From Terfezia claveryi (Eukaryota > Ascomycota > Pezizomycetes > Pezizales > Pezizaceae), in contig WHUX01000126.1 of NCBI GenBank assembly GCA_015179025.1, forward strand, positions 1 to 64,000: a stretch of 64,000 nt of DNA, written 5' to 3'. Positions 1 through 64,000 of the stretch are shown here, in pieces. The notes beneath the pieces were generated by a model. The model did not search any database. It was not told where the DNA came from and worked only from the letters and a program-made list of their open reading frames with translations. The position numbers were made by a program, and so were the translations under genes. The stretch's first letter is position 1, and each line of letters begins with the position of its first letter.

Positions 1-29
1 CCTCTATATATATATTTATAGCTTCTATA
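1..29. repeat. AT-rich minisatellite fragment flanking the copia LTR
   Basis: This short stretch (CCTCTATATATATATTTATA and onward) resembles the ~33-bp minisatellite at 49933-50062, which lies outside the opposite LTR. The shared flank supports the idea that both LTRs belong to one insertion. The window edge limits what can be seen. Confidence 0.4.
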
Positions 30-265
30 TAATGATTATAAAATATTAGCATATAGATATAAATATTGAGGATTAATCTATAGGAGAGATGTATTGCTTG
101 TTTGATCTATATCTTTACCTTAATGAGTTCTAGTAGTCTATATATATATATCTTCTCTATATTCATATATGTTTATCATATACTTTATTATTTACATACC
201 TTTATGTTTACATATTATTGACATACTCATATATTTGCATATGTATTAGAAGAGTATTTTTTATA
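30..265 (-). repeat. Ty1/copia LTR (3' LTR), 236 bp
   Basis: This is the 3' long terminal repeat of a copia element lying on the minus strand. A partner of exactly the same length is at 49697-49932, and I judge the two to be roughly 80-85% identical by eye, mostly with transitions. The start TGTAGGAAATACTC of the partner reads TATAAAAAATACTC here, as expected from G-to-A decay. A purine-rich tract (AGTAGAGGAGGG on the minus strand) sits directly inside it, as a polypurine tract should. Confidence 0.7.
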
Positions 266-1130
266 CCCTCCTCTACTCTGGTAAACTCATTTACCAGTTT
301 TGCCATTTTTTAATAATAACTATGAGTATAATCTTAGTAAAAATATCTGCTAGATTTTTCTTATTAGAAATAGTTATTATGGCTAATTTTTCTACTTGTA
401 CTTGTTGGTATAGATAGTGGTATGAATATTTAATATATCTAATTCATCTTAAATAGTAAGAGGTATGAGTTAGGTTAAAGGTTCCTTTACTATTTATTTT
501 TACTATAGGTTTTAGTAATAATCTAAGTTTATCTAGAAGTTGTTATATCCAAGCTATATTTTTGACTTCTTCATATATAGTAATATATTCTGCTTCAGTA
601 ATTGATAAGGATATTGTATTCTGATAGTGACTATACTATTCTACTGATTGATTACTAAGAGTTATGAGTACTCCTATTTAGAATATTACTTGTTTATCAC
701 AATATAATGTATCTATATATATGATAAGATATAAATCTATAGGTTTGCATAAAATTGGATCTAAATACTTAGTGTACTTAAAATATTGTAAAATATTTAA
801 GACAGCTTTATAAATTGTTATGAAAGGTTTATATGCTCACTATCCTAAAAGATTGATATAGATAGATATCTTAGGTCTTATTATTCTTACAATATAAAGT
901 AGACCTCCTATAAGTACTTAATATTTCTTAGTATCTTTGATATAGTTATTAGATTCACTATATACTTAGTCATTAGAGTTACCATATAGTTCTGGGTTAA
1001 TAGATAAGAAATTTTTATATTGCAGTTCACCTTAGAGGAGGTATTTTAAGGCTATTGTCTTTATAAGTACTTTTTGGGTTATTATAACTTCTGTAATAAG
1101 GGCTTCAGGAGACAAGGCAACTAAGGGGTA
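266..1130 (-). pseudogene. Copia polyprotein remnant: reverse transcriptase C-terminus and RNase H
   Basis: Read on the minus strand with several stops, this keeps the order of a copia pol 3' end: a GGLLYIVRIIRPKISIYINLL segment matching the G-S-L-x-Y...TRPDI...V stretch of copia RT, a YLRY-like ILQYFKYTK segment, and SITEAEYITIYEEVKNIAWI, which matches the S-T-x-E-A-E-Y-x-A RNase H hallmark. No open frame remains. The 5' half of the same kind of element (gag) is at 39479-40056 and 49241-49653, also on the minus strand, so the two may be parts of one insertion. The protein is not functional. Confidence 0.72.
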
Positions 1131-1479
1131 TATCTAGATTGTAGATAAGGAGATTCCATATATAGGAACACTATATATATGATAGGGGGGAAGCTAGAAT
1201 AGTGCAAAAGTAAGAGATAAGAAGTAAAAAACACATAGAAGTGGTTGCCACATATGTCGGAGGGAGGTAACTATACTCTAGAATTGTTCAGAAAGGTGAG
1301 ATAGCATCACAAAGGAATATAGTTTGCCTTTATAGTACCTAACACCTTCAGTGCTACTAATGACAAACTGCTAGTTACTAGTGTACTCCACTATTTCTCT
1401 GTCTCCTCAATGCCAGCTCTTTACAGGCTGCCTGCAGATGCTGGCCTTACATAGTCCTCCTCCTGACCCTGACATTCAA
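1131..1479. other. No gene seen
   Basis: This ~350-bp stretch between the copia remnant and the inverted-repeat arm has no usable frame and no motif I recognise. It includes a transition from AT-rich to more balanced composition near 1240. Confidence 0.4.
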
Positions 1480-2620
1480 GTTCCTGCACATTCATTAGGA
1501 ATAAGCTCTGATGCTATGTCTTGTGAGGTACCGCCCTAGCACCATATTTCCTGAGGTGCTACCGTGATGCATGTCTTTAACATTGACGCCCTGGCATAAC
1601 TACCTAATAGGCAAACCACTGTCCACTTAAAGCATAGAGGTGATAGCAGCTATACATTATAAGAACTATGTACATTTGAATTTCTATATATATAGCTGAG
1701 CTATAGATGCACTTCCAATGAACCATTCTCTCATGCATCCCACTTGAACTCATCCTATGCATATTCCTCCAAAAATCCTAGCAGTTCCCTGATCTAAGCC
1801 ATCTGTAAAGTCATTATTGCTATGCTTTAATCTAATAATATCTATATAGCTATTAACAATAGAACGCTAATATCGCGAGACTGCATATACCTAGAGCTAC
1901 CCAATTGCTAGCTGATATAGATATCCACTACCATGAGCAATGCCTATTACTAGAGCAATTAGCTATACGTTTCCATAAAGTCTGTGGATTTGCTGGCGAG
2001 TTTACATACCTAATTATATCTATGCATAAAGATAGGGAATATCTTGGGAGTATACTTGTAGAGTCCTAAGAGCAATTAGCTATGCCTTCACATATAGTCC
2101 ACTAGTTTTCTGGCGAGTTCCCGTACCTAGCTATACCTGTATTTGTGAATATAGATTGGGGATATATCGGAACTACACTAGCAGAGTCCTAAGAGCAATT
2201 AGCTATATGTTCACATAGAGTCTGCTGTTTTTCTGGCGAGTTCATGAACCTAGCTATACCTTGTACTGGGGGAGTTCCAAGAGCAATTAGACATACATTT
2301 ATATAGAGTCCGCTAGTTTTCTGGTGAGTTTATATACCTAGCTATACCTGTGTCTATATATATAGATTAGAGATATATAGGAACTGCACTGGCAGAGTCC
2401 TAAGAGCAATTAGCCATACATTCATATAGAGTCCGCTGGTTTTCTGGCCAGTTCATATACCTAGCTATACCTGTGTCTGTGCATATAGATTGGGGATATA
2501 TCGGAACTGTACTAGCAAAGTCCTAAAAGCAATTAGCTATATATTCATATAGAGTCCGCTGGTTTTCTAGTGAGTTCACATACCTAGCTAGCTATGTCTC
2601 TGTATATAGATTGTGTAAAG
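1480..2620 (+). repeat. Left arm of a long inverted repeat, with internal tandem units
   Basis: The arm is matched in inverted orientation by 17930-18990: for example ATAACTACCTAATAGG at ~1598 and its inverted counterpart near 18830, and the GCTGAGCTATAGATGCACTT segment near 1698 with its counterpart near 18720. From about 1950 onward both arms contain roughly 125-145 bp tandem units built around GCAATTAGCTATA, GTCCGCTGGTTTTCTGG and CCTAGCTATACCTG. There are about five units in this arm. The arms are now 15 kb apart because of material inserted between them. No coding capacity was found. Confidence 0.65.
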
Positions 2621-2624
2621 TTTT

Positions 2625-3130
2625 GTTAGAGGAACTGGAAGATCAGATTAGATAAAATAAGGATCTTATCTAATCAGATAATCTCAGGCTAGTAATATAT
2701 ACTACAAAGTAGATTACTAATAGTGTATTGTTTATTCTCACTATTAAAGTTATTACCAGTAGCATAAGATTACTATAATTAGTAGGTAAAGTAGTATAGG
2801 AGTACCAAAGGCACTTAGAAGATTAACCGGTGGAACTTTTATATTGATTGTACTCTAACTATGTTCTGAGTTCTAACTATCTGTCCAACTGAAGGGAAAT
2901 TTAGGGAACTATATGTGTTTCTAACAGGGCAGTGCTGGGGCAGTACTGAGGCAGTGCACCATTATCTAACCCTTACATGTGATTGAGATCAACATCATGT
3001 GACCTTCTAAATAGTACTTCCAAATACAATCTAGTACAAAATAGGTTAAGTCTTAACTTTGACTTATACATGTGAAAGCATATGATAGTATATGAAAGCA
3101 TGTGAAAGCATGTGAAATATTAGCAAGGCA
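2625..3130 (-). repeat. LTR-like repeat, probably a solo LTR
   Basis: It begins TGTAAAGTTTTGTTAG on the plus strand immediately after the inverted-repeat arm. On the minus strand it contains a block of CAGTGC/CAGCACTGCC repeats (near 2930-2960) followed by a CCCTTCAGTTGGA segment. The same order occurs in the LTR-like sequence at 62317-62925 (GCACTGCCCCAGCACTGC, then CCCCTCAGTTGGA). The outer boundary near 3130 is uncertain and no target duplication was established. Confidence 0.45.
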
Positions 3131-3239
3131 GATAGCATACAGAGTGTTTTGTGTTTTGAGATGCTTGCTGAGTAAGAAAATATATAAGAAATATATTTGT
3201 GAGGGAGAGGGTTAGTCATAGGGTATGAGTAAGTCACTT

Positions 3240-5445
3240 CCTTACATATAGGAAAATCATGCTTTAGATATATATATATATATATCCAAGAAACTCATGT
3301 TTTGAGACTTATATATATATATGTGAGAAACTCATACTTTTCGAGGCTTCTAGATATATATGTAAGAAACTCATGCTTTTTGAGGCTTCTAGATATATAT
3401 ATGAGAAACTCATACTTTTATGACTTATATATATATATGCAAGAAACTCATATTTTTCAAGGATTCTAGATATATATGTATATGAGAAACTCATACTTTG
3501 ATACTTATATATATATATATGTGAGAAACTTATACTTTTAAGGCTTATTAGTATATATGCAGGAAACTCGTGCTTTGGAGATATATATCTATATATATGA
3601 AAAACTCAGGCTTTTGAGTCTTATTAGTATATATATGGAAAACTCATACTTTGGAGATATATATATATATATATGCGAGAAACTCGTGCTTTTATGACTT
3701 TTATATATATATATGTAAGAAACTTGTGCTTTGGAGATATATATATTTATTTGTGAAAAATTCATGCTTTTCGAGGCTTCTAGATATATATGCGAGAAAC
3801 TTATGCTTTTATGACATATATATATATATATGTGAGAAACTCATGCTTTTAAGGCTTATTAGTTTATATGTGGAAAACTCGTACTTTGGAGATATATATA
3901 TATATATATGCGAGAAACTCGTGCTTTTGTGACTTTTATATATATATATAGGGAACTCATGCTTTGGAGATATATATATTTGTTTGCGAAAAATTCATGC
4001 TTTTCGAGGCTTCTAGATATATATATGAGAAACTTATGCTTTTATGACATATATACATATATATGTGAGAAACTCATGCTTTTGAGGCTTATTAATATAC
4101 ATGCGGATAACTCATGCTTTTGAGATATATATATATATATACAAGAAACTCATGTTTTGAGACTTATATATATATATATGAGAAACTCATACTTTTTGAG
4201 GCTTCTAGATATATATGTGAGAAACTCATGCTTTTTGAGGCTTCTAGATATATATATGAGAAACTCGTACTTTTGTGACTTATATATATATATATAAGAA
4301 ACTCATACTTTTTGAGGATTCTAGATATATATGTATATGAGAAACTCATACTTTGACACTTATATATATATATATGTGAGAAACTTATACTTTTAAGGCT
4401 TATTAGTATATATGCAGGAAACTCGTGCTTTGGAGATATATATCTATATATACTAAAAACTCATACTTTTGAGTCTTATTAGTATATATGTGGAAAACTC
4501 GTACTTTAGAGATATATATATATATATACATGAGAAACTAGTGCTTTTGCGGCTTATTAGTATATATATGGGAAAATCATACTTTGGGGATATATATATA
4601 TATATGCGAGAAACTTATGCTTTTGTAACTTATATATATATACGCAAGAAACTCATGCTTTTAAGATATATATATATATATGCGAGAAACTCATGCTTTG
4701 AGACTTATATATATATATGTGACAAACTCATGCTTTTCAAAGCTTCTAGATATATATTCGAGAAACTCATGCTTTTTGAGGCTTCTAGATATATATATAA
4801 GAAACTCATGCTTTTAGAGGCTTTTAAATATATATGTGAGAAACTCATACTTTTGAGGCTTATTAGTATATATATGGGAAACTCATGCTTTGGAGATATA
4901 TATATATATATCCAAGAAACTCGTGCTTTTGAGGCTTCTAAATATATATGTAAGAAACTCATGCTTTTGAGGCTTATTAGTATATATGCGAGAAACTTGT
5001 GCTTTAGAAACATATATCTATATATATGAGAAACTCATCCTTTTGAGGCTTATTAGTATATATGTGGGAAACTCATGGTTTAGAGATATATATATATATA
5101 TGTGAGAAACTCCTACTTTTGAGGCTTATTAGTATATATGCAGGAAACTCATGCTTTGGAGATATATATATATATATACAAGAAACTTATACTTTGAGAC
5201 TTATATATATACTCATCCCTTTTGAGTCTTCCAGATAAAGCTAAGAATAAGTTTCTTGCATATATATCTAGAAGCCTTAATAAGTATGAGTATATATATA
5301 TCTCTAAAGTATTAGTTTCCCGCATATATACTAATAAGCTTTATAAGTATGAGTTTCTTGCATATATATATATATATATCTCTAAAGCACGAGTTTCCTA
5401 CATATATACTAATAAGCCTCAAAAGCATGAGTTTCTTGTATATAT
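3240..5445. repeat. 2.2-kb AT-rich minisatellite array (GAGAAACTCATGCTTTT units)
   Basis: The array is made of about 30-60 bp degenerate units with the core GAGAAACTCATGCTTTTGAG, joined by GGCTTATTAGTATATATG or GGCTTCTAGATATATATG spacers. Both strands are largely open because TATA runs and the core avoid stops in some frames, so long frames here (for example 4469-5029) are by-products. The same core occurs at 15998-16247, 17230-17620 and 37973-38397. The right edge runs into a GC-rich block at 5446. Confidence 0.85.
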
Positions 5446-5615
5446 ATGTTCTGGTCCATTCCGTGATTCCAGGCTATACTGGTATGGACCGGGCCGTTCC
5501 AGGATTGCCTGGGCCATACCGGTATGGCCCCCTATACCAGTATGGACTGGGCTGTTGCGAGATTGCAAGATTACTCAGGCCATTCCGAGATGGCATAAAT
5601 ATTCATATCTTCTTA
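5446..5615. repeat. GC-rich terminal block with GGTATGGACC palindromes
   Basis: The block starts TGTTCTGGTCCATTCC and holds short palindromes such as CATACCGGTATGGCC. The same block, with the same start and ending near GCCATTCCGAGATGG, occurs inverted at 17135-17245 and, on both sides of another minisatellite, at 15890-16010 and 16240-16345. It therefore looks like the end of a mobile minisatellite-bearing unit. Confidence 0.6.
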
Positions 5616-5939
5616 TATTTCCTTATGCATTTGGCCTAACCAACGTAAATTATTTAATGCTATATTCTTAGATTCATGTCTACTTTAACCTCTACCCTCT
5701 ATGCAGTTACCATCCCATTCCAAACTTCAACTCAAATAGTCTCCCAGCATAGCCGTGCTTGTTCTTGTAGTTCACTTGCACTATATACATTTTGAAATAA
5801 TCTATTTTATTCTCAAGATTATCTAATAAGCCTATCTAATACGCTGCGCCCCAAAACCCCCATCTGTACCAGCCTTCATATCCACTTCCCTAGAATCCTA
5901 GATTCGCCGTCCATATGAGCCTGCAATTCACTGTCCATA
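5616..5939. other. No gene seen
   Basis: This is a 320-bp stretch without a usable frame or recognised repeat, lying between the GC-rich block and the 24-bp tandem repeat. Confidence 0.4.
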
Positions 5940-6300
5940 TTAGCCTAGATATCCGCTAGAATTGAGCAAGCAAATCAGCCTAGAATCGAGTGAGCAAATC
6001 AGCCTAGGATTGAGCAAGCAAATTAGCCTAGAATTGAGCAAGCAAATTAGCCTAGAATCGAGCGAGGAAATCAGCCTAGAATTGAGCAAGGAAATTAGCA
6101 GAAAATTGAGCAAGGATATCACGGAATTGAGCGAGCAAATCAGCGAGAAAATTGACGAGCAAACTAGCATAGAATTGAGCAAGCAAATCAGCCTAGAATT
6201 GAGAGAGGAAATCAGTAGAGAATTGAGCAAGGAAATCACCACTAGCATAGAATCGAGCAAGGAAATCAGCCTAGAATTGAGTGAGCAAATCAGCATATAA
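5940..6300 (+). repeat. 24-bp tandem repeat, open on both strands
   Basis: There are about 13-14 degenerate units of the type AATTGAGCAAGCAAATCAGC plus CTAG. Because the unit is a multiple of three, the plus strand reads as repeated LSKQISLE/LSEEISLE from 5962 to 6300 and the minus strand is also open. The predicted peptide is polar with regularly spaced Leu/Ile and ends in a stop at 6298-6300. I see no promoter, intron or flanking domain, so I treat it as a minisatellite with fortuitous coding capacity. A small repeat protein cannot be ruled out. Confidence 0.55.
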
Positions 6301-6511
6301 GGTAACTGAGGTTGACAATGATGTGGTCACCCTGATTTGGCAATGATTACTACTTGGGCAAAGATCATAGTCGTATTAATGGTTATAGAAAAAAAGGAGT
6401 CTTGATCCATGGAGCAGTCGCTAAGAAAGACACTTATATCAAAAGGCAAAACGAGTTACCCCAGTTCACTATACTTTGAGCGCCATCACACTACTTCTTA
6501 GGTCGCCATAT
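6301..6511. other. No gene seen
   Basis: This is unrecognised sequence between the tandem repeat and the outer end of the fold-back repeat. Confidence 0.35.
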
Positions 6512-6579
6512 AATAACCTTCATTTCGGGTATACCTCTACTAAGTATTTTCTACGATAGGTCATTTTATGTTACCTCCA
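6512..6579 (+). repeat. Outer part of a fold-back repeat arm, separated by the Plavaka insertion
   Basis: ATAATAACCTTCATTTCGGG at 6512 and the next ~50 bp match, inverted, the segment ending near 16543 (CCCGAAATGAAAGTTATTAT). The match then continues on the far side of the Plavaka element at 15751. This makes 6512-6579 plus 15751-16115 one arm and 16115-16543 the other. Confidence 0.65.
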
Positions 6580-7080
6580 CATCAGCAAAAAAAATATTCG
6601 CGTCATGTGTCTTCCTGTGCATCCGACGCACAGGATGCATGGGACAGGAACTTACAATCAGGACGCCAACTATTCGGTGGGCTAGCGTCGGGATGCACTC
6701 GGACGGTGGTCCCACGCCTGGGACGCTGGACTTACCCTTAGCAGGTACACCTGCGCCCTGGACGCAAGGCTTATCTTTGGCGGGTGCCCCTTGCGTCTCG
6801 GACGTAAGGCTAATGCAATATTCCTCCCGACGCATTTGGTTTGTGGACTCACATCCTTGAAGTATTTGTCGATTGTACGTGCATCACCGACGGCATTCTG
6901 AATTGGAGCAGCGTCTATGACGCTGTCGCACTCACTACTTTCGTCCCCAACGAAGTAAGTTTATTGACTACTCTTCCTCAACGTTTGCGCAAATGGGTGC
7001 TCTTCCTCAACTCTGGCCTGCTCCGATCTGACGTCTACAACGCGGGCTCCCCGACATTGTACATCGGCAATGCAAGCGGG
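6580..7080. repeat. Left subterminal region of the Plavaka element (GACGC-rich)
   Basis: After the terminal CATCAGC and A-run, the region holds many copies of GACGC/GCGTC, for example CCGACGCACAGGATGC, GGGACGCTGGAC and CTGGACGCAAGGC. The first ~100 bp are almost the same as the start of the fold-back copy at 63120. CACTA-type transposases bind repeated subterminal motifs, so this is the likely binding zone; that role is inferred. Confidence 0.65.
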
Positions 7081-7289
7081 TGAACCCTGGATCTATTTTA
7101 CTTGAAATTGGAATTATTTCATATTTGAATTCTAGCTTGCTAATCCATGCCTAAAAAAAATCGTATTTATCGAAAAAAAAAATTCACCAAATAAAAAAAT
7201 ATAGCAAAAAAAAAATAGCAAAAGACATAATAAGCCCCAGCACTGCTACCTCATAACTTCCATCATATTCTTCCACTTATCTGTCAAAG

Positions 7290-8872
7290 TTATCTATCTT
7301 CATCGTCGGTCTCGTAATCATCGTCGCATTCTTGAGCTTCCCCATCCAAGATAGTTAGCCTTGTCTGAATGGTTATAAGAGTAGAAAGATGTAAAACTTA
7401 CCAACTGAGGTAGTTTCATCTTCAACCACATTATTCTTGTGCTGAAGTATGTCGGGAATCCATTGTCAGCTGAGGTGTTTTGATTTTGCAAGCTCGGCAA
7501 GTTCTTGAACAAGCTCAGCTTCAAAGACCGAGGTATTGCTGATTCGCAGGGGTTGGTCTGATTCCAGTGAACCGTTTTGCTGTGTGGCGGCCAAACGTGC
7601 GCCTATATCTGCCTTGATTGCAGCCAAGAGGAGCACACGTACTTTCCGGGGGTGGGCATTCCAGATGGCTATAAACTGTTTGTAGGTTGCTATACACGTC
7701 AGAAAGTGTGCTCCCTTCGTCGGGTGAGAAATACTTACTGACGGTTGTATCGTATCTGAAATTCCCTGTACTTGGGGGTTCAACATACACCCTGGTTGTC
7801 CATGCCTTCAGGCAATGATGCATGGCAGAGGTGACTAGGCAGATGAACACTTCATTGATCGAATCAAAAAAGGTATCATCTGAGTTCCCGCGCATTTTCA
7901 TATTTGAGAAATATTTACGGAAGATGATCTCCGTGATTTCGTTAGCACGGAAATGCCTCTGGTGGGCCTGTATAAGTATTAGTCATGTCAGACCTCCAAT
8001 GCCAGAAGGAAGGCTTACCTCTCGGCCATCTTCTCTGCAAATAAACCGATCCTGAAATAACAGGTACTTCACCCGCTCAGCTATCTCGTGTTGAGGTAGG
8101 TGGTTCAAGGCGAAAAGCTCGACAATACTATGTTTACATTCGTAAACAAGGTGTGCTCGAGTTTGCGAATGTATGCTATGCAGCTGTAATAGTTTAGAAT
8201 AGCATCCGACGTCGCAGACAGGGAAAAGTACATACATAGGCATTTGCCGTTTTTATGCGTTTCAGTTTTTCTCTAGTTTCCTCTTGAGCTTTGAGCCAGG
8301 CTACTGATAACAATTGTTGGATTTCCTCCGCATTTAGCATTGGATTTCCGAATAAAGTATAAAAGCGCACATGCTCGGCCGCTCGCGAGGTGAGTTCCTT
8401 GTACTCGTCTGGGATAGCGAAAAACGACCTGGATCGCGGCCTGACGCGAGAGGGCTTGTTGACCGTCAGGTCAATCTGTTGTTCCTGAGGTGTCTCGGAG
8501 TCAAAGTTAAACCCATCACTGGGCAGATTACTCACACTGGACTCACTGTGAGTATGAAGCCGCCTTCTGCTAGCAGGGGGTGCCGGTGGGGAGGACTATG
8601 TACATTGGAGTTAGCTGGACTCATGGATCTAGATGTGAGGTGGTACTTACTTGCAGCCTGGAACTCGAAGTCTGTGAAGGAGCATATTGGATACACAGTT
8701 TTCTCGCGGGGCGTGTCCCATCCGACGCCGCACGTCGTTTTGAGGACAGTGCTATATGAGGAGGCTGAAGAACAGTCTCCTCATCTTCGTCCTCTTCGTC
8801 CTCCGCGTCATATGAAGGAATTATTTGCTGTCGTGTAACACCCTGTGAACTTTCGCACAGGCGTCGTGACAT
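7290..8872 (-). pseudogene. DUF6532-like protein gene carried by the Plavaka element
   Basis: This is a multi-exon gene whose biochemical role is unknown. It starts at ATG 8872 (MSRRLCESSQGVTRQQ), followed by an acidic EDEEDEDEE tract and a basic RRAASDGTRPARK stretch. Introns fitting GT..AG rules are at 8596-8650 (GTAAGT, CTAAC branch), about 8178-8230 (GTATGT..TTACAG) and about 7970-8018 (GTAAGC..ATACAG). The core reads YKELTSRAAEHVRFYTLFGN, then LSVAWLKAQEE, HSIVELFALNHLPQHE and TSAMHHCLKAW, an order I recognise from basidiomycete DUF6532 proteins. A one-base frame change near 7700 separates SDVYSNLQ from YKQFIAIWNAHPRK, so this copy is probably broken. The tail is acidic (DDDYETDDEDR) with its stop at 7290. 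The start codon is preceded by a 3x18 bp repeat. Confidence 0.6.
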
Positions 8873-9361
8873 TATAGAAAGTTGATGTGAATAGGGATGG
8901 GGTTGTGCAGAGTGAACAGAAATGTGCAGAGGGATAGGAATGTGCAGAGGGATGGGAATGTGCAGAGGGATGGGTTGATGACAAGTGGGGGGATATTGAG
9001 GGTGAGGAGAGGACGTGAGGAGTCGGAAATTTGGGCTACAGGGGACAATGAGAGCAGATCCAAATGGTACTTATTAACTTCCGAGTCTGCTTTGCTATCT
9101 TGAAAACAGTTCCATTTATCTAGAAAAACTTCCGACTCAACCAGAATAAAACCCGACTAACCCCAAAAGAGCCCGACTACCTATAAAAATCCTAAGTAAT
9201 TCTAAAAATCCCGAAAACGCTAGAAAATCCATACCAACCAGACTAGAAAACCCCAACTAACACCCAACTAAACAGAATGATACTGACGTCCCCAAACTGT
9301 CTACCTACGTCCAAAGTCATGTAAAAAGATCCTCTTAAGCATTTATCGTCTCTCAATGGTA
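8873..9361. other. Intergenic region in the Plavaka element with an 18-bp tandem repeat
   Basis: At 8921-8974 the unit AATGTGCAGAGGGATGGG is repeated three times, with a weaker copy upstream. It lies just before the start codon of the minus-strand DUF6532-like gene and could be part of its leader or promoter. From 9105 to 9260 there is a C/A-rich stretch with repeated CCGACTAACCC-like words. No gene was seen. Confidence 0.5.
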
Positions 9362-10518
9362 TTAGGCTGTGTTCAACCCGCGAACTTTGCTCACCACCCG
9401 TCGAACGCCCAAGAGTCGGTTCAATCGAGTAGCCCGACGCCCTACGGCTACCACCTGATGTGCCTTGACGAGTTGCGAACCAGAGGTAATTTTTGGCCGT
9501 TTGAGGCATCGAATGTAGCAGTAATCCTCATCATCGGAATCGATGATGCCTGCATTTGGGAAGAGGCACTTGTGCTCCTTCTTGATATCGCTCAGGGTTT
9601 CCTGCTGGCGGTCCACTCTTCCACGGAGTTCATACTTGTGTTGTTCGAAAGTATGGTCTCTTATAGGCATCCGACCCCGACGGACCCCAGCGACATTGCA
9701 TACGTTCATATCAGAATCCTCGGCAAAATCTTTATATTCGTTCCGGGGGATAAACTTCTCAAGTTCAAAGTAAGGATGGGCTCGGGGGGGGTATTGGCTC
9801 TTGGGGGTACAGAATGGAATAACACCATTAGGCGTACCGGGTCACTTTTAGACATTTGGAAAAATGCCTTCACCTCCACGTCAGAATGGAGACCAGTATA
9901 GTCGGCAGGAAAGCTGAGGTTAGGAGGGTTCGGGTCCTTGAGTGCATCCAAAATTTCTCGAACCTTTCTATCGGCAGGAACATGAGCTTTGACCATGTCC
10001 CAAATCCTGTCTAGAGTCTTTGTCTGAATAACCACTAAATTCCTCCTATCCCGTTCATCCCAGATCTACCCATTGATATCCCTATGCTCTCCTATCTCAG
10101 GATCACACACCCAGAATACCACCGCAGTCCCTGCAGCTTCGCCGGCATCGGAGATGTCTTCTTCTTCGTCGGAGTTCTCGTGAGCATATGCCCTCTTTCG
10201 AGCACGCTTGATAGCCAGGTTTTTTGATGTCTCAGAACGTTTCTTTAGGCAATCTTGTAGCAGTGCCTCCAGTGCCTTTTGGTGGGACTCGGACCCACCG
10301 GCCAGTCGATTCCTCATAGAAGTCCTAAATCCAGTTAGGCTGCGAGCAGCAATGATAAGAGCATCTTTCTCATTTTGGCTTGCTGAGGCCTACCTTTGGA
10401 TTGAATGTTGGGCACAATATTCCTTAACAGCATTGTGCCATGATATGTAGTCGGCATCTCGTGTGTCCCACCCCAAGTCGGTCTTCGAGTTCTGAATTAG
10501 GTTCTTAGGAGTAACCAT
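9362..10518 (-). pseudogene. Unknown protein gene of the Plavaka element
   Basis: The product is unrecognised, about 385 aa. The frame runs from ATG 10518 (MVTPKNLIQNSKTDLGW) through a WHNAVKEYCAQH segment, a helical NRLAGGSESHQKALEALLQD segment, a basic patch (KRARKRAYAHE) next to an acidic one (NSDEEEDISD), and an IWDMVKAHVPADRKVREILD stretch. It ends at 9362. Two TAG codons interrupt it, near 10393 and 10075. At a run of eight G (plus strand, 9784-9791) the frame shifts; nine G would join it to the downstream frame that starts EKFIPRNEYKDFAEDSDMN. Mixed charge and position next to the transposase suggest a DNA-binding accessory protein, analogous in role to TnpA of CACTA elements; that is inference only. 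Confidence 0.5.
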
Positions 10519-11298
10519 TTTGGTGTTGAATGTGGGTCGTGTTAGTCTAGTCTAGGTTAGTCGGGTTGTCTTCCTTATGCGTCGGGTGTGAGTTTGGGTA
10601 AATAGAGGATCACCTTATAGGGAAATGTACCTAAATAAGCAATATCTTGGTGTTTGCAGTCAATGCAAAGGTCAGTGTAGTCTAGTTAGGTAGCTGAGTT
10701 TCTATAGATACTGTACGTAGGAATGATGGGACTACAATACAGGCTATGTCGGGTCTTTTTATACTACATCGGTGATGGCCTTTGTTTGAAATTGATGGTT
10801 AGTGGTCAAACTTCAAAACGTAGACAAAGTAATGCAAGTACCAGGTCATGTCCAAACCCGACGGCACTAGGCCAACCCAGGATGTGTGTGGCCTACAAAA
10901 CTACAAACGCACCTACTCTAGACAGCAATATACATAACACAAACAACTTTGCTTCGAATACTAGATTAATGCAGTAGCATCCTATATAGTAATTATCATA
11001 TAAGAGGTTACATAGTATGGGTTGTAGTGTAGTGGTTTAGGTTTCAATTTGTATTATATTTTTTCGGGTGGTAATTTCTAATGCACAGGTTCGATCCTTA
11101 CTCTGTTTTTTACTTTTTATTTTATATTCACCAAGGAACCATAACTTAGTTATTCTTAGTTGGTGTCCAAACCCGACGGCACAAGGCGAATCCCTGACGA
11201 GCTTGATATCAAATGCACTGTCTCGCACAACTTTGAAACTCACCTCGACACCACTCACCACTGATCAAAGACAACGTGAAACTACACAACCTCAAAAA
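10519..11298. promoter_or_regulatory. Bidirectional intergenic region of the Plavaka element
   Basis: This 780-bp gap separates the divergent minus-strand gene (start 10518) and the transposase (start 11299), so it should hold both promoters. A 24-bp word beginning TGTCCAAACCCGACGGCAC occurs at 10849 and again at 11164 with one mismatch. Between the copies lies a sequence with RNA polymerase III type boxes. The repeat could be a transposase or regulator site, or a target duplication from a retroposed insert. Confidence 0.45.
11018..11111 (+). ncRNA. tRNA-like / SINE-like polymerase III unit
   Basis: TAGTGTAGTGG at 11025-11035 fits the A-box consensus TRGYNNARNNG and GGTTCGATCCT at 11088-11098 fits the B-box consensus. 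A run of six T at 11106-11111 could end transcription. The boxes are 52 bp apart, and the segment that should form the 3' acceptor strand does not pair with TGGGTTG at the 5' end, so it is not a working tRNA. A tRNA-derived SINE or relic is more likely. Confidence 0.4.
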
Positions 11299-14200
11299 TG
11301 AACCCCCCTAAAACACATTGTCCCTGGTGCAAGCGTATGAATGCCAGTTGGGGAGCATATGCTAACCACATAGAGAAAAAACATCCAGACAAACACCAGA
11401 CATTCACCCCTGTTGCGCGTCGGGAAACTGACGTTCCCTAGAATACCGAAACCTACCTCGAACAATCAGGTAAACAATCAGGTAGAGGATTGACCCACGA
11501 AGGTGAGGACTCTTGCCGAGGCATTGCAGATATTGATCAGGCTAACTTTTGAAGGTGAAGGGTCTTATGGAGGCATTCCTGAATATGATCAGGACCTTGA
11601 CGAAGATTTCCAGCCGGTGGAGCAAGATGACGTCCAAGAACCCGGGCTTGAGGTGGAGCAGGATGAGGTCGAAGAACCCGGGAATGACTCCGACGCAGAA
11701 CCTATTCCCGAAACCACTGCTACCCTCCCCGCCGACGGACATCCATATACCACCGACGTCACTAGGTGGCTTCCCGACAGATATCAGGCTGGACAGCCTG
11801 TACGTGACTATCCATTTGTCAATCACCGCTCGGCCCAATTCAATCACCTCTATCCGTTTTTAAATGCGCGGGATTATATGCTTGCCCAGTTTTTCACCCT
11901 CAGCAAGGTCCCAAAAATGAGGATTAACGATTTCTTCCAGGACAATATTTTGATGAGCTCACCCGCCGACAGTCCGACGTTAAGTGTCTCATTCAAATCG
12001 GGGTACACATTGTGGAAGCAAATGCACAAAATGATTGCAGATCCTGAGTGGAGTACAGGATCCGTTCAATATGCGCTGAGACTAAAGTCGGATTTCTACT
12101 ACCGCAATATAGTAGATTGTATCAAATACCTATTGCGGCAGAGAATATTTGTGACCCATGTGGTCTGGGAACCAGTCAAGTTATTTAATGCGAATAACGA
12201 GCAAATATATTCGGAGATAAATACTGCATCCTGGTGGTGGGATCAACAGGTATGTACCCTAATTGTCCTACTATGCCTCCTTGCTTACACGTAAGTCTTA
12301 CAGCAGCTCATTTCCGTCGGCACTACACTGGTCCCCATCCTTTTGGCGTCGGACCAGACACATCTGACCAACTTCTCCGGGGACAAGAAATTATGGCCCC
12401 TATACATGAGTATAGGGAATATAAAGTCCAGCGTACGAAACAAACCGACGATGAACGCTTGGATCCCGATTGCGTTATTACCCACCCCCCCTAAACGCCT
12501 TGCTAAAGTTCCTGGAAACCCTATGGAGGCTCAGGAATTAGATGCCCTCCAGGTTACGCATGAGATACTGAGCTCCATACTCAGTCCCTTAGCCGATGCC
12601 CAAAGTCAGCAAGGGATTGACATGGTATGTTGTGATGAGAAGGTACGCAAATGCGTACCTAGGCTCTCTGCCTGGTTGGCAGACCATATGGAGAATGTCA
12701 TGATTCATGGCATTCTCACCAATCGATGCCCAGTCTGCATTGCCCCCCCAAACGAATTTGGAGACCTCCCAGACACACCTTATGATACCCGGCAACACTC
12801 CCGGTATGCTACTGCATACCACAAGTCCAACCTGACAGTGCTCGAAATTGACGGAGTTAAGGGGATCAACAATGCCCTTTGGCATATCCCTGACTGTGAA
12901 CCTCATACTCTGGTTCGGGGAGATACTCTACACATACTACATCTCGGGATGCTGTCCCACATAATGAAATGGGTCCAGGACTTCCTGGGGTACGTCGGAC
13001 GCCTGACTATATTCGATCATATATGGTCGCGATTGCCCCCTTTCCCGGGGTTTACCAGGCCAAACAAGGCATACCGTGCGGTCACACAATAGCAAGGGAA
13101 AGAGATGAGGAATTTGCTACGGGTACTGCTGGCCATCTTTACGGCTGCACTAAGTCGGAGAACCGATGCCCCTGCAATTGCCACTCGACACAAGGCATCT
13201 TGCCACAAGGCAATCCTGTGTGTTAGATATTTAACGGACTTCATCCTCATTGCACAATACACGGTACACACCTCCGGAACAATACAATCTATGAGGGACT
13301 ACCTCCAAGACTTTCACAAACATAAAGAGGTGTTCCTCCGGTTTCGAGCATCAAAGTTTACGAAGGCCTCAGCCAAGGTAGCATCTAAAGACCTTCATGC
13401 AGAATATCACCGACAACTGGCGTCGGATGAATCCCAACTGGCAACCCCCTCCAAATGACGCAAACTACAAGACGATCAGGCATAAGAAAATGAAGATTTG
13501 GTGAATGACACGCTGACCAGTGGGGCACACTACAATTTTCCGAAAATGCATTTGATTTCGCATTTTGCGGATCAAATAGTCAAATATGGATCACTTCCGC
13601 AATATTTGACTGAGATCTGTAAGGTCTCCCATAAGCCCCTGAAAGACGCATACCGGCGGACCAATCATATCAATGCCGTGCCCCAAATCATTCACACTTA
13701 CATACGGGCATACAGTTTCGCCATGCGCGAAAGGAATATTGAGCAATGGATTTGTAATAACCCAAACATGCCCGACGAAATACGTACCATTGTTACTCCC
13801 CCCCGTCGGAGTTTACATCTGCCTGGCGACGCTGACCCAGAGCTCATAAGAACTAAGTTGCAAGGACGGCTACCTGTAAAAGTTATACATGATCTTAAGA
13901 CTTTGCAGACACACTACAATCTACCTGACCTATTAACGCTTACAGCTAGGTATCTTGCCCGGTACCCGTACCGGCAATCATCTGACACTGAAACAGACGT
14001 AGCCCGTCTCATGGATGTACCCCTCGAAGAATTTATCACACTTCAAGTTGCTGTTCTGACTAGTGTGCGCATCGGCCCGAGTCGAGGCGAGTTTGCCAAC
14101 TATTTTTCCTACTCGACACCGACTCGCGCCGATGGCAATCCATGAGAAGCCAGCTCGCGCCGACTCGCCGGCTACTCGCGAGTACTCGCCAAGGCCTTTT

Positions 14201-15412
14201 GTTACGGGGAATAGGCTAGCATCCTACCTACACTGGCCATATATAAATGAAATTCGTGCATTCGCGGCTTATATATATACATGGAATTCTTGCATTCGTG
14301 GCTTATATATATACATGGAAATCATGCATTCGCGGCTTATATATATACCTGGAAGTCTTGCATTCGTGGCTTATACATATACATGGAAATCATGCATTCG
14401 CGGCTTATATATATACATGGAGTTCGTGCATTCGCGGCTTATATATATACATGGAATTCGTACATTCGCGGCTTATATATATACATGGAAATCATGCATT
14501 CGCGGCTTATATATATACTTGGAAGTCTTGCATTCGTGGCTTATACATATATATGGAAATCATGCATTCGCGGCTTATATATATACATGGAGTTCGTACA
14601 TTCGCGGCTAGTATATATCTAATCCATATATATATATAAGCCGCGAATGCATGATTTCCATGTATATGTATAAGCCACGAATGCAAGACTTCCAGGTATA
14701 TATATAAGCCGAGAATGCATGATTTCCATTTATATATATAAGGCTTGGATGCACGAATTCCCACGAATTCTATGTATATATGGGCGGCGAGGGTAGGCTT
14801 CCAGTATATTCCCTGTAACAAAAAGGCTTGGCGAGTACTCGTCGGCTACTCGGCACTGGCCTGAGTATTCCAGAGAATCGTGTAGCCGACTCGCCGAGTT
14901 TGAGGGTTGGGCAAAACTCGGCCGTCGTCGTGAGTCTTGGCGAGTCGGCACGGGGAAAACTCGCCTCGGTGCGCACTCTAGTTCCGACCTTCAATGGCGA
15001 TGGACATATGATACACCATGTACGCTGCACGAGGGGTAAGTTATTCCACAAGCAAGAGGTAAGGCATGACTGGGTGTTTGTCCGACATCATAAGTCTACA
15101 CAGGGGAAAGTTTCCGGTGGTCTTGACGGCAGGGTTCCTGCCAGACTAAATGCTTTGTTCAAACTGCGTGACATAGCAGCCAAAGATACGTACCACCTTG
15201 CACATGTTTCACTAATGACAATAGTCGGATCATCAATGCCAGATGGCCCAGAGGGCATAGTGCGCGTCGGATTGCCATCAACCGATCATGTGATAAGAAT
15301 TGCGGATATAGAGGGCATGGCACATCTAATTCCGATCCATGATGAAGAGCTATATATTGTAAATAACCGTATTGATCTACATACATGGAATGATATTCAT
15401 GATGGAAACTAG
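11299..15412 (+). pseudogene. Plavaka transposase gene, interrupted
   Basis: This DDE-type transposase belongs to the fungal Plavaka group of CACTA elements. The start at 11299 gives MNPPKTHCPWCKRMNASWGA, a C2H2-type finger (C-x2-C-x13-H-x4-H). The body begins at the YPFLNARDYMLAQFF region. An intron at 12250-12303 (GTATGT..TTACAG) joins NTASWWWDQQ to QLISVGTTLVPILLASDQTH. The family signature HLTNFSGDKKLWPLYMSIGN follows, then NRCPVCIAPPNEFGD and GDTLHILHLGMLSHIMKW. Stops at 13090, 13456 and 13483 would all be repaired by T-to-C. A 0.9-kb insertion at 14064-14977 separates the main frame from the C-terminal part (MAHLIPIHDEELYIV and following). The reading frame near 11480-11510 also shifts, perhaps through another intron. 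Family assignment is secure; function in this copy is unlikely. Confidence 0.85.
14064..14977. mobile_element. Palindromic insertion with minisatellite core inside the transposase gene
   Basis: The two ends are inverted repeats over at least 150 bp: GTGCGCA...GAGGCGAGTTT at the left and AAACTCGCCTC...TGCGCAC at the right. Inner blocks GCGAGTACTCGCCAAGG and TTTTGTTACGGGGAATA on the left mirror 14789-14850. CTAG flanks both sides (14060-14063, 14978-14981). The core from 14245 to 14780 is an AT-rich minisatellite (GCATTCGCGGCTTATATATA plus CATGGAA) that changes orientation near 14620. It is therefore a fold-back element. No coding capacity other than repeat by-products. Confidence 0.75.
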
Positions 15413-15750
15413 AATACATATAGCTAGAAGAACAATAAATAAAGATATGGCTAGCAGAACGATCAAGAAGTTGATTAGGAACATGTGTGTCGTGAATCAC
15501 ATACTACATGACGTCTAGGAAGTAATATAGACAAAGTTGGATCGTCCGGCGGTATGTACCTAATGTACGTCCGATGGCACAGCAGTCACCAATGGCGTCG
15601 GAATGGTATTACGACGCAGCGCAGGGCCCTAGTTGCGTCCGGATTGTAATGTAACACCTCGGGGCATCCGGACGCATAGGACGCATAGGACGCAAAATCG
15701 CGTCCGGACGCTTGGTGGTGCGTCCTGACGCCAATTTCTTTTTGCTGATG
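15413..15750. repeat. Right subterminal region of the Plavaka element (GACGC-rich)
   Basis: It contains dense TGCGTC/GACGCA words, for example GGACGCATAGGACGC near 15670 and TCCGGACGCTTGG near 15702, ending in TTTTTGCTGATG at 15750. It mirrors the left subterminal zone. Confidence 0.65.
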
Positions 15751-16543
15751 CAATATTCTTTGACCAACTGTTGCTACAAAATTACCTTCATATTGGATAT
15801 GTCTCTATGTAGTAATTTTAATGTTACTGTGGCTGCTGTGGCCATTGTGATTGTAGTAAATCCTTGTTGCTATCCGTGACATTGAACAATTTAATCTCGT
15901 AACAGCCTAGTCCGTTGTGATATCCAGCCATACCATAATGGCCTGGTCCATTACAATATCCAGTCCATACCGGTATGGACTGGATCCCGAAACGGACCAG
16001 AACATATATATATATATCTCCTAAGCATAAGTTTCCTATATATATACTAATAAGTCTCAAAAACATGAGTTTCTTGCATATATATCTAGAAGCCTTAAAA
16101 AGCATCGGTTTCTTGCATATATATATATAAGTAAAAAAAGTACAAGTTTCTCGCATATATATTTAGAAGCCTTGAAAAGCATTTGTTTCTCATATATATA
16201 TATATAAGTCTCAAAGCATAAGTTTCTCGTATATATATATATATATGTTCTGGTCCGTTCCGGGATCCGGTCCATACCGGTATGGCCCGGTCTATACCGG
16301 TATAGACTGGATATCGCAACAGACCAGGCCGTTACGGGATTAAATTGTTCAATGTCACGGATAGCAACAAGAATTTACCACAACACCACAGCGGCCACAG
16401 CAACATTAAAATTACTAAATAGGGACATATCCAATATGAAGGTTATTTTGTAGCAACATTTGGTCAAAGAACATCGGAGATAACATAGGTGACCTATCCA
16501 AAAAAAACTCAGTAGAGGTATACCCGAAATGAAAGTTATTATG
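15751..16543. repeat. Fold-back repeat with minisatellite core
   Basis: The sequence is a long palindrome centred near 16115. Left CTTCATATTGGATATGTC (~15783) mirrors GACATATCCAATATGAAG (~16424), and GCTATCCGTGACATTG (~15871) mirrors CAATGTCACGGATAGC (~16352). Within it, GC-rich blocks with GGTATGGACTGGAT palindromes (15960-16010, 16240-16345) flank a short AT minisatellite of the GAGTTTCT type (15998-16247). The outermost part of the left arm is at 6512-6579, split off by the Plavaka element. Confidence 0.75.
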
Positions 16544-17120
16544 TAGAGAAATATTATAGTCCGTTATGGAATTGAAACCTTTAGTTCGTGAGAATTTTCT
16601 TCAACGCAACATACTTGTTCAACGTAACATATTGTGCACACTGACATTACCAGAGCACACCGCGGAATTACCAACATACCATGACATTTAAGCCTTTACC
16701 ATAATGTCAGTTGGTCAGAAGATAATGGTGCTATTGATTTGAATCAGTTTTACCCCCTAGGTTTCACTTGATCTCGAAGTGCAATTATTGAAGTAAATCC
16801 TAGGTGACCTTTGAGAAGTAATTCCTTAATATCCAATTCAAGTATATGGTGACTAACAAGAACTACCTAGGTATTGCAGAATTAAAGCATACCTGCGAGA
16901 CCCAAATAACTGCGATAGAAGGAAAGTAATGATGAGAAACAAGTGGCTTTGGAGCATAATGTAAGATGTTCGTGATACTTTGCTGCATTTAGAAAAGAAC
17001 AAGACATATAGTACTATGAACGAGAGGTATCAAGAAATTACTAGTAGTGAAGTTTGAGCTTTTGTTATGTATAAAATATAATAGACCCGGTTTCCACTCA
17101 ATTTGGCTTCGTTCATCACA
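16544..17120. other. No gene seen
   Basis: This is about 580 bp of moderately AT-rich unique-looking sequence. No convincing frame, intron set or repeat was found. Confidence 0.4.
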
Positions 17121-17625
17121 CAGAGTGTAGATATATACCATCCCGGAACGGCCCGGCAATCTCGCAACAGCCCAGTCCATACCTGTATAAGGGGCCATAC
17201 CGGTATGGCCCGGGCAATCCCGGAATGGACCAGAACATATATCTCTAAAGCTCGAGTTTCCCGCGTATATATATATAGGTCATAAAAGCACGAGTTTTAG
17301 GCATATATACTAATAAGCCTCAAAAGCATGAGTTTCTCACATATATATCTAGAAGCCTCAAAAAGAATGATTTTCTCGCATATAAATATCTAAGTCTCAA
17401 AGCATGAGTTTCTCACATATATATATATATATCTCCAAAGCACAAGTTTCCCGTGTATATATATATAAGTTACAAAAGCATGAGTTTCTTGCATATATAC
17501 TAATAAGCCTTAAAAGTATGAGTTTCTAGCATATATATCTAGAAGCCTTGAAAAGTATGAGGTTCTTGCATATATATATATAAGTTACAAAAGTATGAGT
17601 TTTTTGCATAAATAAGTCCATATTT
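17121..17625. repeat. Minisatellite unit with GC-rich end, inverted relative to 3240-5615
   Basis: 17135-17245 is the reverse complement of the GC-rich block at 5446-5615 (GGCCATACCGGTATGGCC core). 17230-17620 holds about eight degenerate units with AAAAGCATGAGTTTCTCGCA. Together they form a shorter, inverted version of the array at 3240-5615. Confidence 0.7.
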
Positions 17626-17929
17626 ACAAGCTTGCCATGAAAACTCCTCTTCCATACCTATTACCCACTTCGGTAATCTCATGTTTGGTAGGCAATATAG
17701 CTTGAAATATGTATGTGCTGATCTGTTATACCGCATGCACCAATCTGCCTTTTCCGCCAATCATATATATTTGTCAGCTGTGTCAATTGACAAATATTTC
17801 TAGGCATGTGTGAATAAGCATAATATGAGAGCACATGTGCCCCCTCTTTATGAAAGTAACTCAACTATTAGGCAGCAGTCGGTGAAAGGTCAAGCTGAGG
17901 TTAGAACTCCCCCACTGCACACTTGAGAT
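17626..17929. other. No gene seen
   Basis: This is 300 bp of AT-rich spacer between the minisatellite and the inverted-repeat arm. It carries a small TTTGTCAGCTGTG/CAATTGACAAAT imperfect palindrome near 17775. Confidence 0.35.
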
Positions 17930-18990
17930 ATCCCCCATCTATATGCAAAGACATAGCTAGCTAGGTATATAAACTTGCTAGAAAACTAGTGGACTCTATA
18001 TGAATATATAACTAATTGCTTTTAGGACTCTACTAGTGTAGTTCCGATATATCCCCAACCTATATGCCGAGACATAGCTAGCAAAGTACGTAAACTTACC
18101 AGAAAACTAGCAGACTCTATATGAATATATACCTAATTGCACTTAGAACTCCGCCAATGCAGTTCTAATATATCTCCAATCTATATGCACAGATAGAGGC
18201 ATAGCTAGGTAAGTGAACTGGCTAGAAAACCAGTGGACTCTATATGAATGTATATCTAATTGCTCTTGGGACTCCTTTAGTGTAAGGCATAGCTAAGTAT
18301 ATAAACTCGCCAGAAAACCAGCAGATAGTATATGAAGGTATAGCTAATTGCTCTTAGGACTCCATAAGTTTACTTCCGAGATATTCCCCAATTGTATGCA
18401 CAGACATACCTAGGTACGTAAACTTGCCAACAAATCTATAGACTTTATGGGAATGTATAGCTAATTGCTCTAGTAATATATATTGCTCATGGCAGTGGAT
18501 GACTACATCAGCCAGCAATTGGGTAGCTCTAGGTATGTGCAGTCTCACGATATTAGTGTTCTATTGTTAATAGCTATATAGATATTATAAGATCAAAGCA
18601 TGGTGATAACGACTTTGCAGACAGCTCAGATCAGGGAATTGCTAGAATTTTTAGAGGCATATACACCAGATGAGTTCAAGTGGGATATATGAGAGTATGG
18701 TTCATTGGAAGTGTATCTATAGCTCAGCTATATATATAGAAATTTAAATGTACATAGTTCTTACAATGTATAGCTGCTATCACCTCTATTCTCCGAGTGC
18801 ATATAGTGGTCCACCTATCAGGTAGTTATACTAGAGTATGGATGTAAACATATACTACAGTGGCACCTCGAAATACAAGGCTGCCAGGACAGTACCTTAG
18901 AACACATGGCACCTGAGCGACACAAAGGCTAGAGTTACTAGAGTGCAGAGCTAGAAGAGGGCAATTGTTAGGGCGTCTAGTATTGGTGTT
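17930..18990 (-). repeat. Right arm of the long inverted repeat
   Basis: This is the inverted counterpart of 1480-2620, including about five of the 125-145 bp tandem units (GAGCAATTAGCTAT and CCAGAAAACTAG words) between 17940 and 18480. The single-copy outer part follows (18560-18990). The two arms have drifted by many transitions. Confidence 0.65.
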
Positions 18991-19059
18991 GTGACCTAAG
19001 AAAATCAATCTTGATGCACTGATAGTATTGAGAGGTATTCTAGGTTGGTTGGTTGTAGC

Positions 19060-19330
19060 AGGCCATTAGAATAGGGAGGGGTATTGTAGAGGCGCACGTG
19101 CCAAAAGTGGCATTAGGGCAACCTGATGCACAAGGTGGGTCAGGTAGAAAGTAGTCCATCAGGGTGCCAGGAGCGGGCGTTGCAGCATAGCAATATATAT
19201 CTTGATGTGCCAGAAGTGGTGTCGGAGTAACCTAATGCAGATAGTAGGAGAGGTACAAGGTGGTCTGTCAGGGCGCCTACAAGGGGTATTACAGTACAGA
19301 AATATCTATCCTGATGTATGGAAAGGTTAG
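19060..19330. repeat. About 108-bp tandem repeat, two to three units
   Basis: Units begin near AAGTGGCATTAGGGCAACC and end in CTTGATGTGCC; the second starts at AGAAGTGGTGTCGGAGTAACC. Divergence between units is high. The open minus-strand frame over this region is a by-product. Confidence 0.5.
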
Positions 19331-19390
19331 GGAAGATGATGGTAAGGGATATATAAGAAGGGTATACCATTATGGAGAGAAGTAAAGTCC

Positions 19391-19797
19391 TGTATTAGAT
19401 ATACAAGATATTGGATAGAGATCTAATAATAGTATAAGGGTAAGGGACTTAATATATATGAGTCACTAGAGCAACGGAAGGAATAAGCTTCTCAAGATTC
19501 TTATCTTAGAAGTTAAGCAGGATATTTTAATAACCCATTACTTGTATTATAGATAATATCTAATGTTATAATAAGAAGATAATGACAATACAATACTTAG
19601 GTAAGATTCTGTTTAAGTATTAAATAGGACTAAGGCAACAATTAATTACTTTTAGTTATAGATAATGACAAAGACAATACAAACCTATTACCTATATTAT
19701 AGGTAATAATAAAAACAATAAAGACTTAGAGGAGGTGGTTGAAATACTATCCCCTCTTTAGGCTAGAGCTTTAGTGACTAGAGACCTGGGTATGACA
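19391..19797 (-). repeat. Probable 3' LTR of the eroded gypsy element
   Basis: On the minus strand the segment starts TGTCATACCCAGG at 19797, a common Ty3/gypsy LTR start, and ends in CTAATACA at 19391. It lies directly downstream of the decayed integrase/chromodomain frame. The 5' LTR was not found, so the call rests on position and end sequence. Confidence 0.45.
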
Positions 19798-19899
19798 ACT
19801 AGTAAATAATATAGAAAACAATAACAAGTACAATAACAAGAATCTTAACTCCAACTCTAAACAGCAATAGGAATAAGAACAATAATAAAAACAAGAATA

Positions 19900-20520
19900 A
19901 TAACAAGAATGAAAGTGGGATAGATCCCACTATCTAACTCTTGAAAGGTACAATATCATTTAGCTGAGTAAGACTTCTTTAAGTATTATTAGTAGAACAG
20001 GGTGACTAAGTTTTGTCCATTTTCAAAAGTCTTCTATAAGTTGCAAGGTAGCCTTCTTGTTTCTTAACTACTCAACCTTGTACTAAACTTACTTATAGTA
20101 CTTCTTAGAGTCAAGTACCTTCTTAACCTCCTATTCCTCTTCACCTATAATTACTATAGGATGAAGTAGGGGGTGCTTTTGCTCTAGAACAGGATTATTG
20201 GTAGTAGGTTCCATCTCTAAGATGTAGACAATAAAGTAATACTTAATATTTTTGGGAAATTTGGCCAGTAAGTATGGGTGCCCATAGCTACTAATACCTC
20301 AAATAGGCCTAGGAACTTATAGTTGAGTTTATATAAGTGTCATTCTATCTAAAAATGCTGACTAGAAAGCTATACTTTGTCTCTAAGCTTGTATCTTATT
20401 ACTGGTAGTTTTAACCAATTAGTATACTTAGCTTGTCTAGCCTGAGCATATTCTAATTTTGCCTTTAAAGTGGAGTAAAGTTCAGTAATTCCAGCTGTAA
20501 ACTCCTTAGCTAGAGGGTGT
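19900..20520 (-). pseudogene. Gypsy integrase C-terminus and chromodomain remnant
   Basis: Read on the minus strand, ITHPLAKEFTAGITELYSTL is followed by YAQARQAKYTNW and RYKLRDKV, the end of a Ty3/gypsy integrase. Stop-ridden segments resembling HLYKLNYKFLGLFEVL and a chromodomain-like stretch come next. The upstream integrase part continues at 22195 on the other side of the repeat-flanked insertion at 20521-22195. The sequence is inactive. Confidence 0.65.
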
Positions 20521-22195
20521 GTTATGGCTGAAATTATACAAACTAGGCTAACAACTACCCGATAGTGGGTGGCCTGAAGTGAATCCCGCTTTCCTATATA
20601 TATACCCACTTTTTGTATCTAGTTATTGCTCTCTAAGACTCAAGTGAAGTTTTGTATCGCTAGGTTAATTTGAATGAAGCTATTGTTTTTCATATATTGT
20701 GCACCCAGTTAGGTCTAAGCAAGTTATTTATCTCTATACATTGATATTTCGATAGATATCACTATGATCACTAGCTCACCCTTAATATTACTTCGCTTTA
20801 ATCAAAGGGACTGGTGATTCTGGGTCAAATCACCCCTCCCTTGCTACCTACACTGTCAGACAATCTCTCAAGAGTGGAATAGATTATTAGCTAATATGAG
20901 TGACATTGGAAATAATTATTTCCCCCTTTTATATGCTTATTAGCTTGTTCTAAATAACCTACTAATCCTATATTGAGATCTCTGGATATGCTAATTCTTA
21001 GATCTTGAGCGACATGTTCCTAGGCAAGCTACTAAGGCCCTGAATGAGCTTATAAGGCCCTAAATGAGCCTATAAGGCCATGAAGAAGCCTATAAGGTTG
21101 TGAATATGCCTATAAGGTCCCGAACGTGCCTTTAAGGCCACGAATGAGTATCTAAGGCCCCAAACGTGCCTCTAAGGCCTCGAATGAGATTAAAGCTCAA
21201 AAGCCCCATTCGAGCTCATAAGCTCAAAGACCCTCCCCCGCCCCCACCTTAGGTAAAGACTCAAGCTATCACTGTGAGTGCTAAAGACCCTAACAAGTGC
21301 TACGAGCGCTACGATTTCAGAAGATCTGAACAAGTACTATAAGTGTGCAAATGAACAAGACCCCCCCCTTGCACTAGCAAGTCAGGTTAGATAGCTAGGA
21401 AAGCATGCATTTAACCTTTTCCTATAATATTAGCTTTTTCCTATAGCGTTTTGCCATGCAGAGGTTTGTAATGGCAATGGTATGTGGGATCCCTCCCCCC
21501 TCTGATGTTCTCGAATCTGCAGATCCTTCAGATGTTCTGGATCTATAATTCATATATATGTTGTACCTCATGTTGAGATACCTGGTTTGATATTTATATT
21601 CTGACATAATACTACTAAGTTTGAGAGAATACTCCTATTCTTCTAAACTACCCTAACCTATAGGTGGCCATACTATCAGAGTCGCAATATTATTGTGGGG
21701 CCCATGTCCAAAGATGCTTAAGAGCAGACATAGGGTTAAGACCACTAATTTGTAAGCACCAAATATACAATACAGTTGAGGTGCCTATGTTCCGGTTAGG
21801 CCGAAAGTCCAATATACTTGAGCAAAAAGATATACAATACCATTGGGGTTTCTACCTCCACATGGAGTAGGGTGAAATAATGGTTGGTGAAGTTGGTCGG
21901 TCGGGACACCCTCTAGCAGAGGAGGAGTACTGTTACAGCTGAGATTATGCAGACCAGGCTGACAACCACCTAATGGTGGGTAGCCTGAAGTCAACCCCAC
22001 TTTCATATATATATGCCCACTTCTTGTATCTAGTTATTGCTCTCCAAGACTCGAGCGAAGTTTTGTATTGCTAGGTTACTTTGAATGAAACTATTATTCT
22101 TCATATATTATGCACCCAGTTAGGCCAGAGCAAGTGATTTATCTCTATATATTGATATTCCGACAGATATCACCATGATTACTAGCTTGCTTCTA
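20521..22195. mobile_element. Repeat-flanked insertion (LTR-like) within the gypsy integrase
   Basis: Two direct repeats of about 265 bp, 20521-20788 and 21931-22195, share words such as TATCTAGTTATTGCTCTC and CATATATTGTGCACCCAGTTAGG. They flank 1.14 kb of non-coding sequence, so the unit resembles a non-autonomous LTR element. The host integrase frame resumes on both sides, which supports insertion. Exact ends and the target duplication could not be fixed. Confidence 0.55.
21030..21190 (+). repeat. 20-21 bp tandem repeat (TAAGGCC...GAATGAGCC)
   Basis: About eight degenerate copies of CTATAAGGCCCTGAATGAGC lie inside the repeat-flanked insertion. No function can be assigned. Confidence 0.7.
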
Positions 22196-23994
22196 ACAGA
22201 GTGGACTTTCTGTAGAAGTCTTAGAGTATCTATGAATTGAAGGTACCAACTGTAATTAGCTAGAAAGGGAGAGATTTTCAAGGATTCTGAAAACTAGTTA
22301 TTTATAGTACACTTGCAGGTTGCTAACACTAATATCTAGTTGTTGTGCTAGTAGTTAATATAAACTTACAGATATTATTCTATAATAGCATTTATTCTTT
22401 CTAACTGGCTATCTATCTAGAGGTAGTAAACTATTGAAAAATATACCTTGATCTATAAGACCTTACAGAAGGCTTTCTAGAATTCTGAGATAAACTGAAG
22501 TTCCCAGTTAAAGACAATAGACTTGGGGAGGTTATGGTAGTGAAACACCTAATTGAGATAGATATTAGATAGGTCTAGAGTAGAATAGTTATCTCAACAG
22601 AGTATTATTTGCTTCATCTTAGTTAGTTAGTCTACTACTATTAGAATAGTATTAAATATTAAGTCCTCTGATAACCTAGTTACAAAGTCTATAGTTAGGT
22701 ATTGCCAAGGTTAATCTAGGATCTCTAGGGACTTTAGTGTTCTATAGAAGGCATGGTGAATAGGCTGTGAGTATTTATAGATATTGCAGTTCTATATATA
22801 CCTTTCTATAGCTTTCTACTAGTCAATCTAGATATATTGTCTAGCCAGCAGCTAATATATTGTAATGTTCTCTAATTAAGCAGAGACCCAAGTTCCCTTT
22901 TAGTATATACAGCTAGTCTAAGTAGTATAAAAGGCTATCCTAAATAGTGCACTTAGCTAGGAAGATCTTAGTATAGTAATACTAGCCTAAATCTACTACT
23001 ATAATGATATTTTTAGCCAGGAGGTCATTCTCATATACTTGTTATATCTCTAGAGGAAGATTGGTTCTAACATTAGTATTATTATCAGTATTAGCAATAG
23101 TATTAGGCTCAGTATCAATAAGAGTATTGGCTATGAGATTGAGATTTTTAGGTTTCAGTACTATCTAATTCTAGTACTTTAGCCTTTTATTTCCCTTTTT
23201 AAAGAGATTTCCTAATCTTCTAGTTAATGTATTTAGCTTATCTCTAGCCTTTCTAGGCCAATACTTGATCTTAAAGTTGAAGCAAAATAAGAACTCTGAC
23301 TATCTAGCCTGCTATCATTTCAGCAGCTTAGTAGTGGTAAAATATTTAAAGTTCTTATAATTAGACAATACCTCAATAATCTCCTTAACTGACTTCAAGT
23401 AACACTTTTATTCCTCAAAAGCTCAGACAATAGCTATTAATTCCTTATTATAGATCTCATAATTATACTTTACTAAGAAGTACTTTTTAGAGAACTAGAC
23501 TACTAAGTAGAGGACTCTATTGATATGCTAAAATAGGATTCTAGTAGAGATATAGTTATAGGTATCCATTTCTATTATATACTTACTATCAGGGTCAAAG
23601 TGGACTAGGATTAGGGCTGAACAGAAGGTTTCCTTAAGCTTCTCAAAGGTAGACTAGACTTCTAGACTCTACTAGAAGCATTAGCCTCTTTTTATACCCT
23701 TGGTCTAGTTAATACTATTAGTAGTACTACGATTTTTAAATATTCTAGAATAAACTTTTAATAGAAGTTAGCAAATCCTAGGAAAGCTTATATATTCTTG
23801 AGGTTGACTAGAGTCTCCAACTCCTGAATTGCAGTAACTTTAGCAGAGTACATTCTAATACCTCCAGTAGTAATAATTAATCCTAGGTACTTAACCTTCT
23901 GCATATAAAACTCATATTTCTTAGGCTTAAGGTACAATCTGGTCTATTTCAGCCTCTCCAACACTTGCTGGATATAGATCTTATATTTTACTAG
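22196..23994 (-). pseudogene. Gypsy pol remnant: reverse transcriptase, RNase H, integrase
   Basis: On the minus strand, QQVLERLK and LYLKPKKYEFYMQKVKYLG (near 23900-23960) match the Ty3/gypsy RT stretch that follows the YxDD box. Further down, stop-broken segments continue through RNase H, and near 22400 RINAIIE-YL and SLKISPFLANYS match the integrase end (ER.N..LEQYLR...SPF.ANYG). All frames are closed. The RT is cut at 23995 by the CATCAGC fold-back repeat. The upstream gag and protease are absent from this side. Confidence 0.7.
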
Positions 23995-23996
23995 TA

Positions 23997-24856
23997 CATC
24001 AGGAAAAAAAAATATTCGTCCGGACATGAGTTTGCGTCCTGTATGTCCTGTGCGTCTAGACGCACTAACGTTGCCCCCTCTCCTGTGACACAACACCAAT
24101 ACTGGGCAGTTGCTCTTGCATCTAGACGTATTGGAACATTGCCCCTTCGCTTGAGACATAACACCAATGCTGGGCAGTTGATCTCACATCTGAGATGTAC
24201 TGGGATGTTGCCCCCATGATTGGGACGCAAGCATATATGCAACCTTTGTCCCAATGCACTTAGTGGGTAAACACAACCCGCTTACAGCTTGCATCTGCTA
24301 CGTTCTTACACCAGCTAAGTATGTAGCCAGGTTTGCAACCTTTGAATATGCATGCAGCAGAAACATTCATTGTATTCACCAATTATTATATACACAAAAA
24401 GGTATTTAGCAATAGATATGTACATGGAACATGTGTGCAGCAACACTTGCTTTAACCCTTAGCCTAAGCTTCACTCTAACTCTCGTTGTATCCATTGCTC
24501 TAACTCTTGCTCTACCAACCAGACTACTCTCGCTCTAATGCTCACTCTAATTCTCGCTCTAATGCTCTCTTTCATACTCACTGTAATATACTGAGAATAA
24601 TGAGCAAAGGAAAAAAGCACAGAGAAGGGAAATATATATACAGGAAAACCATAGTTGCCAAGGCCAACTGCTAAGGCCAATAATTTAAACTTTCTGAAGA
24701 CAATGAGATAGGGGATAATAAGAGAAGTGGCACGAAAGTGATCAACGGCGCTCAGCCCCCCTTTTGCATGCAGGTGCCATACTACTCAATGCCTGGCCTG
24801 GTAATAGTCATCATGGGAAATCGTAGTCGTGGTATTGAGATATGTACAGAGTTCAC
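23997..24856 (+). repeat. CATCAGC fold-back repeat, left arm (copy a)
   Basis: It begins CATCAGGAAAAAAAAATATT after a TA dinucleotide. It contains GACGC/GTCTAGACGC words, a 12-bp repeat zone (CTCGCTCTAATG) at 24470-24600, and the block TTGCCAAGGCCAACTGC...GCTCAGC. It is matched in inverted orientation by 38398-39411 and directly by 63120-64000. The shared terminus with the Plavaka element suggests it was moved by that transposase family. It is cut by the 13.1-kb element at 24866. Confidence 0.75.
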
Positions 24857-24865
24857 ACTTTGTGA

Positions 24866-25020
24866 TGTTTTCGTACCAAGACTCTAGGTATCTGTCGCAA
24901 AATAATTATTTCTGCTACACCAGCTAAGAGTCTGGTAGTAAACACCTCCGAAATTGACTCTAATTCAGCTCCGAATCTAGAGATGTTAGCATGGAATTGG
25001 AGATACTAGTATGGAACTAT
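24866..25020 (+). repeat. Left terminal inverted repeat of the 13.1-kb element
   Basis: After TGTTTTCGTACC come GACTCTAGG, AGAGTCTGGTAGTAAACACC and repeated TCCGAAAT/GGAGAT(A)CTAG words. The order matches the right end read from 37963. Identity is patchy beyond the first 25 bp, as expected for a decayed copy. Confidence 0.75.
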
Positions 25021-25307
25021 ATTTGACGCTTAAAGCATATGATCTAAAGCTTATTTTGTATTAAGAAACAAAACAAAATATCACCATTCAATGTTCTTAT
25101 GCCTATCGTACAAAATTTATTTTTGCCATTGATGAGTGAGCTGACCAGAGTAACTACAGTGACATACAGGAGGGCACAGAATAACCATATACGTATGATA
25201 CATACTTGAGGGAGATGCCTGTATAACCCTTTGCTAGGGCCCTACCGATTCTGGGGGGTGATGCTACAAGAGGCACATTAACTGAATCTTAGGAACTGAA
25301 GGTACTA
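25021..25307. other. Leader region of the DUF6589-like gene; no separate gene seen
   Basis: The region is AT-rich with no recognised motif. It should hold the promoter of the plus-strand gene, and perhaps its first codons, since no convincing ATG precedes 25308 in frame. Confidence 0.35.
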
Positions 25308-28300
25308 GTGGTGCTGAAGGTGATACTGTCCAATAGCATAGATCTAGCCTTATTCTTTGAGCGGGTGATGATCACTAAGTTAAAAAAGATCCGGGAGAAG
25401 AAGGAAACTTTCTTTGAAAACGACAGCTTCAAAAAGGTATTCGAAGGAATGTTACCACAAATGAGCTTTAACTTCACTAAAAAACAAAACTCAAGTGCTA
25501 CCATCCTAATATTAAAACAGGCCCTAGGTGTTGGCCTATAGAGAGTAGTTCAGCAGGTCCTGGAGTTGGAGATGAAAACATATGTCAGGGATGCAGACAC
25601 CAGAATGCCAGCACAATCTTTAAGTCCCATCATAGCTACAGAGTTTGAGTTAGAAAATTTAGGCAAAAAATTCGATGAATATTGCCCACGATTAAGCAAT
25701 ATTATTAGAGGGATTTGTCTATGGAGTGAAAGTCAGAACAATTCTTGCAAAAAGAGGAAAAGAGGCAAGCCTAGGATTGGTTAACGTTAGAATTTTCGGG
25801 ACAAAAACTTAGTCATGATAATGGCTATGAGTATGATAGCCTTTGAATACTCGCAGATATGTAACTGGCTTCTAACCCCATTTAGCTATTACTTCCAAGC
25901 ATGCGGGGTTGGGAAGAGAGTAATCAGTTTCCTAAATTATATAGGATTGAGTGTAACATATATAACTATTGGGGATGCAATGAAGGCTATTGGGAAGGTG
26001 AATGTAGAAAGGATATTAAAGAGGATTAAGGATAGTTGTCCATTCAGGTGGATGTGGAACAATAATACAATGTTTGAGAACAAAACTGGCCAGAGTGTAA
26101 AGAATCAGAAACTTCTGATACAGTATACATGTGCTGCTTTGTGGTTTCTAAATTTTCCATGCCCAATTGAGCCAAGTGGGGCGCGTCCAGTTTTAGATGC
26201 AGCTGGTGCCCAATTGACAGACATATCAGGTATGGAGGAAAACCAAATGCTAAAAGAGGAGTGGATAAAGTATGACAAGGCAGAACAAATATATCAGGGG
26301 CTAAAGGATTATAAAAAGGGCAAGCCTAGAATGAAGGGACAGTTGCTATTTTGTGACAAGCCTGATTATAGTAGAATTGATGAAATATAGTTGCTGTCCA
26401 AGGACTCCTATGTGAAATATATGCCAGGTCGAGTGCTGGTACATTTGAGTGATATATTATGGAAGCACTTCGAAACTATGCTGTCTGAGTGGTTGAAGAG
26501 GAATCCAAGTGTGATCAAGCCATCATTTGATAGTATCTATAAGATAGCTCCAGTTAAAATGGATATTCATGCATTGGAAACAATGGAGTTAGATAAAACA
26601 TCTATCTCTGGGAGTGCTGAGATTATCGAGGCCTTGTTAAAAGATGCTAGACTAACGGGTCAGGATTTGAATAGAAGAATTGTTCTACATGTGGGAGACT
26701 TTGGAATCATGCTTAAGGTAGGTACTTTAAGGTGCAATATCAGGGAAATTGCTAGTCGTGGCATAGGAGTCTGTTGGATTTGGCTAATCTGTATAGATGG
26801 TAGTGCTCAAGAAATTGCGTATCAGAGATTTTGAGCATAATCGTCTAAACTTCCTAGAGAGATTGGATAGTATATTCCATTTAGAGATGGCTGCTGAGGA
26901 TTTGCTCTTTAGGGGATATTGCGGACATGAGGATGGCATGGATGTTGGATCCTTATGTCATTTGAAGTATGTGCTTGGGTCAAAAGGTGTAAGTGCGAAT
27001 ATGCCTGAATACAATACGTGAAAATACTTCTCAGGTATTTGTGGAGAAGGGTATATGCTAGCAGCCGTGGCTACAGAATTAGGAGTAAGTGTATGTGTTG
27101 ATGTGTTAATATTATAGGTAGGTGGTTGACTGTGGTGATCTTAAGGTAGAAGATTATGAAGATATGTCAGCCAAATTGTAAGACGTGGGAAGCTATGTGA
27201 ATGTCTATACCTCTATCATCCAGAAACTGTTTGTCCCGAGGGCTATGTGAGTGATAAGGGAAAAGGCGGAGCTGAATGCTTTCTGGGAGTGGTGTAATAT
27301 GTTGAAACTTAAAAAGAGAAAGAAGGATTGGATTGGTGATGAACTTAACTACAACTAATTTATTAAAAATTGGGTGTACTGGGAGAGAAATTTAGTATAT
27401 GAAAACTATCTGTTATATTTGCAGCATTATTTCGTAGTTCGGGATTTGTATTACAATGTGAGGTATGTATTTTGTTTTCATGCTTTGTATATTCCAATAC
27501 AGGCAGATGGCTGATAATATGAGATATAGTGCTAGTGATTCAGGGGGCCTTTTAAAAAATATTGAACCCCTGTATATATGGTTTGCAGGTGGTGGGAAAC
27601 ACTATTATGTAAAAGTAATGGCGAATTTATTGATTGAGAATGAGGTTGTCTAGACAGATAGGTTCAGATATATATGGCTCAATAACATCCTAGTAAACCT
27701 GAGTAGTCGAGAGGGAAAGTTTATAGGTATTGACAAAGTAAATGAGTTGGTGGTTCAAAAGGTGAAAGATCAACATAATGTGAACAGAAATTGGCAAAGT
27801 AAGGATTTTTTCTTAAAATCAGTATCCCGGAATGCTTTTTTGTTTAATAATATCAAGGAGATGGTAAATCGAAGTGCTCGTAAGTAGTCTATTGCAGATT
27901 ATTGAATTGACTGTGAATTGACTTAACTGTGTTTCAGGAGTTTCGGACTTGACAACCAAGTATGTCTTTGTAGATGATAAGGAGGATGCGCGGCTCATGA
28001 TGAGATGTCTATTACAAAATAATGTTGTGCGGTTTCGGAAGGGTCGATAGATAGGTGGCTCGGAGCATAATCCAATAGAGGTGAAGCTGGCATTAGACTT
28101 CTTTATAGTAGGTGAAAATGTGGTTACACGAGGGAAATTTCTAGATGACTTAATGAGTGAGTGCTTGGGTGGGAATACGGATGGAGACGGAGATTCAGAA
28201 AGTACGGAGGACCGAGAGTTGAGTGAAGTGGAAGAGTGGTGGAAAAAGGAACAAGAGAATTTTGAAGAGAATTTTGAAGAGAATATGGAGGTATGGGTAG

Positions 28301-28539
28301 ACAATGATTTGGTGGTGGGGAATAATAGGGGAAGTGGTGAAGGAGATGAAGTTGATAAGGAGGATGAAGGAGAAATAGAGTATGGGGATATAGTATATGA
28401 TCTAACATATAAGGAAAAAAGTGCGTGGCATGAGGGAGGAAGCTTTGAGGTGAATGAAGGTGAGGAGTCTATGGATGAGTATGGAGGAGATGATGGTTGG
28501 GTATTGGAGGATAGTGATAGTCAAGCAGGAGATGACTAA
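25308..28539 (+). pseudogene. DUF6589-like putative transposase gene
   Basis: This looks like the main transposition-type protein of the 13.1-kb element. The family is widespread in mushrooms and of unproven activity. In frame, with a few stops (for example near 25540 and 26388), are an N-terminal helical region, then MIMAMSMIAFEYSQICNWLL, GKRVISFLNYIGLSVTY, a FRWMWNNNTMFEN segment in place of the usual YDN, RRIVLHVGDFGIML, and IFHLEMAAEDLLFRGYCG. The C-terminal mark is YIWFAGGGKHYYVKVMANLL, then LVNLSSREGKFIGIDKVNEL. Likely introns are 27085-27117, 27463-27502 (GTATGT..ATACAG) and 27880-27937 (GTAAGT, CTTAAC, TTTCAG). The last ~150 residues are strongly acidic (ESTEDRELSEVEEWW and onward). 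The true start lies upstream or is lost. Confidence 0.65.
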
Positions 28540-28714
28540 AGATCTGGCATAAAGGGGATGGGAAATATTTGTGATTTAGCAATAGATGTTGTTATGAGCA
28601 TGTATTATTCACTAGACCATAGTACGAAACATCCCTATTAGATTAAATATGAGGCAAACTGGTATATTACAAGCAAAGGGGATTAGTGATACATTGAAAA
28701 AGCTGAGATAATCA
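28540..28714. other. Space between converging genes
   Basis: This is 175 bp between the ends of the DUF6589-like and RecQ-like genes. It likely holds both 3' untranslated regions. No terminator structure is evident. Confidence 0.35.
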
Positions 28715-31096
28715 TTAGTGAGTGGGCTGAGAGTCAGCAGGCTGAGGTTCAAGTGCTGAGTTCACTTGAGGGCGAGGGCCTCGTTTAATACCTTTGTCAG
28801 AACGGACTTTTCGAGGCTTAGGAGGTAGATATGGGGGTAGCTGGACTAGTGGGCATTGCCTGGAAGTAATATTGGAGTCATTGGTAAGTTCAGTCAATGC
28901 AGGTTGGGGTACTATAGATTGTGGAGGTGGAGGAGGCATGGCAGCTAGGTGTTAGTCCCATATTGTTGTAATAACTTCATCGAAAACTTTGTTGATCATG
29001 GTGAGCTTGACATCTCTATCATATCTGGATTCTTTTTGTTAATAGCTTTGGAGACATATTCAGGTGTCTTAATGGATGCCGAATAGGCAACAATAAAATT
29101 AATCTCCTTTTGGTTTAATAAAACGCCTGGCAAGTAGGAACAAAATCTTTTGGTTCTGCCTATGCCTCACTATTGAGCACTGCACAATTGAGTCAGATTC
29201 TGCCGCAGTGCATCCTTGAGGTCCTGTGGAAGAGGGGTGATAGTTTTTGTAGGGCAGATGCTTTGTGAGGGCGGCATCAGTTTTGATGGGATCAAGGCTC
29301 TGATCTCAGGGGGAATTTGCATTCCCATGCATAGATCGCAACAAAGATAGCCAGTCGAGAGCATAGGGCATTCCCCAAGATATTTTAAAATAATCTGTTG
29401 ATGGCATTTATTTGTGTTTACAAAGGATAAAACGGCCCTGCAAACTAATGGCAAAGATTTGCTCACTTTGCATTTATGGGAAACTTGTATTTTATTGATA
29501 TTGTATATATTTAGTGCATTTTCGACACTGGTAGGATCCTGATTCGAGTTTGCGCTGGTCTCCTTGGGCATCAACTCAGAGAATTACTTTGAGATCACAA
29601 GTTTGGTGGCTTTTGGGTTCCCAGCATCCATAGATTCAGCTTTTCTCTTAAGCCCATATCCAGCAGTCAGAGTCTCCAAACTCATATCAAATCTGACTAT
29701 ATCTTGCGCTACTGTGCTTTAATTGGGATGGTCCCATGCACAAGTATAAATTTGTACCTCGGAGGTGTGTTCTCTACTAATTTCAGTATAGGAAGTATAG
29801 AAGAGTATTCCAATGCCCTGAATATCTTGTCGACGTGCTACTCGCCCGAAACGCTGGTAGAGTGAACTTAAGTTGCAGTATTGGGATAGACGCCATTGTA
29901 CTACCCTTTCAATATCCGGGATATCTAAGCCCATTCCATATACATCTGTACAAACCAAAATCCTGCAATTACCTTCAATAAATTGTTTGAGATTATAAGC
30001 TCTACGTTCTGTGGTAATTCCAGTTGAATATTCGAGTATTGCCTTAGGATTATGTTCAAATACATTGCGGGGTAAAAATCTAGCCAATTTGGTAGTGATT
30101 TGACAACACTCCTTTAAACTATTTGTAAATATCATGGTTTTCTGGATTTCCTGTCCATAGTCTGATTTCATTGACTTAGGCAACAGAAACTTCAGGTCTT
30201 CATAGGATTCCAGATTGCCGTAGATGGCTCAAGCGATTAGGCATACATTTTCACGGTTCACCGAACGCTAGATCAAAGCACAATTTTTTTGAAACCATAA
30301 AGTTATGTGGATAAATCCCCGAACATGAAGTGGAATGGTTGCAAATTGTGCCATGAAAGCTATCTTGGGGAAACATATTCGTAACAAACCCAAGTTGGTG
30401 TAGTCTGCACGAAATGTGTGCCTGTGGTATATAAGTTAGTATTAGATACCCTAAGAATGAGGAGACTTTTATCAACTGACTACTGATGACACAAGTGAGC
30501 CACATCGATTACGAATCCCAATAGACGCTTGGTAAAAATTTGGGATTTTGATAGACATTGAAATACTAGATGATTAACCTTCAAGAGTTTGGGGCAAACG
30601 AAAATGAATTGATAATAGCCTGACATTGCCTTGTTGACCAAAGTAGTATCTTCGGCCAGGCTTTTTGCATTTATTACATACGCCTTAATCCCATACCTCT
30701 TTGCAGTCTCCAGCTATAGAACTATTAGCTATGCACATAATAGAGCAATATGAATACATATATAACAATTTTTCAATGAGATTAGAGGCATCACCACCAT
30801 TATAGTTCTGTCCATCACTGCCAACGCTGCTAAGAGGAAACAGAATGTTTTGCCATCCCCAGTTCTTGTGATAATTAACTGATCTTTCCCTTCTAGTAAG
30901 CATGCTGCTGCTTCGATTTGCTATCCAATAACCCTTAGGGTGACATCTAGAGCTAGAGCTGTTTGCTTGGCCACCTCTACTATCTTTGCTCTTAGTTGAT
31001 CCAGTGGATATATCTCACTCTCTAGCATCTCCGAAATTATGAATAAGCCTTTACCAGTGAGTTGAAGTAAGAGTTCTTTGTTGTCTTGAGCAGCCA
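28715..31096 (-). pseudogene. RecQ-like DNA helicase gene of the 13.1-kb element
   Basis: This superfamily 2 helicase starts at 31096 (MAAQDNKELLLQLTGKGLF). Motif I reads TRTGDGKT, where RecQ proteins have PTGGGKS. Motif II reads FVIDVAH, so the catalytic Glu of DEAH is Val. Then come SYEDLKFLLPKSMKSD, TMIFTNSL, ILVCTDVYGMGLDIPDIERV (motif V) and YQRFGRVARR (motif VI). A Zn-binding region ends CHQQIILKYLGECP..CCDLC, as in RecQ proteins. The proline-rich tail PPPPPQSIVPQPALTEL closes near 28715. Frame stops (a TAG before motif I, others between 30250 and 30550) and the lost Glu show this copy is dead. It converges on the DUF6589-like gene. Confidence 0.8.
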
Positions 31097-31381
31097 TTAC
31101 TCCTCTGAGAGTCTCTGGAGTTGTTTTTGGTAAATCGCAGCTGTTCTATGAGGACGAACTGTAAAGAAAATCCTTATCGTGTAAGGGACAATACTGAGAA
31201 ATTTATTGTCATTTCAGTGTGGAGAATTTTAATTACTTGCGATACAGATGATTCCCTAAATAAGATCTGACATGAAATATTCAAACTGGATAATATATAT
31301 TCAAACTGTATAAAAATATTATAGTTTGGGCATACAATGAGATCTAATTTTCCTAAATAAAACCTAAATAATAACTAAAAA
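31097..31381. other. RecQ upstream region; no gene seen
   Basis: This is the promoter-side gap of the minus-strand helicase gene, AT-rich between 31200 and 31380. The MITE at 31382 is inserted at its distal end. Confidence 0.35.
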
Positions 31382-31629
31382 CATCAGCAAGAAAAAAGTG
31401 GCATTGGGACGCCAGGTGGTGTCTCCAGGAGATAGGGTTGTCTTTTGTGTCTTTTGTGTCTTTTGTATCTCCTGAGTGTCTCCTGAGTGTCTTCTATGTG
31501 TCTTCTGGTGTCTCCCAGTGTCTCTAGGAGACACTAGGAGATATTCTGCCAATTGTGGAGACACATCTTGTCTCTAGTAGCATTACTGTCTCTAGAGATA
31601 CTGGAGACAAACTATTTTCTTTCCTGATG
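31382..31629. mobile_element. 248-bp MITE with CATCAGC ends (copy 1)
   Basis: It starts CATCAGCAAGAAAAAAGTGG and ends TTTTCTTTCCTGATG, with AA duplicated on each side. Internally it has GTGTCTCC/GGAGACAC repeats that can fold back (TCTCTAGGAGACACTAGGAGA). Copy 2 at 47655-47902 has exactly the same length and about 90% identity by eye. The ends match those of the Plavaka element, its likely source of transposase. Confidence 0.85.
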
Positions 31630-31703
31630 AATGCAAAATATACGAACTAAAAAGATAACAAACTAAGAACCCTGTTCACAACCTTCCACATGGTACCCTG
31701 CTC

Positions 31704-32861
31704 TTATTCGGAGTCACTTATGACAATTGGTTCCACTCTCATTGCTTTGAGTAAATCCTATAGGATTTCTAATGCTAGGTTGGTATCCTTCCTTTCTTCG
31801 CCTCCGAATAATGCGTTGGCTACATACTCAATCTTCAATGCCTTATCCTTTTCTTTCTCTGAAACTACTGCTCATTTAAGTTCTCCAATTCGTTCATCTA
31901 TATCCAGGTTTTCAGCCATAAACCTTAACTGAAATTTCTTTTTCTTTTCGCCATCTTGTGTCCTCCTTCGCTTGATAGGGCTTTCGTTTGTTATGGTAAT
32001 TTTAGAAGCCTGGCCTCTAGCTGCCCCACTGCCCGCCCGACTGCCCACCCTACTGCCCGCCCCACTGCCTGCCCCACTGTCTGCGCTACTGCCTGCCCCA
32101 CTGCCCACGCCACTGCCTGCCCCACTGCCTGCTGCTCTGCCACCAGCTCCACTAGATACTTTGCTAGGTGGTGCGCTAGCTGATGAGCTGCTAGAATTGG
32201 TACCTGGTGCGATGCCTACTTTATCAGAGCCCTCAATGTATTGTACTTTCTTGCCTTTTTATCTACTCTTTTCGATAGCAGCTTAATTCGCAATATCCCT
32301 CAGCATAAGGTGGGGGTTCTTTTTGGTCTTTTTGGTATACATATGGAGGTCAATGCGCTCCTTGAAGTATTTCGTTTCAGCGGAGATGTTAAGGTTTTCC
32401 TCTGCATATTTAGCAAAAAGTTACAAGAACTTTTCAGCGGGAAAGGGAGACATAATATCCTCAAGTTTGTCTTCCCAGTCAATACACCAAGCAGCAGTAA
32501 GCCTCCCATGCAAAATGGCCTTTCTAACCTCACTCTGTGTGTGCTGGGTAGCCAGGGGAGTTAATGTTTCTAAAAGCTGAAATGCCTGTTCAGCTTCTTG
32601 CCTTGTCTTTTCTATTTCTTCACAATCTTGGTCTGTGCATGCTTCAAGGTGCTTTTAGAGTGCATAGGCTGCATGGGATAATTCCTCTCCTGTAACTCAA
32701 ACATGTTCAAAAACTTTCTCCATTAGAACCCATCGTCTCAGTCCTTTATGCTTGGCCCATTGGGTTTTTATTTCGGCATCTAATGTTTGGGCATTTTAGA
32801 TGATTCGGTTTGTTGCATTTTCGATCCTTGTGAGTTGCTGACTCATTAAGGGGGTAGACAT
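31704..32861 (-). pseudogene. Unknown protein gene C of the 13.1-kb element
   Basis: The product is not recognised, 385 codons from ATG 32861 (MSTPLMSQQLTRIENATN) to the stop at 31704, in one frame with about seven internal stops. The N-terminal half is helical and charged, with KTQWAKHKGLRRWVLMEKV and LHGRLTAAWCIDWEDKLEDI. A low-complexity linker of Gly/Ala/Ser (about 50 residues near 32160-32000) follows. Next is a basic nuclear-localisation-like patch, PIKRRRTQDGEKKKK. The last residues, EPIVISDSE, fit a SUMO-interacting motif with acidic/phospho-serine tail. It may act in the nucleus with the element's other products; that is inferred from these motifs. Confidence 0.5.
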
Positions 32862-32895
32862 TAGAGGAAATATTTATGTAATATGAGATATTGGT

Positions 32896-33410
32896 TTATG
32901 GGTAGAGGTGATTTCTTAGGAAAGTCAGTGTGATGTATAGAGGTGATTTCTTAGGAAAGTCAGTGTGAAGCTGTAGTATGGGGATAAGAAGAGGGGAAGT
33001 ATAACTTCCTTTTAAAATACTTCCAACTTTGGCCAACTCGTTTGCCCTAAAATATGCTTTAGCCCACTTGTTTGCCCTAGAATATGCGTTGGCCCACTCG
33101 TTGGCCAACTCCATCACCTGCGACATAGGTGATGCAATGATGCCTGCAATGAACCTGAATATTGTCTCCTCCAGCCATCACCTGCGATGCAGGTGATACA
33201 ATTATGACCATCTATTGTCTCCTCCAGCTATCACCTGTGATGTAGGTGATGCAATCATGACCATCTATTGTCTCTTCCAGCCTCAATTGTCTCCTCTAGC
33301 TATTACCTGCAACGCAGGTGATGCAATATGCCTGAATATTGTCTCCTCCAGCCATCACCTGTAATGCAGGTAATGCAATGAACCTAGATATTGTCAACTA
33401 TTCTCACTAT
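32896..33410. repeat. Array of palindromic ATCACCTGC / GCAGGTGAT units
   Basis: Five units between 33111 and 33380 each carry ATCACCTGC, a 3-nt spacer (GAC, GAT, AAC or similar) and GCAGGTGAT or a near copy. They are separated by GCAATGATGCC...TATTGTCTCCTCCAGC. Each unit is a small hairpin with CACCTG/CAGGTG boxes. Upstream, 33010-33110 has GTTTGCCCTAAAATATGC repeats, and 32896-32990 a direct repeat of GAGGTGATTTCTTAGGAAAG. The array sits between genes C and D and could bind an element or host protein. Confidence 0.65.
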
Positions 33411-34135
33411 CCACTTCACCTTACCATATACCTCACTCATTCTGTTCCGAATTGATGTGGAAGAATCAGATTTCTACTAGAGCAAAGGCCCAAAGTTATT
33501 GAAGCCCAAGAAAAAATCTCCAGAAGGGAGCTCCATCTCCGGACCTTCTTTAATTATTTTGGAGATATATATAGTTGATATGATGAGAACTAAAGAGGGT
33601 CAATAATGGACAATGCCAAGAATTTTATGAACCTAGTGTGCCAACTTAGACATCCACTTCACCTTACCATATACCTCACTTATTCTGCTCCGAATTGATA
33701 AGGAAGAATTTGAATTCTGCTAGAGCAAAGGTCCAAAGTTATTGAAGCCCAAGAAAAGATCTCCAGAAGAGAGCTCCATCTCCAGACCTTTTTTGATTGT
33801 TTCAGAGATATATATAGTTGATATGATGAGAACTAAAGAGGGTCAATAATGGACAATGCCAGGAATTTTATGAACCTAGCATGCCAACTTAGACATCCAC
33901 TTCACCTTACCATATATCTCTCTCATTCTACTCTGAATTGATGAAAAAGAATCAAATTTCTGCTGGAGCAAAGGCCCAAAGTTATTGAAGCACAAGAAAA
34001 GATCTCCAGAAGAGTGCTCCATCTCCGGACCTTTTTTGATTGTTTTGGAGATATATATAGTTGATATAATGAGAACTAAAGAGGGCACAAGAACATAAGA
34101 CCTGGTGCTGAACATTCATTCAAAGCAATTAATTC
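33411..34135 (-). repeat. Three tandem copies of a 243-bp, 81-codon unit
   Basis: CCACTTCACCTTACCATATA starts copies at 33411, 33654 and 33897, an exact 243-bp period. On the minus strand the frame repeats: SGDLFLGFNNFGPLL followed by YGKVKWMSKLA in each unit, with stops (CAG/CAA-type positions) in all three. The last unit (34115-33876) still has an open 79-codon frame starting MFSTRSYVLVPS. This may be a repeat-bearing exon belonging with gene D, or an expanded relic. No family recognised. Confidence 0.65.
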
Positions 34136-34238
34136 GTCGTTCTAGCTATCTAACAACCTGATCTCATGCCCTTCTAACCTTATCATTTTCCTCTATACAT
34201 TACCCTCATAACTATTCCCTGGGCAGTTAAAACCAGAG

Positions 34239-35405
34239 CTATTGTGCTAGGATAAGATTATCATCCTCTATGGTGTCATTATTCCAATTTGTAGCTAGTC
34301 TCTTAGCATGCTCTAATAACTTCTTCTTTGAGTCTGCCTTTGGCTCCAGCTTCCCATTGCCTTCTCCCCTACCCTTTAAATTATTCTCAATATTTGGATC
34401 AGTCCCAACCTTATCCTCCATGTTAACCCTCATACTAGCTAATGACTCCCTCACTCTCTTACTACCTCTTTCCTTAACCGGCTCTACATTCCCAATATCT
34501 TCCTCTAGATTTTGTTCTACTACCTGAACCAATGCATCTACCTCTATTATCACCATATCTTTTACTCCTGCAACTTTTATCACACTTTTGGCATTGACTG
34601 CCTCCAGAAGTGGTGATACACCCACCGGTTCTGATCTCATCATCCCAGACTCCACACTTTCAGCCCTACTCATAGCACCTACTTCAGCCCTCACTACTTG
34701 CTCCTTAGCCGTATTTACATGCTTTATATTCTCCATTATCAGGGAGCTAGGGCTGTCCGAACCACCCCAAGCTCCAAACCCAGCCGGATTTTGAAAACCG
34801 TCTACTGGGATCTTGTACATAGGGCTTTGCCAATTTCTAGTGTAATACCCTATGCCGACAGGATTAATTGGACCACTTGTACTACCATGACTAAAACCCT
34901 CATAAAGACCCATCCCGGAAACACTCATCCCTGAACCACCCATCCCCGGACCACCCATCCCCGGACCACCCATCTCCATCCCACTCATTCCCATCCCACC
35001 CATCCCCATCCCACACATCCCCGAACTACCCATCTCCAAACCATCCATTCTTGGACTACCTATTCCTAGACCACCTATTCCCAGACTACTCATTCCCGGA
35101 CCACCCATTCCTGGAGCACCCATCCCTGGACCACTCATCCCTCCCTACCCACCACCTTCACCATACCACCCATAAGGCATCCAAGAACCATCCCACCCCC
35201 CATGTATTAGCATTGCATACTTATGCTAATATCCTCCCCTAGGAGCACCTCTTCTAAATCCTTGACCTATGGATCCAGTTGCTTGTGCATTCCTCTTAAT
35301 TACATTATTGCCCATGATATTTTTCGAAAGGTCTTGCTCCTCCACTTATATCCTAAGTACTTTAAGTGAAACCCCTTCATCACTAGGTATATTTTTTTTC
35401 GGCAT
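34239..35405 (-). pseudogene. Unknown protein gene D with GGPGM-type repeats
   Basis: 388 codons from ATG 35405 (MPKKNIPSDEGVSLKVLRI) to 34239 in one frame, with stops at three points before residue 90. Residues ~90-155 are short Gly-Met repeats (GMGGPGM, GMSGMEM and variants), an aggregation-prone low-complexity tract. Then come YYTRNWQSPMYKIPVDGFQN and a charged C-terminal half ending in KKLLEHAKRLATNWNNDTI and EDDNLILAQ. The 300-codon part from 35138 is open. No domain recognised. Such tracts occur in RNA-binding and structural proteins, but no RNA-binding motif was seen. Confidence 0.5.
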
Positions 35406-35441
35406 TATCAAAGATAGCTATTTCCTAACAACTATTTGACC

Positions 35442-37592
35442 TCACGGAGTTTCTTGACTCCGACATGAAGTAACCTGATCCCCTCCTCCTTTCTGTGGAG
35501 TCATTTTCTGTGGTGTACTTGGTATTGGTTTTTTAGACAAGGTCTCAAAGGTGATTCCCTTTTTTAGTAATGCTGGTTTCTTATTTGTCTCCAAACCCAC
35601 ACACTTCTTAATCCAACTCAAAGCTCTAACTTCTTCAACCTCTAGATCTGAATTGGTTTCTGATTCTTGTAAAGCTTTTTCCTCATCTACTGAGCTTGAC
35701 ATCCCCCTTTTTCTCAAATCTACCTCCACTAAGGTATCCCTCAAATTCCTTTTCTCCCGTTTTGTTTCTTCAACCTGTTTATCCAACTCCTTTTATATCA
35801 CATTCTAGCGTTTGGCTGCTTGAATTGCTGCTGCAGCTTTTTTCCGACAATCATCGGCCACCCTCTTTTTTCTCTTTTTTTTCTTCTCCCACAATATACA
35901 TAACTCATTATACCTGGTACGAAGCTCAGTAGAGGCATATGCTGACCAACGAGATATCCTATGTGATCCCAACAGTGAAATTCGGATTGCCTCCTCTGTA
36001 ACATAACTATTCTCTCACATTAGCACAACATACTCAATAGCAATACACTTTATGCACCACTTACTCTGCTATCTATAATTCGGTAAGACGGGGCTGCACC
36101 AATTTGGTAATCCTATTATCCAACTCCTAATCCTCACAAACTTCTCTTTTGATATACACAAACTGTGTCTGTGTCACCAGGCCTACTTGAATCATAAATT
36201 CCTCACCGGTAATGCCTCTTGACAACACTGTCAACCACTCATTCCCCAACTCTATTGTTAATTCAGGAATATCACCTATAGCTTCTAAATCAAATCCTCC
36301 CACCTCTTTCCCAACTCCATCTTCATGCTCCACTTCCCTTACTTCAACTAATTTCTCTACAGTTTTACTCCCCCTATCCTCCTGCTCCAAATATCATTCC
36401 TTCCCCTTTTCATTTTCCATATTTACTTCATCCCTATCACCCTTTCCTTCACTCACCTCCATCTCCGCTTGTTTACCCCCCCAATTGTCAACTTTTGCTC
36501 CATCAATTTCAATTACTTTGATATCTATTTCATCACTAGCTTTATTCTATCTCACTCTATTTTCAGAAATTTCCCCTACTCCATTTTTAGGCTCCCTCAA
36601 CTTCTCTACTTTAATACCCATATCATGACTTTCATTCAACAACTTTTCTTCCAATCTTTCAACTATATCAGTGTAATAGCAATGAAACTCATGAAGATCA
36701 TAATTTAAGTCCAACTGCTCCCAAGCCTGAGTATTTCTCAGATGCTCAGCCTTCCTCAAGAAAGGTGGCCAGTCCTTACTGTTCCCTAAACATGTTGCAT
36801 TGAACACTTTCAGGCGCAAGGCATTACTCAAAACTCATTTACTAGTCCTTCTAATACACAAGATCATGATGAAACGAACAAAGATCGCCAAAGCAGACAC
36901 TTGTAATTCTTGATAGAAAGTTATCAGTGCATTAGATATTCCTTTTATACTTCCAGCCATTGTCTACATAATAGGATCTGTGACAAATATAATAGGATAC
37001 CAAATACTGTATTATTCCTTATTCATGAATTCAAACCATTTCTCTACCTCTATAATCGATAGTCTCTGCAGAGCGACCCTTTTACCTCTTGCCTCCCGAA
37101 GCTCATATTGGAATACCACCCCCTTAGACTCTTGAACCCATAATTGAAACAACTTTAGAAACATCCCACAAAAAGTATTTTGTAGTTTAGAGATATAACC
37201 CTTCAAAGTCTCTACTTCGCCAGCTACATCCATTACCCCCTCTTTTGTAGGCCACATACAATTCAAAGTTGCTTCCAAAAAAACAGATTCCAGTTTCGGA
37301 CTTTCAAGAATCCATATGCAGCCACCCAATATAATTTGCCTCGAAATTCTTTTAGGGTCTATAGATACAGTTAGTATCATATAATCAAATTAAATCAAAT
37401 CATAATAGCACTTATAGTACACCCACTCATTAGCTCAATAATTTGTTTTGGCCACCATTTTTGAACATCGGTAGACAGGAAAGGTTCCCATACCCCATCC
37501 AGGTTTACAGTCCCATCTACTTCAATGATAGAAAGCTCTTGGATTTTGCCCTGTTTATTCCTTGAGACCCAGCCGATCGGGAGGTTTTGCAC
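35442..37592 (-). pseudogene. Unknown protein gene E of the 13.1-kb element
   Basis: A long minus-strand gene of about 650 codons, not recognised. The first part (37592-37395) has MQNLPIGWVSRNKQGKIQ and LSIIEVDGTVNLDG. A probable intron with TACTAAC branch leads to GGCIWILESPKLESVFLEA. The same frame then runs to 36120 with stops at 37012 and elsewhere, including CLGNSKDWPPFLRKAEHLRN and EWLTVLSRGITGEEFMIQVG. An intron at 36007-36064 (GTAAGT, GCTAAT, AATAG) joins in phase to YVTEEAIRISLLGSHRISRW and a basic coiled-coil region (CILWEKKKKRKKRVADDCRK), ending RSQETP at 35442. The LSIIEV motif occurs twice. It is the outermost gene next to the right terminal repeat. Confidence 0.5.
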
Positions 37593-37784
37593 TTAACTGA
37601 AGCCATCAAAGACATCGCAGTGGGTAGGGATTGGCTGAGCTAAAAAGAACCACTAAGACAGAAGAGAGCTAGAGAGCTATACAGGGGTGATATTTTGTTC
37701 AGGGTGAATGGGATTGCCACTATTGATTACTTTGGCGGAGGGCTTGTGCCCACCAGACTATGACTAGTTGATTACACATCGCAA

Positions 37785-37963
37785 ATGCGCTAGCACCTCT
37801 GGAACCACGCTAACATCTCCGAAACTCACGCTAGCATCTCCGAAAATCTTGGCACCGGAGATGATTTCGGAGATGATTTCGGAGGTGTATAGTCCCAGAC
37901 ACTCTTCTGATTAAATCGCAGAAGCGAATGCCAAGATCAGGCTAGAGTCTGGGTACGAGAACA
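37785..37963 (-). repeat. Right terminal inverted repeat of the 13.1-kb element
   Basis: Read inward from 37963: TGTTCTCGTACCCAGACTCT, then TATACACCTCCGAAATCATC and further ATCTCCGAAA / GCTAGC words. The CATCTCCGAAA motif recurs about five times between 37790 and 37900, as subterminal binding sites would. The 190 bp between gene E and this repeat have no recognised content. Confidence 0.75.
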
Positions 37964-37972
37964 GCTTTGTGA

Positions 37973-38397
37973 TATGTTTCGTAGGAATTCATGCATTCGC
38001 GGGCATATATATATATATATAAGTGCGAGAAACTCGTGCTTGTGGAGACATATATATATATATACCAGAAATCCATGCATTCGCAGGCTTATATATATAT
38101 ATATGTGCGAGAAACTCGTGCTTTTGGAGACATAGAGAAATGCATGCATTCGCGGGCATATATATATATATGTGCGAGAAACTCGTGCTTTTGGAGACTT
38201 ATATATATATGTGCGGGAAACTCGTGCTTTTGGAGACTTATATATATATATATACGAAAAATCCATGCATTCGCGGGCTCATATATATATATATGCGAGA
38301 AATCCATGCATTCGCGGGCATATATATATATATGTGCGAGAAACTCGTGCTTTTGGAGACATATATATATAAGCCCGCGAATGCATGAATTCCTACG
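37973..38397. repeat. Palindromic minisatellite core of the fold-back repeat
   Basis: ATGTTTCGTAGGAATTCATG at 37974 is mirrored by CATGAATTCCTACGAAACAT ending at 38403. Between them are about nine units combining GCATTCGCGGGC with GCGAGAAACTCGTGCTTTTG and TATATA runs. This is the centre of the repeat whose arms are 23997-24856 and 38398-39411. Long frames on both strands here are repeat by-products. Confidence 0.75.
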
Positions 38398-39411
38398 AAA
38401 CATATCATGAACTCTGCACATATCTCAATACCACGACTACAATTTCCCAATATGACTATTACCAGGCCAGGCATTGAATAGTACGGCACCCGCGGGCGAA
38501 AGGGGGCTGAGCGCCATTGGTCACTGTCATGCCACTTCTCTTGTTATCCCTTATCTCATTGTCTTCGGAAAGTCTAAATTGTCGGCCTTAGCAGTCGGCC
38601 TTGGCAACTATGGTTTTCCTGTATATATACCTCCCTTCCCCGCGCATTTTCCCTTCGCTCTATATCCCAGCACATTATGGCGAGCATTAGAGCGAGTAAT
38701 AGAGCGAGTATGAGAGCGAGTATTGGAGCGAGTATTAGGGCAAGTATTAGAGCGAGTATTGGAGCGAGTATTAGAGCGAGTATTGGAGCGAGTATTGGAG
38801 CGAGTATTAGAGCAAGTATTAGAGCGAGTATTGGAGCGAGTATTAGAGCGAGTGTTACAGCGAGTGTTAGAGCGATTGAAGCAGCGAGTGCATGTTCTAT
38901 ATATATATCTATTACTCAATACTTCTGTGTAAATAATTATTAGCGAATACAATGGATATTTCAGCTGCGTGCATTTTCAATGGCTGCAATAGTGGCTACG
39001 TACCTGGCTGTTGTACATGCCAGTGGTGAGCGGGTGTGCATTGTATAAGAGAGCGATTGTGGGCTCTCCGTTAGCAACGCCAGCGGTATAACCTATAGCG
39101 TTGGGGACGAGCAGCCCGTTCCATGTTGCGTCCAAGAGGAGGGAGCATCTGTAAAGCGAATGTGTTGCGTCCCAGGCGTGGGAGCACACTTGTGTTGCGT
39201 CCTGGACGCGGGAACACCTGCGACGGGTGGGTGTTGCGTCCCAGGAGCTGGAGCACAGTGCGTTGCGTCCAAGGCGCGGGCGCCAGCTGCTGGTGCGTCC
39301 CGACGCAAGAGGAACAAGCATTGGCGTCCTGATCTTGAGTTTTCGTCCTGTGCGTCCTGTGCGTCCTGTTCGTCCGGACGCACAGGACGCAAACACGATT
39401 TCTTGCTGATG
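38398..39411 (-). repeat. CATCAGC fold-back repeat, right arm (copy b)
   Basis: This is inverted relative to copy a. It holds CTGAGCGCCATTGGTCACTG and the CCTTAGCAGTCGGCCTTGGC block. A (GAGCGAGTATTA)-type 12-bp repeat zone at 38680-38890 and GACGC-rich ends (39100-39395) follow, with the terminus TTTCTTGCTGATG at 39411 before TA. Both strands of the 12-bp zone are open (ASIRASIG or NTRSNTRS), without gene character. Confidence 0.75.
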
Positions 39412-39478
39412 TATATATAAATATATAGGAAGCGGGGTTCACCAGGCCACCAATCTATGCATCAAATGGTGACATAAC
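39412..39478 (-). repeat. Short LTR-like stub next to the fold-back repeat
   Basis: On the minus strand TGTTATGTCACC at 39478 leads to GGTGGCCTGGTGAACCCCGC and a TATA run. This resembles the start of the 265-bp repeats at 20521 (TGTTATGGC...GGTGGCCTGAAGTGAATCCC) and 21931. It is cut by the fold-back repeat after ~65 bp. Confidence 0.45.
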
Positions 39479-40056
39479 ACTTGATGTTATTCAACCAGGC
39501 ATTTTCTATCCTGGATAGCCTTACACCATAACAGTTTGCTTTTCCTATTATTATCTGCATAATAATAGCTTCTTTATCCTTTTTTCTTGTCTGGTATTTG
39601 GCAGCATTCCCTTGTTTCCTTTCTTGGTATAGCATTTATTTTTATTATAATTAAGACTTTGCTATCTCTTACCTATGTAATAGCTGCAATGCTTATCATT
39701 TAGGGCTATTCTTTGAACTAGTAGATTACTATTGTTTTCTTTGTATTGGTTTTAGCCTTTTGCCTAGCAGTAATATATTTATTTATTTTCTGTATAGTAT
39801 TATTATAGGTTTGTTCTTTTGACTTAATATTTTTTATAGTACTTATATAGAATATAGGTAGTAATATGAGTAGAAATTAAGTCTTAACCTGCTCATATCT
39901 AGAGAAGGTTAGTAATCTTTTACTAAATTCAATATCCTTAATTAGGTCTATTTAAGTGATAATGCCTAAGAAGGTATTCTAGAGTTTTTTGTTTCTTGTA
40001 ATATATTTGGAGATTGAGTATTTTCTATTATTATAGTATAGATATACTAAGCTCCT
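39479..40056 (-). pseudogene. Copia gag remnant, 3' part with zinc knuckle
   Basis: On the minus strand, KHCSYYIGKRHQSLNCYKK near 39660-39695 matches a decayed CCHC zinc knuckle (second Cys read as Tyr, TGT to TAT). A polar stretch follows. The gag continues directly on the far side of the gypsy insertion: the sequence left of 40057 and right of 49240 joins after removing one copy of CTCCT/CTTCT. Many stops. Confidence 0.6.
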
Positions 40057-40734
40057 TGTAATCAATGGTACTAGACAGTATTCATTGGTACCGTTTATAT
40101 AATCTATATCCGTAGGCACGGACGTTTGTGTATTTCGGTTCTGCTGAGGTAAGACCTCAGAAGGGTAGGGAGATTACTATGTGGGACGTTCCCAAAGGGA
40201 ACAGTAATTAACTGGTGTAATCTATCTTATATGATTTATGCTATCTAAGCTATATGATCTTGATCTGATCAGAATATAGGCTTGCTTGCTCTGAATGCTT
40301 GCTTGGTTACTTCTTGTCTTTCTATGGATTCTAGAGGGAATCCAGTGGCCTATTTATACTCGTCTGAGATCTGATGACTAAGGAAATAAATACAATAAAG
40401 GGTGGCATACCAGAAGGTAGTGCGCTGTACAAAAGGGGTCATGTGGCCATAGTAATGAGTCACACGCCATAAACGATGGTCATGTGGCAATAGGAGTAAC
40501 TCACACGCCTTTAAACAGAGGTCACGCAGCCATAATGAGGGTGTCTTTATATGGCAAGTACCATGGAACTTCCCATGGCAAACTCCGCGTACTATAGACG
40601 CTTATAAAGTAATAGGAGGTGGTAGAAGGCTAGTCCTTCAACCGAGAGCTTAGTTACATAACATAGTAGTAATATAGGAAATACAAAAGTATATAATCAA
40701 TTATATAAGCAATGAGATAACGTTCTCCATTACA
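40057..40734 (-). repeat. 3' LTR of the gypsy element, 678 bp
   Basis: It starts TGTAATCAATGG and ends CTCCATTACA on the plus strand. Inside are CATGTGGCC/TCACACGCC repeats (40440-40520) that are common in fungal LTR promoter regions. Confidence 0.9.
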
Positions 40735-40919
40735 CTTCCCCACATAGAAGGATTTCCTATCCTTACTTCTTTCGCTCTGCCATATTGGTTTCCATACGTC
40801 CTAAGATTTGATGCATTGTTAATACATTAGCATTAACATGAATATCCTTAGTGTTTCCTTGACTCATGATTCTATCTCGTTCTTGTTGGATGAAAGCTCG
40901 GGTCTCATCTCTAGTTCGT

Positions 40920-41130
40920 GGTCCTTGTTTTCCTTTAGTCTTCGACGTCTCTTAAATGTATCTTCCATGCTTCCGGTCGTCCAGAAGTTTGAAGAATTTC
41001 GGTGGTGATATCCTTGGCATTTACCTAGGAATCATATTTAGGAGAGTATCCTAGCTATCTGACCTTATATTGTCTTTCTCCAGTTCGAGGAGCTGTTTGA
41101 ATTCTAATATCTTTTCAACTTCATAACGAT
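40920..41130 (-). pseudogene. Chromodomain at the end of the gypsy polyprotein
   Basis: The minus strand reads RYEVEKILEF, then after a one-base shift TAPRTGERQYKVR, stop, LGYSPKYDS, stop, VNAKDITTEIL. Both stops fall where chromodomains have Trp (WLGY and W.N), so TGG-to-TAG changes explain them. Chromodomains target such integrases to modified histones. Confidence 0.75.
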
Positions 41131-41399
41131 CTTTTGAATTGGTCCTGGTTCCTGAGATTGTCTGTGAGGGAACTGGGTGGGATCGTTTTTGTAGTATGGT
41201 TTGAGTTTACTAATATGAAAAGTATTATATATGAGGTGGAGGTTAGGTTGACTGGATAGGTCTAGCTATAGTTATTACGTTTCCGATTACTAGAAATAAT
41301 GGGAAATGGGCCTAGCCATTTTGGTTTGAGTTTGGGTGAGATGTTCGATAGGTTGATATTTTCTGAGGAAAGCATAACTTGTTGTCCGACTGAAAATTT

Positions 41400-42376
41400 G
41401 GCTGTATTGGGTAGTCGTTTGTTCGCTTGAGATGCTTGAGTCTTCTTGGCATCATATAGGTTTTTAGATGTTACCTCATGATGTTTTTTGCTGGTACATA
41501 TGCATTGATGTGGTATGGAAGTATCGATACACCAAGATGTGCATTAAATCCAAATAGTATGGAAAAGGGACTATTCTGTCTAGCGGCATTATACCTAGAG
41601 TTAAGTTTCAACTGTATCTCTGGTAGTTTCTGTAGCCAATCAAATCCTTCGATTTTACAGGCTCTTGCTACTTGTAGAATTTCTTTGTTCACAATTTCTG
41701 ATTGTCCGTCTGCACGTGGATGATATGCGGTAGATGGTTCTAACTTGATTCCTTTATTCCTAGCCCAATCTTGAAAGTGCGTTGACATAAAAAGAGTGTC
41801 GCGGTCAAAAACAATACAAAAGGGTATCCCATAGTCGGGACTACATGAGTATCAAAGGTAGCAGTACATTGTTCTGCTGTGAAATTATCTGAGATAGGAA
41901 TAAGAAACTTGAATCCTGATTGTCTATCGACAATCGTCCAAAGTCATGAAATACAAACTATATGATCTTCTTCAACAGGAATATTGGGTACAAAATTGAA
42001 CACTTAGTAAACACAGGTGCTACTTAAGAAAATCCATCGATATGTCAGTCCATGGCCTACTTGGTACATGTAATGGGGTTACGAGTCCAAGTGGTGCCTT
42101 GTTGGAATATTTGTCCGTTGACAATATCACAACTTCTGATATAGTCCTTAGTTGGTTCTGCAAAGGACTAGTAATCATATCGGTAGTAAGATATTTCATT
42201 GTTTTTTCAATGCCACCATGAGCGGTTGCTTCATGTGCATCTTTAATAACCAATTCGAGATAGTTCTTACCTTCGATGTTAAAGGTAGAGGGCAAGACTA
42301 TCTCTATTGTCCTTGTCGTTCTTGACATACAAAAATCCGTCTCTTCTTCTATATCCTTGCGTTCACAAGGTATCAT
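41400..42376 (-). pseudogene. Gypsy integrase
   Basis: The minus strand begins with a LELVIKDAHEATAHGGIEKT segment, the H-x3-H half of the HHCC domain. RPWTDISMDFLK carries the first catalytic Asp. FMSTHFQDWARNKGI and STAYHPRADGQSEIVNKE carry the region of the second Asp and the Glu. Then QVARACKIEGFDWLQKLPE and PFSILFGFNAHLG follow. The part between 41790 and 42020 is frameshifted. The last open frame, 41788-41471, is 105 codons. Inactive in this copy. Confidence 0.8.
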
Positions 42377-43349
42377 AGTAGTTCTTCCAGATAGGACATA
42401 CTCTCATACATGATTGATATGCGGCTTTCATACCTGTACGTTGGTCAAGCCACTGTGTGATGAAGTAGTCCTTGTCGTCTTCCCATCCGTCGCTGATGTG
42501 TTTCTCTTCAATGAGCTTGTTGAGGGTCGGTTCGATCCTTATGTTGAAGTCATTGATGGTGGGTTTCTTCTCCTTGCATATGAAAGCATTATGTCCTGAA
42601 AACTTGCAGAAATCACAACGCTCTCTAGAGGTCTTGGTGTCTTGAATGAAAGAGGGCAATTCTTGTTAATTGCTACTCTCTTTTTAGAACGAGTAGTGAC
42701 GGCGGCAGTGTTGATTGGAATTGCGTTACTGCTGCTAGCGGTTGCAGCTGGTTGTTGAGGTGCATTCCATGGTTGTTGTGGGGCAACAGGAGTATTATGA
42801 TCTCCTGTTCCATTTGTCAGTTAGTCATCTATTCGTAGGGTTACTGAACTGAATGCTGGGTTGGAGAGTGGGTCATGTCGGCTTGTTGGTAATCCATCTT
42901 TTTGCCCATTCTCCGATTTCCTGGATAGCTTCTTCTCGGCTGAGAGCTGGTGGAGGTGGATAAGCTGGCGTTTGTTGTACTGGTGCTAGTTCCTTTTGAG
43001 GCTCATTTGCGGATAAGATATGCGCAATACGAGTCGTAAGGAATTCCTTCTCCTTCTTAAGAACTGAGGCTGTCAGGTTACAGTTCAAACTGCCATGTCC
43101 GTGGTGGTTGAGATTGCACATGTTTCGACAGTGAACATGCGGTTGTTCATAGCGTGGGAGCTGCCATGAACTGGACAGTAAAAATCACGGCAAAAGGACC
43201 AGTGCATCCTTTTGTTTGTTGCCAATTGCTATGAGCCAGGTCGATAGCAATTTCTTTCGCTTCTTCAGGAGCGAGGGTATTTTGTTGTGCGTTTTCAGAA
43301 GATGGAGGCCTATATCTTAGTCCAAGAACTGTTAAGGGTTTGTTCTTGT
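42377..43349 (-). pseudogene. Zinc-knuckle-rich spacer between RNase H and integrase
   Basis: This region, about 1 kb, contains Cys/His clusters: CDFCKFSGHNAFICK near 42610 (C-x2-C-x4-H-x4-C) and CNLNHHGHGSLNC near 43100. The related CDFNKCHGRAEELGHHIFC lies just upstream at 43490-43550. PAYPPPPALSREEAIQEIGE forms a proline-rich linker. Frames are broken by shifts. Typical gypsy pol has no such set here, though mushroom gypsy relatives may; I could not check. Confidence 0.5.
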
Positions 43350-45849
43350 TTATATTGGGTACACATCATACCCGCTGAAAACTTCTTCTGGTATGGTAGA
43401 TAGAGTCTCATCATCTGAGGACTCTTCTTCCTTCATCATATCATATTCGCTTTCTTCATCCTGGATGCCCTCGAAGTATGGACAGAAGATATGGTGTCCA
43501 AGTTCTTCGGCTCTTCCATGACATTTGTTGAAGTCGCAGTCGACATGCTTGAAATTGATAGCTCCACGAGAAACCATATTGTTCTGAGTAGAGGTTTCTG
43601 GTAAGTGGAAAGTTCTTAAAGCGTTGGTAGAGATGTTGCAGTTGTAGGTATAGTTAGGAGGATCTATGCTGTTGGAAATATAATTGTCCTCAGTGGTGGG
43701 AGTGTCCAAGTATTTATGCTTTCTTGATAGAGCATCTGCTATCAAATTTTCCTTTCCTGCGGTATGCTGTATATCTGTATCAAATTCCATTAGGTAATCT
43801 TGCCATCGCCTCAATTTTTGACTTGCAGGCGTTTGAGTATGGAAGGTTACTAACGGTTTGTGGTCGGTAAGGATAGTGAACTTGTGACCTCTCAATTGTG
43901 CTTCAAAAAATTTTAATGAGTCAATAATCGCTAATAATTCCTTTTGAAAGGTAGGATAATTGAGTTGTGCTGGATTAAATTTTCTAGAGTGGAAGCATGA
44001 TGGTCTGATGTGCGTCAACGGTCCTTGACCTATCCAAGATCCTAGTCCTACATCACTAGCATCACAGACTAAATATTTGGGTTCAGTAGATTCATTATTC
44101 CAGGGTTTTAAAACATGTGGGGAATTCACGAGTTCCTTGAGTTTTTCAAACGCTGCGTTATGAGTATCTGTCCATTCCCATTTCTTTGTTTCTCCTTGCA
44201 GTTCTGACAGGGTGCTCGCATACGATGCCAAGTCAGGAATAAATCTGCTAGATAATTAACGATTCCAAGGAATCCTCTAAGATCCTTTTTTCTTGTAGGA
44301 GTTGGAAATGTTAATATAGTAGTCCTCTTCTTCGGGTCTACATGTAATCCATCTGATGTCAAAACGTGTCCTAAGATTTCCAATCTTGGAGTAAAGAACT
44401 GGCATTTGCTTTCTTTGAGATAGAATTTCTCATCCTGTAGACTTGAAGTACTTTCTTCAATAATTCTACATGTTCTTCATACGTTTTAGAGAATATAATA
44501 ATATCATCAATATAGATGATTAAATTTTTATAGACCATGTCCTTAAAAATTTCATGCATAACGCGAACCATGGTAGCTGGTGCGTTACGATCCCCTTGTT
44601 GCATAACTCTACTTCTGAAATATCCCATGTGACATAAAAAGGTAGAGTGTTGCTCAGATTCTTTATTATTTCTAATATTAAAAAATCCGTCGCTAAGTCG
44701 AGCTTAGTCCAAATGGGATTCTCCGCTACTAGTTCAATTGCTTCATTAATATCTGGCAATGGGGTGTGGTCCGGTTCGACGGCTAAATTGCGGTCTCGAC
44801 AGTCATTGACATGTCTGGCTTCTTCCGGTTTATCTCGTTTAGGGATAGTGAACATGACTACAGCATTTGTGTCATTTTCTACTCTATATATGCGACCTGA
44901 TGCTTCTTCTTCGACTAATTTGTCATGGATTTGTTGTCTAAATCGATGTCCTGAGGGTCGCCATTTTGGTATCCAAGTAGCTCCTGCTTTTGGTTTGATA
45001 GAGTGATTAATTTTTCTTAGTGGAGGTAATTCCCATGGAATTGTCTTGGGAAATAATAAGGGAAACTCCGTTACAGGGTTGAATTGTTTCTGTACCGTAG
45101 AAACAGCTGTCACGAGTTCTCTTTCTGAATCGGTTTCTTCTGCGTCACTAATATTTTCCCAATTATCCGGTTCACTATAATCTGTAACTGATTCGCAGCT
45201 GACCTGAGTATATGCTGATCTTATACTATTCGCTATAGTTCTAGATCCTTTCCATACACTTAGCTGGAATCGAGGAATATTTTCCGGTTGGATAGTAACT
45301 GGTTCCTGATGGGCAGGAATTATTGCTCGCACTTTGCTGAGAGCAGGTTCTCCTAGTATCATGTCCCATCCAGTCAAATGAGCTACATAGAAGTTCGTTC
45401 TTCTACATAACCTATCCAATCAAGTTTGATAGTACAAGCTTTGTCTATCATTCCTTTTGAGCCTTTAATTGCAGTACTTAATGATTTCTTCTCGATACTT
45501 CTAGTTGGTATTTTGTATAGGTGTACAAATTGAGAATTGATTAAGTCTCCTCCCTTGTTTGGAGATCAATTAAAGCTAGTGCGGGGTGTTCGTTAGCTTT
45601 AACGAATACCTTGCTAAAATCTGGTACCTGTCTTGACAAGGGTCGTTCCTTGATTTTATCCTTGTTGTTTTTATCCTTGGTGGCTATCGGCATAGCTAAA
45701 TCTTGTGCGGCTGTACGCATGGGTACCTTATTTTTTCGTTTCCTACAGTCCTTATAGGAGTGTCCAGGGTTCCAACACCATAGACATTTCTTGTCTCTAA
45801 TTAATTGCATCTTCGTCTTCTGATCCAATTTTTTGTGATGGTGTCCCAA
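43350..45849 (-). pseudogene. Gypsy nucleocapsid knuckle, protease, RT and RNase H
   Basis: From 45849: CLWCWNPGHSYKDC is a nucleocapsid zinc knuckle (C-x2-C-x4-H-x4-C). A retropepsin-like region has ALIDLQT where many have DSG, then FYVAHLTGWDMILGEPAL. RT motifs are MFTIPKRDKPEEARHVNDCR, IWTKLDLATDF and IIYIDDIIIFSKTYEEH (YxDD box). RNase H shows KYLVCDASDVGLGSWIGQG and FTILTDHKPLV, with HTAGKENLIADALSRKHKY at its end. The segment 44231-43350 is open for 293 codons. Successive parts are in different frames, so at least three indels have hit RT. Confidence 0.88.
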
Positions 45850-45959
45850 TCTGAGTCCTTCCGATTTTCTGTGTTGGGTTTGGTGTTGGGATTGCTGCTA
45901 GGATTAAATCCTGTTTTTTGTCGTTGATTCTGGTCCCTGCGTGGACCGTGACTTCATTT

Positions 45960-46541
45960 TCATTCCGAGGGTGTTGTCTCGGGATGTATTTGTTGTGGAT
46001 GGTGGGCAATATCCTTCTTGGAAGCTTCATATGACTCCGCTTGATGTACGAGCTGATCATATGACCATTCTTCTTTGATTAAAGGAATTAATGTAGCTGA
46101 CATATATGGCGGCAGGTGATTAAGAAACTTTCTTCTTTTTACTTCCTGCGATATTGATTGTTTGCCATCCTTGTCAATCAATTTGATTTGCATTTCAGTA
46201 AGCCAGTTGGCAAACTGTTTGATTCCCATGTGACGTCCGTCCTTGTATGGTGTGCTGTCTCCCATCGTTTCCACAAAATGTCCTTACTAGTAGAGGGTAT
46301 CAGAAAATCCCTTACACTAGTATGAAACCAAAGAATGTTGCATTCTTTCCTTTTTCTCTTAGGAACTGATTATAAGTAGTAAGCGCGCTTCCTTCCATTC
46401 TGAATCCAACAATTTCCAGAGCTGAAGCCCTTCTAAATCTATTCTTTTGAGAACAAACCAACGTTGCATTGCTGTGGCCCAAGAGTCAAAATATTGTGAG
46501 TCTTGCCATTTTTTGTCTTCTCCTCTTAATTTTTCTGGCAT
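45960..46541 (-). pseudogene. Gypsy gag core remnant
   Basis: The minus strand reads KLRGEDKKWQDSQYFDSWAT and MQRWFVLKRIDLEGLQ, then after shifts HMGIKQFANWLTEMQIKLID and RRKFLNHLPPYMSATLIPLI. The W..(A/Q)...F..LP pattern is typical of Ty3/gypsy capsid. Two frameshifts around 46280-46380 break the frame. Confidence 0.65.
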
Positions 46542-46779
46542 ATCAATCTTTATTCTTTTAAAGCATTCGTTGCTTTATGGTTACCCATTGTAACCATTCC
46601 TGTTGTAGATTCCCATTGCTGGTGTTCAACTAATTTTCTCGTTTGGGTTTTCTTTTAAGAGTTTGACTTGCAACTGACGATGCTTATCAGAGTCCGAGCT
46701 ATCATCTCCGCTATCATCGAGGTCTCGTCCTCCTCCTTGTGTTTTCTACTTCTGTTGGTCTAGTCCTGTATCTAGATCA

Positions 46780-47481
46780 TCATCGTCTTCTGGTAATTCT
46801 ATATCTTCTGGTGGTTGGTCTTGTTGTCTGTTCTTTGGCTGACCCAGTCCTCCTTTTTGGTGTCTCAGATGCTCGACCTTTGCCTTTCGATTGATCTTTT
46901 GGTGTTCTCAGGAATGCTCCTGGAAGTTCTTTGCTAGGATTGAAAAAATCCTCCACGGTATGTGCTAATTCTTCTAGATAAGTGCCGCTCATCATGAATA
47001 CCATTATTTCTTCCCAGTTATTTATTACCCAATTCGGTTTCCTTAAAAGTGGAACAACAGGTTTCCTTAATTCTTTACTTAAAAATGCATTCATTTCTAA
47101 GTCTTCTTCTTTGAATGGGTAAGGTGTTAGCCATAAGTAGTGTTTTGCTATGGCTTCCATTAAGAGTCGAGTATCATCAGTATGATACTGTTGGGCATGT
47201 CCCATTGAGTGAGTATATTTCAAAATCTCCTCAATTGTTGGAAGATGTCTGTCCCAAAATTCTTCTGGTGCGAGAGGTAAAGCCATACTAAAATATAGTT
47301 TGCTTCCTGCTCCACCTGGTTCTCCTAATTCTATATCCATGGGCAGATTTATTTCCCCTTCCGTGTTAGGAACTATAAATCTGGTTTTTCTGGGAGTTTC
47401 TTCTACTAATTTCTTAATATCTTTGGGTAACATAGTTAACCGTCTTAACCTCTTAGTCTTCTTACTAAGTTCAGATGCCAT
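46780..47481 (-). CDS. Gypsy element N-terminal gag-side ORF, 233 aa
   Basis: This is an uninterrupted frame from ATG 47481 (MASELSKKTKRLRRLTMLPK) to 46780, the 5'-most sizeable ORF of the element. It is basic at both ends (KKTKRLRR; RRTGSAKEQTTRPTTRRYR) with a folded-looking middle (LAPEEFWDRHLPTIEEILKY, HYLWLTPYPFKEEDLEMNAF). No domain recognised; position suggests a matrix-like or gag leader part. It is separated from the capsid core by ~240 bp without an open frame. Confidence 0.55.
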   Translation of the reverse strand: MASELSKKTKRLRRLTMLPKDIKKLVEETPRKTRFIVPNTEGEINLPMDIELGEPGGAGSKLYFSMALPLAPEEFWDRHLPTIEEILKYTHSMGHAQQYHTDDTRLLMEAIAKHYLWLTPYPFKEEDLEMNAFLSKELRKPVVPLLRKPNWVINNWEEIMVFMMSGTYLEELAHTVEDFFNPSKELPGAFLRTPKDQSKGKGRASETPKRRTGSAKEQTTRPTTRRYRITRRR

Positions 47482-47654
47482 TATGTTTAATTTCGTCGTC
47501 TGTCCGCAACCAAATGCAGCTGGTTATGCAATACGATCGTCGAGTTACTTTTCTTCTTTGGCACCTTTCTGTACTGATGGTGTGGTGGCTAATGATCCTT
47601 ATGATCTCCGTTCGACTGACGGTTCTGTTGGCTCAGTGGCTCACGAGGCTAGTG

Positions 47655-47902
47655 CATCAGCAAGAAAAAAGTGGCATCGGGACGCCAGGTGGTGTCTCCA
47701 GGAGACAGGGTTGTCTCTGGTGTCTTTTATGTCTTTTATGTCTCCTAGGTGTCTCCTGAGTGTCTCCCATATGTCTCCCAGTGTCTCCCAGTGTCTCCAG
47801 GAGACACTGGGAGACATTCTGCCAATCGTGGAGACACGCCTTGTCTCTAGTGGCAATACTGTCTCTAGAGATACTGGAGACAAACTATTTTCTTTCCTGA
47901 TG
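47655..47902. mobile_element. 248-bp MITE with CATCAGC ends (copy 2)
   Basis: Same length and ends as the copy at 31382-31629, here with TG duplicated on both sides (47653-47654, 47903-47904). It lies in the 5' part of the gypsy element, so it inserted after the gypsy did and is among the youngest events in the window. Confidence 0.88.
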
Positions 47903-47932
47903 TGAGGCTGGATATCAGGATCCTGATGTTTC

Positions 47933-48561
47933 TTATGGTCCTGGTTTTTCTTCGTCTACTAGTCTAAAATCTAGTTCTAGTTCTTCCGGCAAGAGTGTCA
48001 TGTTTTCTGATTGGTGTATTGAGGTAGACGTTGGGGGCGCAGAGGTATTGGTAGAGATGTCTGGGCCTAAGGAAGGTTCTGATGGAGGTAATTCTTTTCT
48101 GTAGGAAATGGCTGCAGTAGAGGCAGCGAGATTTGAGCCTTGGGATTGTGACACTTGGTTGTTTAGACCAATTATTCCTGGGACCTGGGGGGCCGGTTTT
48201 TCAATGGTGTACTAGATTTACAGGTACAGATGTAATGGCGGTTGCCAAGAGTGCAAGATGAGTTGTCGATCTTATTGGGAAAAGTATTGTAAACGAGGGT
48301 GGGATTGTTTAATGTGGGATACCACTGCCCGTTAGAGCTCTGCTTAGCTTGCTTCTAAGTCTTTTGTTGATGTACTGCAGTTAAGAGTCTGATGTCTCGT
48401 TTGTTGGATTTTGTTGGCTAGCTAGTTGAATAACGATATCGATTTTATATGTGCACTTGGGTGTCGAATTGTATACACTTGCGTGAGTGTAATAAAGGTA
48501 TCCGAAGGTTGATCAGGCCTTGGATTTAAGAGTAAAGATTAGGTAAGTGAGTTAAAAAAAA
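47933..48561 (-). other. 5' internal region of the gypsy element
   Basis: A 73-codon frame from ATG 48154 (MSQSQGSNLAASTAAISYRK, ending at 47933) precedes the MITE; a Ser/Thr/Pro-rich peptide of unknown role. 48155-48561 is the leader next to the 5' LTR. I could not identify a tRNA primer binding site beside the LTR (the adjacent minus-strand sequence is T-rich). Confidence 0.4.
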
Positions 48562-49240
48562 TGTAATGAATGGTACTAGATAGTATTCAATCGGTACCAT
48601 TTATACAATCTATATCCATAGGCACGGACATTTGTGTATTTCGGTTCTGCTGAGGTAAGACCTCAGAAGGGTAGGGAGATTACTATGTGGGACGTTCCCA
48701 AAGGGAACAGTAATTAACTGGTGTAATCTATCTTATATGATTTGTGCTATCTAAGCTATATGATCTTGATCTGATCGGAATATAGGCTTGCTTGCTCTAA
48801 ATGCTTGCTTGGTTGCTTCTTGTCTTTCTGTGGATTCCAGAGGGAATCCAGCGGCCTATTTATACTCGTCTGAGATCTGATGACTAAGGAAATAAATACA
48901 ATAAAGGGTGGCACACCAGAAGGTGGTGCGCTGTACAAAAGGGGTCATGTGGCCATAGTAATGAGTCACACGCCATAAACGATGGTCATGTGGCCATAGT
49001 AGTGACTCACACGCCTTTAAACAGAGGTCACGCGGCCATAATGAGGGTGTCTTCATATGGCAAGTGCCATGGAACTTCCCATGGCAAACTCCGCGTGCTA
49101 TGGATGCTTATAAAGCAATAGGAGGTAGTAGAAGGCTAGTCCTTCAACCGAGAGCTTAGTTATATAACATAGTAGTAATATAGGAAATACAAAAGTATAT
49201 AATCAATTATATAAGCAATGAGATAACGTTCTCCATTACA
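48562..49240 (-). repeat. 5' LTR of the gypsy element, 679 bp
   Basis: It starts TGTAATGAATGG and ends CTCCATTACA on the plus strand. Compared with the 3' LTR, differences are mostly transitions. Confidence 0.9.
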
Positions 49241-49696
49241 CTTCTTAATACAGAATAGAATTCAATTGCTGTTCTTCCTTTATAGGCTTGTTTAAGGGTA
49301 TTCTAGGCATCTTTAGCCTTTTCTACTATCATAATTCAACTACTGACTTGAGGTTCACTATTTTTCAAGATAGTAAGAAGAATGTTATAATTTCTAATCT
49401 ACTATTCTTATGGCTTATTTAGGCATTTTAGGTTTATTCCTTTAATAATATCCAATACTTGATAATCTCCTAGTTAGATTATTTAGAAGTAGAGTTTTAT
49501 AGTTTTGACCCATTTAGGGTAATTATCTAATCTATTTAGTCTGGTTATAAGTATAGTTATTTTTTGATTAGATATTGTATTTATGTTTTTGAAGGCTTTT
49601 AGAGGTTTCATTAAGTCATTGTCTAATTCTAAAGCTTTTGTAAAGCTGAACATTATATATTGGAGTGATACTTTAAAGTATTAAGCTTATAACCCA
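49241..49696 (-). pseudogene. Copia gag remnant, 5' part
   Basis: Minus-strand frame from ATG 49653 (MFSFTKALELDNDLMKPLK), then LNRLDNYPKWVKTIKLYF, the L..DNY..W...(I/M)...L hallmark of copia gag, and LGDYQVLDIIKGINLKC. Stops follow. A TGGGTTATAAGC segment beside the LTR at 49696 could be the eroded primer binding site. Confidence 0.65.
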
Positions 49697-49932
49697 TAAT
49701 AATTATAAAATATTAGGATATAGATATAGATATTAGAAATTGATCTATAGAAAAGATATATAGCTTGCTTGATCTATATCTCTATCTTAAACAGTTCTAG
49801 TAGTCTATATATATATATCTTTTTCATATTCATATATGCTTATCATATGCCTTATTATCTACATGTCTCTATATCTATATATTCTTGATATACTTACATA
49901 TTTGCATATGCATTAGAAGAGTATTTCCTACA
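49697..49932 (-). repeat. Ty1/copia LTR (5' LTR), 236 bp
   Basis: Partner of the LTR at 30-265, same length. On the minus strand it starts TGTAGGAAATACTC. It lies directly upstream of the gag remnant, in the right orientation to be the 5' LTR. Confidence 0.75.
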
Positions 49933-50062
49933 CTCTATATATCTATGGCATTCATGCATTTGCGGCCTCTATATATCTATGGAATTCATGCGGCTTCTAT
50001 ATTCATGCAATTGCGGCCTCATATATCTATGGAATTCATGCATTTGCAGCCTCTATATATCT
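49933..50062. repeat. Short minisatellite outside the copia LTR
   Basis: About four units of CTCTATATATCTATGGAATT followed by CATGCATTTGCGGC. This is the same core type as the minisatellite at 14245-14780 and the window's first 29 bases. Confidence 0.7.
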
Positions 50063-50619
50063 ATGCTAGCGTCATTTATTATGTAACACAACGATCACGT
50101 GAAAAGTTGGCCGCATGCGGCCTGTGTTCCCGATGCGGCGGCCAGGAACCTCTTAATAAGACTGCGGGGACATGGCTATTCCATTTAGCTCAGGTTTCAG
50201 TCGCTGACAAAACGTCTGTAGCGAGACTGCCTTTTACCTTAGTATCTGTTTATTTATAAATCTACTGACCTGCTACTTGCATTAGCCTCCAACATTTAGC
50301 ATCCTCACCAGATGTATCATCAACCAACGCCATCAGTACCTCACTCCGAGTCCCTTTCAGAACTTTCCCTACATCCTACAAAAATCTCCTCTACTGCCAG
50401 CTGTGAATCCTTCACCCTGACAGTAACTATAGGTCAAGAGGTCGCTCGCGCGGCTGAGATGCACCAGCCACTGATGTCCTGGGAGCTAGTTGAGTCGCTG
50501 GAAGGCGGGGCTCAATTGAGTGAGGATAGAGGTAGAGAAAAGGTGATTCAAGGTTGAGAAAAGCGTCCCAACCATGAGACAATACATACGCCAGCTTTTT
50601 TGTTTTTTTCAAATATCAT
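50063..50619 (+). other. Unassigned region with a weak 81-codon ORF
   Basis: The only notable frame is 50312-50557, MYHQPTPSVPHSESLSELSL and onward, 81 codons, Ser/Pro-rich then acidic. No intron, motif or repeat link supports it. It could be an exon of an unrecognised gene or chance. Confidence 0.25.
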
Positions 50620-51170
50620 TACTCCTATTCGGACCCGACGTGGGTCCATGAGGAGCCACCCGAAAACCCGGGTGGATTCAGGACCAGGCAAGTTAATCTG
50701 CCAGGTCTACCGCGATATGGCTAAGTACAAAGGCTAACTAATACAACGGAAATTCGTAACGGAGGCCTTCCATGCTGTCATTAACCGGCAGTACCGGATG
50801 GACCCGGGTCCTGACTGCCTCCATATGCCCTCCGGTATATGCTTCCGAGCTCTTCCAATGCATTGATTGCAAATCAATGCTTGTAAATCAATGCTCGTAA
50901 ATCAAGCGAACATATGCCTTGAAACGAACCTCCGTGTGAAGCAGTTATCCATATATCGATACGACCTAGCCCCAGCCCTATCGGCAATCGCTAGAACGGC
51001 GCACCCACTTCCTTGTCCCGGCCAGTCTCTCTAGACTCGCAAGCCTAGAGGGCCCATTGCTAGACCTGCTGTGGGTGGTCAGTCCACGACCTTAGTCTCA
51101 GCGGCTGTCGGCTTCGTTTTACCGCCTCTGCGTAGACCACCCTCACGTGAGAACCGTAACAGTTTTAGGG
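50620..51170. other. GC-richer block resembling a structured RNA or organelle-derived insert
   Basis: The block differs in composition from its surroundings and has many short complementary segments, for example ACCCGAAAACCCGGGT near 50659. Its minus strand contains TACGGTTCTCACGTGAGG near 51130-51150, reminiscent of the end of group II introns. No open frame covers it. An inserted organelle intron fragment is possible but unproven. Confidence 0.25.
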
Positions 51171-51297
51171 GAGCCTCTCATCAGACCCAGAAGTGACTCT
51201 GTTCTATCCTGCCCAGGAATCGGCTGATTCGCGAATGGGACATTTCCCGGGCAGGACATCCTGCACAGGAATAGGTATTCCTGCGTGAGATGTCCTC

Positions 51298-51771
51298 TAG
51301 GCCTGGGCACGAGACGTCTCGAGACAAGACGTGGGCAAGGTCTCGAGACTTTTGGATATCGAGCACAAGCCAACACAATCATAATTATATTCGAACTTGC
51401 TAGCTAGCTACCTAGTTATTATCAATCATCATCATCTTCGCCTTCGACGTCAATTTCCTCTTCTATACCCTTTTCTGCCAAACCTCGCTCTAAAATCATC
51501 TGGAGTATGAGCAGGCGACACGGAAATTTATTGTGATGATTGTTGATGCAGTACAGGAAGTGCAGATAATGAGCGGAGAAAGAGTATAATGAACGGAAAA
51601 AGAGAAGAAGGAATCTCTACCTTTAAGTACCGAATAATAATAACACATATTTACAAGCGAAGGCTATCATAGGCTGCTAAACTGATTTCCGCAACCCATG
51701 AAAAGATCTTCGCAGCCACTGAAAAATTTTCACAAAAAGTCTCGAGATGTCTCGTCTCGTGCCCAGGCCTA
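51298..51771. mobile_element. Non-autonomous hAT-like element, 474 bp
   Basis: Ends TAGGCCTGGGCACGAG and CTCGTGCCCAGGCCTA are inverted repeats. The flanks ATGTCCTC (51290-51297 and 51772-51779) are a perfect 8-bp target duplication, the hallmark of hAT transposons. The inside has CTCGAGAC/GTCTCGAG near both ends and no transposase. Confidence 0.85.
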
Positions 51772-51811
51772 ATGTCCTCCCCAAGAATGGTCCGAATACA
51801 AGTATTGTGGT

Positions 51812-52362
51812 TAGGCCTGGGCACGAGCCGGCTCGCGAGAATTGCAAGGTACGCTACAAATGCGTATAGGTCCTGGAAAATATGAAAGACGCAGAAATAT
51901 GAAAGATACGGATATATACAGACATGTAAATAGGACAGAATCAATTTCAACCCTCATCGCCCACCTAAAGTCCGCAGCGAAATCGCACAATACATAGGAC
52001 TGCAATATTGTAGCCACCGAGCAAATTGTAGGTTCCAACCATAGCGAGATACAGTGGTGATTTTATCAATTTGTGTAGTTTCCTCCTCTTGTGTTGGTAG
52101 GCATGGTTGGTTATGCCGGAAATTGAGCGATTGTAGTTGTAAATTCTGAAGGGAGGTAATGAACTCCTGGACTGCCAGTGGAGGTTGTGTTATTAAGATG
52201 AAAAAACAACAGAAGAAAGGGTGGGAATCCAACGCATTTTGAAGATTTCCACTCCCCGGGTACCTTCGGTATTTCGCGGTTGCAACGACCTCCGGGCTCC
52301 AGCCCGGGCTCGAGCTTGTGTGACCTTCCGGCTCGAGCCGGCTCGGCTCGTGCCCAGGCGTA
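51812..52362. mobile_element. Second hAT-like element, 551 bp, without matching flanks
   Basis: Starts TAGGCCTGGGCACGAGCCGG and ends GCTCGTGCCCAGGCGTA. The termini match the 474-bp element 40 bp away, but the flanking 8-mers ATTGTGGT and ATGAATCA do not match, so it may be rearranged. Its interior differs from the other copy and has no transposase. Confidence 0.65.
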
Positions 52363-52703
52363 ATGAATCAAGCCTGCGTGTTCATCGACTTGCGAGGAAG
52401 TGTATTGTACGCAGAAATTTGGCATCCTACGGTATGCTGTGCGGTCCTCAACTCATGTCACTACTTGGGATCGAGAGCCTGTCACTAACTAAGGGTTGCG
52501 GCTTGTGCAAAATTTGAATGTAAAGTACATTTATTTATAACAAAGGCTTGACACTCGTAATGGAACAGAGTAATACACGCATAAGGACACAAAGCAAGCA
52601 CCCATGTATACTTGTCTCAGAACCAGTATTCCTAACGCCTAACAGCTGGTTTGCAAAGGTTCATGTTGGTGGATTTGATCCACTGGCTTGGTAGTTCCAA
52701 CTC
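52363..52703. other. Downstream region of the coiled-coil gene
   Basis: 340 bp without another gene; it probably contains the 3' untranslated region of the minus-strand gene that ends at 52704. Confidence 0.4.
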
Positions 52704-54292
52704 TTAGACGTTCTGGAGCTGGGCGCCGATTTCCTCGGCCATAGGATGTCCTTTAAGCAAAAGGCTGATGATTCCCTTTAACCCATCAGTACCCTTCTTT
52801 AGCTGTTCCAACTCCGCCTCGGTGTCTAGCTTGCCCTTCTTTAGCTGTTCCAACTCCGCCTCAGTGCCCTTCTTTAGCTGTTCCAACTCCGCCTCGGTGT
52901 CTAGCTTGCCCTTCTTTAGCTGTTCCAACTCCGCCTCGGTGTCTAGCTTGCCCTTCTTTAGCTGTTCCAACTCCGCCTCAGTGCCCTTCTTTAGCTGTTC
53001 CAACTCCGCCTCAGTGCCCTTCTTTAGCTGTTCCAACTCCGCCTCCGTGTCTAGCTTGCCCTTCTTTAGCTGTTCCAACTCTGCCTCAGTGCCCTTCTTT
53101 AGCTGTTCCAACTCCGCCTCAGTGCCCTTCTTTAGCTGTTCCAACTCCGCCTCGGAGTCTAGCTTGCCCTTCTTTAGCTGTTCCAACTCCGCCTCGGTGT
53201 CTAGCTTGCCCTTCTTTAGCTGTTCCAACTCCGCCTTGGTCTCCTCCTTAGACGCCTTTTTATCTAACTCCTGGTTCACCTCGTCCTTAGAGGCCTTCGC
53301 ATTCAAATCCTGAACAGATGGAACCAGGCCCTCCTCCTTTGCCTTATCAAAAAACCTTTTCCTCTTTGCAGCTAGCGCTTGGATTCCCCAGGCCCTCGCC
53401 TTTCCCATGAGGGTGGTATTTTTCTCCCTTGCGTGAAGCACGAATGGCTTCAATGCGAATCCTGAATTGGCTTTTGTTAATGTAAAGCCAGACTCCAAGG
53501 CGAAGTCAGGTAGGAGTTTCCTTGCAGCTGTGATAAACACACTAACATCTTGAGCTGCTACTTCAGTCCATCCCAGAGTCATTGAAACTTTGGTGAGGGA
53601 GGTGTTTTCTAGCCAGCTAATTGCTTCGAGAGCATCTGAGAGGGTGACTGTATGTACGGTTTCGTTGAGTGGCTTAAGGAAGGGTGATCTCACGAACTTA
53701 ATAAGTGTATGCGTGTCTTTAATATTGGCTAGCTGGAGTGTGTGTGCTACAAGAGAAACTTCACAATGAAGGAAGCGAGTATAGTCATTTCTGGTTAAAA
53801 AGTAGCTGGTCAGGATGTTGTCGTCGTAGTCTGGCTCTGGAGTTTTCGGAACAGATTCATAGCCAATGTAGGTAAATATCTAAGAATACAGTTAGCAATA
53901 GGAAATCAACAGTTGAATTAGTTACTTACCAAGACTGCAATTTCTCTGATTGTCACAGAACGAAACCTGGTTGCTGCTTTTGTATTTCGCCTCGTCTTAG
54001 TGACATATTCTTTAATCCTCTGTTTACTTCCCACAGCCAAAACTACAGCCTCTGTCTCCCTAGGAGTCTGTTTGATAATTCCTTCAGCCATGTCAACCAT
54101 GTCTTGAGTGTGACGATGGCTGTGCGAGCTACCATCGAGGATGGATGGAGGCTGGCTATACACAGAGATATCACTCAATGCATCGCTATCGGACCCTGAG
54201 GACCCAGTAGAAGGAGTTGGCGAAGGGGGTGCCCATATCTGTCGACCAAAGCTATTGGGTGTCCCAATTGGGACTGTGAAATAGGTGCTCAT
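52704..54292 (-). CDS. Intact gene for a 512-aa protein with a 12-unit coiled-coil repeat
   Basis: Two exons on the minus strand: 54292-53930 (121 codons, starting MSTYFTVPIGTPNSFGRQIW) and 53879-52704 (391 codons plus stop). They are joined in phase 0 over a 50-nt intron with GTAAGT, a GCTAAC branch and TTAG. Residues 1-75 are Ser/Pro-rich, 76-325 a folded helical region of unknown family (IREIAVLIFTYIGYES; FLHCEVSLVAHTLQLA; DALEAISWLENTSLTKV), and ~330-480 a coiled coil of 12 units built on AELEQLKKG. Unit lengths are 11 (TEAELEQLKKG) or 14 residues (KLDTEAELEQLKKG), both compatible with a continuous coiled coil. The tail is MAEEIGAQLQNV. It has no in-frame stop and no link to a transposon, so it is the best candidate host gene. 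Function unknown; the repeat number should vary between strains. Confidence 0.85.
53880..53929 (-). other. Intron of the coiled-coil gene, 50 nt
   Basis: The donor GTAAGTAACT and acceptor ATTCTTAG, with GCTAAC about 14 nt before the acceptor, are typical of short fungal introns. Splicing joins codons ATT GCA GTC TTG to ATA TTT ACC TAC. Confidence 0.88.
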
Positions 54293-54400
54293 GGTTGTTG
54301 TATTGAGACTAGGAGGTGATTGTATTTGATGATGAGTGATTGGAGGTTGTTATTGTTCAGTGTAGGAGGGCCGGACGTGTATAAAGAAAAGGACAGTAGC
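54293..54400 (-). promoter_or_regulatory. Putative core promoter and leader of the coiled-coil gene
   Basis: On the minus strand, CTTTATACACG (about 54380-54390) is a TATA-like element ~90 bp before the start codon. It is followed by a C/A-rich leader with CAATCACTCATCATC and CAATACAACAACC directly before ATG, the usual style of fungal leaders. Confidence 0.5.
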
Positions 54401-54443
54401 GAGCCTGAGCCTGTCTTTGCATGAGACTACGTGGGTTTGTCAT

Positions 54444-54512
54444 AGTCTCATGCCAAGCCTCTATCGCAGATGCATCGCTTCGCCGTTGCTGACAGAGGCT
54501 TGGCATGAGACT
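54444..54512. repeat. Perfect 19-bp inverted repeat with 31-nt loop
   Basis: AGTCTCATGCCAAGCCTCT (54444-54462) and AGAGGCTTGGCATGAGACT (54494-54512) are exact complements. A third, partial copy CATGAGACTACG lies at 54420. It is 150-220 bp upstream of the coiled-coil gene and could be a hairpin, a dyad binding site or the footprint of a small mobile element. Confidence 0.75.
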
Positions 54513-54654
54513 TATTAGCGTCAAAAACTCTTAGTCAGTAGATCTAGTGCTGTCCACTGCTGCGATTTCTTGCTTTTTTTTTGAACTCAGTACACGAGTT
54601 CATAACTCTACGACACGGTACCAAGTCAACATCAATCAATAGAGCTCTCGACAA

Positions 54655-55060
54655 CATCAGCAAAAAAAAATCTGCGTCACGACGTACCGACAATTTTTGC
54701 TGCATCCCATGCTTCACGAAATTCTTGCTGCGTCATATGTGTCCCATGCACTCTCAGAATATATGGGTTGCGTCAGGTACATCACCTAATTCTTGCTGCT
54801 TCCCATGCATCCCATGCGCGCCCTCAGAATATATGGATAGCGTCCGGCTTTCGACTTTTTCAACTTCACAACCTCATTCCCAACGCCAACTACCGGTACT
54901 TATTTTCTTTACTTATCAACACAGTTTACCTGTCATGCGTCCAATGTCTCTATCACTTGCGCACTCACCCTTCAGTTGCGCACTCACTACTACTGTACGC
55001 TGTTCACTACAATCTCCAGGAAACTTAAGTCTATAGAATTGCTACCATGATCGATTCCGT
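54655..55060. repeat. Truncated or divergent CATCAGC-type element
   Basis: Starts CATCAGCAAAAAAAAATCTG after AA and includes GCGTC words and two ~75-bp units with CTCAGAATATATGG and ATTCTTGCTGC. The opposite GCTGATG end was not found, so its length is unknown. Frames through it (for example 54581-55036) look fortuitous. Confidence 0.5.
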
Positions 55061-55299
55061 GTTTACTTTTACCGCATACAGCTATTTCCTCCACTGTACT
55101 AGGCTGTGCACACCTGGAGGAGCTCTAATCTGACGCCGTGGGCTTGTTTTAAGACAGCGCAGGCTGGTTCTAAGTCACCGGAAGCTGGATCCGACATTAG
55201 GGGGCTGGCAGCATAGTGATCCCCTATTTCCTAGGTGTGGCCGCCTGGGACTTAGAGAATTTTTCGCATCATTCCCCCCAAGTTCACACTGACAATGCG

Positions 55300-55700
55300 G
55301 GCACTTATTTCTATGGTTATTTGCACGGTGAATTCAAGGCCGTTTTGCACACGAATATTCAGGCTGATTTTGCACGCTGATTTCTAGGGCTATTTGCACG
55401 GTCGAAAATATGGGCTATTTGGACGCAGACTTCCAGGGCTATTTGCACGCGGAAATATGGGCTATTTGCACGCTGATTTCTAGGGCTATTTGCACGTGGA
55501 TATATTGGCTATTTGCACGCTGATTTCTAGGGCTATTTATGGGCTATTTGCACGCTGATTTCTAGGGCTATTTGCACGGTCGGATATATGGGCTATTTGG
55601 ATGCTGACTTCCAGGGCTATTTGCACGCGGATATATGGGCTATTTGCACGCTGATTTCTACGTCGCATATATGGGCCATTCGGGCAGTGATTTTTGGGTT
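55300..55700. repeat. About 24-bp tandem repeat (GGGCTATTTGCACG)
   Basis: Some 14 degenerate units alternate GGGCTATTTGCACGCTGATT-type with GGCTATTTGCACGCGGATAT-type, giving a higher-order pattern of roughly 48 bp. No gene; frames on the minus strand are by-products. Confidence 0.75.
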
Positions 55701-55800
55701 TGTTCGCAGGTTGCTTGGGGAAGTGATATGATTTTGAAAGGATAATCTCACTTTTCTTTTCCCGGTCAACTTGTTCTACCAGAAAGACCTTCCCATACAA

Positions 55801-57290
55801 AGCTTCTTTTTAGGTTCCTTAGTACCTTTTTCCCTCCTTCCTTTTTTGGCTATTTCGTTACCCTTCTTCCCTTGCATATACTAGCCTCCTCCACTTCCCC
55901 CTGCTCGAGGGGATTTTAATCCCAGTAGAGCACCAACCTGTAACCTTTCCCCAGGCTTATATGTAGCTGTTATCTAAGGATTTCTATCTAAAAAAACAAG
56001 AATAAAAACTAACAAATGAACAATTATACTAGTTAATAAGATCAAGAAGCAGAAAAATAATAGTGTCAAAGAAAATATATTAATGCCAGTCCATACTAAT
56101 CTAATTATTTATAGACTCCTGTTGCTTATTTACTATAGACTCTTGCTACCTTTCACTTTATGTACTTTGTTTACAGTCCTTTACTACCTTTTTTTTTATA
56201 GACTCTTACTACTTTAATATATTATATACTTCATTACCTTTAGATATTTATATAATTTGTTTCTTAAGTTAAAACTTAAACCTATATCCTTTATATATTA
56301 ATACTACTCTTTCTATTATAGCCAATATTTCTGCCTCCTTATTTCTTAATCTTATAATCTTTATGACTTTTTAGTATTTATGACAACAGCTTCTTCCTAG
56401 ATTCTGTTTTGAAAGTTGGATAGATTCTTATCTGACTCCTATTATTGCCTTATTATTCACTGTTATCTCTCTTTATTTCTATTTTGAAAGTCAGACAAAT
56501 TCTTATCTGACTCTTATTATTGCCTTATAGTACATTACTATCTTGGATTCTATTTTAAGAGTCATGCCAGTTTTTAGTATAACTTTTGTTATTGCCTTTA
56601 TTCCTATTTTGAGCCTCTTTAAGAGTCTAATCAAGACTAGTTTTGACAGTCAGACAGATTCTCATCTGACTCTCATTATTGTTACCATTACCTTTTTCAG
56701 TTACCTACAGATATTTATCATTACAAGAATATTCTTATTTTTTTTGCTTAGTCACTATATATATACTTATAATAAAAAAAGTACCTTACTATATTGGGAT
56801 ATTTATTGAAAAGAAATAACCCCACATGATCTTACAAAGTATCATACAAGTTTAATCTATAGTAATATCTAAAAACAAGCCTTACTACTATTATTCGATA
56901 AGCTTCAATATCTAATTCTCATGAATCTTAATATAAATCTCTATATGTTCTGTAATAATAAATGTCAGTGATATTGAGCCATCCAAACATATGCTGCAGA
57001 AAACCTGAGGACTACTTGGCACTATATTAAAAGCTAGTTAGCTTTATCATATATTGAAGGCTTACTACTGTTCTTACTAGGTATTGGTCTCTAAGTTAAT
57101 ACTACTGCCATTCAAGATATACTTAAGTATGACAAAAAAGGATTAAGATTCTTGAGATGGAATGCAGGTAGCAGCATGTCCAATATAGGATAATTGATTT
57201 TTAGGGTACTTTTGTAGTATCCTCCTAATGTCTCTGTATACTTTGTATACATGTTTAGTAATTATTGTATCATTTCGGAGGCTTTCCTAT
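55801..57290. repeat. AT-rich decayed sequence with ~95-bp tandem repeats
   Basis: From 56390 to 56690 about four degenerate units contain TATTTTGAAAGTCAGACA and CTTATCTGACTCTTATTATTGCC. The rest of this 1.5-kb stretch is AT-rich without a recognised motif. The open frame 56543-56809 lies across the repeat and is not convincing. Confidence 0.5.
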
Positions 57291-57299
57291 TTATAATAA

Positions 57300-58610
57300 A
57301 TTTCTCTAGTTATAAGCATATTACCTATAGTACACAGAGGTCACATAAGCTAAGAATAAGGGGATTATTGTGAATCTCCTATTCTTAGCTTAAAGGATTC
57401 CCCAACCCCAAATCTTCTAGCTTATCTTAGCATCAACTATAATAATTGCATCTTTAGTGAAGATGGAAGATAGAATCTGATAAGATTCTACCTGTGATAA
57501 AGTCATATGTACTCTCTTAAACTAGCTGATTTAAGACATTATTATGTCCAGCCTCTATACTAGTGTCTTAAACTAGCTGATTTAAGATGCTATTATATCT
57601 AGCCTCTGTAGCATCTTAAGCTGGCTGATTTAAGACACTATTTATCCAGCCTCTATAATAAGACTAGACTCTATCTTACTCTAAACCTGTACAGGCTTAG
57701 TACTATATAGGATTGGCATGGAGTTAACTTGGCATTATAAATAGCAGTCTTAATAGTGAAATATAAAGTCTAAAAAAAACAAAAATAAAAACAAAAAGAT
57801 AAATTGAACCTCTAACTTCCTAATTATAATGAACTTGAACTCAAATATACCATAAACAAGTAATAATTATAATTCTTAACTAACTATTAATAATATCTAC
57901 AAAATGTAAATTAGATATAACTATACATTCAATTATTATCAATTATAGCAATATAGTCTGGTTGGTCTAGTAGCAATATAGTTACATTTACATAGAGTAT
58001 AGGTGCTGTTATTACAAGTTGAATTTATATTCTAGTTATTTGTAAGTCTTGTTAAATCGACTCGAACCCTACTACTATTATTCTATTTGACTTTTGATTA
58101 AGGAACCTAGATGTATAGAAATACAATATAAAATAGATAGCCATTTATAATTTGTTTATATCTCATGTATCATATCAAATCGATTATCTACTTTAGTATT
58201 ACTATCTAAGTAATCCTCTTGTTTTCCCAATCTAGTAATTTTATTAGTATATGCTAAGATTACTACAAGTAACAAGCTAGCACAATGCCAAGCCCGCACA
58301 GGTTTAGGGTAAGACAGAGGCTGGATAGATAGCATCTTAAATTGGCCAGCTTAAGATGCTGCAGAGGCTGGATGTAAAAGCGTCTTAAATCGGCCAGTTT
58401 AAGAGAGTACATGTGACTTTATTACAGGCAGAATCTTATCAGATTCTATCTTCCATCTTCACCAAAGATGCGATTATATGGTTGACGCCAAGATGAGCTA
58501 GAAGATTCGGGGTGGGGGAATCCCTAAAGCTAAGAATAGGGGATTCGCAACGATGCCCTCATTCTTAGCTTATGTGACCCTGCATGCTACAGGTGAAGCA
58601 TATATTGGTT
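57300..58610. repeat. Fold-back element with ~350-410 bp inverted arms
   Basis: Left arm 57300-57710 (GGTCACATAAGCTAAGAATA ... CTGTACAGGCTTAG) is mirrored by 58290-58610 (CGCACAGGTTTAGG ... CTTATGTGACC). The arms carry hairpin units (CTTAAACTAGCTGATTTAAG), three on the left and two on the right, separated by CCAGCCTCT. The left arm shows more C-to-T/G-to-A change. The 0.58-kb loop holds a tRNA-like A box. Confidence 0.75.
57955..58045 (+). ncRNA. Decayed tRNA/SINE-like segment in the fold-back loop
   Basis: TGGTCTAGTAG at 57963-57973 fits the A-box consensus. AAGTTGAATTT about 40-50 bp downstream could be a B box (GGTTCGAATCC) changed by transitions. No acceptor-stem pairing was found. Weak call. 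Confidence 0.25.
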
Positions 58611-58711
58611 ATAAGCATACCTTCTCTGGTCCCGATGATATGCTTGTAATGAGAGTCATCTGAATCTCGGAAAGCTTATTCCCATTGTTAGTCTTGGCTC
58701 GATAAGCCCAT

Positions 58712-59262
58712 ATGTATTTTTATTTTTTATTTTAAATACTTGGTATTCCTATACATAGAGACAAGACCCCATGCTGTCATTAACAGACTAGCCAATGACC
58801 CGAAGGCCTGACTGAGCCTCAACGCCAACTTGATAAACTGAAGGACTCGTGGAATAGGGAGATGAACGAAAAGGACTAACTTGTAGACTGAAATAAAAGG
58901 GAACTTGTAAATAATCATCTGTTTTTAGAGAGAAGTGAACTTAAATCAACTATAACTTGTGGACTGAAATAATGAGACTCGTAAATAATCTCCCGGAAAA
59001 TTTGACAATTTCCTCCCTTAAGTGAACTCATGGAATAGTAACCCGAAGAAGGCCTCTGTGGCCTTATATATCTCTTCACCCTCCTTTCTCCATTCCGGTT
59101 TGTCGAGCTCTTCCCAGCTGCTCCTTTCCCCCAAAAGGACTCTACGGGGTCGATTGAAGAGTGGGCATCGGAAGACGATATGTTCTCCTATCTCAGTTGG
59201 ATGTCCGCATGCATACTCTGCTGATTCCATTTTGTCGATGAAGCCCATATGTATATATACCT
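58712..59262 (-). pseudogene. LINE (Tad-like) 3' end, 5'-truncated
   Basis: The minus-strand frame 59248-59018 (MGFIDKMESAEYACGHPTEI) has ACGHPTEIGEHIVFRCPLF, the terminal zinc-knuckle of Tad-like ORF2 proteins, here lacking the first CxxC cysteine pair in full. It ends with GLLFHEFT. The 3' untranslated part ends in an A/T tail (58712-58733, T-rich on the plus strand). Only the last ~550 bp of the LINE remain. Confidence 0.6.
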
Positions 59263-59911
59263 AGCTCCTTGCCCTTGAACTGTCATTGGATCCCTATCCA
59301 ATCTCTTGTATACTCAATACAGACCTTGCTCCCTCTTCACGATCGGTGCACCTTCCTCATACACCCCCTTGCCTTATCTCGTCTCTGTAGCACTGCCACC
59401 AACCTCATGAACCCCGGGCTAGACTGGATGATACGATTGACCCTAAGTGCCAGAGGTGTGGGCAATATATAGAAACAAGGAGGTACGTAGCTTTAGTCTG
59501 CCCACGGGGTGAAGAAGTAGGGAGATGGGGGGGCTGGGGGGAGATGGATAAGTAGGGGAGGTGGCTCAGGAAGGTGAGGGAAGGGGAGAAGGATACCATT
59601 GTTGACTTGGTGGAGACTTTCTTCTCAAACTTAGACCTGGGGTAGACGGAGGGTTTACTCCCCTGTTTCTCATAGGTATGGTGATGGTGGGAGTGGTGGT
59701 GATGGTGGAGGGCTGGCAATGGCAGAGGGGGGGGGAGGGGTCTTTTGTTCCTAATGGCAGATTTTCCTTGGCTTCGGAGGCTAGGCACTTACGTAGCCCG
59801 TTGTTCCATAGGTGTACCCACTCTTTCGAAATGAGGGAACGGGGCCGTCTCATACCCTTAGGCTTTACAGACATACAGACTTCAAAAAAAAACTAAAAAA
59901 AAGAAAAAAAC
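59263..59911 (+). pseudogene. LINE (Tad-like) 3' end in opposite orientation
   Basis: The plus strand reads DPKCQRCGQYIETRRYVALV then CPRGEEVG (near 59440-59515), a C-x2-C...C knuckle in which the expected His is Tyr (CAC to TAC). Next comes TIVDLVETFFSNLDLG and a stop near 59645. A G-rich 3' part and an A-rich tail (59883-59911) follow. It abuts the minus-strand LINE end at ~59262, head to head. Confidence 0.6.
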
Positions 59912-60480
59912 AACTCACGAACCCCCTTCATTATCTCTAACATACGTGGCAAAGCTTCTGCATATCTTGCCCTTCATGATATTGTCTGTAATATCCGTGA
60001 CAGGTGCCCATGACAAGCCCATTCTCCCTAGTCACATATGTAGTGTCCTATGTGTGTCTTACCTTGTCCCTGCCCAGTAATACCTTTTTCATCACCAGGC
60101 TTCATAAGGCATACCAAGTCACTCTCTAGGGACTGAGTACCAACAAGAACTCGACACCCAAGACTCTTCTGATATCGGTGCTGATATCATTCTCTTCAGC
60201 ATGCTCTCACGAGCATAGCTATCTACTTTAAGAGACATTTCGAGTTAACTGACTGAATCCCCCCTGAGTAAAGGCCTCCACCTCTACCTTAACAGTGGGC
60301 GATTCCCTACCCAACATAGCAACTGCCCCAATCCTAATTGGTCTAGTGCTACTGAGTGGGTTTCTATCAGGTTCCAAATGAAGCGATTCCGTTGCCATAG
60401 CAACCAGGTACCGTGTCTATATTAGGATTAATATCATTTTCCAGCACTCAGTCTAAGATCGAGCATTCTGGAAATGGCGC
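59912..60480. other. No clear gene; possible 5' part of the following ORF
   Basis: 570 bp of balanced composition. Fragments open in the same frame as the downstream ORF exist (for example from ~60260), but stops are frequent and no start stands out. Confidence 0.35.
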
Positions 60481-60519
60481 CGCCACCGTAAGGCGTCTTG
60501 TTTGGCCCAATCAAGAGTT

Positions 60520-62321
60520 AGGGAAAAGGCAGTAGTAAGGTACTGCTTGAGTTTGATAATGAAGGGGGGGTAAAAAGTTATAGGCAATTCGTATTGGAGG
60601 AGGTTACTAGTTGGCACAATGTGCTGGAGTTTGGTGAAAGGGGAGCTGAGGCCCTTCTCCAGGCAGGAATGAATTCTGAACAGGCTAAGCAGGAGTGGTC
60701 TGGAGAGGGGGACTGGGAACTCCACATCTCCCAAATAGAGAGGAAGGGGAGGCAAGACGAAGAGTCTATTAAGGTTAGAGATTACTCTTCGGCAGAAAGA
60801 GCGATTGAGATCCTTACTAGAGGGATTGAAATTTAGGATGGAGCTATCAATGGGTAGCTTGAAGGGCTGGACTTCTTCTATACAAAGGAAGATAAACAAG
60901 AGGAGATCCTGGAATCAATCACCATAAGGCCCATGAGACAGAATGGCAGCTTTGTTACTAGCATGACACATCACTGGGTGCTCTCAACCCCTAAGAGAGG
61001 CCCAGTAGCATGGCAGTCAGTATGTCAGAAGGAGGAATTTGAGGAAGAGGGACAGTCAGACAATGAAGCAATGAGAGTAAGGAGCAGGAGGAATGGAAAG
61101 AAACCCAGGCTGGAGGGCCAGTTCACTCTGGAGGACCTAGAGGATAGGTTGGGAAGAGACATGCTAGAGCCGGCAGTCTCGAGGACGGTCGAGGAAATAA
61201 AGGGAAACCTTTATAGAGATAAGGTCCCAGATGCTATGGAGGTTGATAATGAAGCAACTCCAGGAAGGAAGACGCCAGGCCTTGAAGCTAGTAGATATAC
61301 TGTAGTTGACCTAACAGAAGAGGAGTTGGAGGAGATGGCCAAGAATATCATAGAAGGTCAAAATGGGAAGAAGGATGATGAGATGGAAACGGAGGAGGAG
61401 GAGAGCTCCAGAATAAGGAAGTAGAAGCCAGTCTGGGACACTAGAGAGGCAATGACGATTGTTTATAGTGTCAAAATGAATAGGGAGCTGCTCGAGGAGA
61501 CTCGGATCAGTAAGCTCAAGCCAAAGGAAAGGAGCTAGGAATCAGCCAGGGATGCAGGCCTAGCAAGAGACTTGATCAGGTCGGGAGGGGAGTCTATTGA
61601 AGGAGGCTGGTATCTAGACGGTGATGAGATAGGGAAAGTAGGCTAGAGGACAGTATCTAAAGCAGCAGTAATTATAGGAAACTTGGAAGAGATTGAGCTA
61701 GTTATAGAAGCTAAGAGGACTTGGAGGTCAGTATCTAAGGTTAGGCCAGGTAAATTCGCAAGGGTAGAAAAAGAGCTGATTGAGATGAAGAAGCAGCTAG
61801 CCCTACTGGCAGTGTCTCTTGGGGCTGGAATACCTGAGCAGGTAGCAGAGGCAAAGAGGACTATAAATGCTAGGAAGAGAAGAATAGAGGAGGAGAAGAG
61901 AAAGCAGAAGGAGCTAAAAAAGGTGGAGAGAAAGAGGCGGAAAGATGAGGCAGGAAGAAAACAGGAGGAGAAGAATAAGGAGGAGGCTGTCAAGCTAGCA
62001 GAACAAGCAAGAAAGGTGAAGGAGAGTCAACAAAAGGCTAGGGAGGCTTGCGAGGCCAGTATCCAGGACTTGATTAATATGTTCAAGGCAGACCTGAGCT
62101 ACAAGGAGCTCATTACACTTGGACAAAAACTTCAGGAGGCAGAAGATATAAAGAAAAAAATTGAGAAGGAAGCTAAAGGTCTGGTAGAAAGGTCGGTTGG
62201 ACAATCAAGACAAATTATCGGGGCAGAAGTCTTCAAGATTGTTTGGATAGTTATGGGACATACGCAACCTATCGATGCTAAGGGCAGGATAGAACTGGAG
62301 GAAGCAGTAGGTAAAGTGTAA
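60520..62321 (+). pseudogene. Coiled-coil ORF, LINE ORF1- or gag-like
   Basis: One frame runs from about 60520 to 62321 with roughly six internal stops, three of the clearest being TAG at 61422, 61537 and 61645. It includes SWHNVLEFGERGAEALLQAG, the acidic KKDDEMETEEEESS stretch, and a long basic coiled coil (KRRIEEEKRKQKELKKVERK and on), then SIQDLINMFKADLSYKELIT. The frame is cut at 62317 by an LTR-like insert; matching sequence (LTDEQTPWQVMARVGYGECC) resumes at ~62935. No zinc knuckle or RT is seen before the next insertion at 63120. Position after a LINE tail suggests LINE ORF1, unproven. Confidence 0.45.
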
Positions 62322-62925
62322 GAAAGTTACATTCCATTTCCCAATGAAATGTAACTCCCGTTACATACTAAGTTTTAACTTGGTGGAATAAGATATTATC
62401 AGGCCGCCAGCGTCGGCCGGCAGATAATAATAAAGGTATAGTAACTCATGTATTTCATTATAGTAATGAGCGTGACCATTGGAAGGGTCATGCGATACTT
62501 GTAGTTCTATTTCCTAGTAGTTTCTGGCAGTTTCTATCATGTTGATTTCAAATCATCTAATGGGTCAGATGATGGTGCACTGCCCCAGCACTGCCCCAGC
62601 ACTGCACCAGTCTGGACAGTATATAGTCCCCTGAATTCCCCTCAGTTGGAGGAGTGTTCAAGTCAGTTGAAGCCAGAGATAGAGACAGAAACAGAGTAGT
62701 AGATTTACCAATAATAAAGTATTGAGCTATTAATTCTGGGCCCTTTATGGGCCCGTCTCCCTCTATATTCCAATAACAAGTAATAGGCCAGTCGGGCCTA
62801 TCTTCTACACCTAGAGTGACAATAGAATATATACAGCAAGATATACTTAAACAGAAGCTATAGGTTACGTGCACCTATAGTTTGCTGTAGTAAACTCTAG
62901 TACTGCCGCCTAGCAGTAGAGAGTT
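62317..62925 (+). repeat. Solo-LTR-like insertion
   Basis: Starts TGTAAGAAAGTTACATTCC inside the coiled-coil ORF and contains GCACTGCCCCAGCACTGC and CCCCTCAGTTGGAGG, shared with 2625-3130, then a GGGCCCTTTATGGGCCC palindrome. The right edge near GCCTAGCAG (62922) is uncertain: possible target words GCAGTAG occur on both sides but would leave a one-base mismatch to the expected ends. Confidence 0.5.
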
Positions 62926-62929
62926 GGTT

Positions 62930-63119
62930 ATGAAGCATGCCGCCTTACTTTACATAAAGTGAATAACCTTCTTAGGATAAAAAGCTTGACAGATGAGCAG
63001 ACCCCCTGGCAAGTAATGGCCAGAGTAGGATATGGAGAATGCTGTGATGAATCAACCTGGTAGGTCAAAAGAGTTAAGGAAGAGGTAAATTCTATTAAGA
63101 TAGCTACGAAAATGGGGAA
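62930..63119 (+). pseudogene. Continuation of the coiled-coil ORF
   Basis: ACRLTLHKVNNLLRIKSLTD and QTPWQVMARVGYGECCDEST, one stop, then VKRVKEEVNSIKIATKMGN up to the CATCAGC insertion. Charge and style match the upstream frame, so the LTR split one gene. Confidence 0.4.
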
Positions 63120-64000
63120 CATCAGCAAAAAAAATATTCGAGTCATGTGTCTTCCTGTGCATCAGATGCACAGGACGCATGGGACAGGAACTTACAATCA
63201 GGACGCCAAATGCTTGGTATGCCAGCATCGGCATGCAACACTCGTATGCACCAGCTTCGGAATGCAACACTCGTGCGCACCAGTGCCCAGGACGCAACAA
63301 AAGTGTACTCCCACACCTGGGACGCAACAGAAGCATGCTACCACGTCTTGGATGCAACATGAGACAGGCTGCTCGTTCCTAACGCTATGGGTTCCACATC
63401 TGGCATTGCTGAACCAGGGCCCCAAATTGCTCTCTTCTACATTGCACACCCGCCCACCGCTTGCATCTATGACGCTCTAACATCAGCCAGCTATGTACTA
63501 CTATTGCAGCCATTAAATATGCATGGAGCAGAAATATCCATTGTATTTGCTAAAATTATATACACAGAAGTATTGAGTAATAGATATATATATAGAATAT
63601 GCAATTGCTACTTCAATCGCTTTAACAGTCGCTCTAATACTCGCTCCAATACTCACTCTAATACTCGCTCTGATACTTGCTCCAATACTCACTCTAATAC
63701 TCGCTTTAATACTTACTGTAATACTCGCTGCAATAGTCACTCTAATGCTAGCTGTAATGTGCTGGGATAGAGAGCAAAGGGAAAATGTATAGGGAAGGGA
63801 GGTATATATACAGGAAAATAATAGTTGCCAAGGCCGACTGCTAAGGCCGACAATTTAGACTTTCTGAAGACAATGAGAAAAGGGATAACAAGAGAAGTGG
63901 CATGACAGTGATCAATAGCGCTCAGCCCTCTTTCGCCCGCGGGTGCCATACTATTTAATGCCTAGCCTAGAAATAGTTATATTGGGCAATCATAGTCATG
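63120..64000 (+). repeat. CATCAGC fold-back repeat, third copy (cut by window end)
   Basis: Starts CATCAGCAAAAAAAATATT after AA. The first 100 bp are nearly the same as the Plavaka left end. It then has GACGCAAC words, the 12-bp zone (ACTCGCTCTAAT) at 63640-63750, and the CCAAGGCCGACTGCTAAGGC block. It is in the same orientation as 23997-24856. ORFs over the 12-bp zone are by-products. Confidence 0.75.

Follow-up and report, generated by a model that had tools for sequence, protein, structure and literature searches.

AcademH transposons are bounded by terminal inverted repeats (TIRs) and encode a RecQ-like helicase of superfamily 2 (SF2). The family was reportedly defined in Kojima 2020, Mob DNA 11:15. 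In the published accounts, AcademH has target-site duplications (TSDs) of 9 or 10 bp and AcademX of 3 or 4 bp, a difference tied to the possession of a helicase versus a nuclease (PMC10045372). AcademH is recorded there at low copy number in Basidiomycota, Ascomycota and Mucoromycota, and KolobokH and Helitrons are grouped with it as helicase-encoding transposons (PMC10799480). Further papers describe putative non-autonomous Academ elements as widespread in Marasmius oreades (PMC8290104) and list Academ among recently identified types (PMC12210899).

The window, the whole stretch of 64,000 nucleotides that was analysed, holds a transposon that shares several of these features. Like AcademH, it is bounded by TIRs (22 nt, 91% identity), encodes a helicase (Pfam families DEAD and Helicase_C, both above cut-off) and has a TSD of 9 bp, where the published accounts give 9 or 10 bp; both occur in fungi, with Basidiomycota among the recorded AcademH hosts. 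Across the genome, the TSDs of this family agree at 9/9 in 15 of 25 pairings of left and right ends and at 8/9 in three. With its TIRs, 9-bp TSDs, SF2 helicase and candidate transposase, the element fits AcademH, and by the published description membership is likely. We read the window unit, with good confidence, as a decayed autonomous-type copy of an AcademH-type cut-and-paste family in which DUF6589 would be the transposase. The preliminary description had known of no described family with this full layout, a claim that is not supported, as helicase-encoding fungal AcademH elements with TSDs of 9 or 10 bp have already been published.

Other known systems agree in part. AcademX would share the Academ superfamily, if the window transposase is Academ; it differs in its 3 or 4 bp TSD and its nuclease, where the window element has 9 bp and a helicase. 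No nuclease was matched by Pfam above cut-off among the 20 open frames of the element that were scanned as exon pieces. KolobokH and Helitrons, by the same accounts, are likewise helicase-encoding transposons. However, Kolobok duplicates TTAA, whereas the window family has TIRs and variable 9-bp TSDs, and Helitrons carry a PIF1-type helicase and are not known to duplicate their target, in contrast to the RecQ-like helicase, TIRs and 9-bp TSDs found here. Starships are also large fungal elements with multiple genes; their tyrosine recombinase, DUF3435, had no Pfam match among the 20 open frames scanned as exon pieces.

Borders and insertion site

The unit at 24866-37963 is one TIR-bounded transposon. 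Its borders, repeats and target site are as follows.

24866..37963, + strand: whole element, 13,098 bp (ends, TSD, empty sites, and collinear copies at C778, C792 and C313)
24857..24865: left TSD, ACTTTGTGA, one G>A away from GCTTTGTGA
37964..37972: right TSD, GCTTTGTGA
24866..24887, + strand: left TIR, starting TGTTTTCGTACC
37942..37963, - strand: right TIR
24927..24954, + strand: left subterminal inverted repeat, partner of 37876-37903
37876..37903, - strand: right subterminal inverted repeat, partner of 24927-24954
31382..31629: 248-bp insertion in the window copy, a gap at this point in the C778, C792 and C313 alignments
33409..34137: 243-bp unit present three times in tandem
38361..38463, - strand: unoccupied relative of the insertion site, in the other arm of the target repeat, with 7 bp missing from the junction

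The preliminary description had claimed inverted termini and a duplication of 8-9 bp, and both were found. Inside the TIRs lies the subterminal inverted pair, 28 nt long with 86% identity. For the empty-site search, both flanks of the window element were joined with one TSD copy between them. This query scored at 40 places among 567 candidates, a lower bound, and one of these is the window's own left flank. The remaining 39 places span the junction uninterrupted to the end of the query at 90-93% identity, and at all four of them that were read (C84 in L057, L079, L080, L081) GCTTTGTGA is present once. These single copies establish the TSD as 9 bp, with the left copy in the window altered by G>A.

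With at least 39 other genomic copies of the joined flank, the insertion target is an abundant repeat with inverted arms. As seen in the window (24600-24865 and 38361-38700), these arms flank an AT-rich core. Several copies of the target repeat face each other in pairs with less than 3 kb between them, among others on C534, C176, C143, C26, C214 and C8. An empty site had also been proposed in the opposite arm. The stretch at 38361-38463 is indeed related and unoccupied, but with 7 bp missing at the junction it falls short of an exact empty site.

Element genes and their recurrence

The genes of the element, in order along the window, are the following.

25542..28536, + strand: DUF6589 gene, several exons with stops, a pseudogene; exon bounds provisional (PF20231 matches, five-copy comparison)
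29173..31145, - strand: RecQ-like SF2 helicase gene, several exons; exon bounds provisional (Pfam, NCBIfam, PDB, other copies)
31875..32654, - strand: gene C, open frames whose tail is of low complexity; no Pfam match
34242..35144, - strand: 301-codon open frame with a Gly/Met-rich stretch from a 15-bp repeat
36130..37592, - strand: gene D/E, open frames, one probable gene that may extend to 34242

Pfam lists PF20231 (DUF6589) as a family of unknown function, and literature searches by the names DUF6589 and PF20231 returned nothing on it. Two exon pieces match the family above cut-off (1.2e-8 and 2.7e-9) and a third falls below it (2.1e-5). The candidate first catalytic Asp, at codon 26058-26060, is Asn in the window and part of DNN in all five other copies, the D-D-E assignment here coming from one weak alignment of two distant families. 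A PDB search with one DUF6589 piece gave no match up to E 1, and Pfam matched no other transposase among the 20 open frames of the element. DUF6589 is the probable DDE transposase of the element.

The helicase assignment draws on several sources. Helicase_C (4.7e-17) and DEAD (7.7e-8) lie above the Pfam cut-off and the RecQ zinc-binding domain (0.003) below it. The best NCBIfam family for two of the three window pieces is recQ_fam (1.8e-11 and 2.5e-8, which as scores of single exons lie below the whole-protein cut-off), as it is for two helicase pieces of a distant element on C235; the third window piece, 29173-29583, had no NCBIfam match. In PDB, the larger piece finds DEAD-box RNA helicases best (MSS116, 2.4e-8), with BLM behind (6.7e-6). 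The window helicase retains the Walker A motif TGDGKT, and its DEAH box reads DVAH; at this position C792 has DEAH and C313 and C778 have NEAH.

These two genes recur together across the genome. We assigned the 43 exon-wise DUF6589 matches to 22 loci and the 33 matches of helicase pieces to 27 loci. By this grouping, a RecQ-type match lies within 15 kb of 15 of the 22 DUF6589 loci, where uniform chance predicts 0.25, and at all 15 it is convergent, on the 3′ side of DUF6589; C154 has an additional helicase match on the opposite side. Four of the paired loci belong to the window family (C31, C778, C792 and C313) and eleven are more distant. At these eleven, the convergent-side helicase piece is 28-59% identical to that of the window, which indicates that the pairing is old and does not stem from a single recent capture. 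Seven loci had no RecQ match within 15 kb (C92, C117, C127, C325, C108, C784 and C224), among which C784 and C224 are truncated members of the window element's family. DUF6589 and the helicase are thus the core of a transposon type, given copies with TSDs, 18 of 25 end pairings at 8/9 or better, and convergent pairing at 15 of 22 loci. Together with the collinear copies described below, this bears out the earlier proposal that both are element genes.

The end motif TGTTYTCGTRCC, a 12-mer, occurs exactly 255 times in the genome, against 28 for a reversed control pattern. At the distant locus on C62, TGTTCTCGTACCC-GACT lies in right-end orientation 5.5 kb past the helicase; an exact pattern for the left end expected of that element gave none. 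Among the 100 of 255 motif places listed, C62 was the only hit near the distant DUF6589/RecQ contigs C6, C42, C62, C95, C135 and C151.

The remaining genes behave differently from each other, and neither gene C nor D/E matches a Pfam family above cut-off. One gene C frame has 58 genome matches, most of them away from element copies, and looks like part of a dispersed family. The gene C family has more than 50 dispersed matches, and one relative, at C38:10800-12500 (L078), lies in a long open frame that covers 465 codons of this stretch and that Pfam does not match. The frame at 37015-37389 matches only C778 and C792 of the window family and, at 33-37%, C154, C6, C151 and C42; that at 36550-36834 matches C778, C792, C151 and C154. 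In C151 the two matches fall inside one 310-codon frame, which makes D and E probably one gene.

C154, C6, C151 and C42 are all DUF6589/RecQ loci. There D/E lies on the DUF6589 strand, about 4.6-5.5 kb past the helicase match, whereas the window family has it on the other strand. D/E is a recurrent partner whose orientation is flipped between the window family and the four distant loci, and it is a candidate third element gene. It is not universal, being matched at seven of the 15 DUF6589/RecQ loci (three of the window family, four distant; C313 is cut within D/E), and its exon matches were absent at the distant loci C300, C235, C95, C268, C242, C62 and C135. The preliminary description had listed C, D and E as separate genes and had asked whether they recur together with DUF6589 and RecQ. 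The open frames on the minus strand are present and the DUF6589/RecQ pair recurs, with D/E at a subset of its loci; gene C matches mostly elsewhere, and D and E look like one gene.

Possible differences from the described AcademH elements are the D/E gene, gene C and the 13-kb size. DUF6589, the RecQ-like helicase and D/E could form a three-protein machine of an own fungal type, apart from AcademH or a distinct branch beside it, with the 'unknown' fungal DUF6589 proteins as its transposases; we regard this as unlikely. Also improbable is a separate superfamily, unrelated to Academ, that has converged on a helicase and 9-bp TSDs. Such a superfamily would accommodate the further recurrent gene at seven of 15 loci, and our comparison with Academ goes by the published description; against it, the helicase, the TSD length and the fungal occurrence all match AcademH as published.

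Copies, short units and decay

Beyond the window, the left 201 bp of the element has at least 40 genome matches and the right 201 bp at least 41. At other sites, too, the two termini flank this stretch with its order unchanged, and the single-element reading survives the refuting condition that the preliminary description had set for it. Complete collinear copies lie at C778:183530-209207 (25.7 kb; 9/9 TSD, GCGAGGAAG) and C792:131372-168033 (36.7 kb; 9/9 TSD, AACTATAGC), and a partial one on C313 is collinear as far as the contig end. Aligned blocks longer than 500 bp are about 81-91% identical.

The longer copies were considered as carriers of cargo, a reading that is not supported: the 25.7-kb and 36.7-kb copies consist of the common 13.1 kb plus inserted blocks (12.6 kb in C778; 8.9, 5.9, 6.1 and 2.6 kb in C792), and the C313 copy likewise has blocks of 6.2 kb and about 2 kb. 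The points of insertion differ among the three copies, and the aligned edges overlap by 3-9 bp at the C778 and C792 blocks, consistent with short target duplications; the 6.2-kb block of C313 showed no such overlap. With the extra length made up of inserted blocks whose positions vary from copy to copy, mostly edged by short duplications, the earlier 'large cargo-bearing element' is supported as a single TIR-bounded element but not as a carrier of cargo. The 12.6-kb block (C778:188603-201238, L044-L046) has the ends TAGTGTGTGCTAC... and ...GTAGTACATACTAG and a short duplication, gaatatg, and is perhaps another large DNA transposon.

Two truncated copies, at C784:47751 and C224:13738 (L041, L047), hold the left 2.7 kb of the element alone within the 30 kb read at each. 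They break off within 3 bp of each other, at window positions 27542-27545, and beyond the break their sequences are unlike one another. An exact second TSD copy was not found within the stretches read at either.

The 25 end pairings were made by hand from a subset of all end matches; a C156 unit was left out because no end motif was found at its left side. Beyond the pairings at 9/9 and 8/9 given above, one agreed at 7/9, one at 6/9 and five at lower values. Of 600 mismatched control pairings, three agreed at 9/9 and two at 7/9, with none at 8/9. The C562 and C235 units, which share one site, and the C379 left end, which entered two pairings, account for those at 9/9. The C562 and C235 units count as two of the 15 pairings at 9/9, with one identical site. 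These two stretches (C562:124-3392 and C235:312526-316255; L054, L056) have the same TSD and flanks, and their left end regions are about 97% alike, which reflects either segmental duplication or a second haplotype that was retained. As a unit, C379:311542-315686 was discarded, its duplication agreeing at just 1/9; the same left end and a right end at 334495 agree at 9/9, and the 23-kb unit that they bound (C379:311542-334495; TSD CCTTCGCAG) was partly read.

TSD-supported units range from 205 bp (C257) to the 36.7 kb of C792. Five short stretches were compared with the window element (C562, C379, C235, C84 and C778:100563-105834, with C379 lacking a TSD as paired), and they have only the ends in common with it, about 107-109 bp on the left and 137 bp on the right. 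These five have an interior in common with one another, and its many offset matches suggest tandem repeats. Facing 12-bp end motifs also occur 78-133 bp apart (C35:756-863, C79:212158-212264, C132:71706-71783 and C124:398987-399119), and these stretches are probable miniature elements of the window family.

That many end copies pair into short units, of which the five compared share only their ends with the window element, invites another explanation, in which a common non-autonomous family, or a MULE- or hAT-like element with TSDs of 8-9 bp, owns the ends and has captured DUF6589, the helicase and everything else as passengers. A TSD of 9 bp is indeed possible for MULEs. We nevertheless consider capture very improbable, as DUF6589 and RecQ are paired at 15 of 22 loci, eleven of which are more distant than copies in the window family, and the 20 open frames contain no Pfam match to another transposase. 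A chance origin of the ends and the duplication around host genes of one fixed locus is refuted: the same unit lies at several sites whose flanks differ and whose TSDs are perfect, and there are unoccupied sites as well.

The window copy has decayed. Of its 380 private changes, counted wherever three or more other copies align and share the same base, 268 are C>T or G>A, and the same bias is seen in C778 (417/507), C792 (278/325), C313 (198/303), C784 (63/68) and C224 (54/61). It is what cytosine methylation or RIP-like mutation would give. Stop codons break the frames of the window copy. Given these stops, the loss of the candidate catalytic Asp, the broken DEAH box and the C>T decay, this copy is dead, without working proteins. 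A test of third-codon-position selection between copies gave no consistent excess, and a search of viral contigs gave no match.

Proposed mechanism and implications

The ends and target duplications are observed features, and to them the following catalytic roles may be assigned. DUF6589, as the putative DDE transposase, would bind the TGTTYTCGTRCC ends, excise the element and join it to the target by cuts staggered by 9 bp. Its tail-to-tail neighbour, the RecQ-like helicase, may unwind the ends or assist in completing the gapped product. An accessory role in transposition would fall to the D/E protein, gene C is possibly a passenger or accessory, and the short units would be mobilised in trans.

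Most likely, the element type has already been described, as AcademH. The main value of the locus lies in flagging DUF6589 as a transposase and D/E as a possible third element gene. If DUF6589 genes are shown to be transposon genes with a helicase partner, this would offer a handle on the role of RecQ-type helicases in DNA transposition, and fungal gene counts would need correcting.
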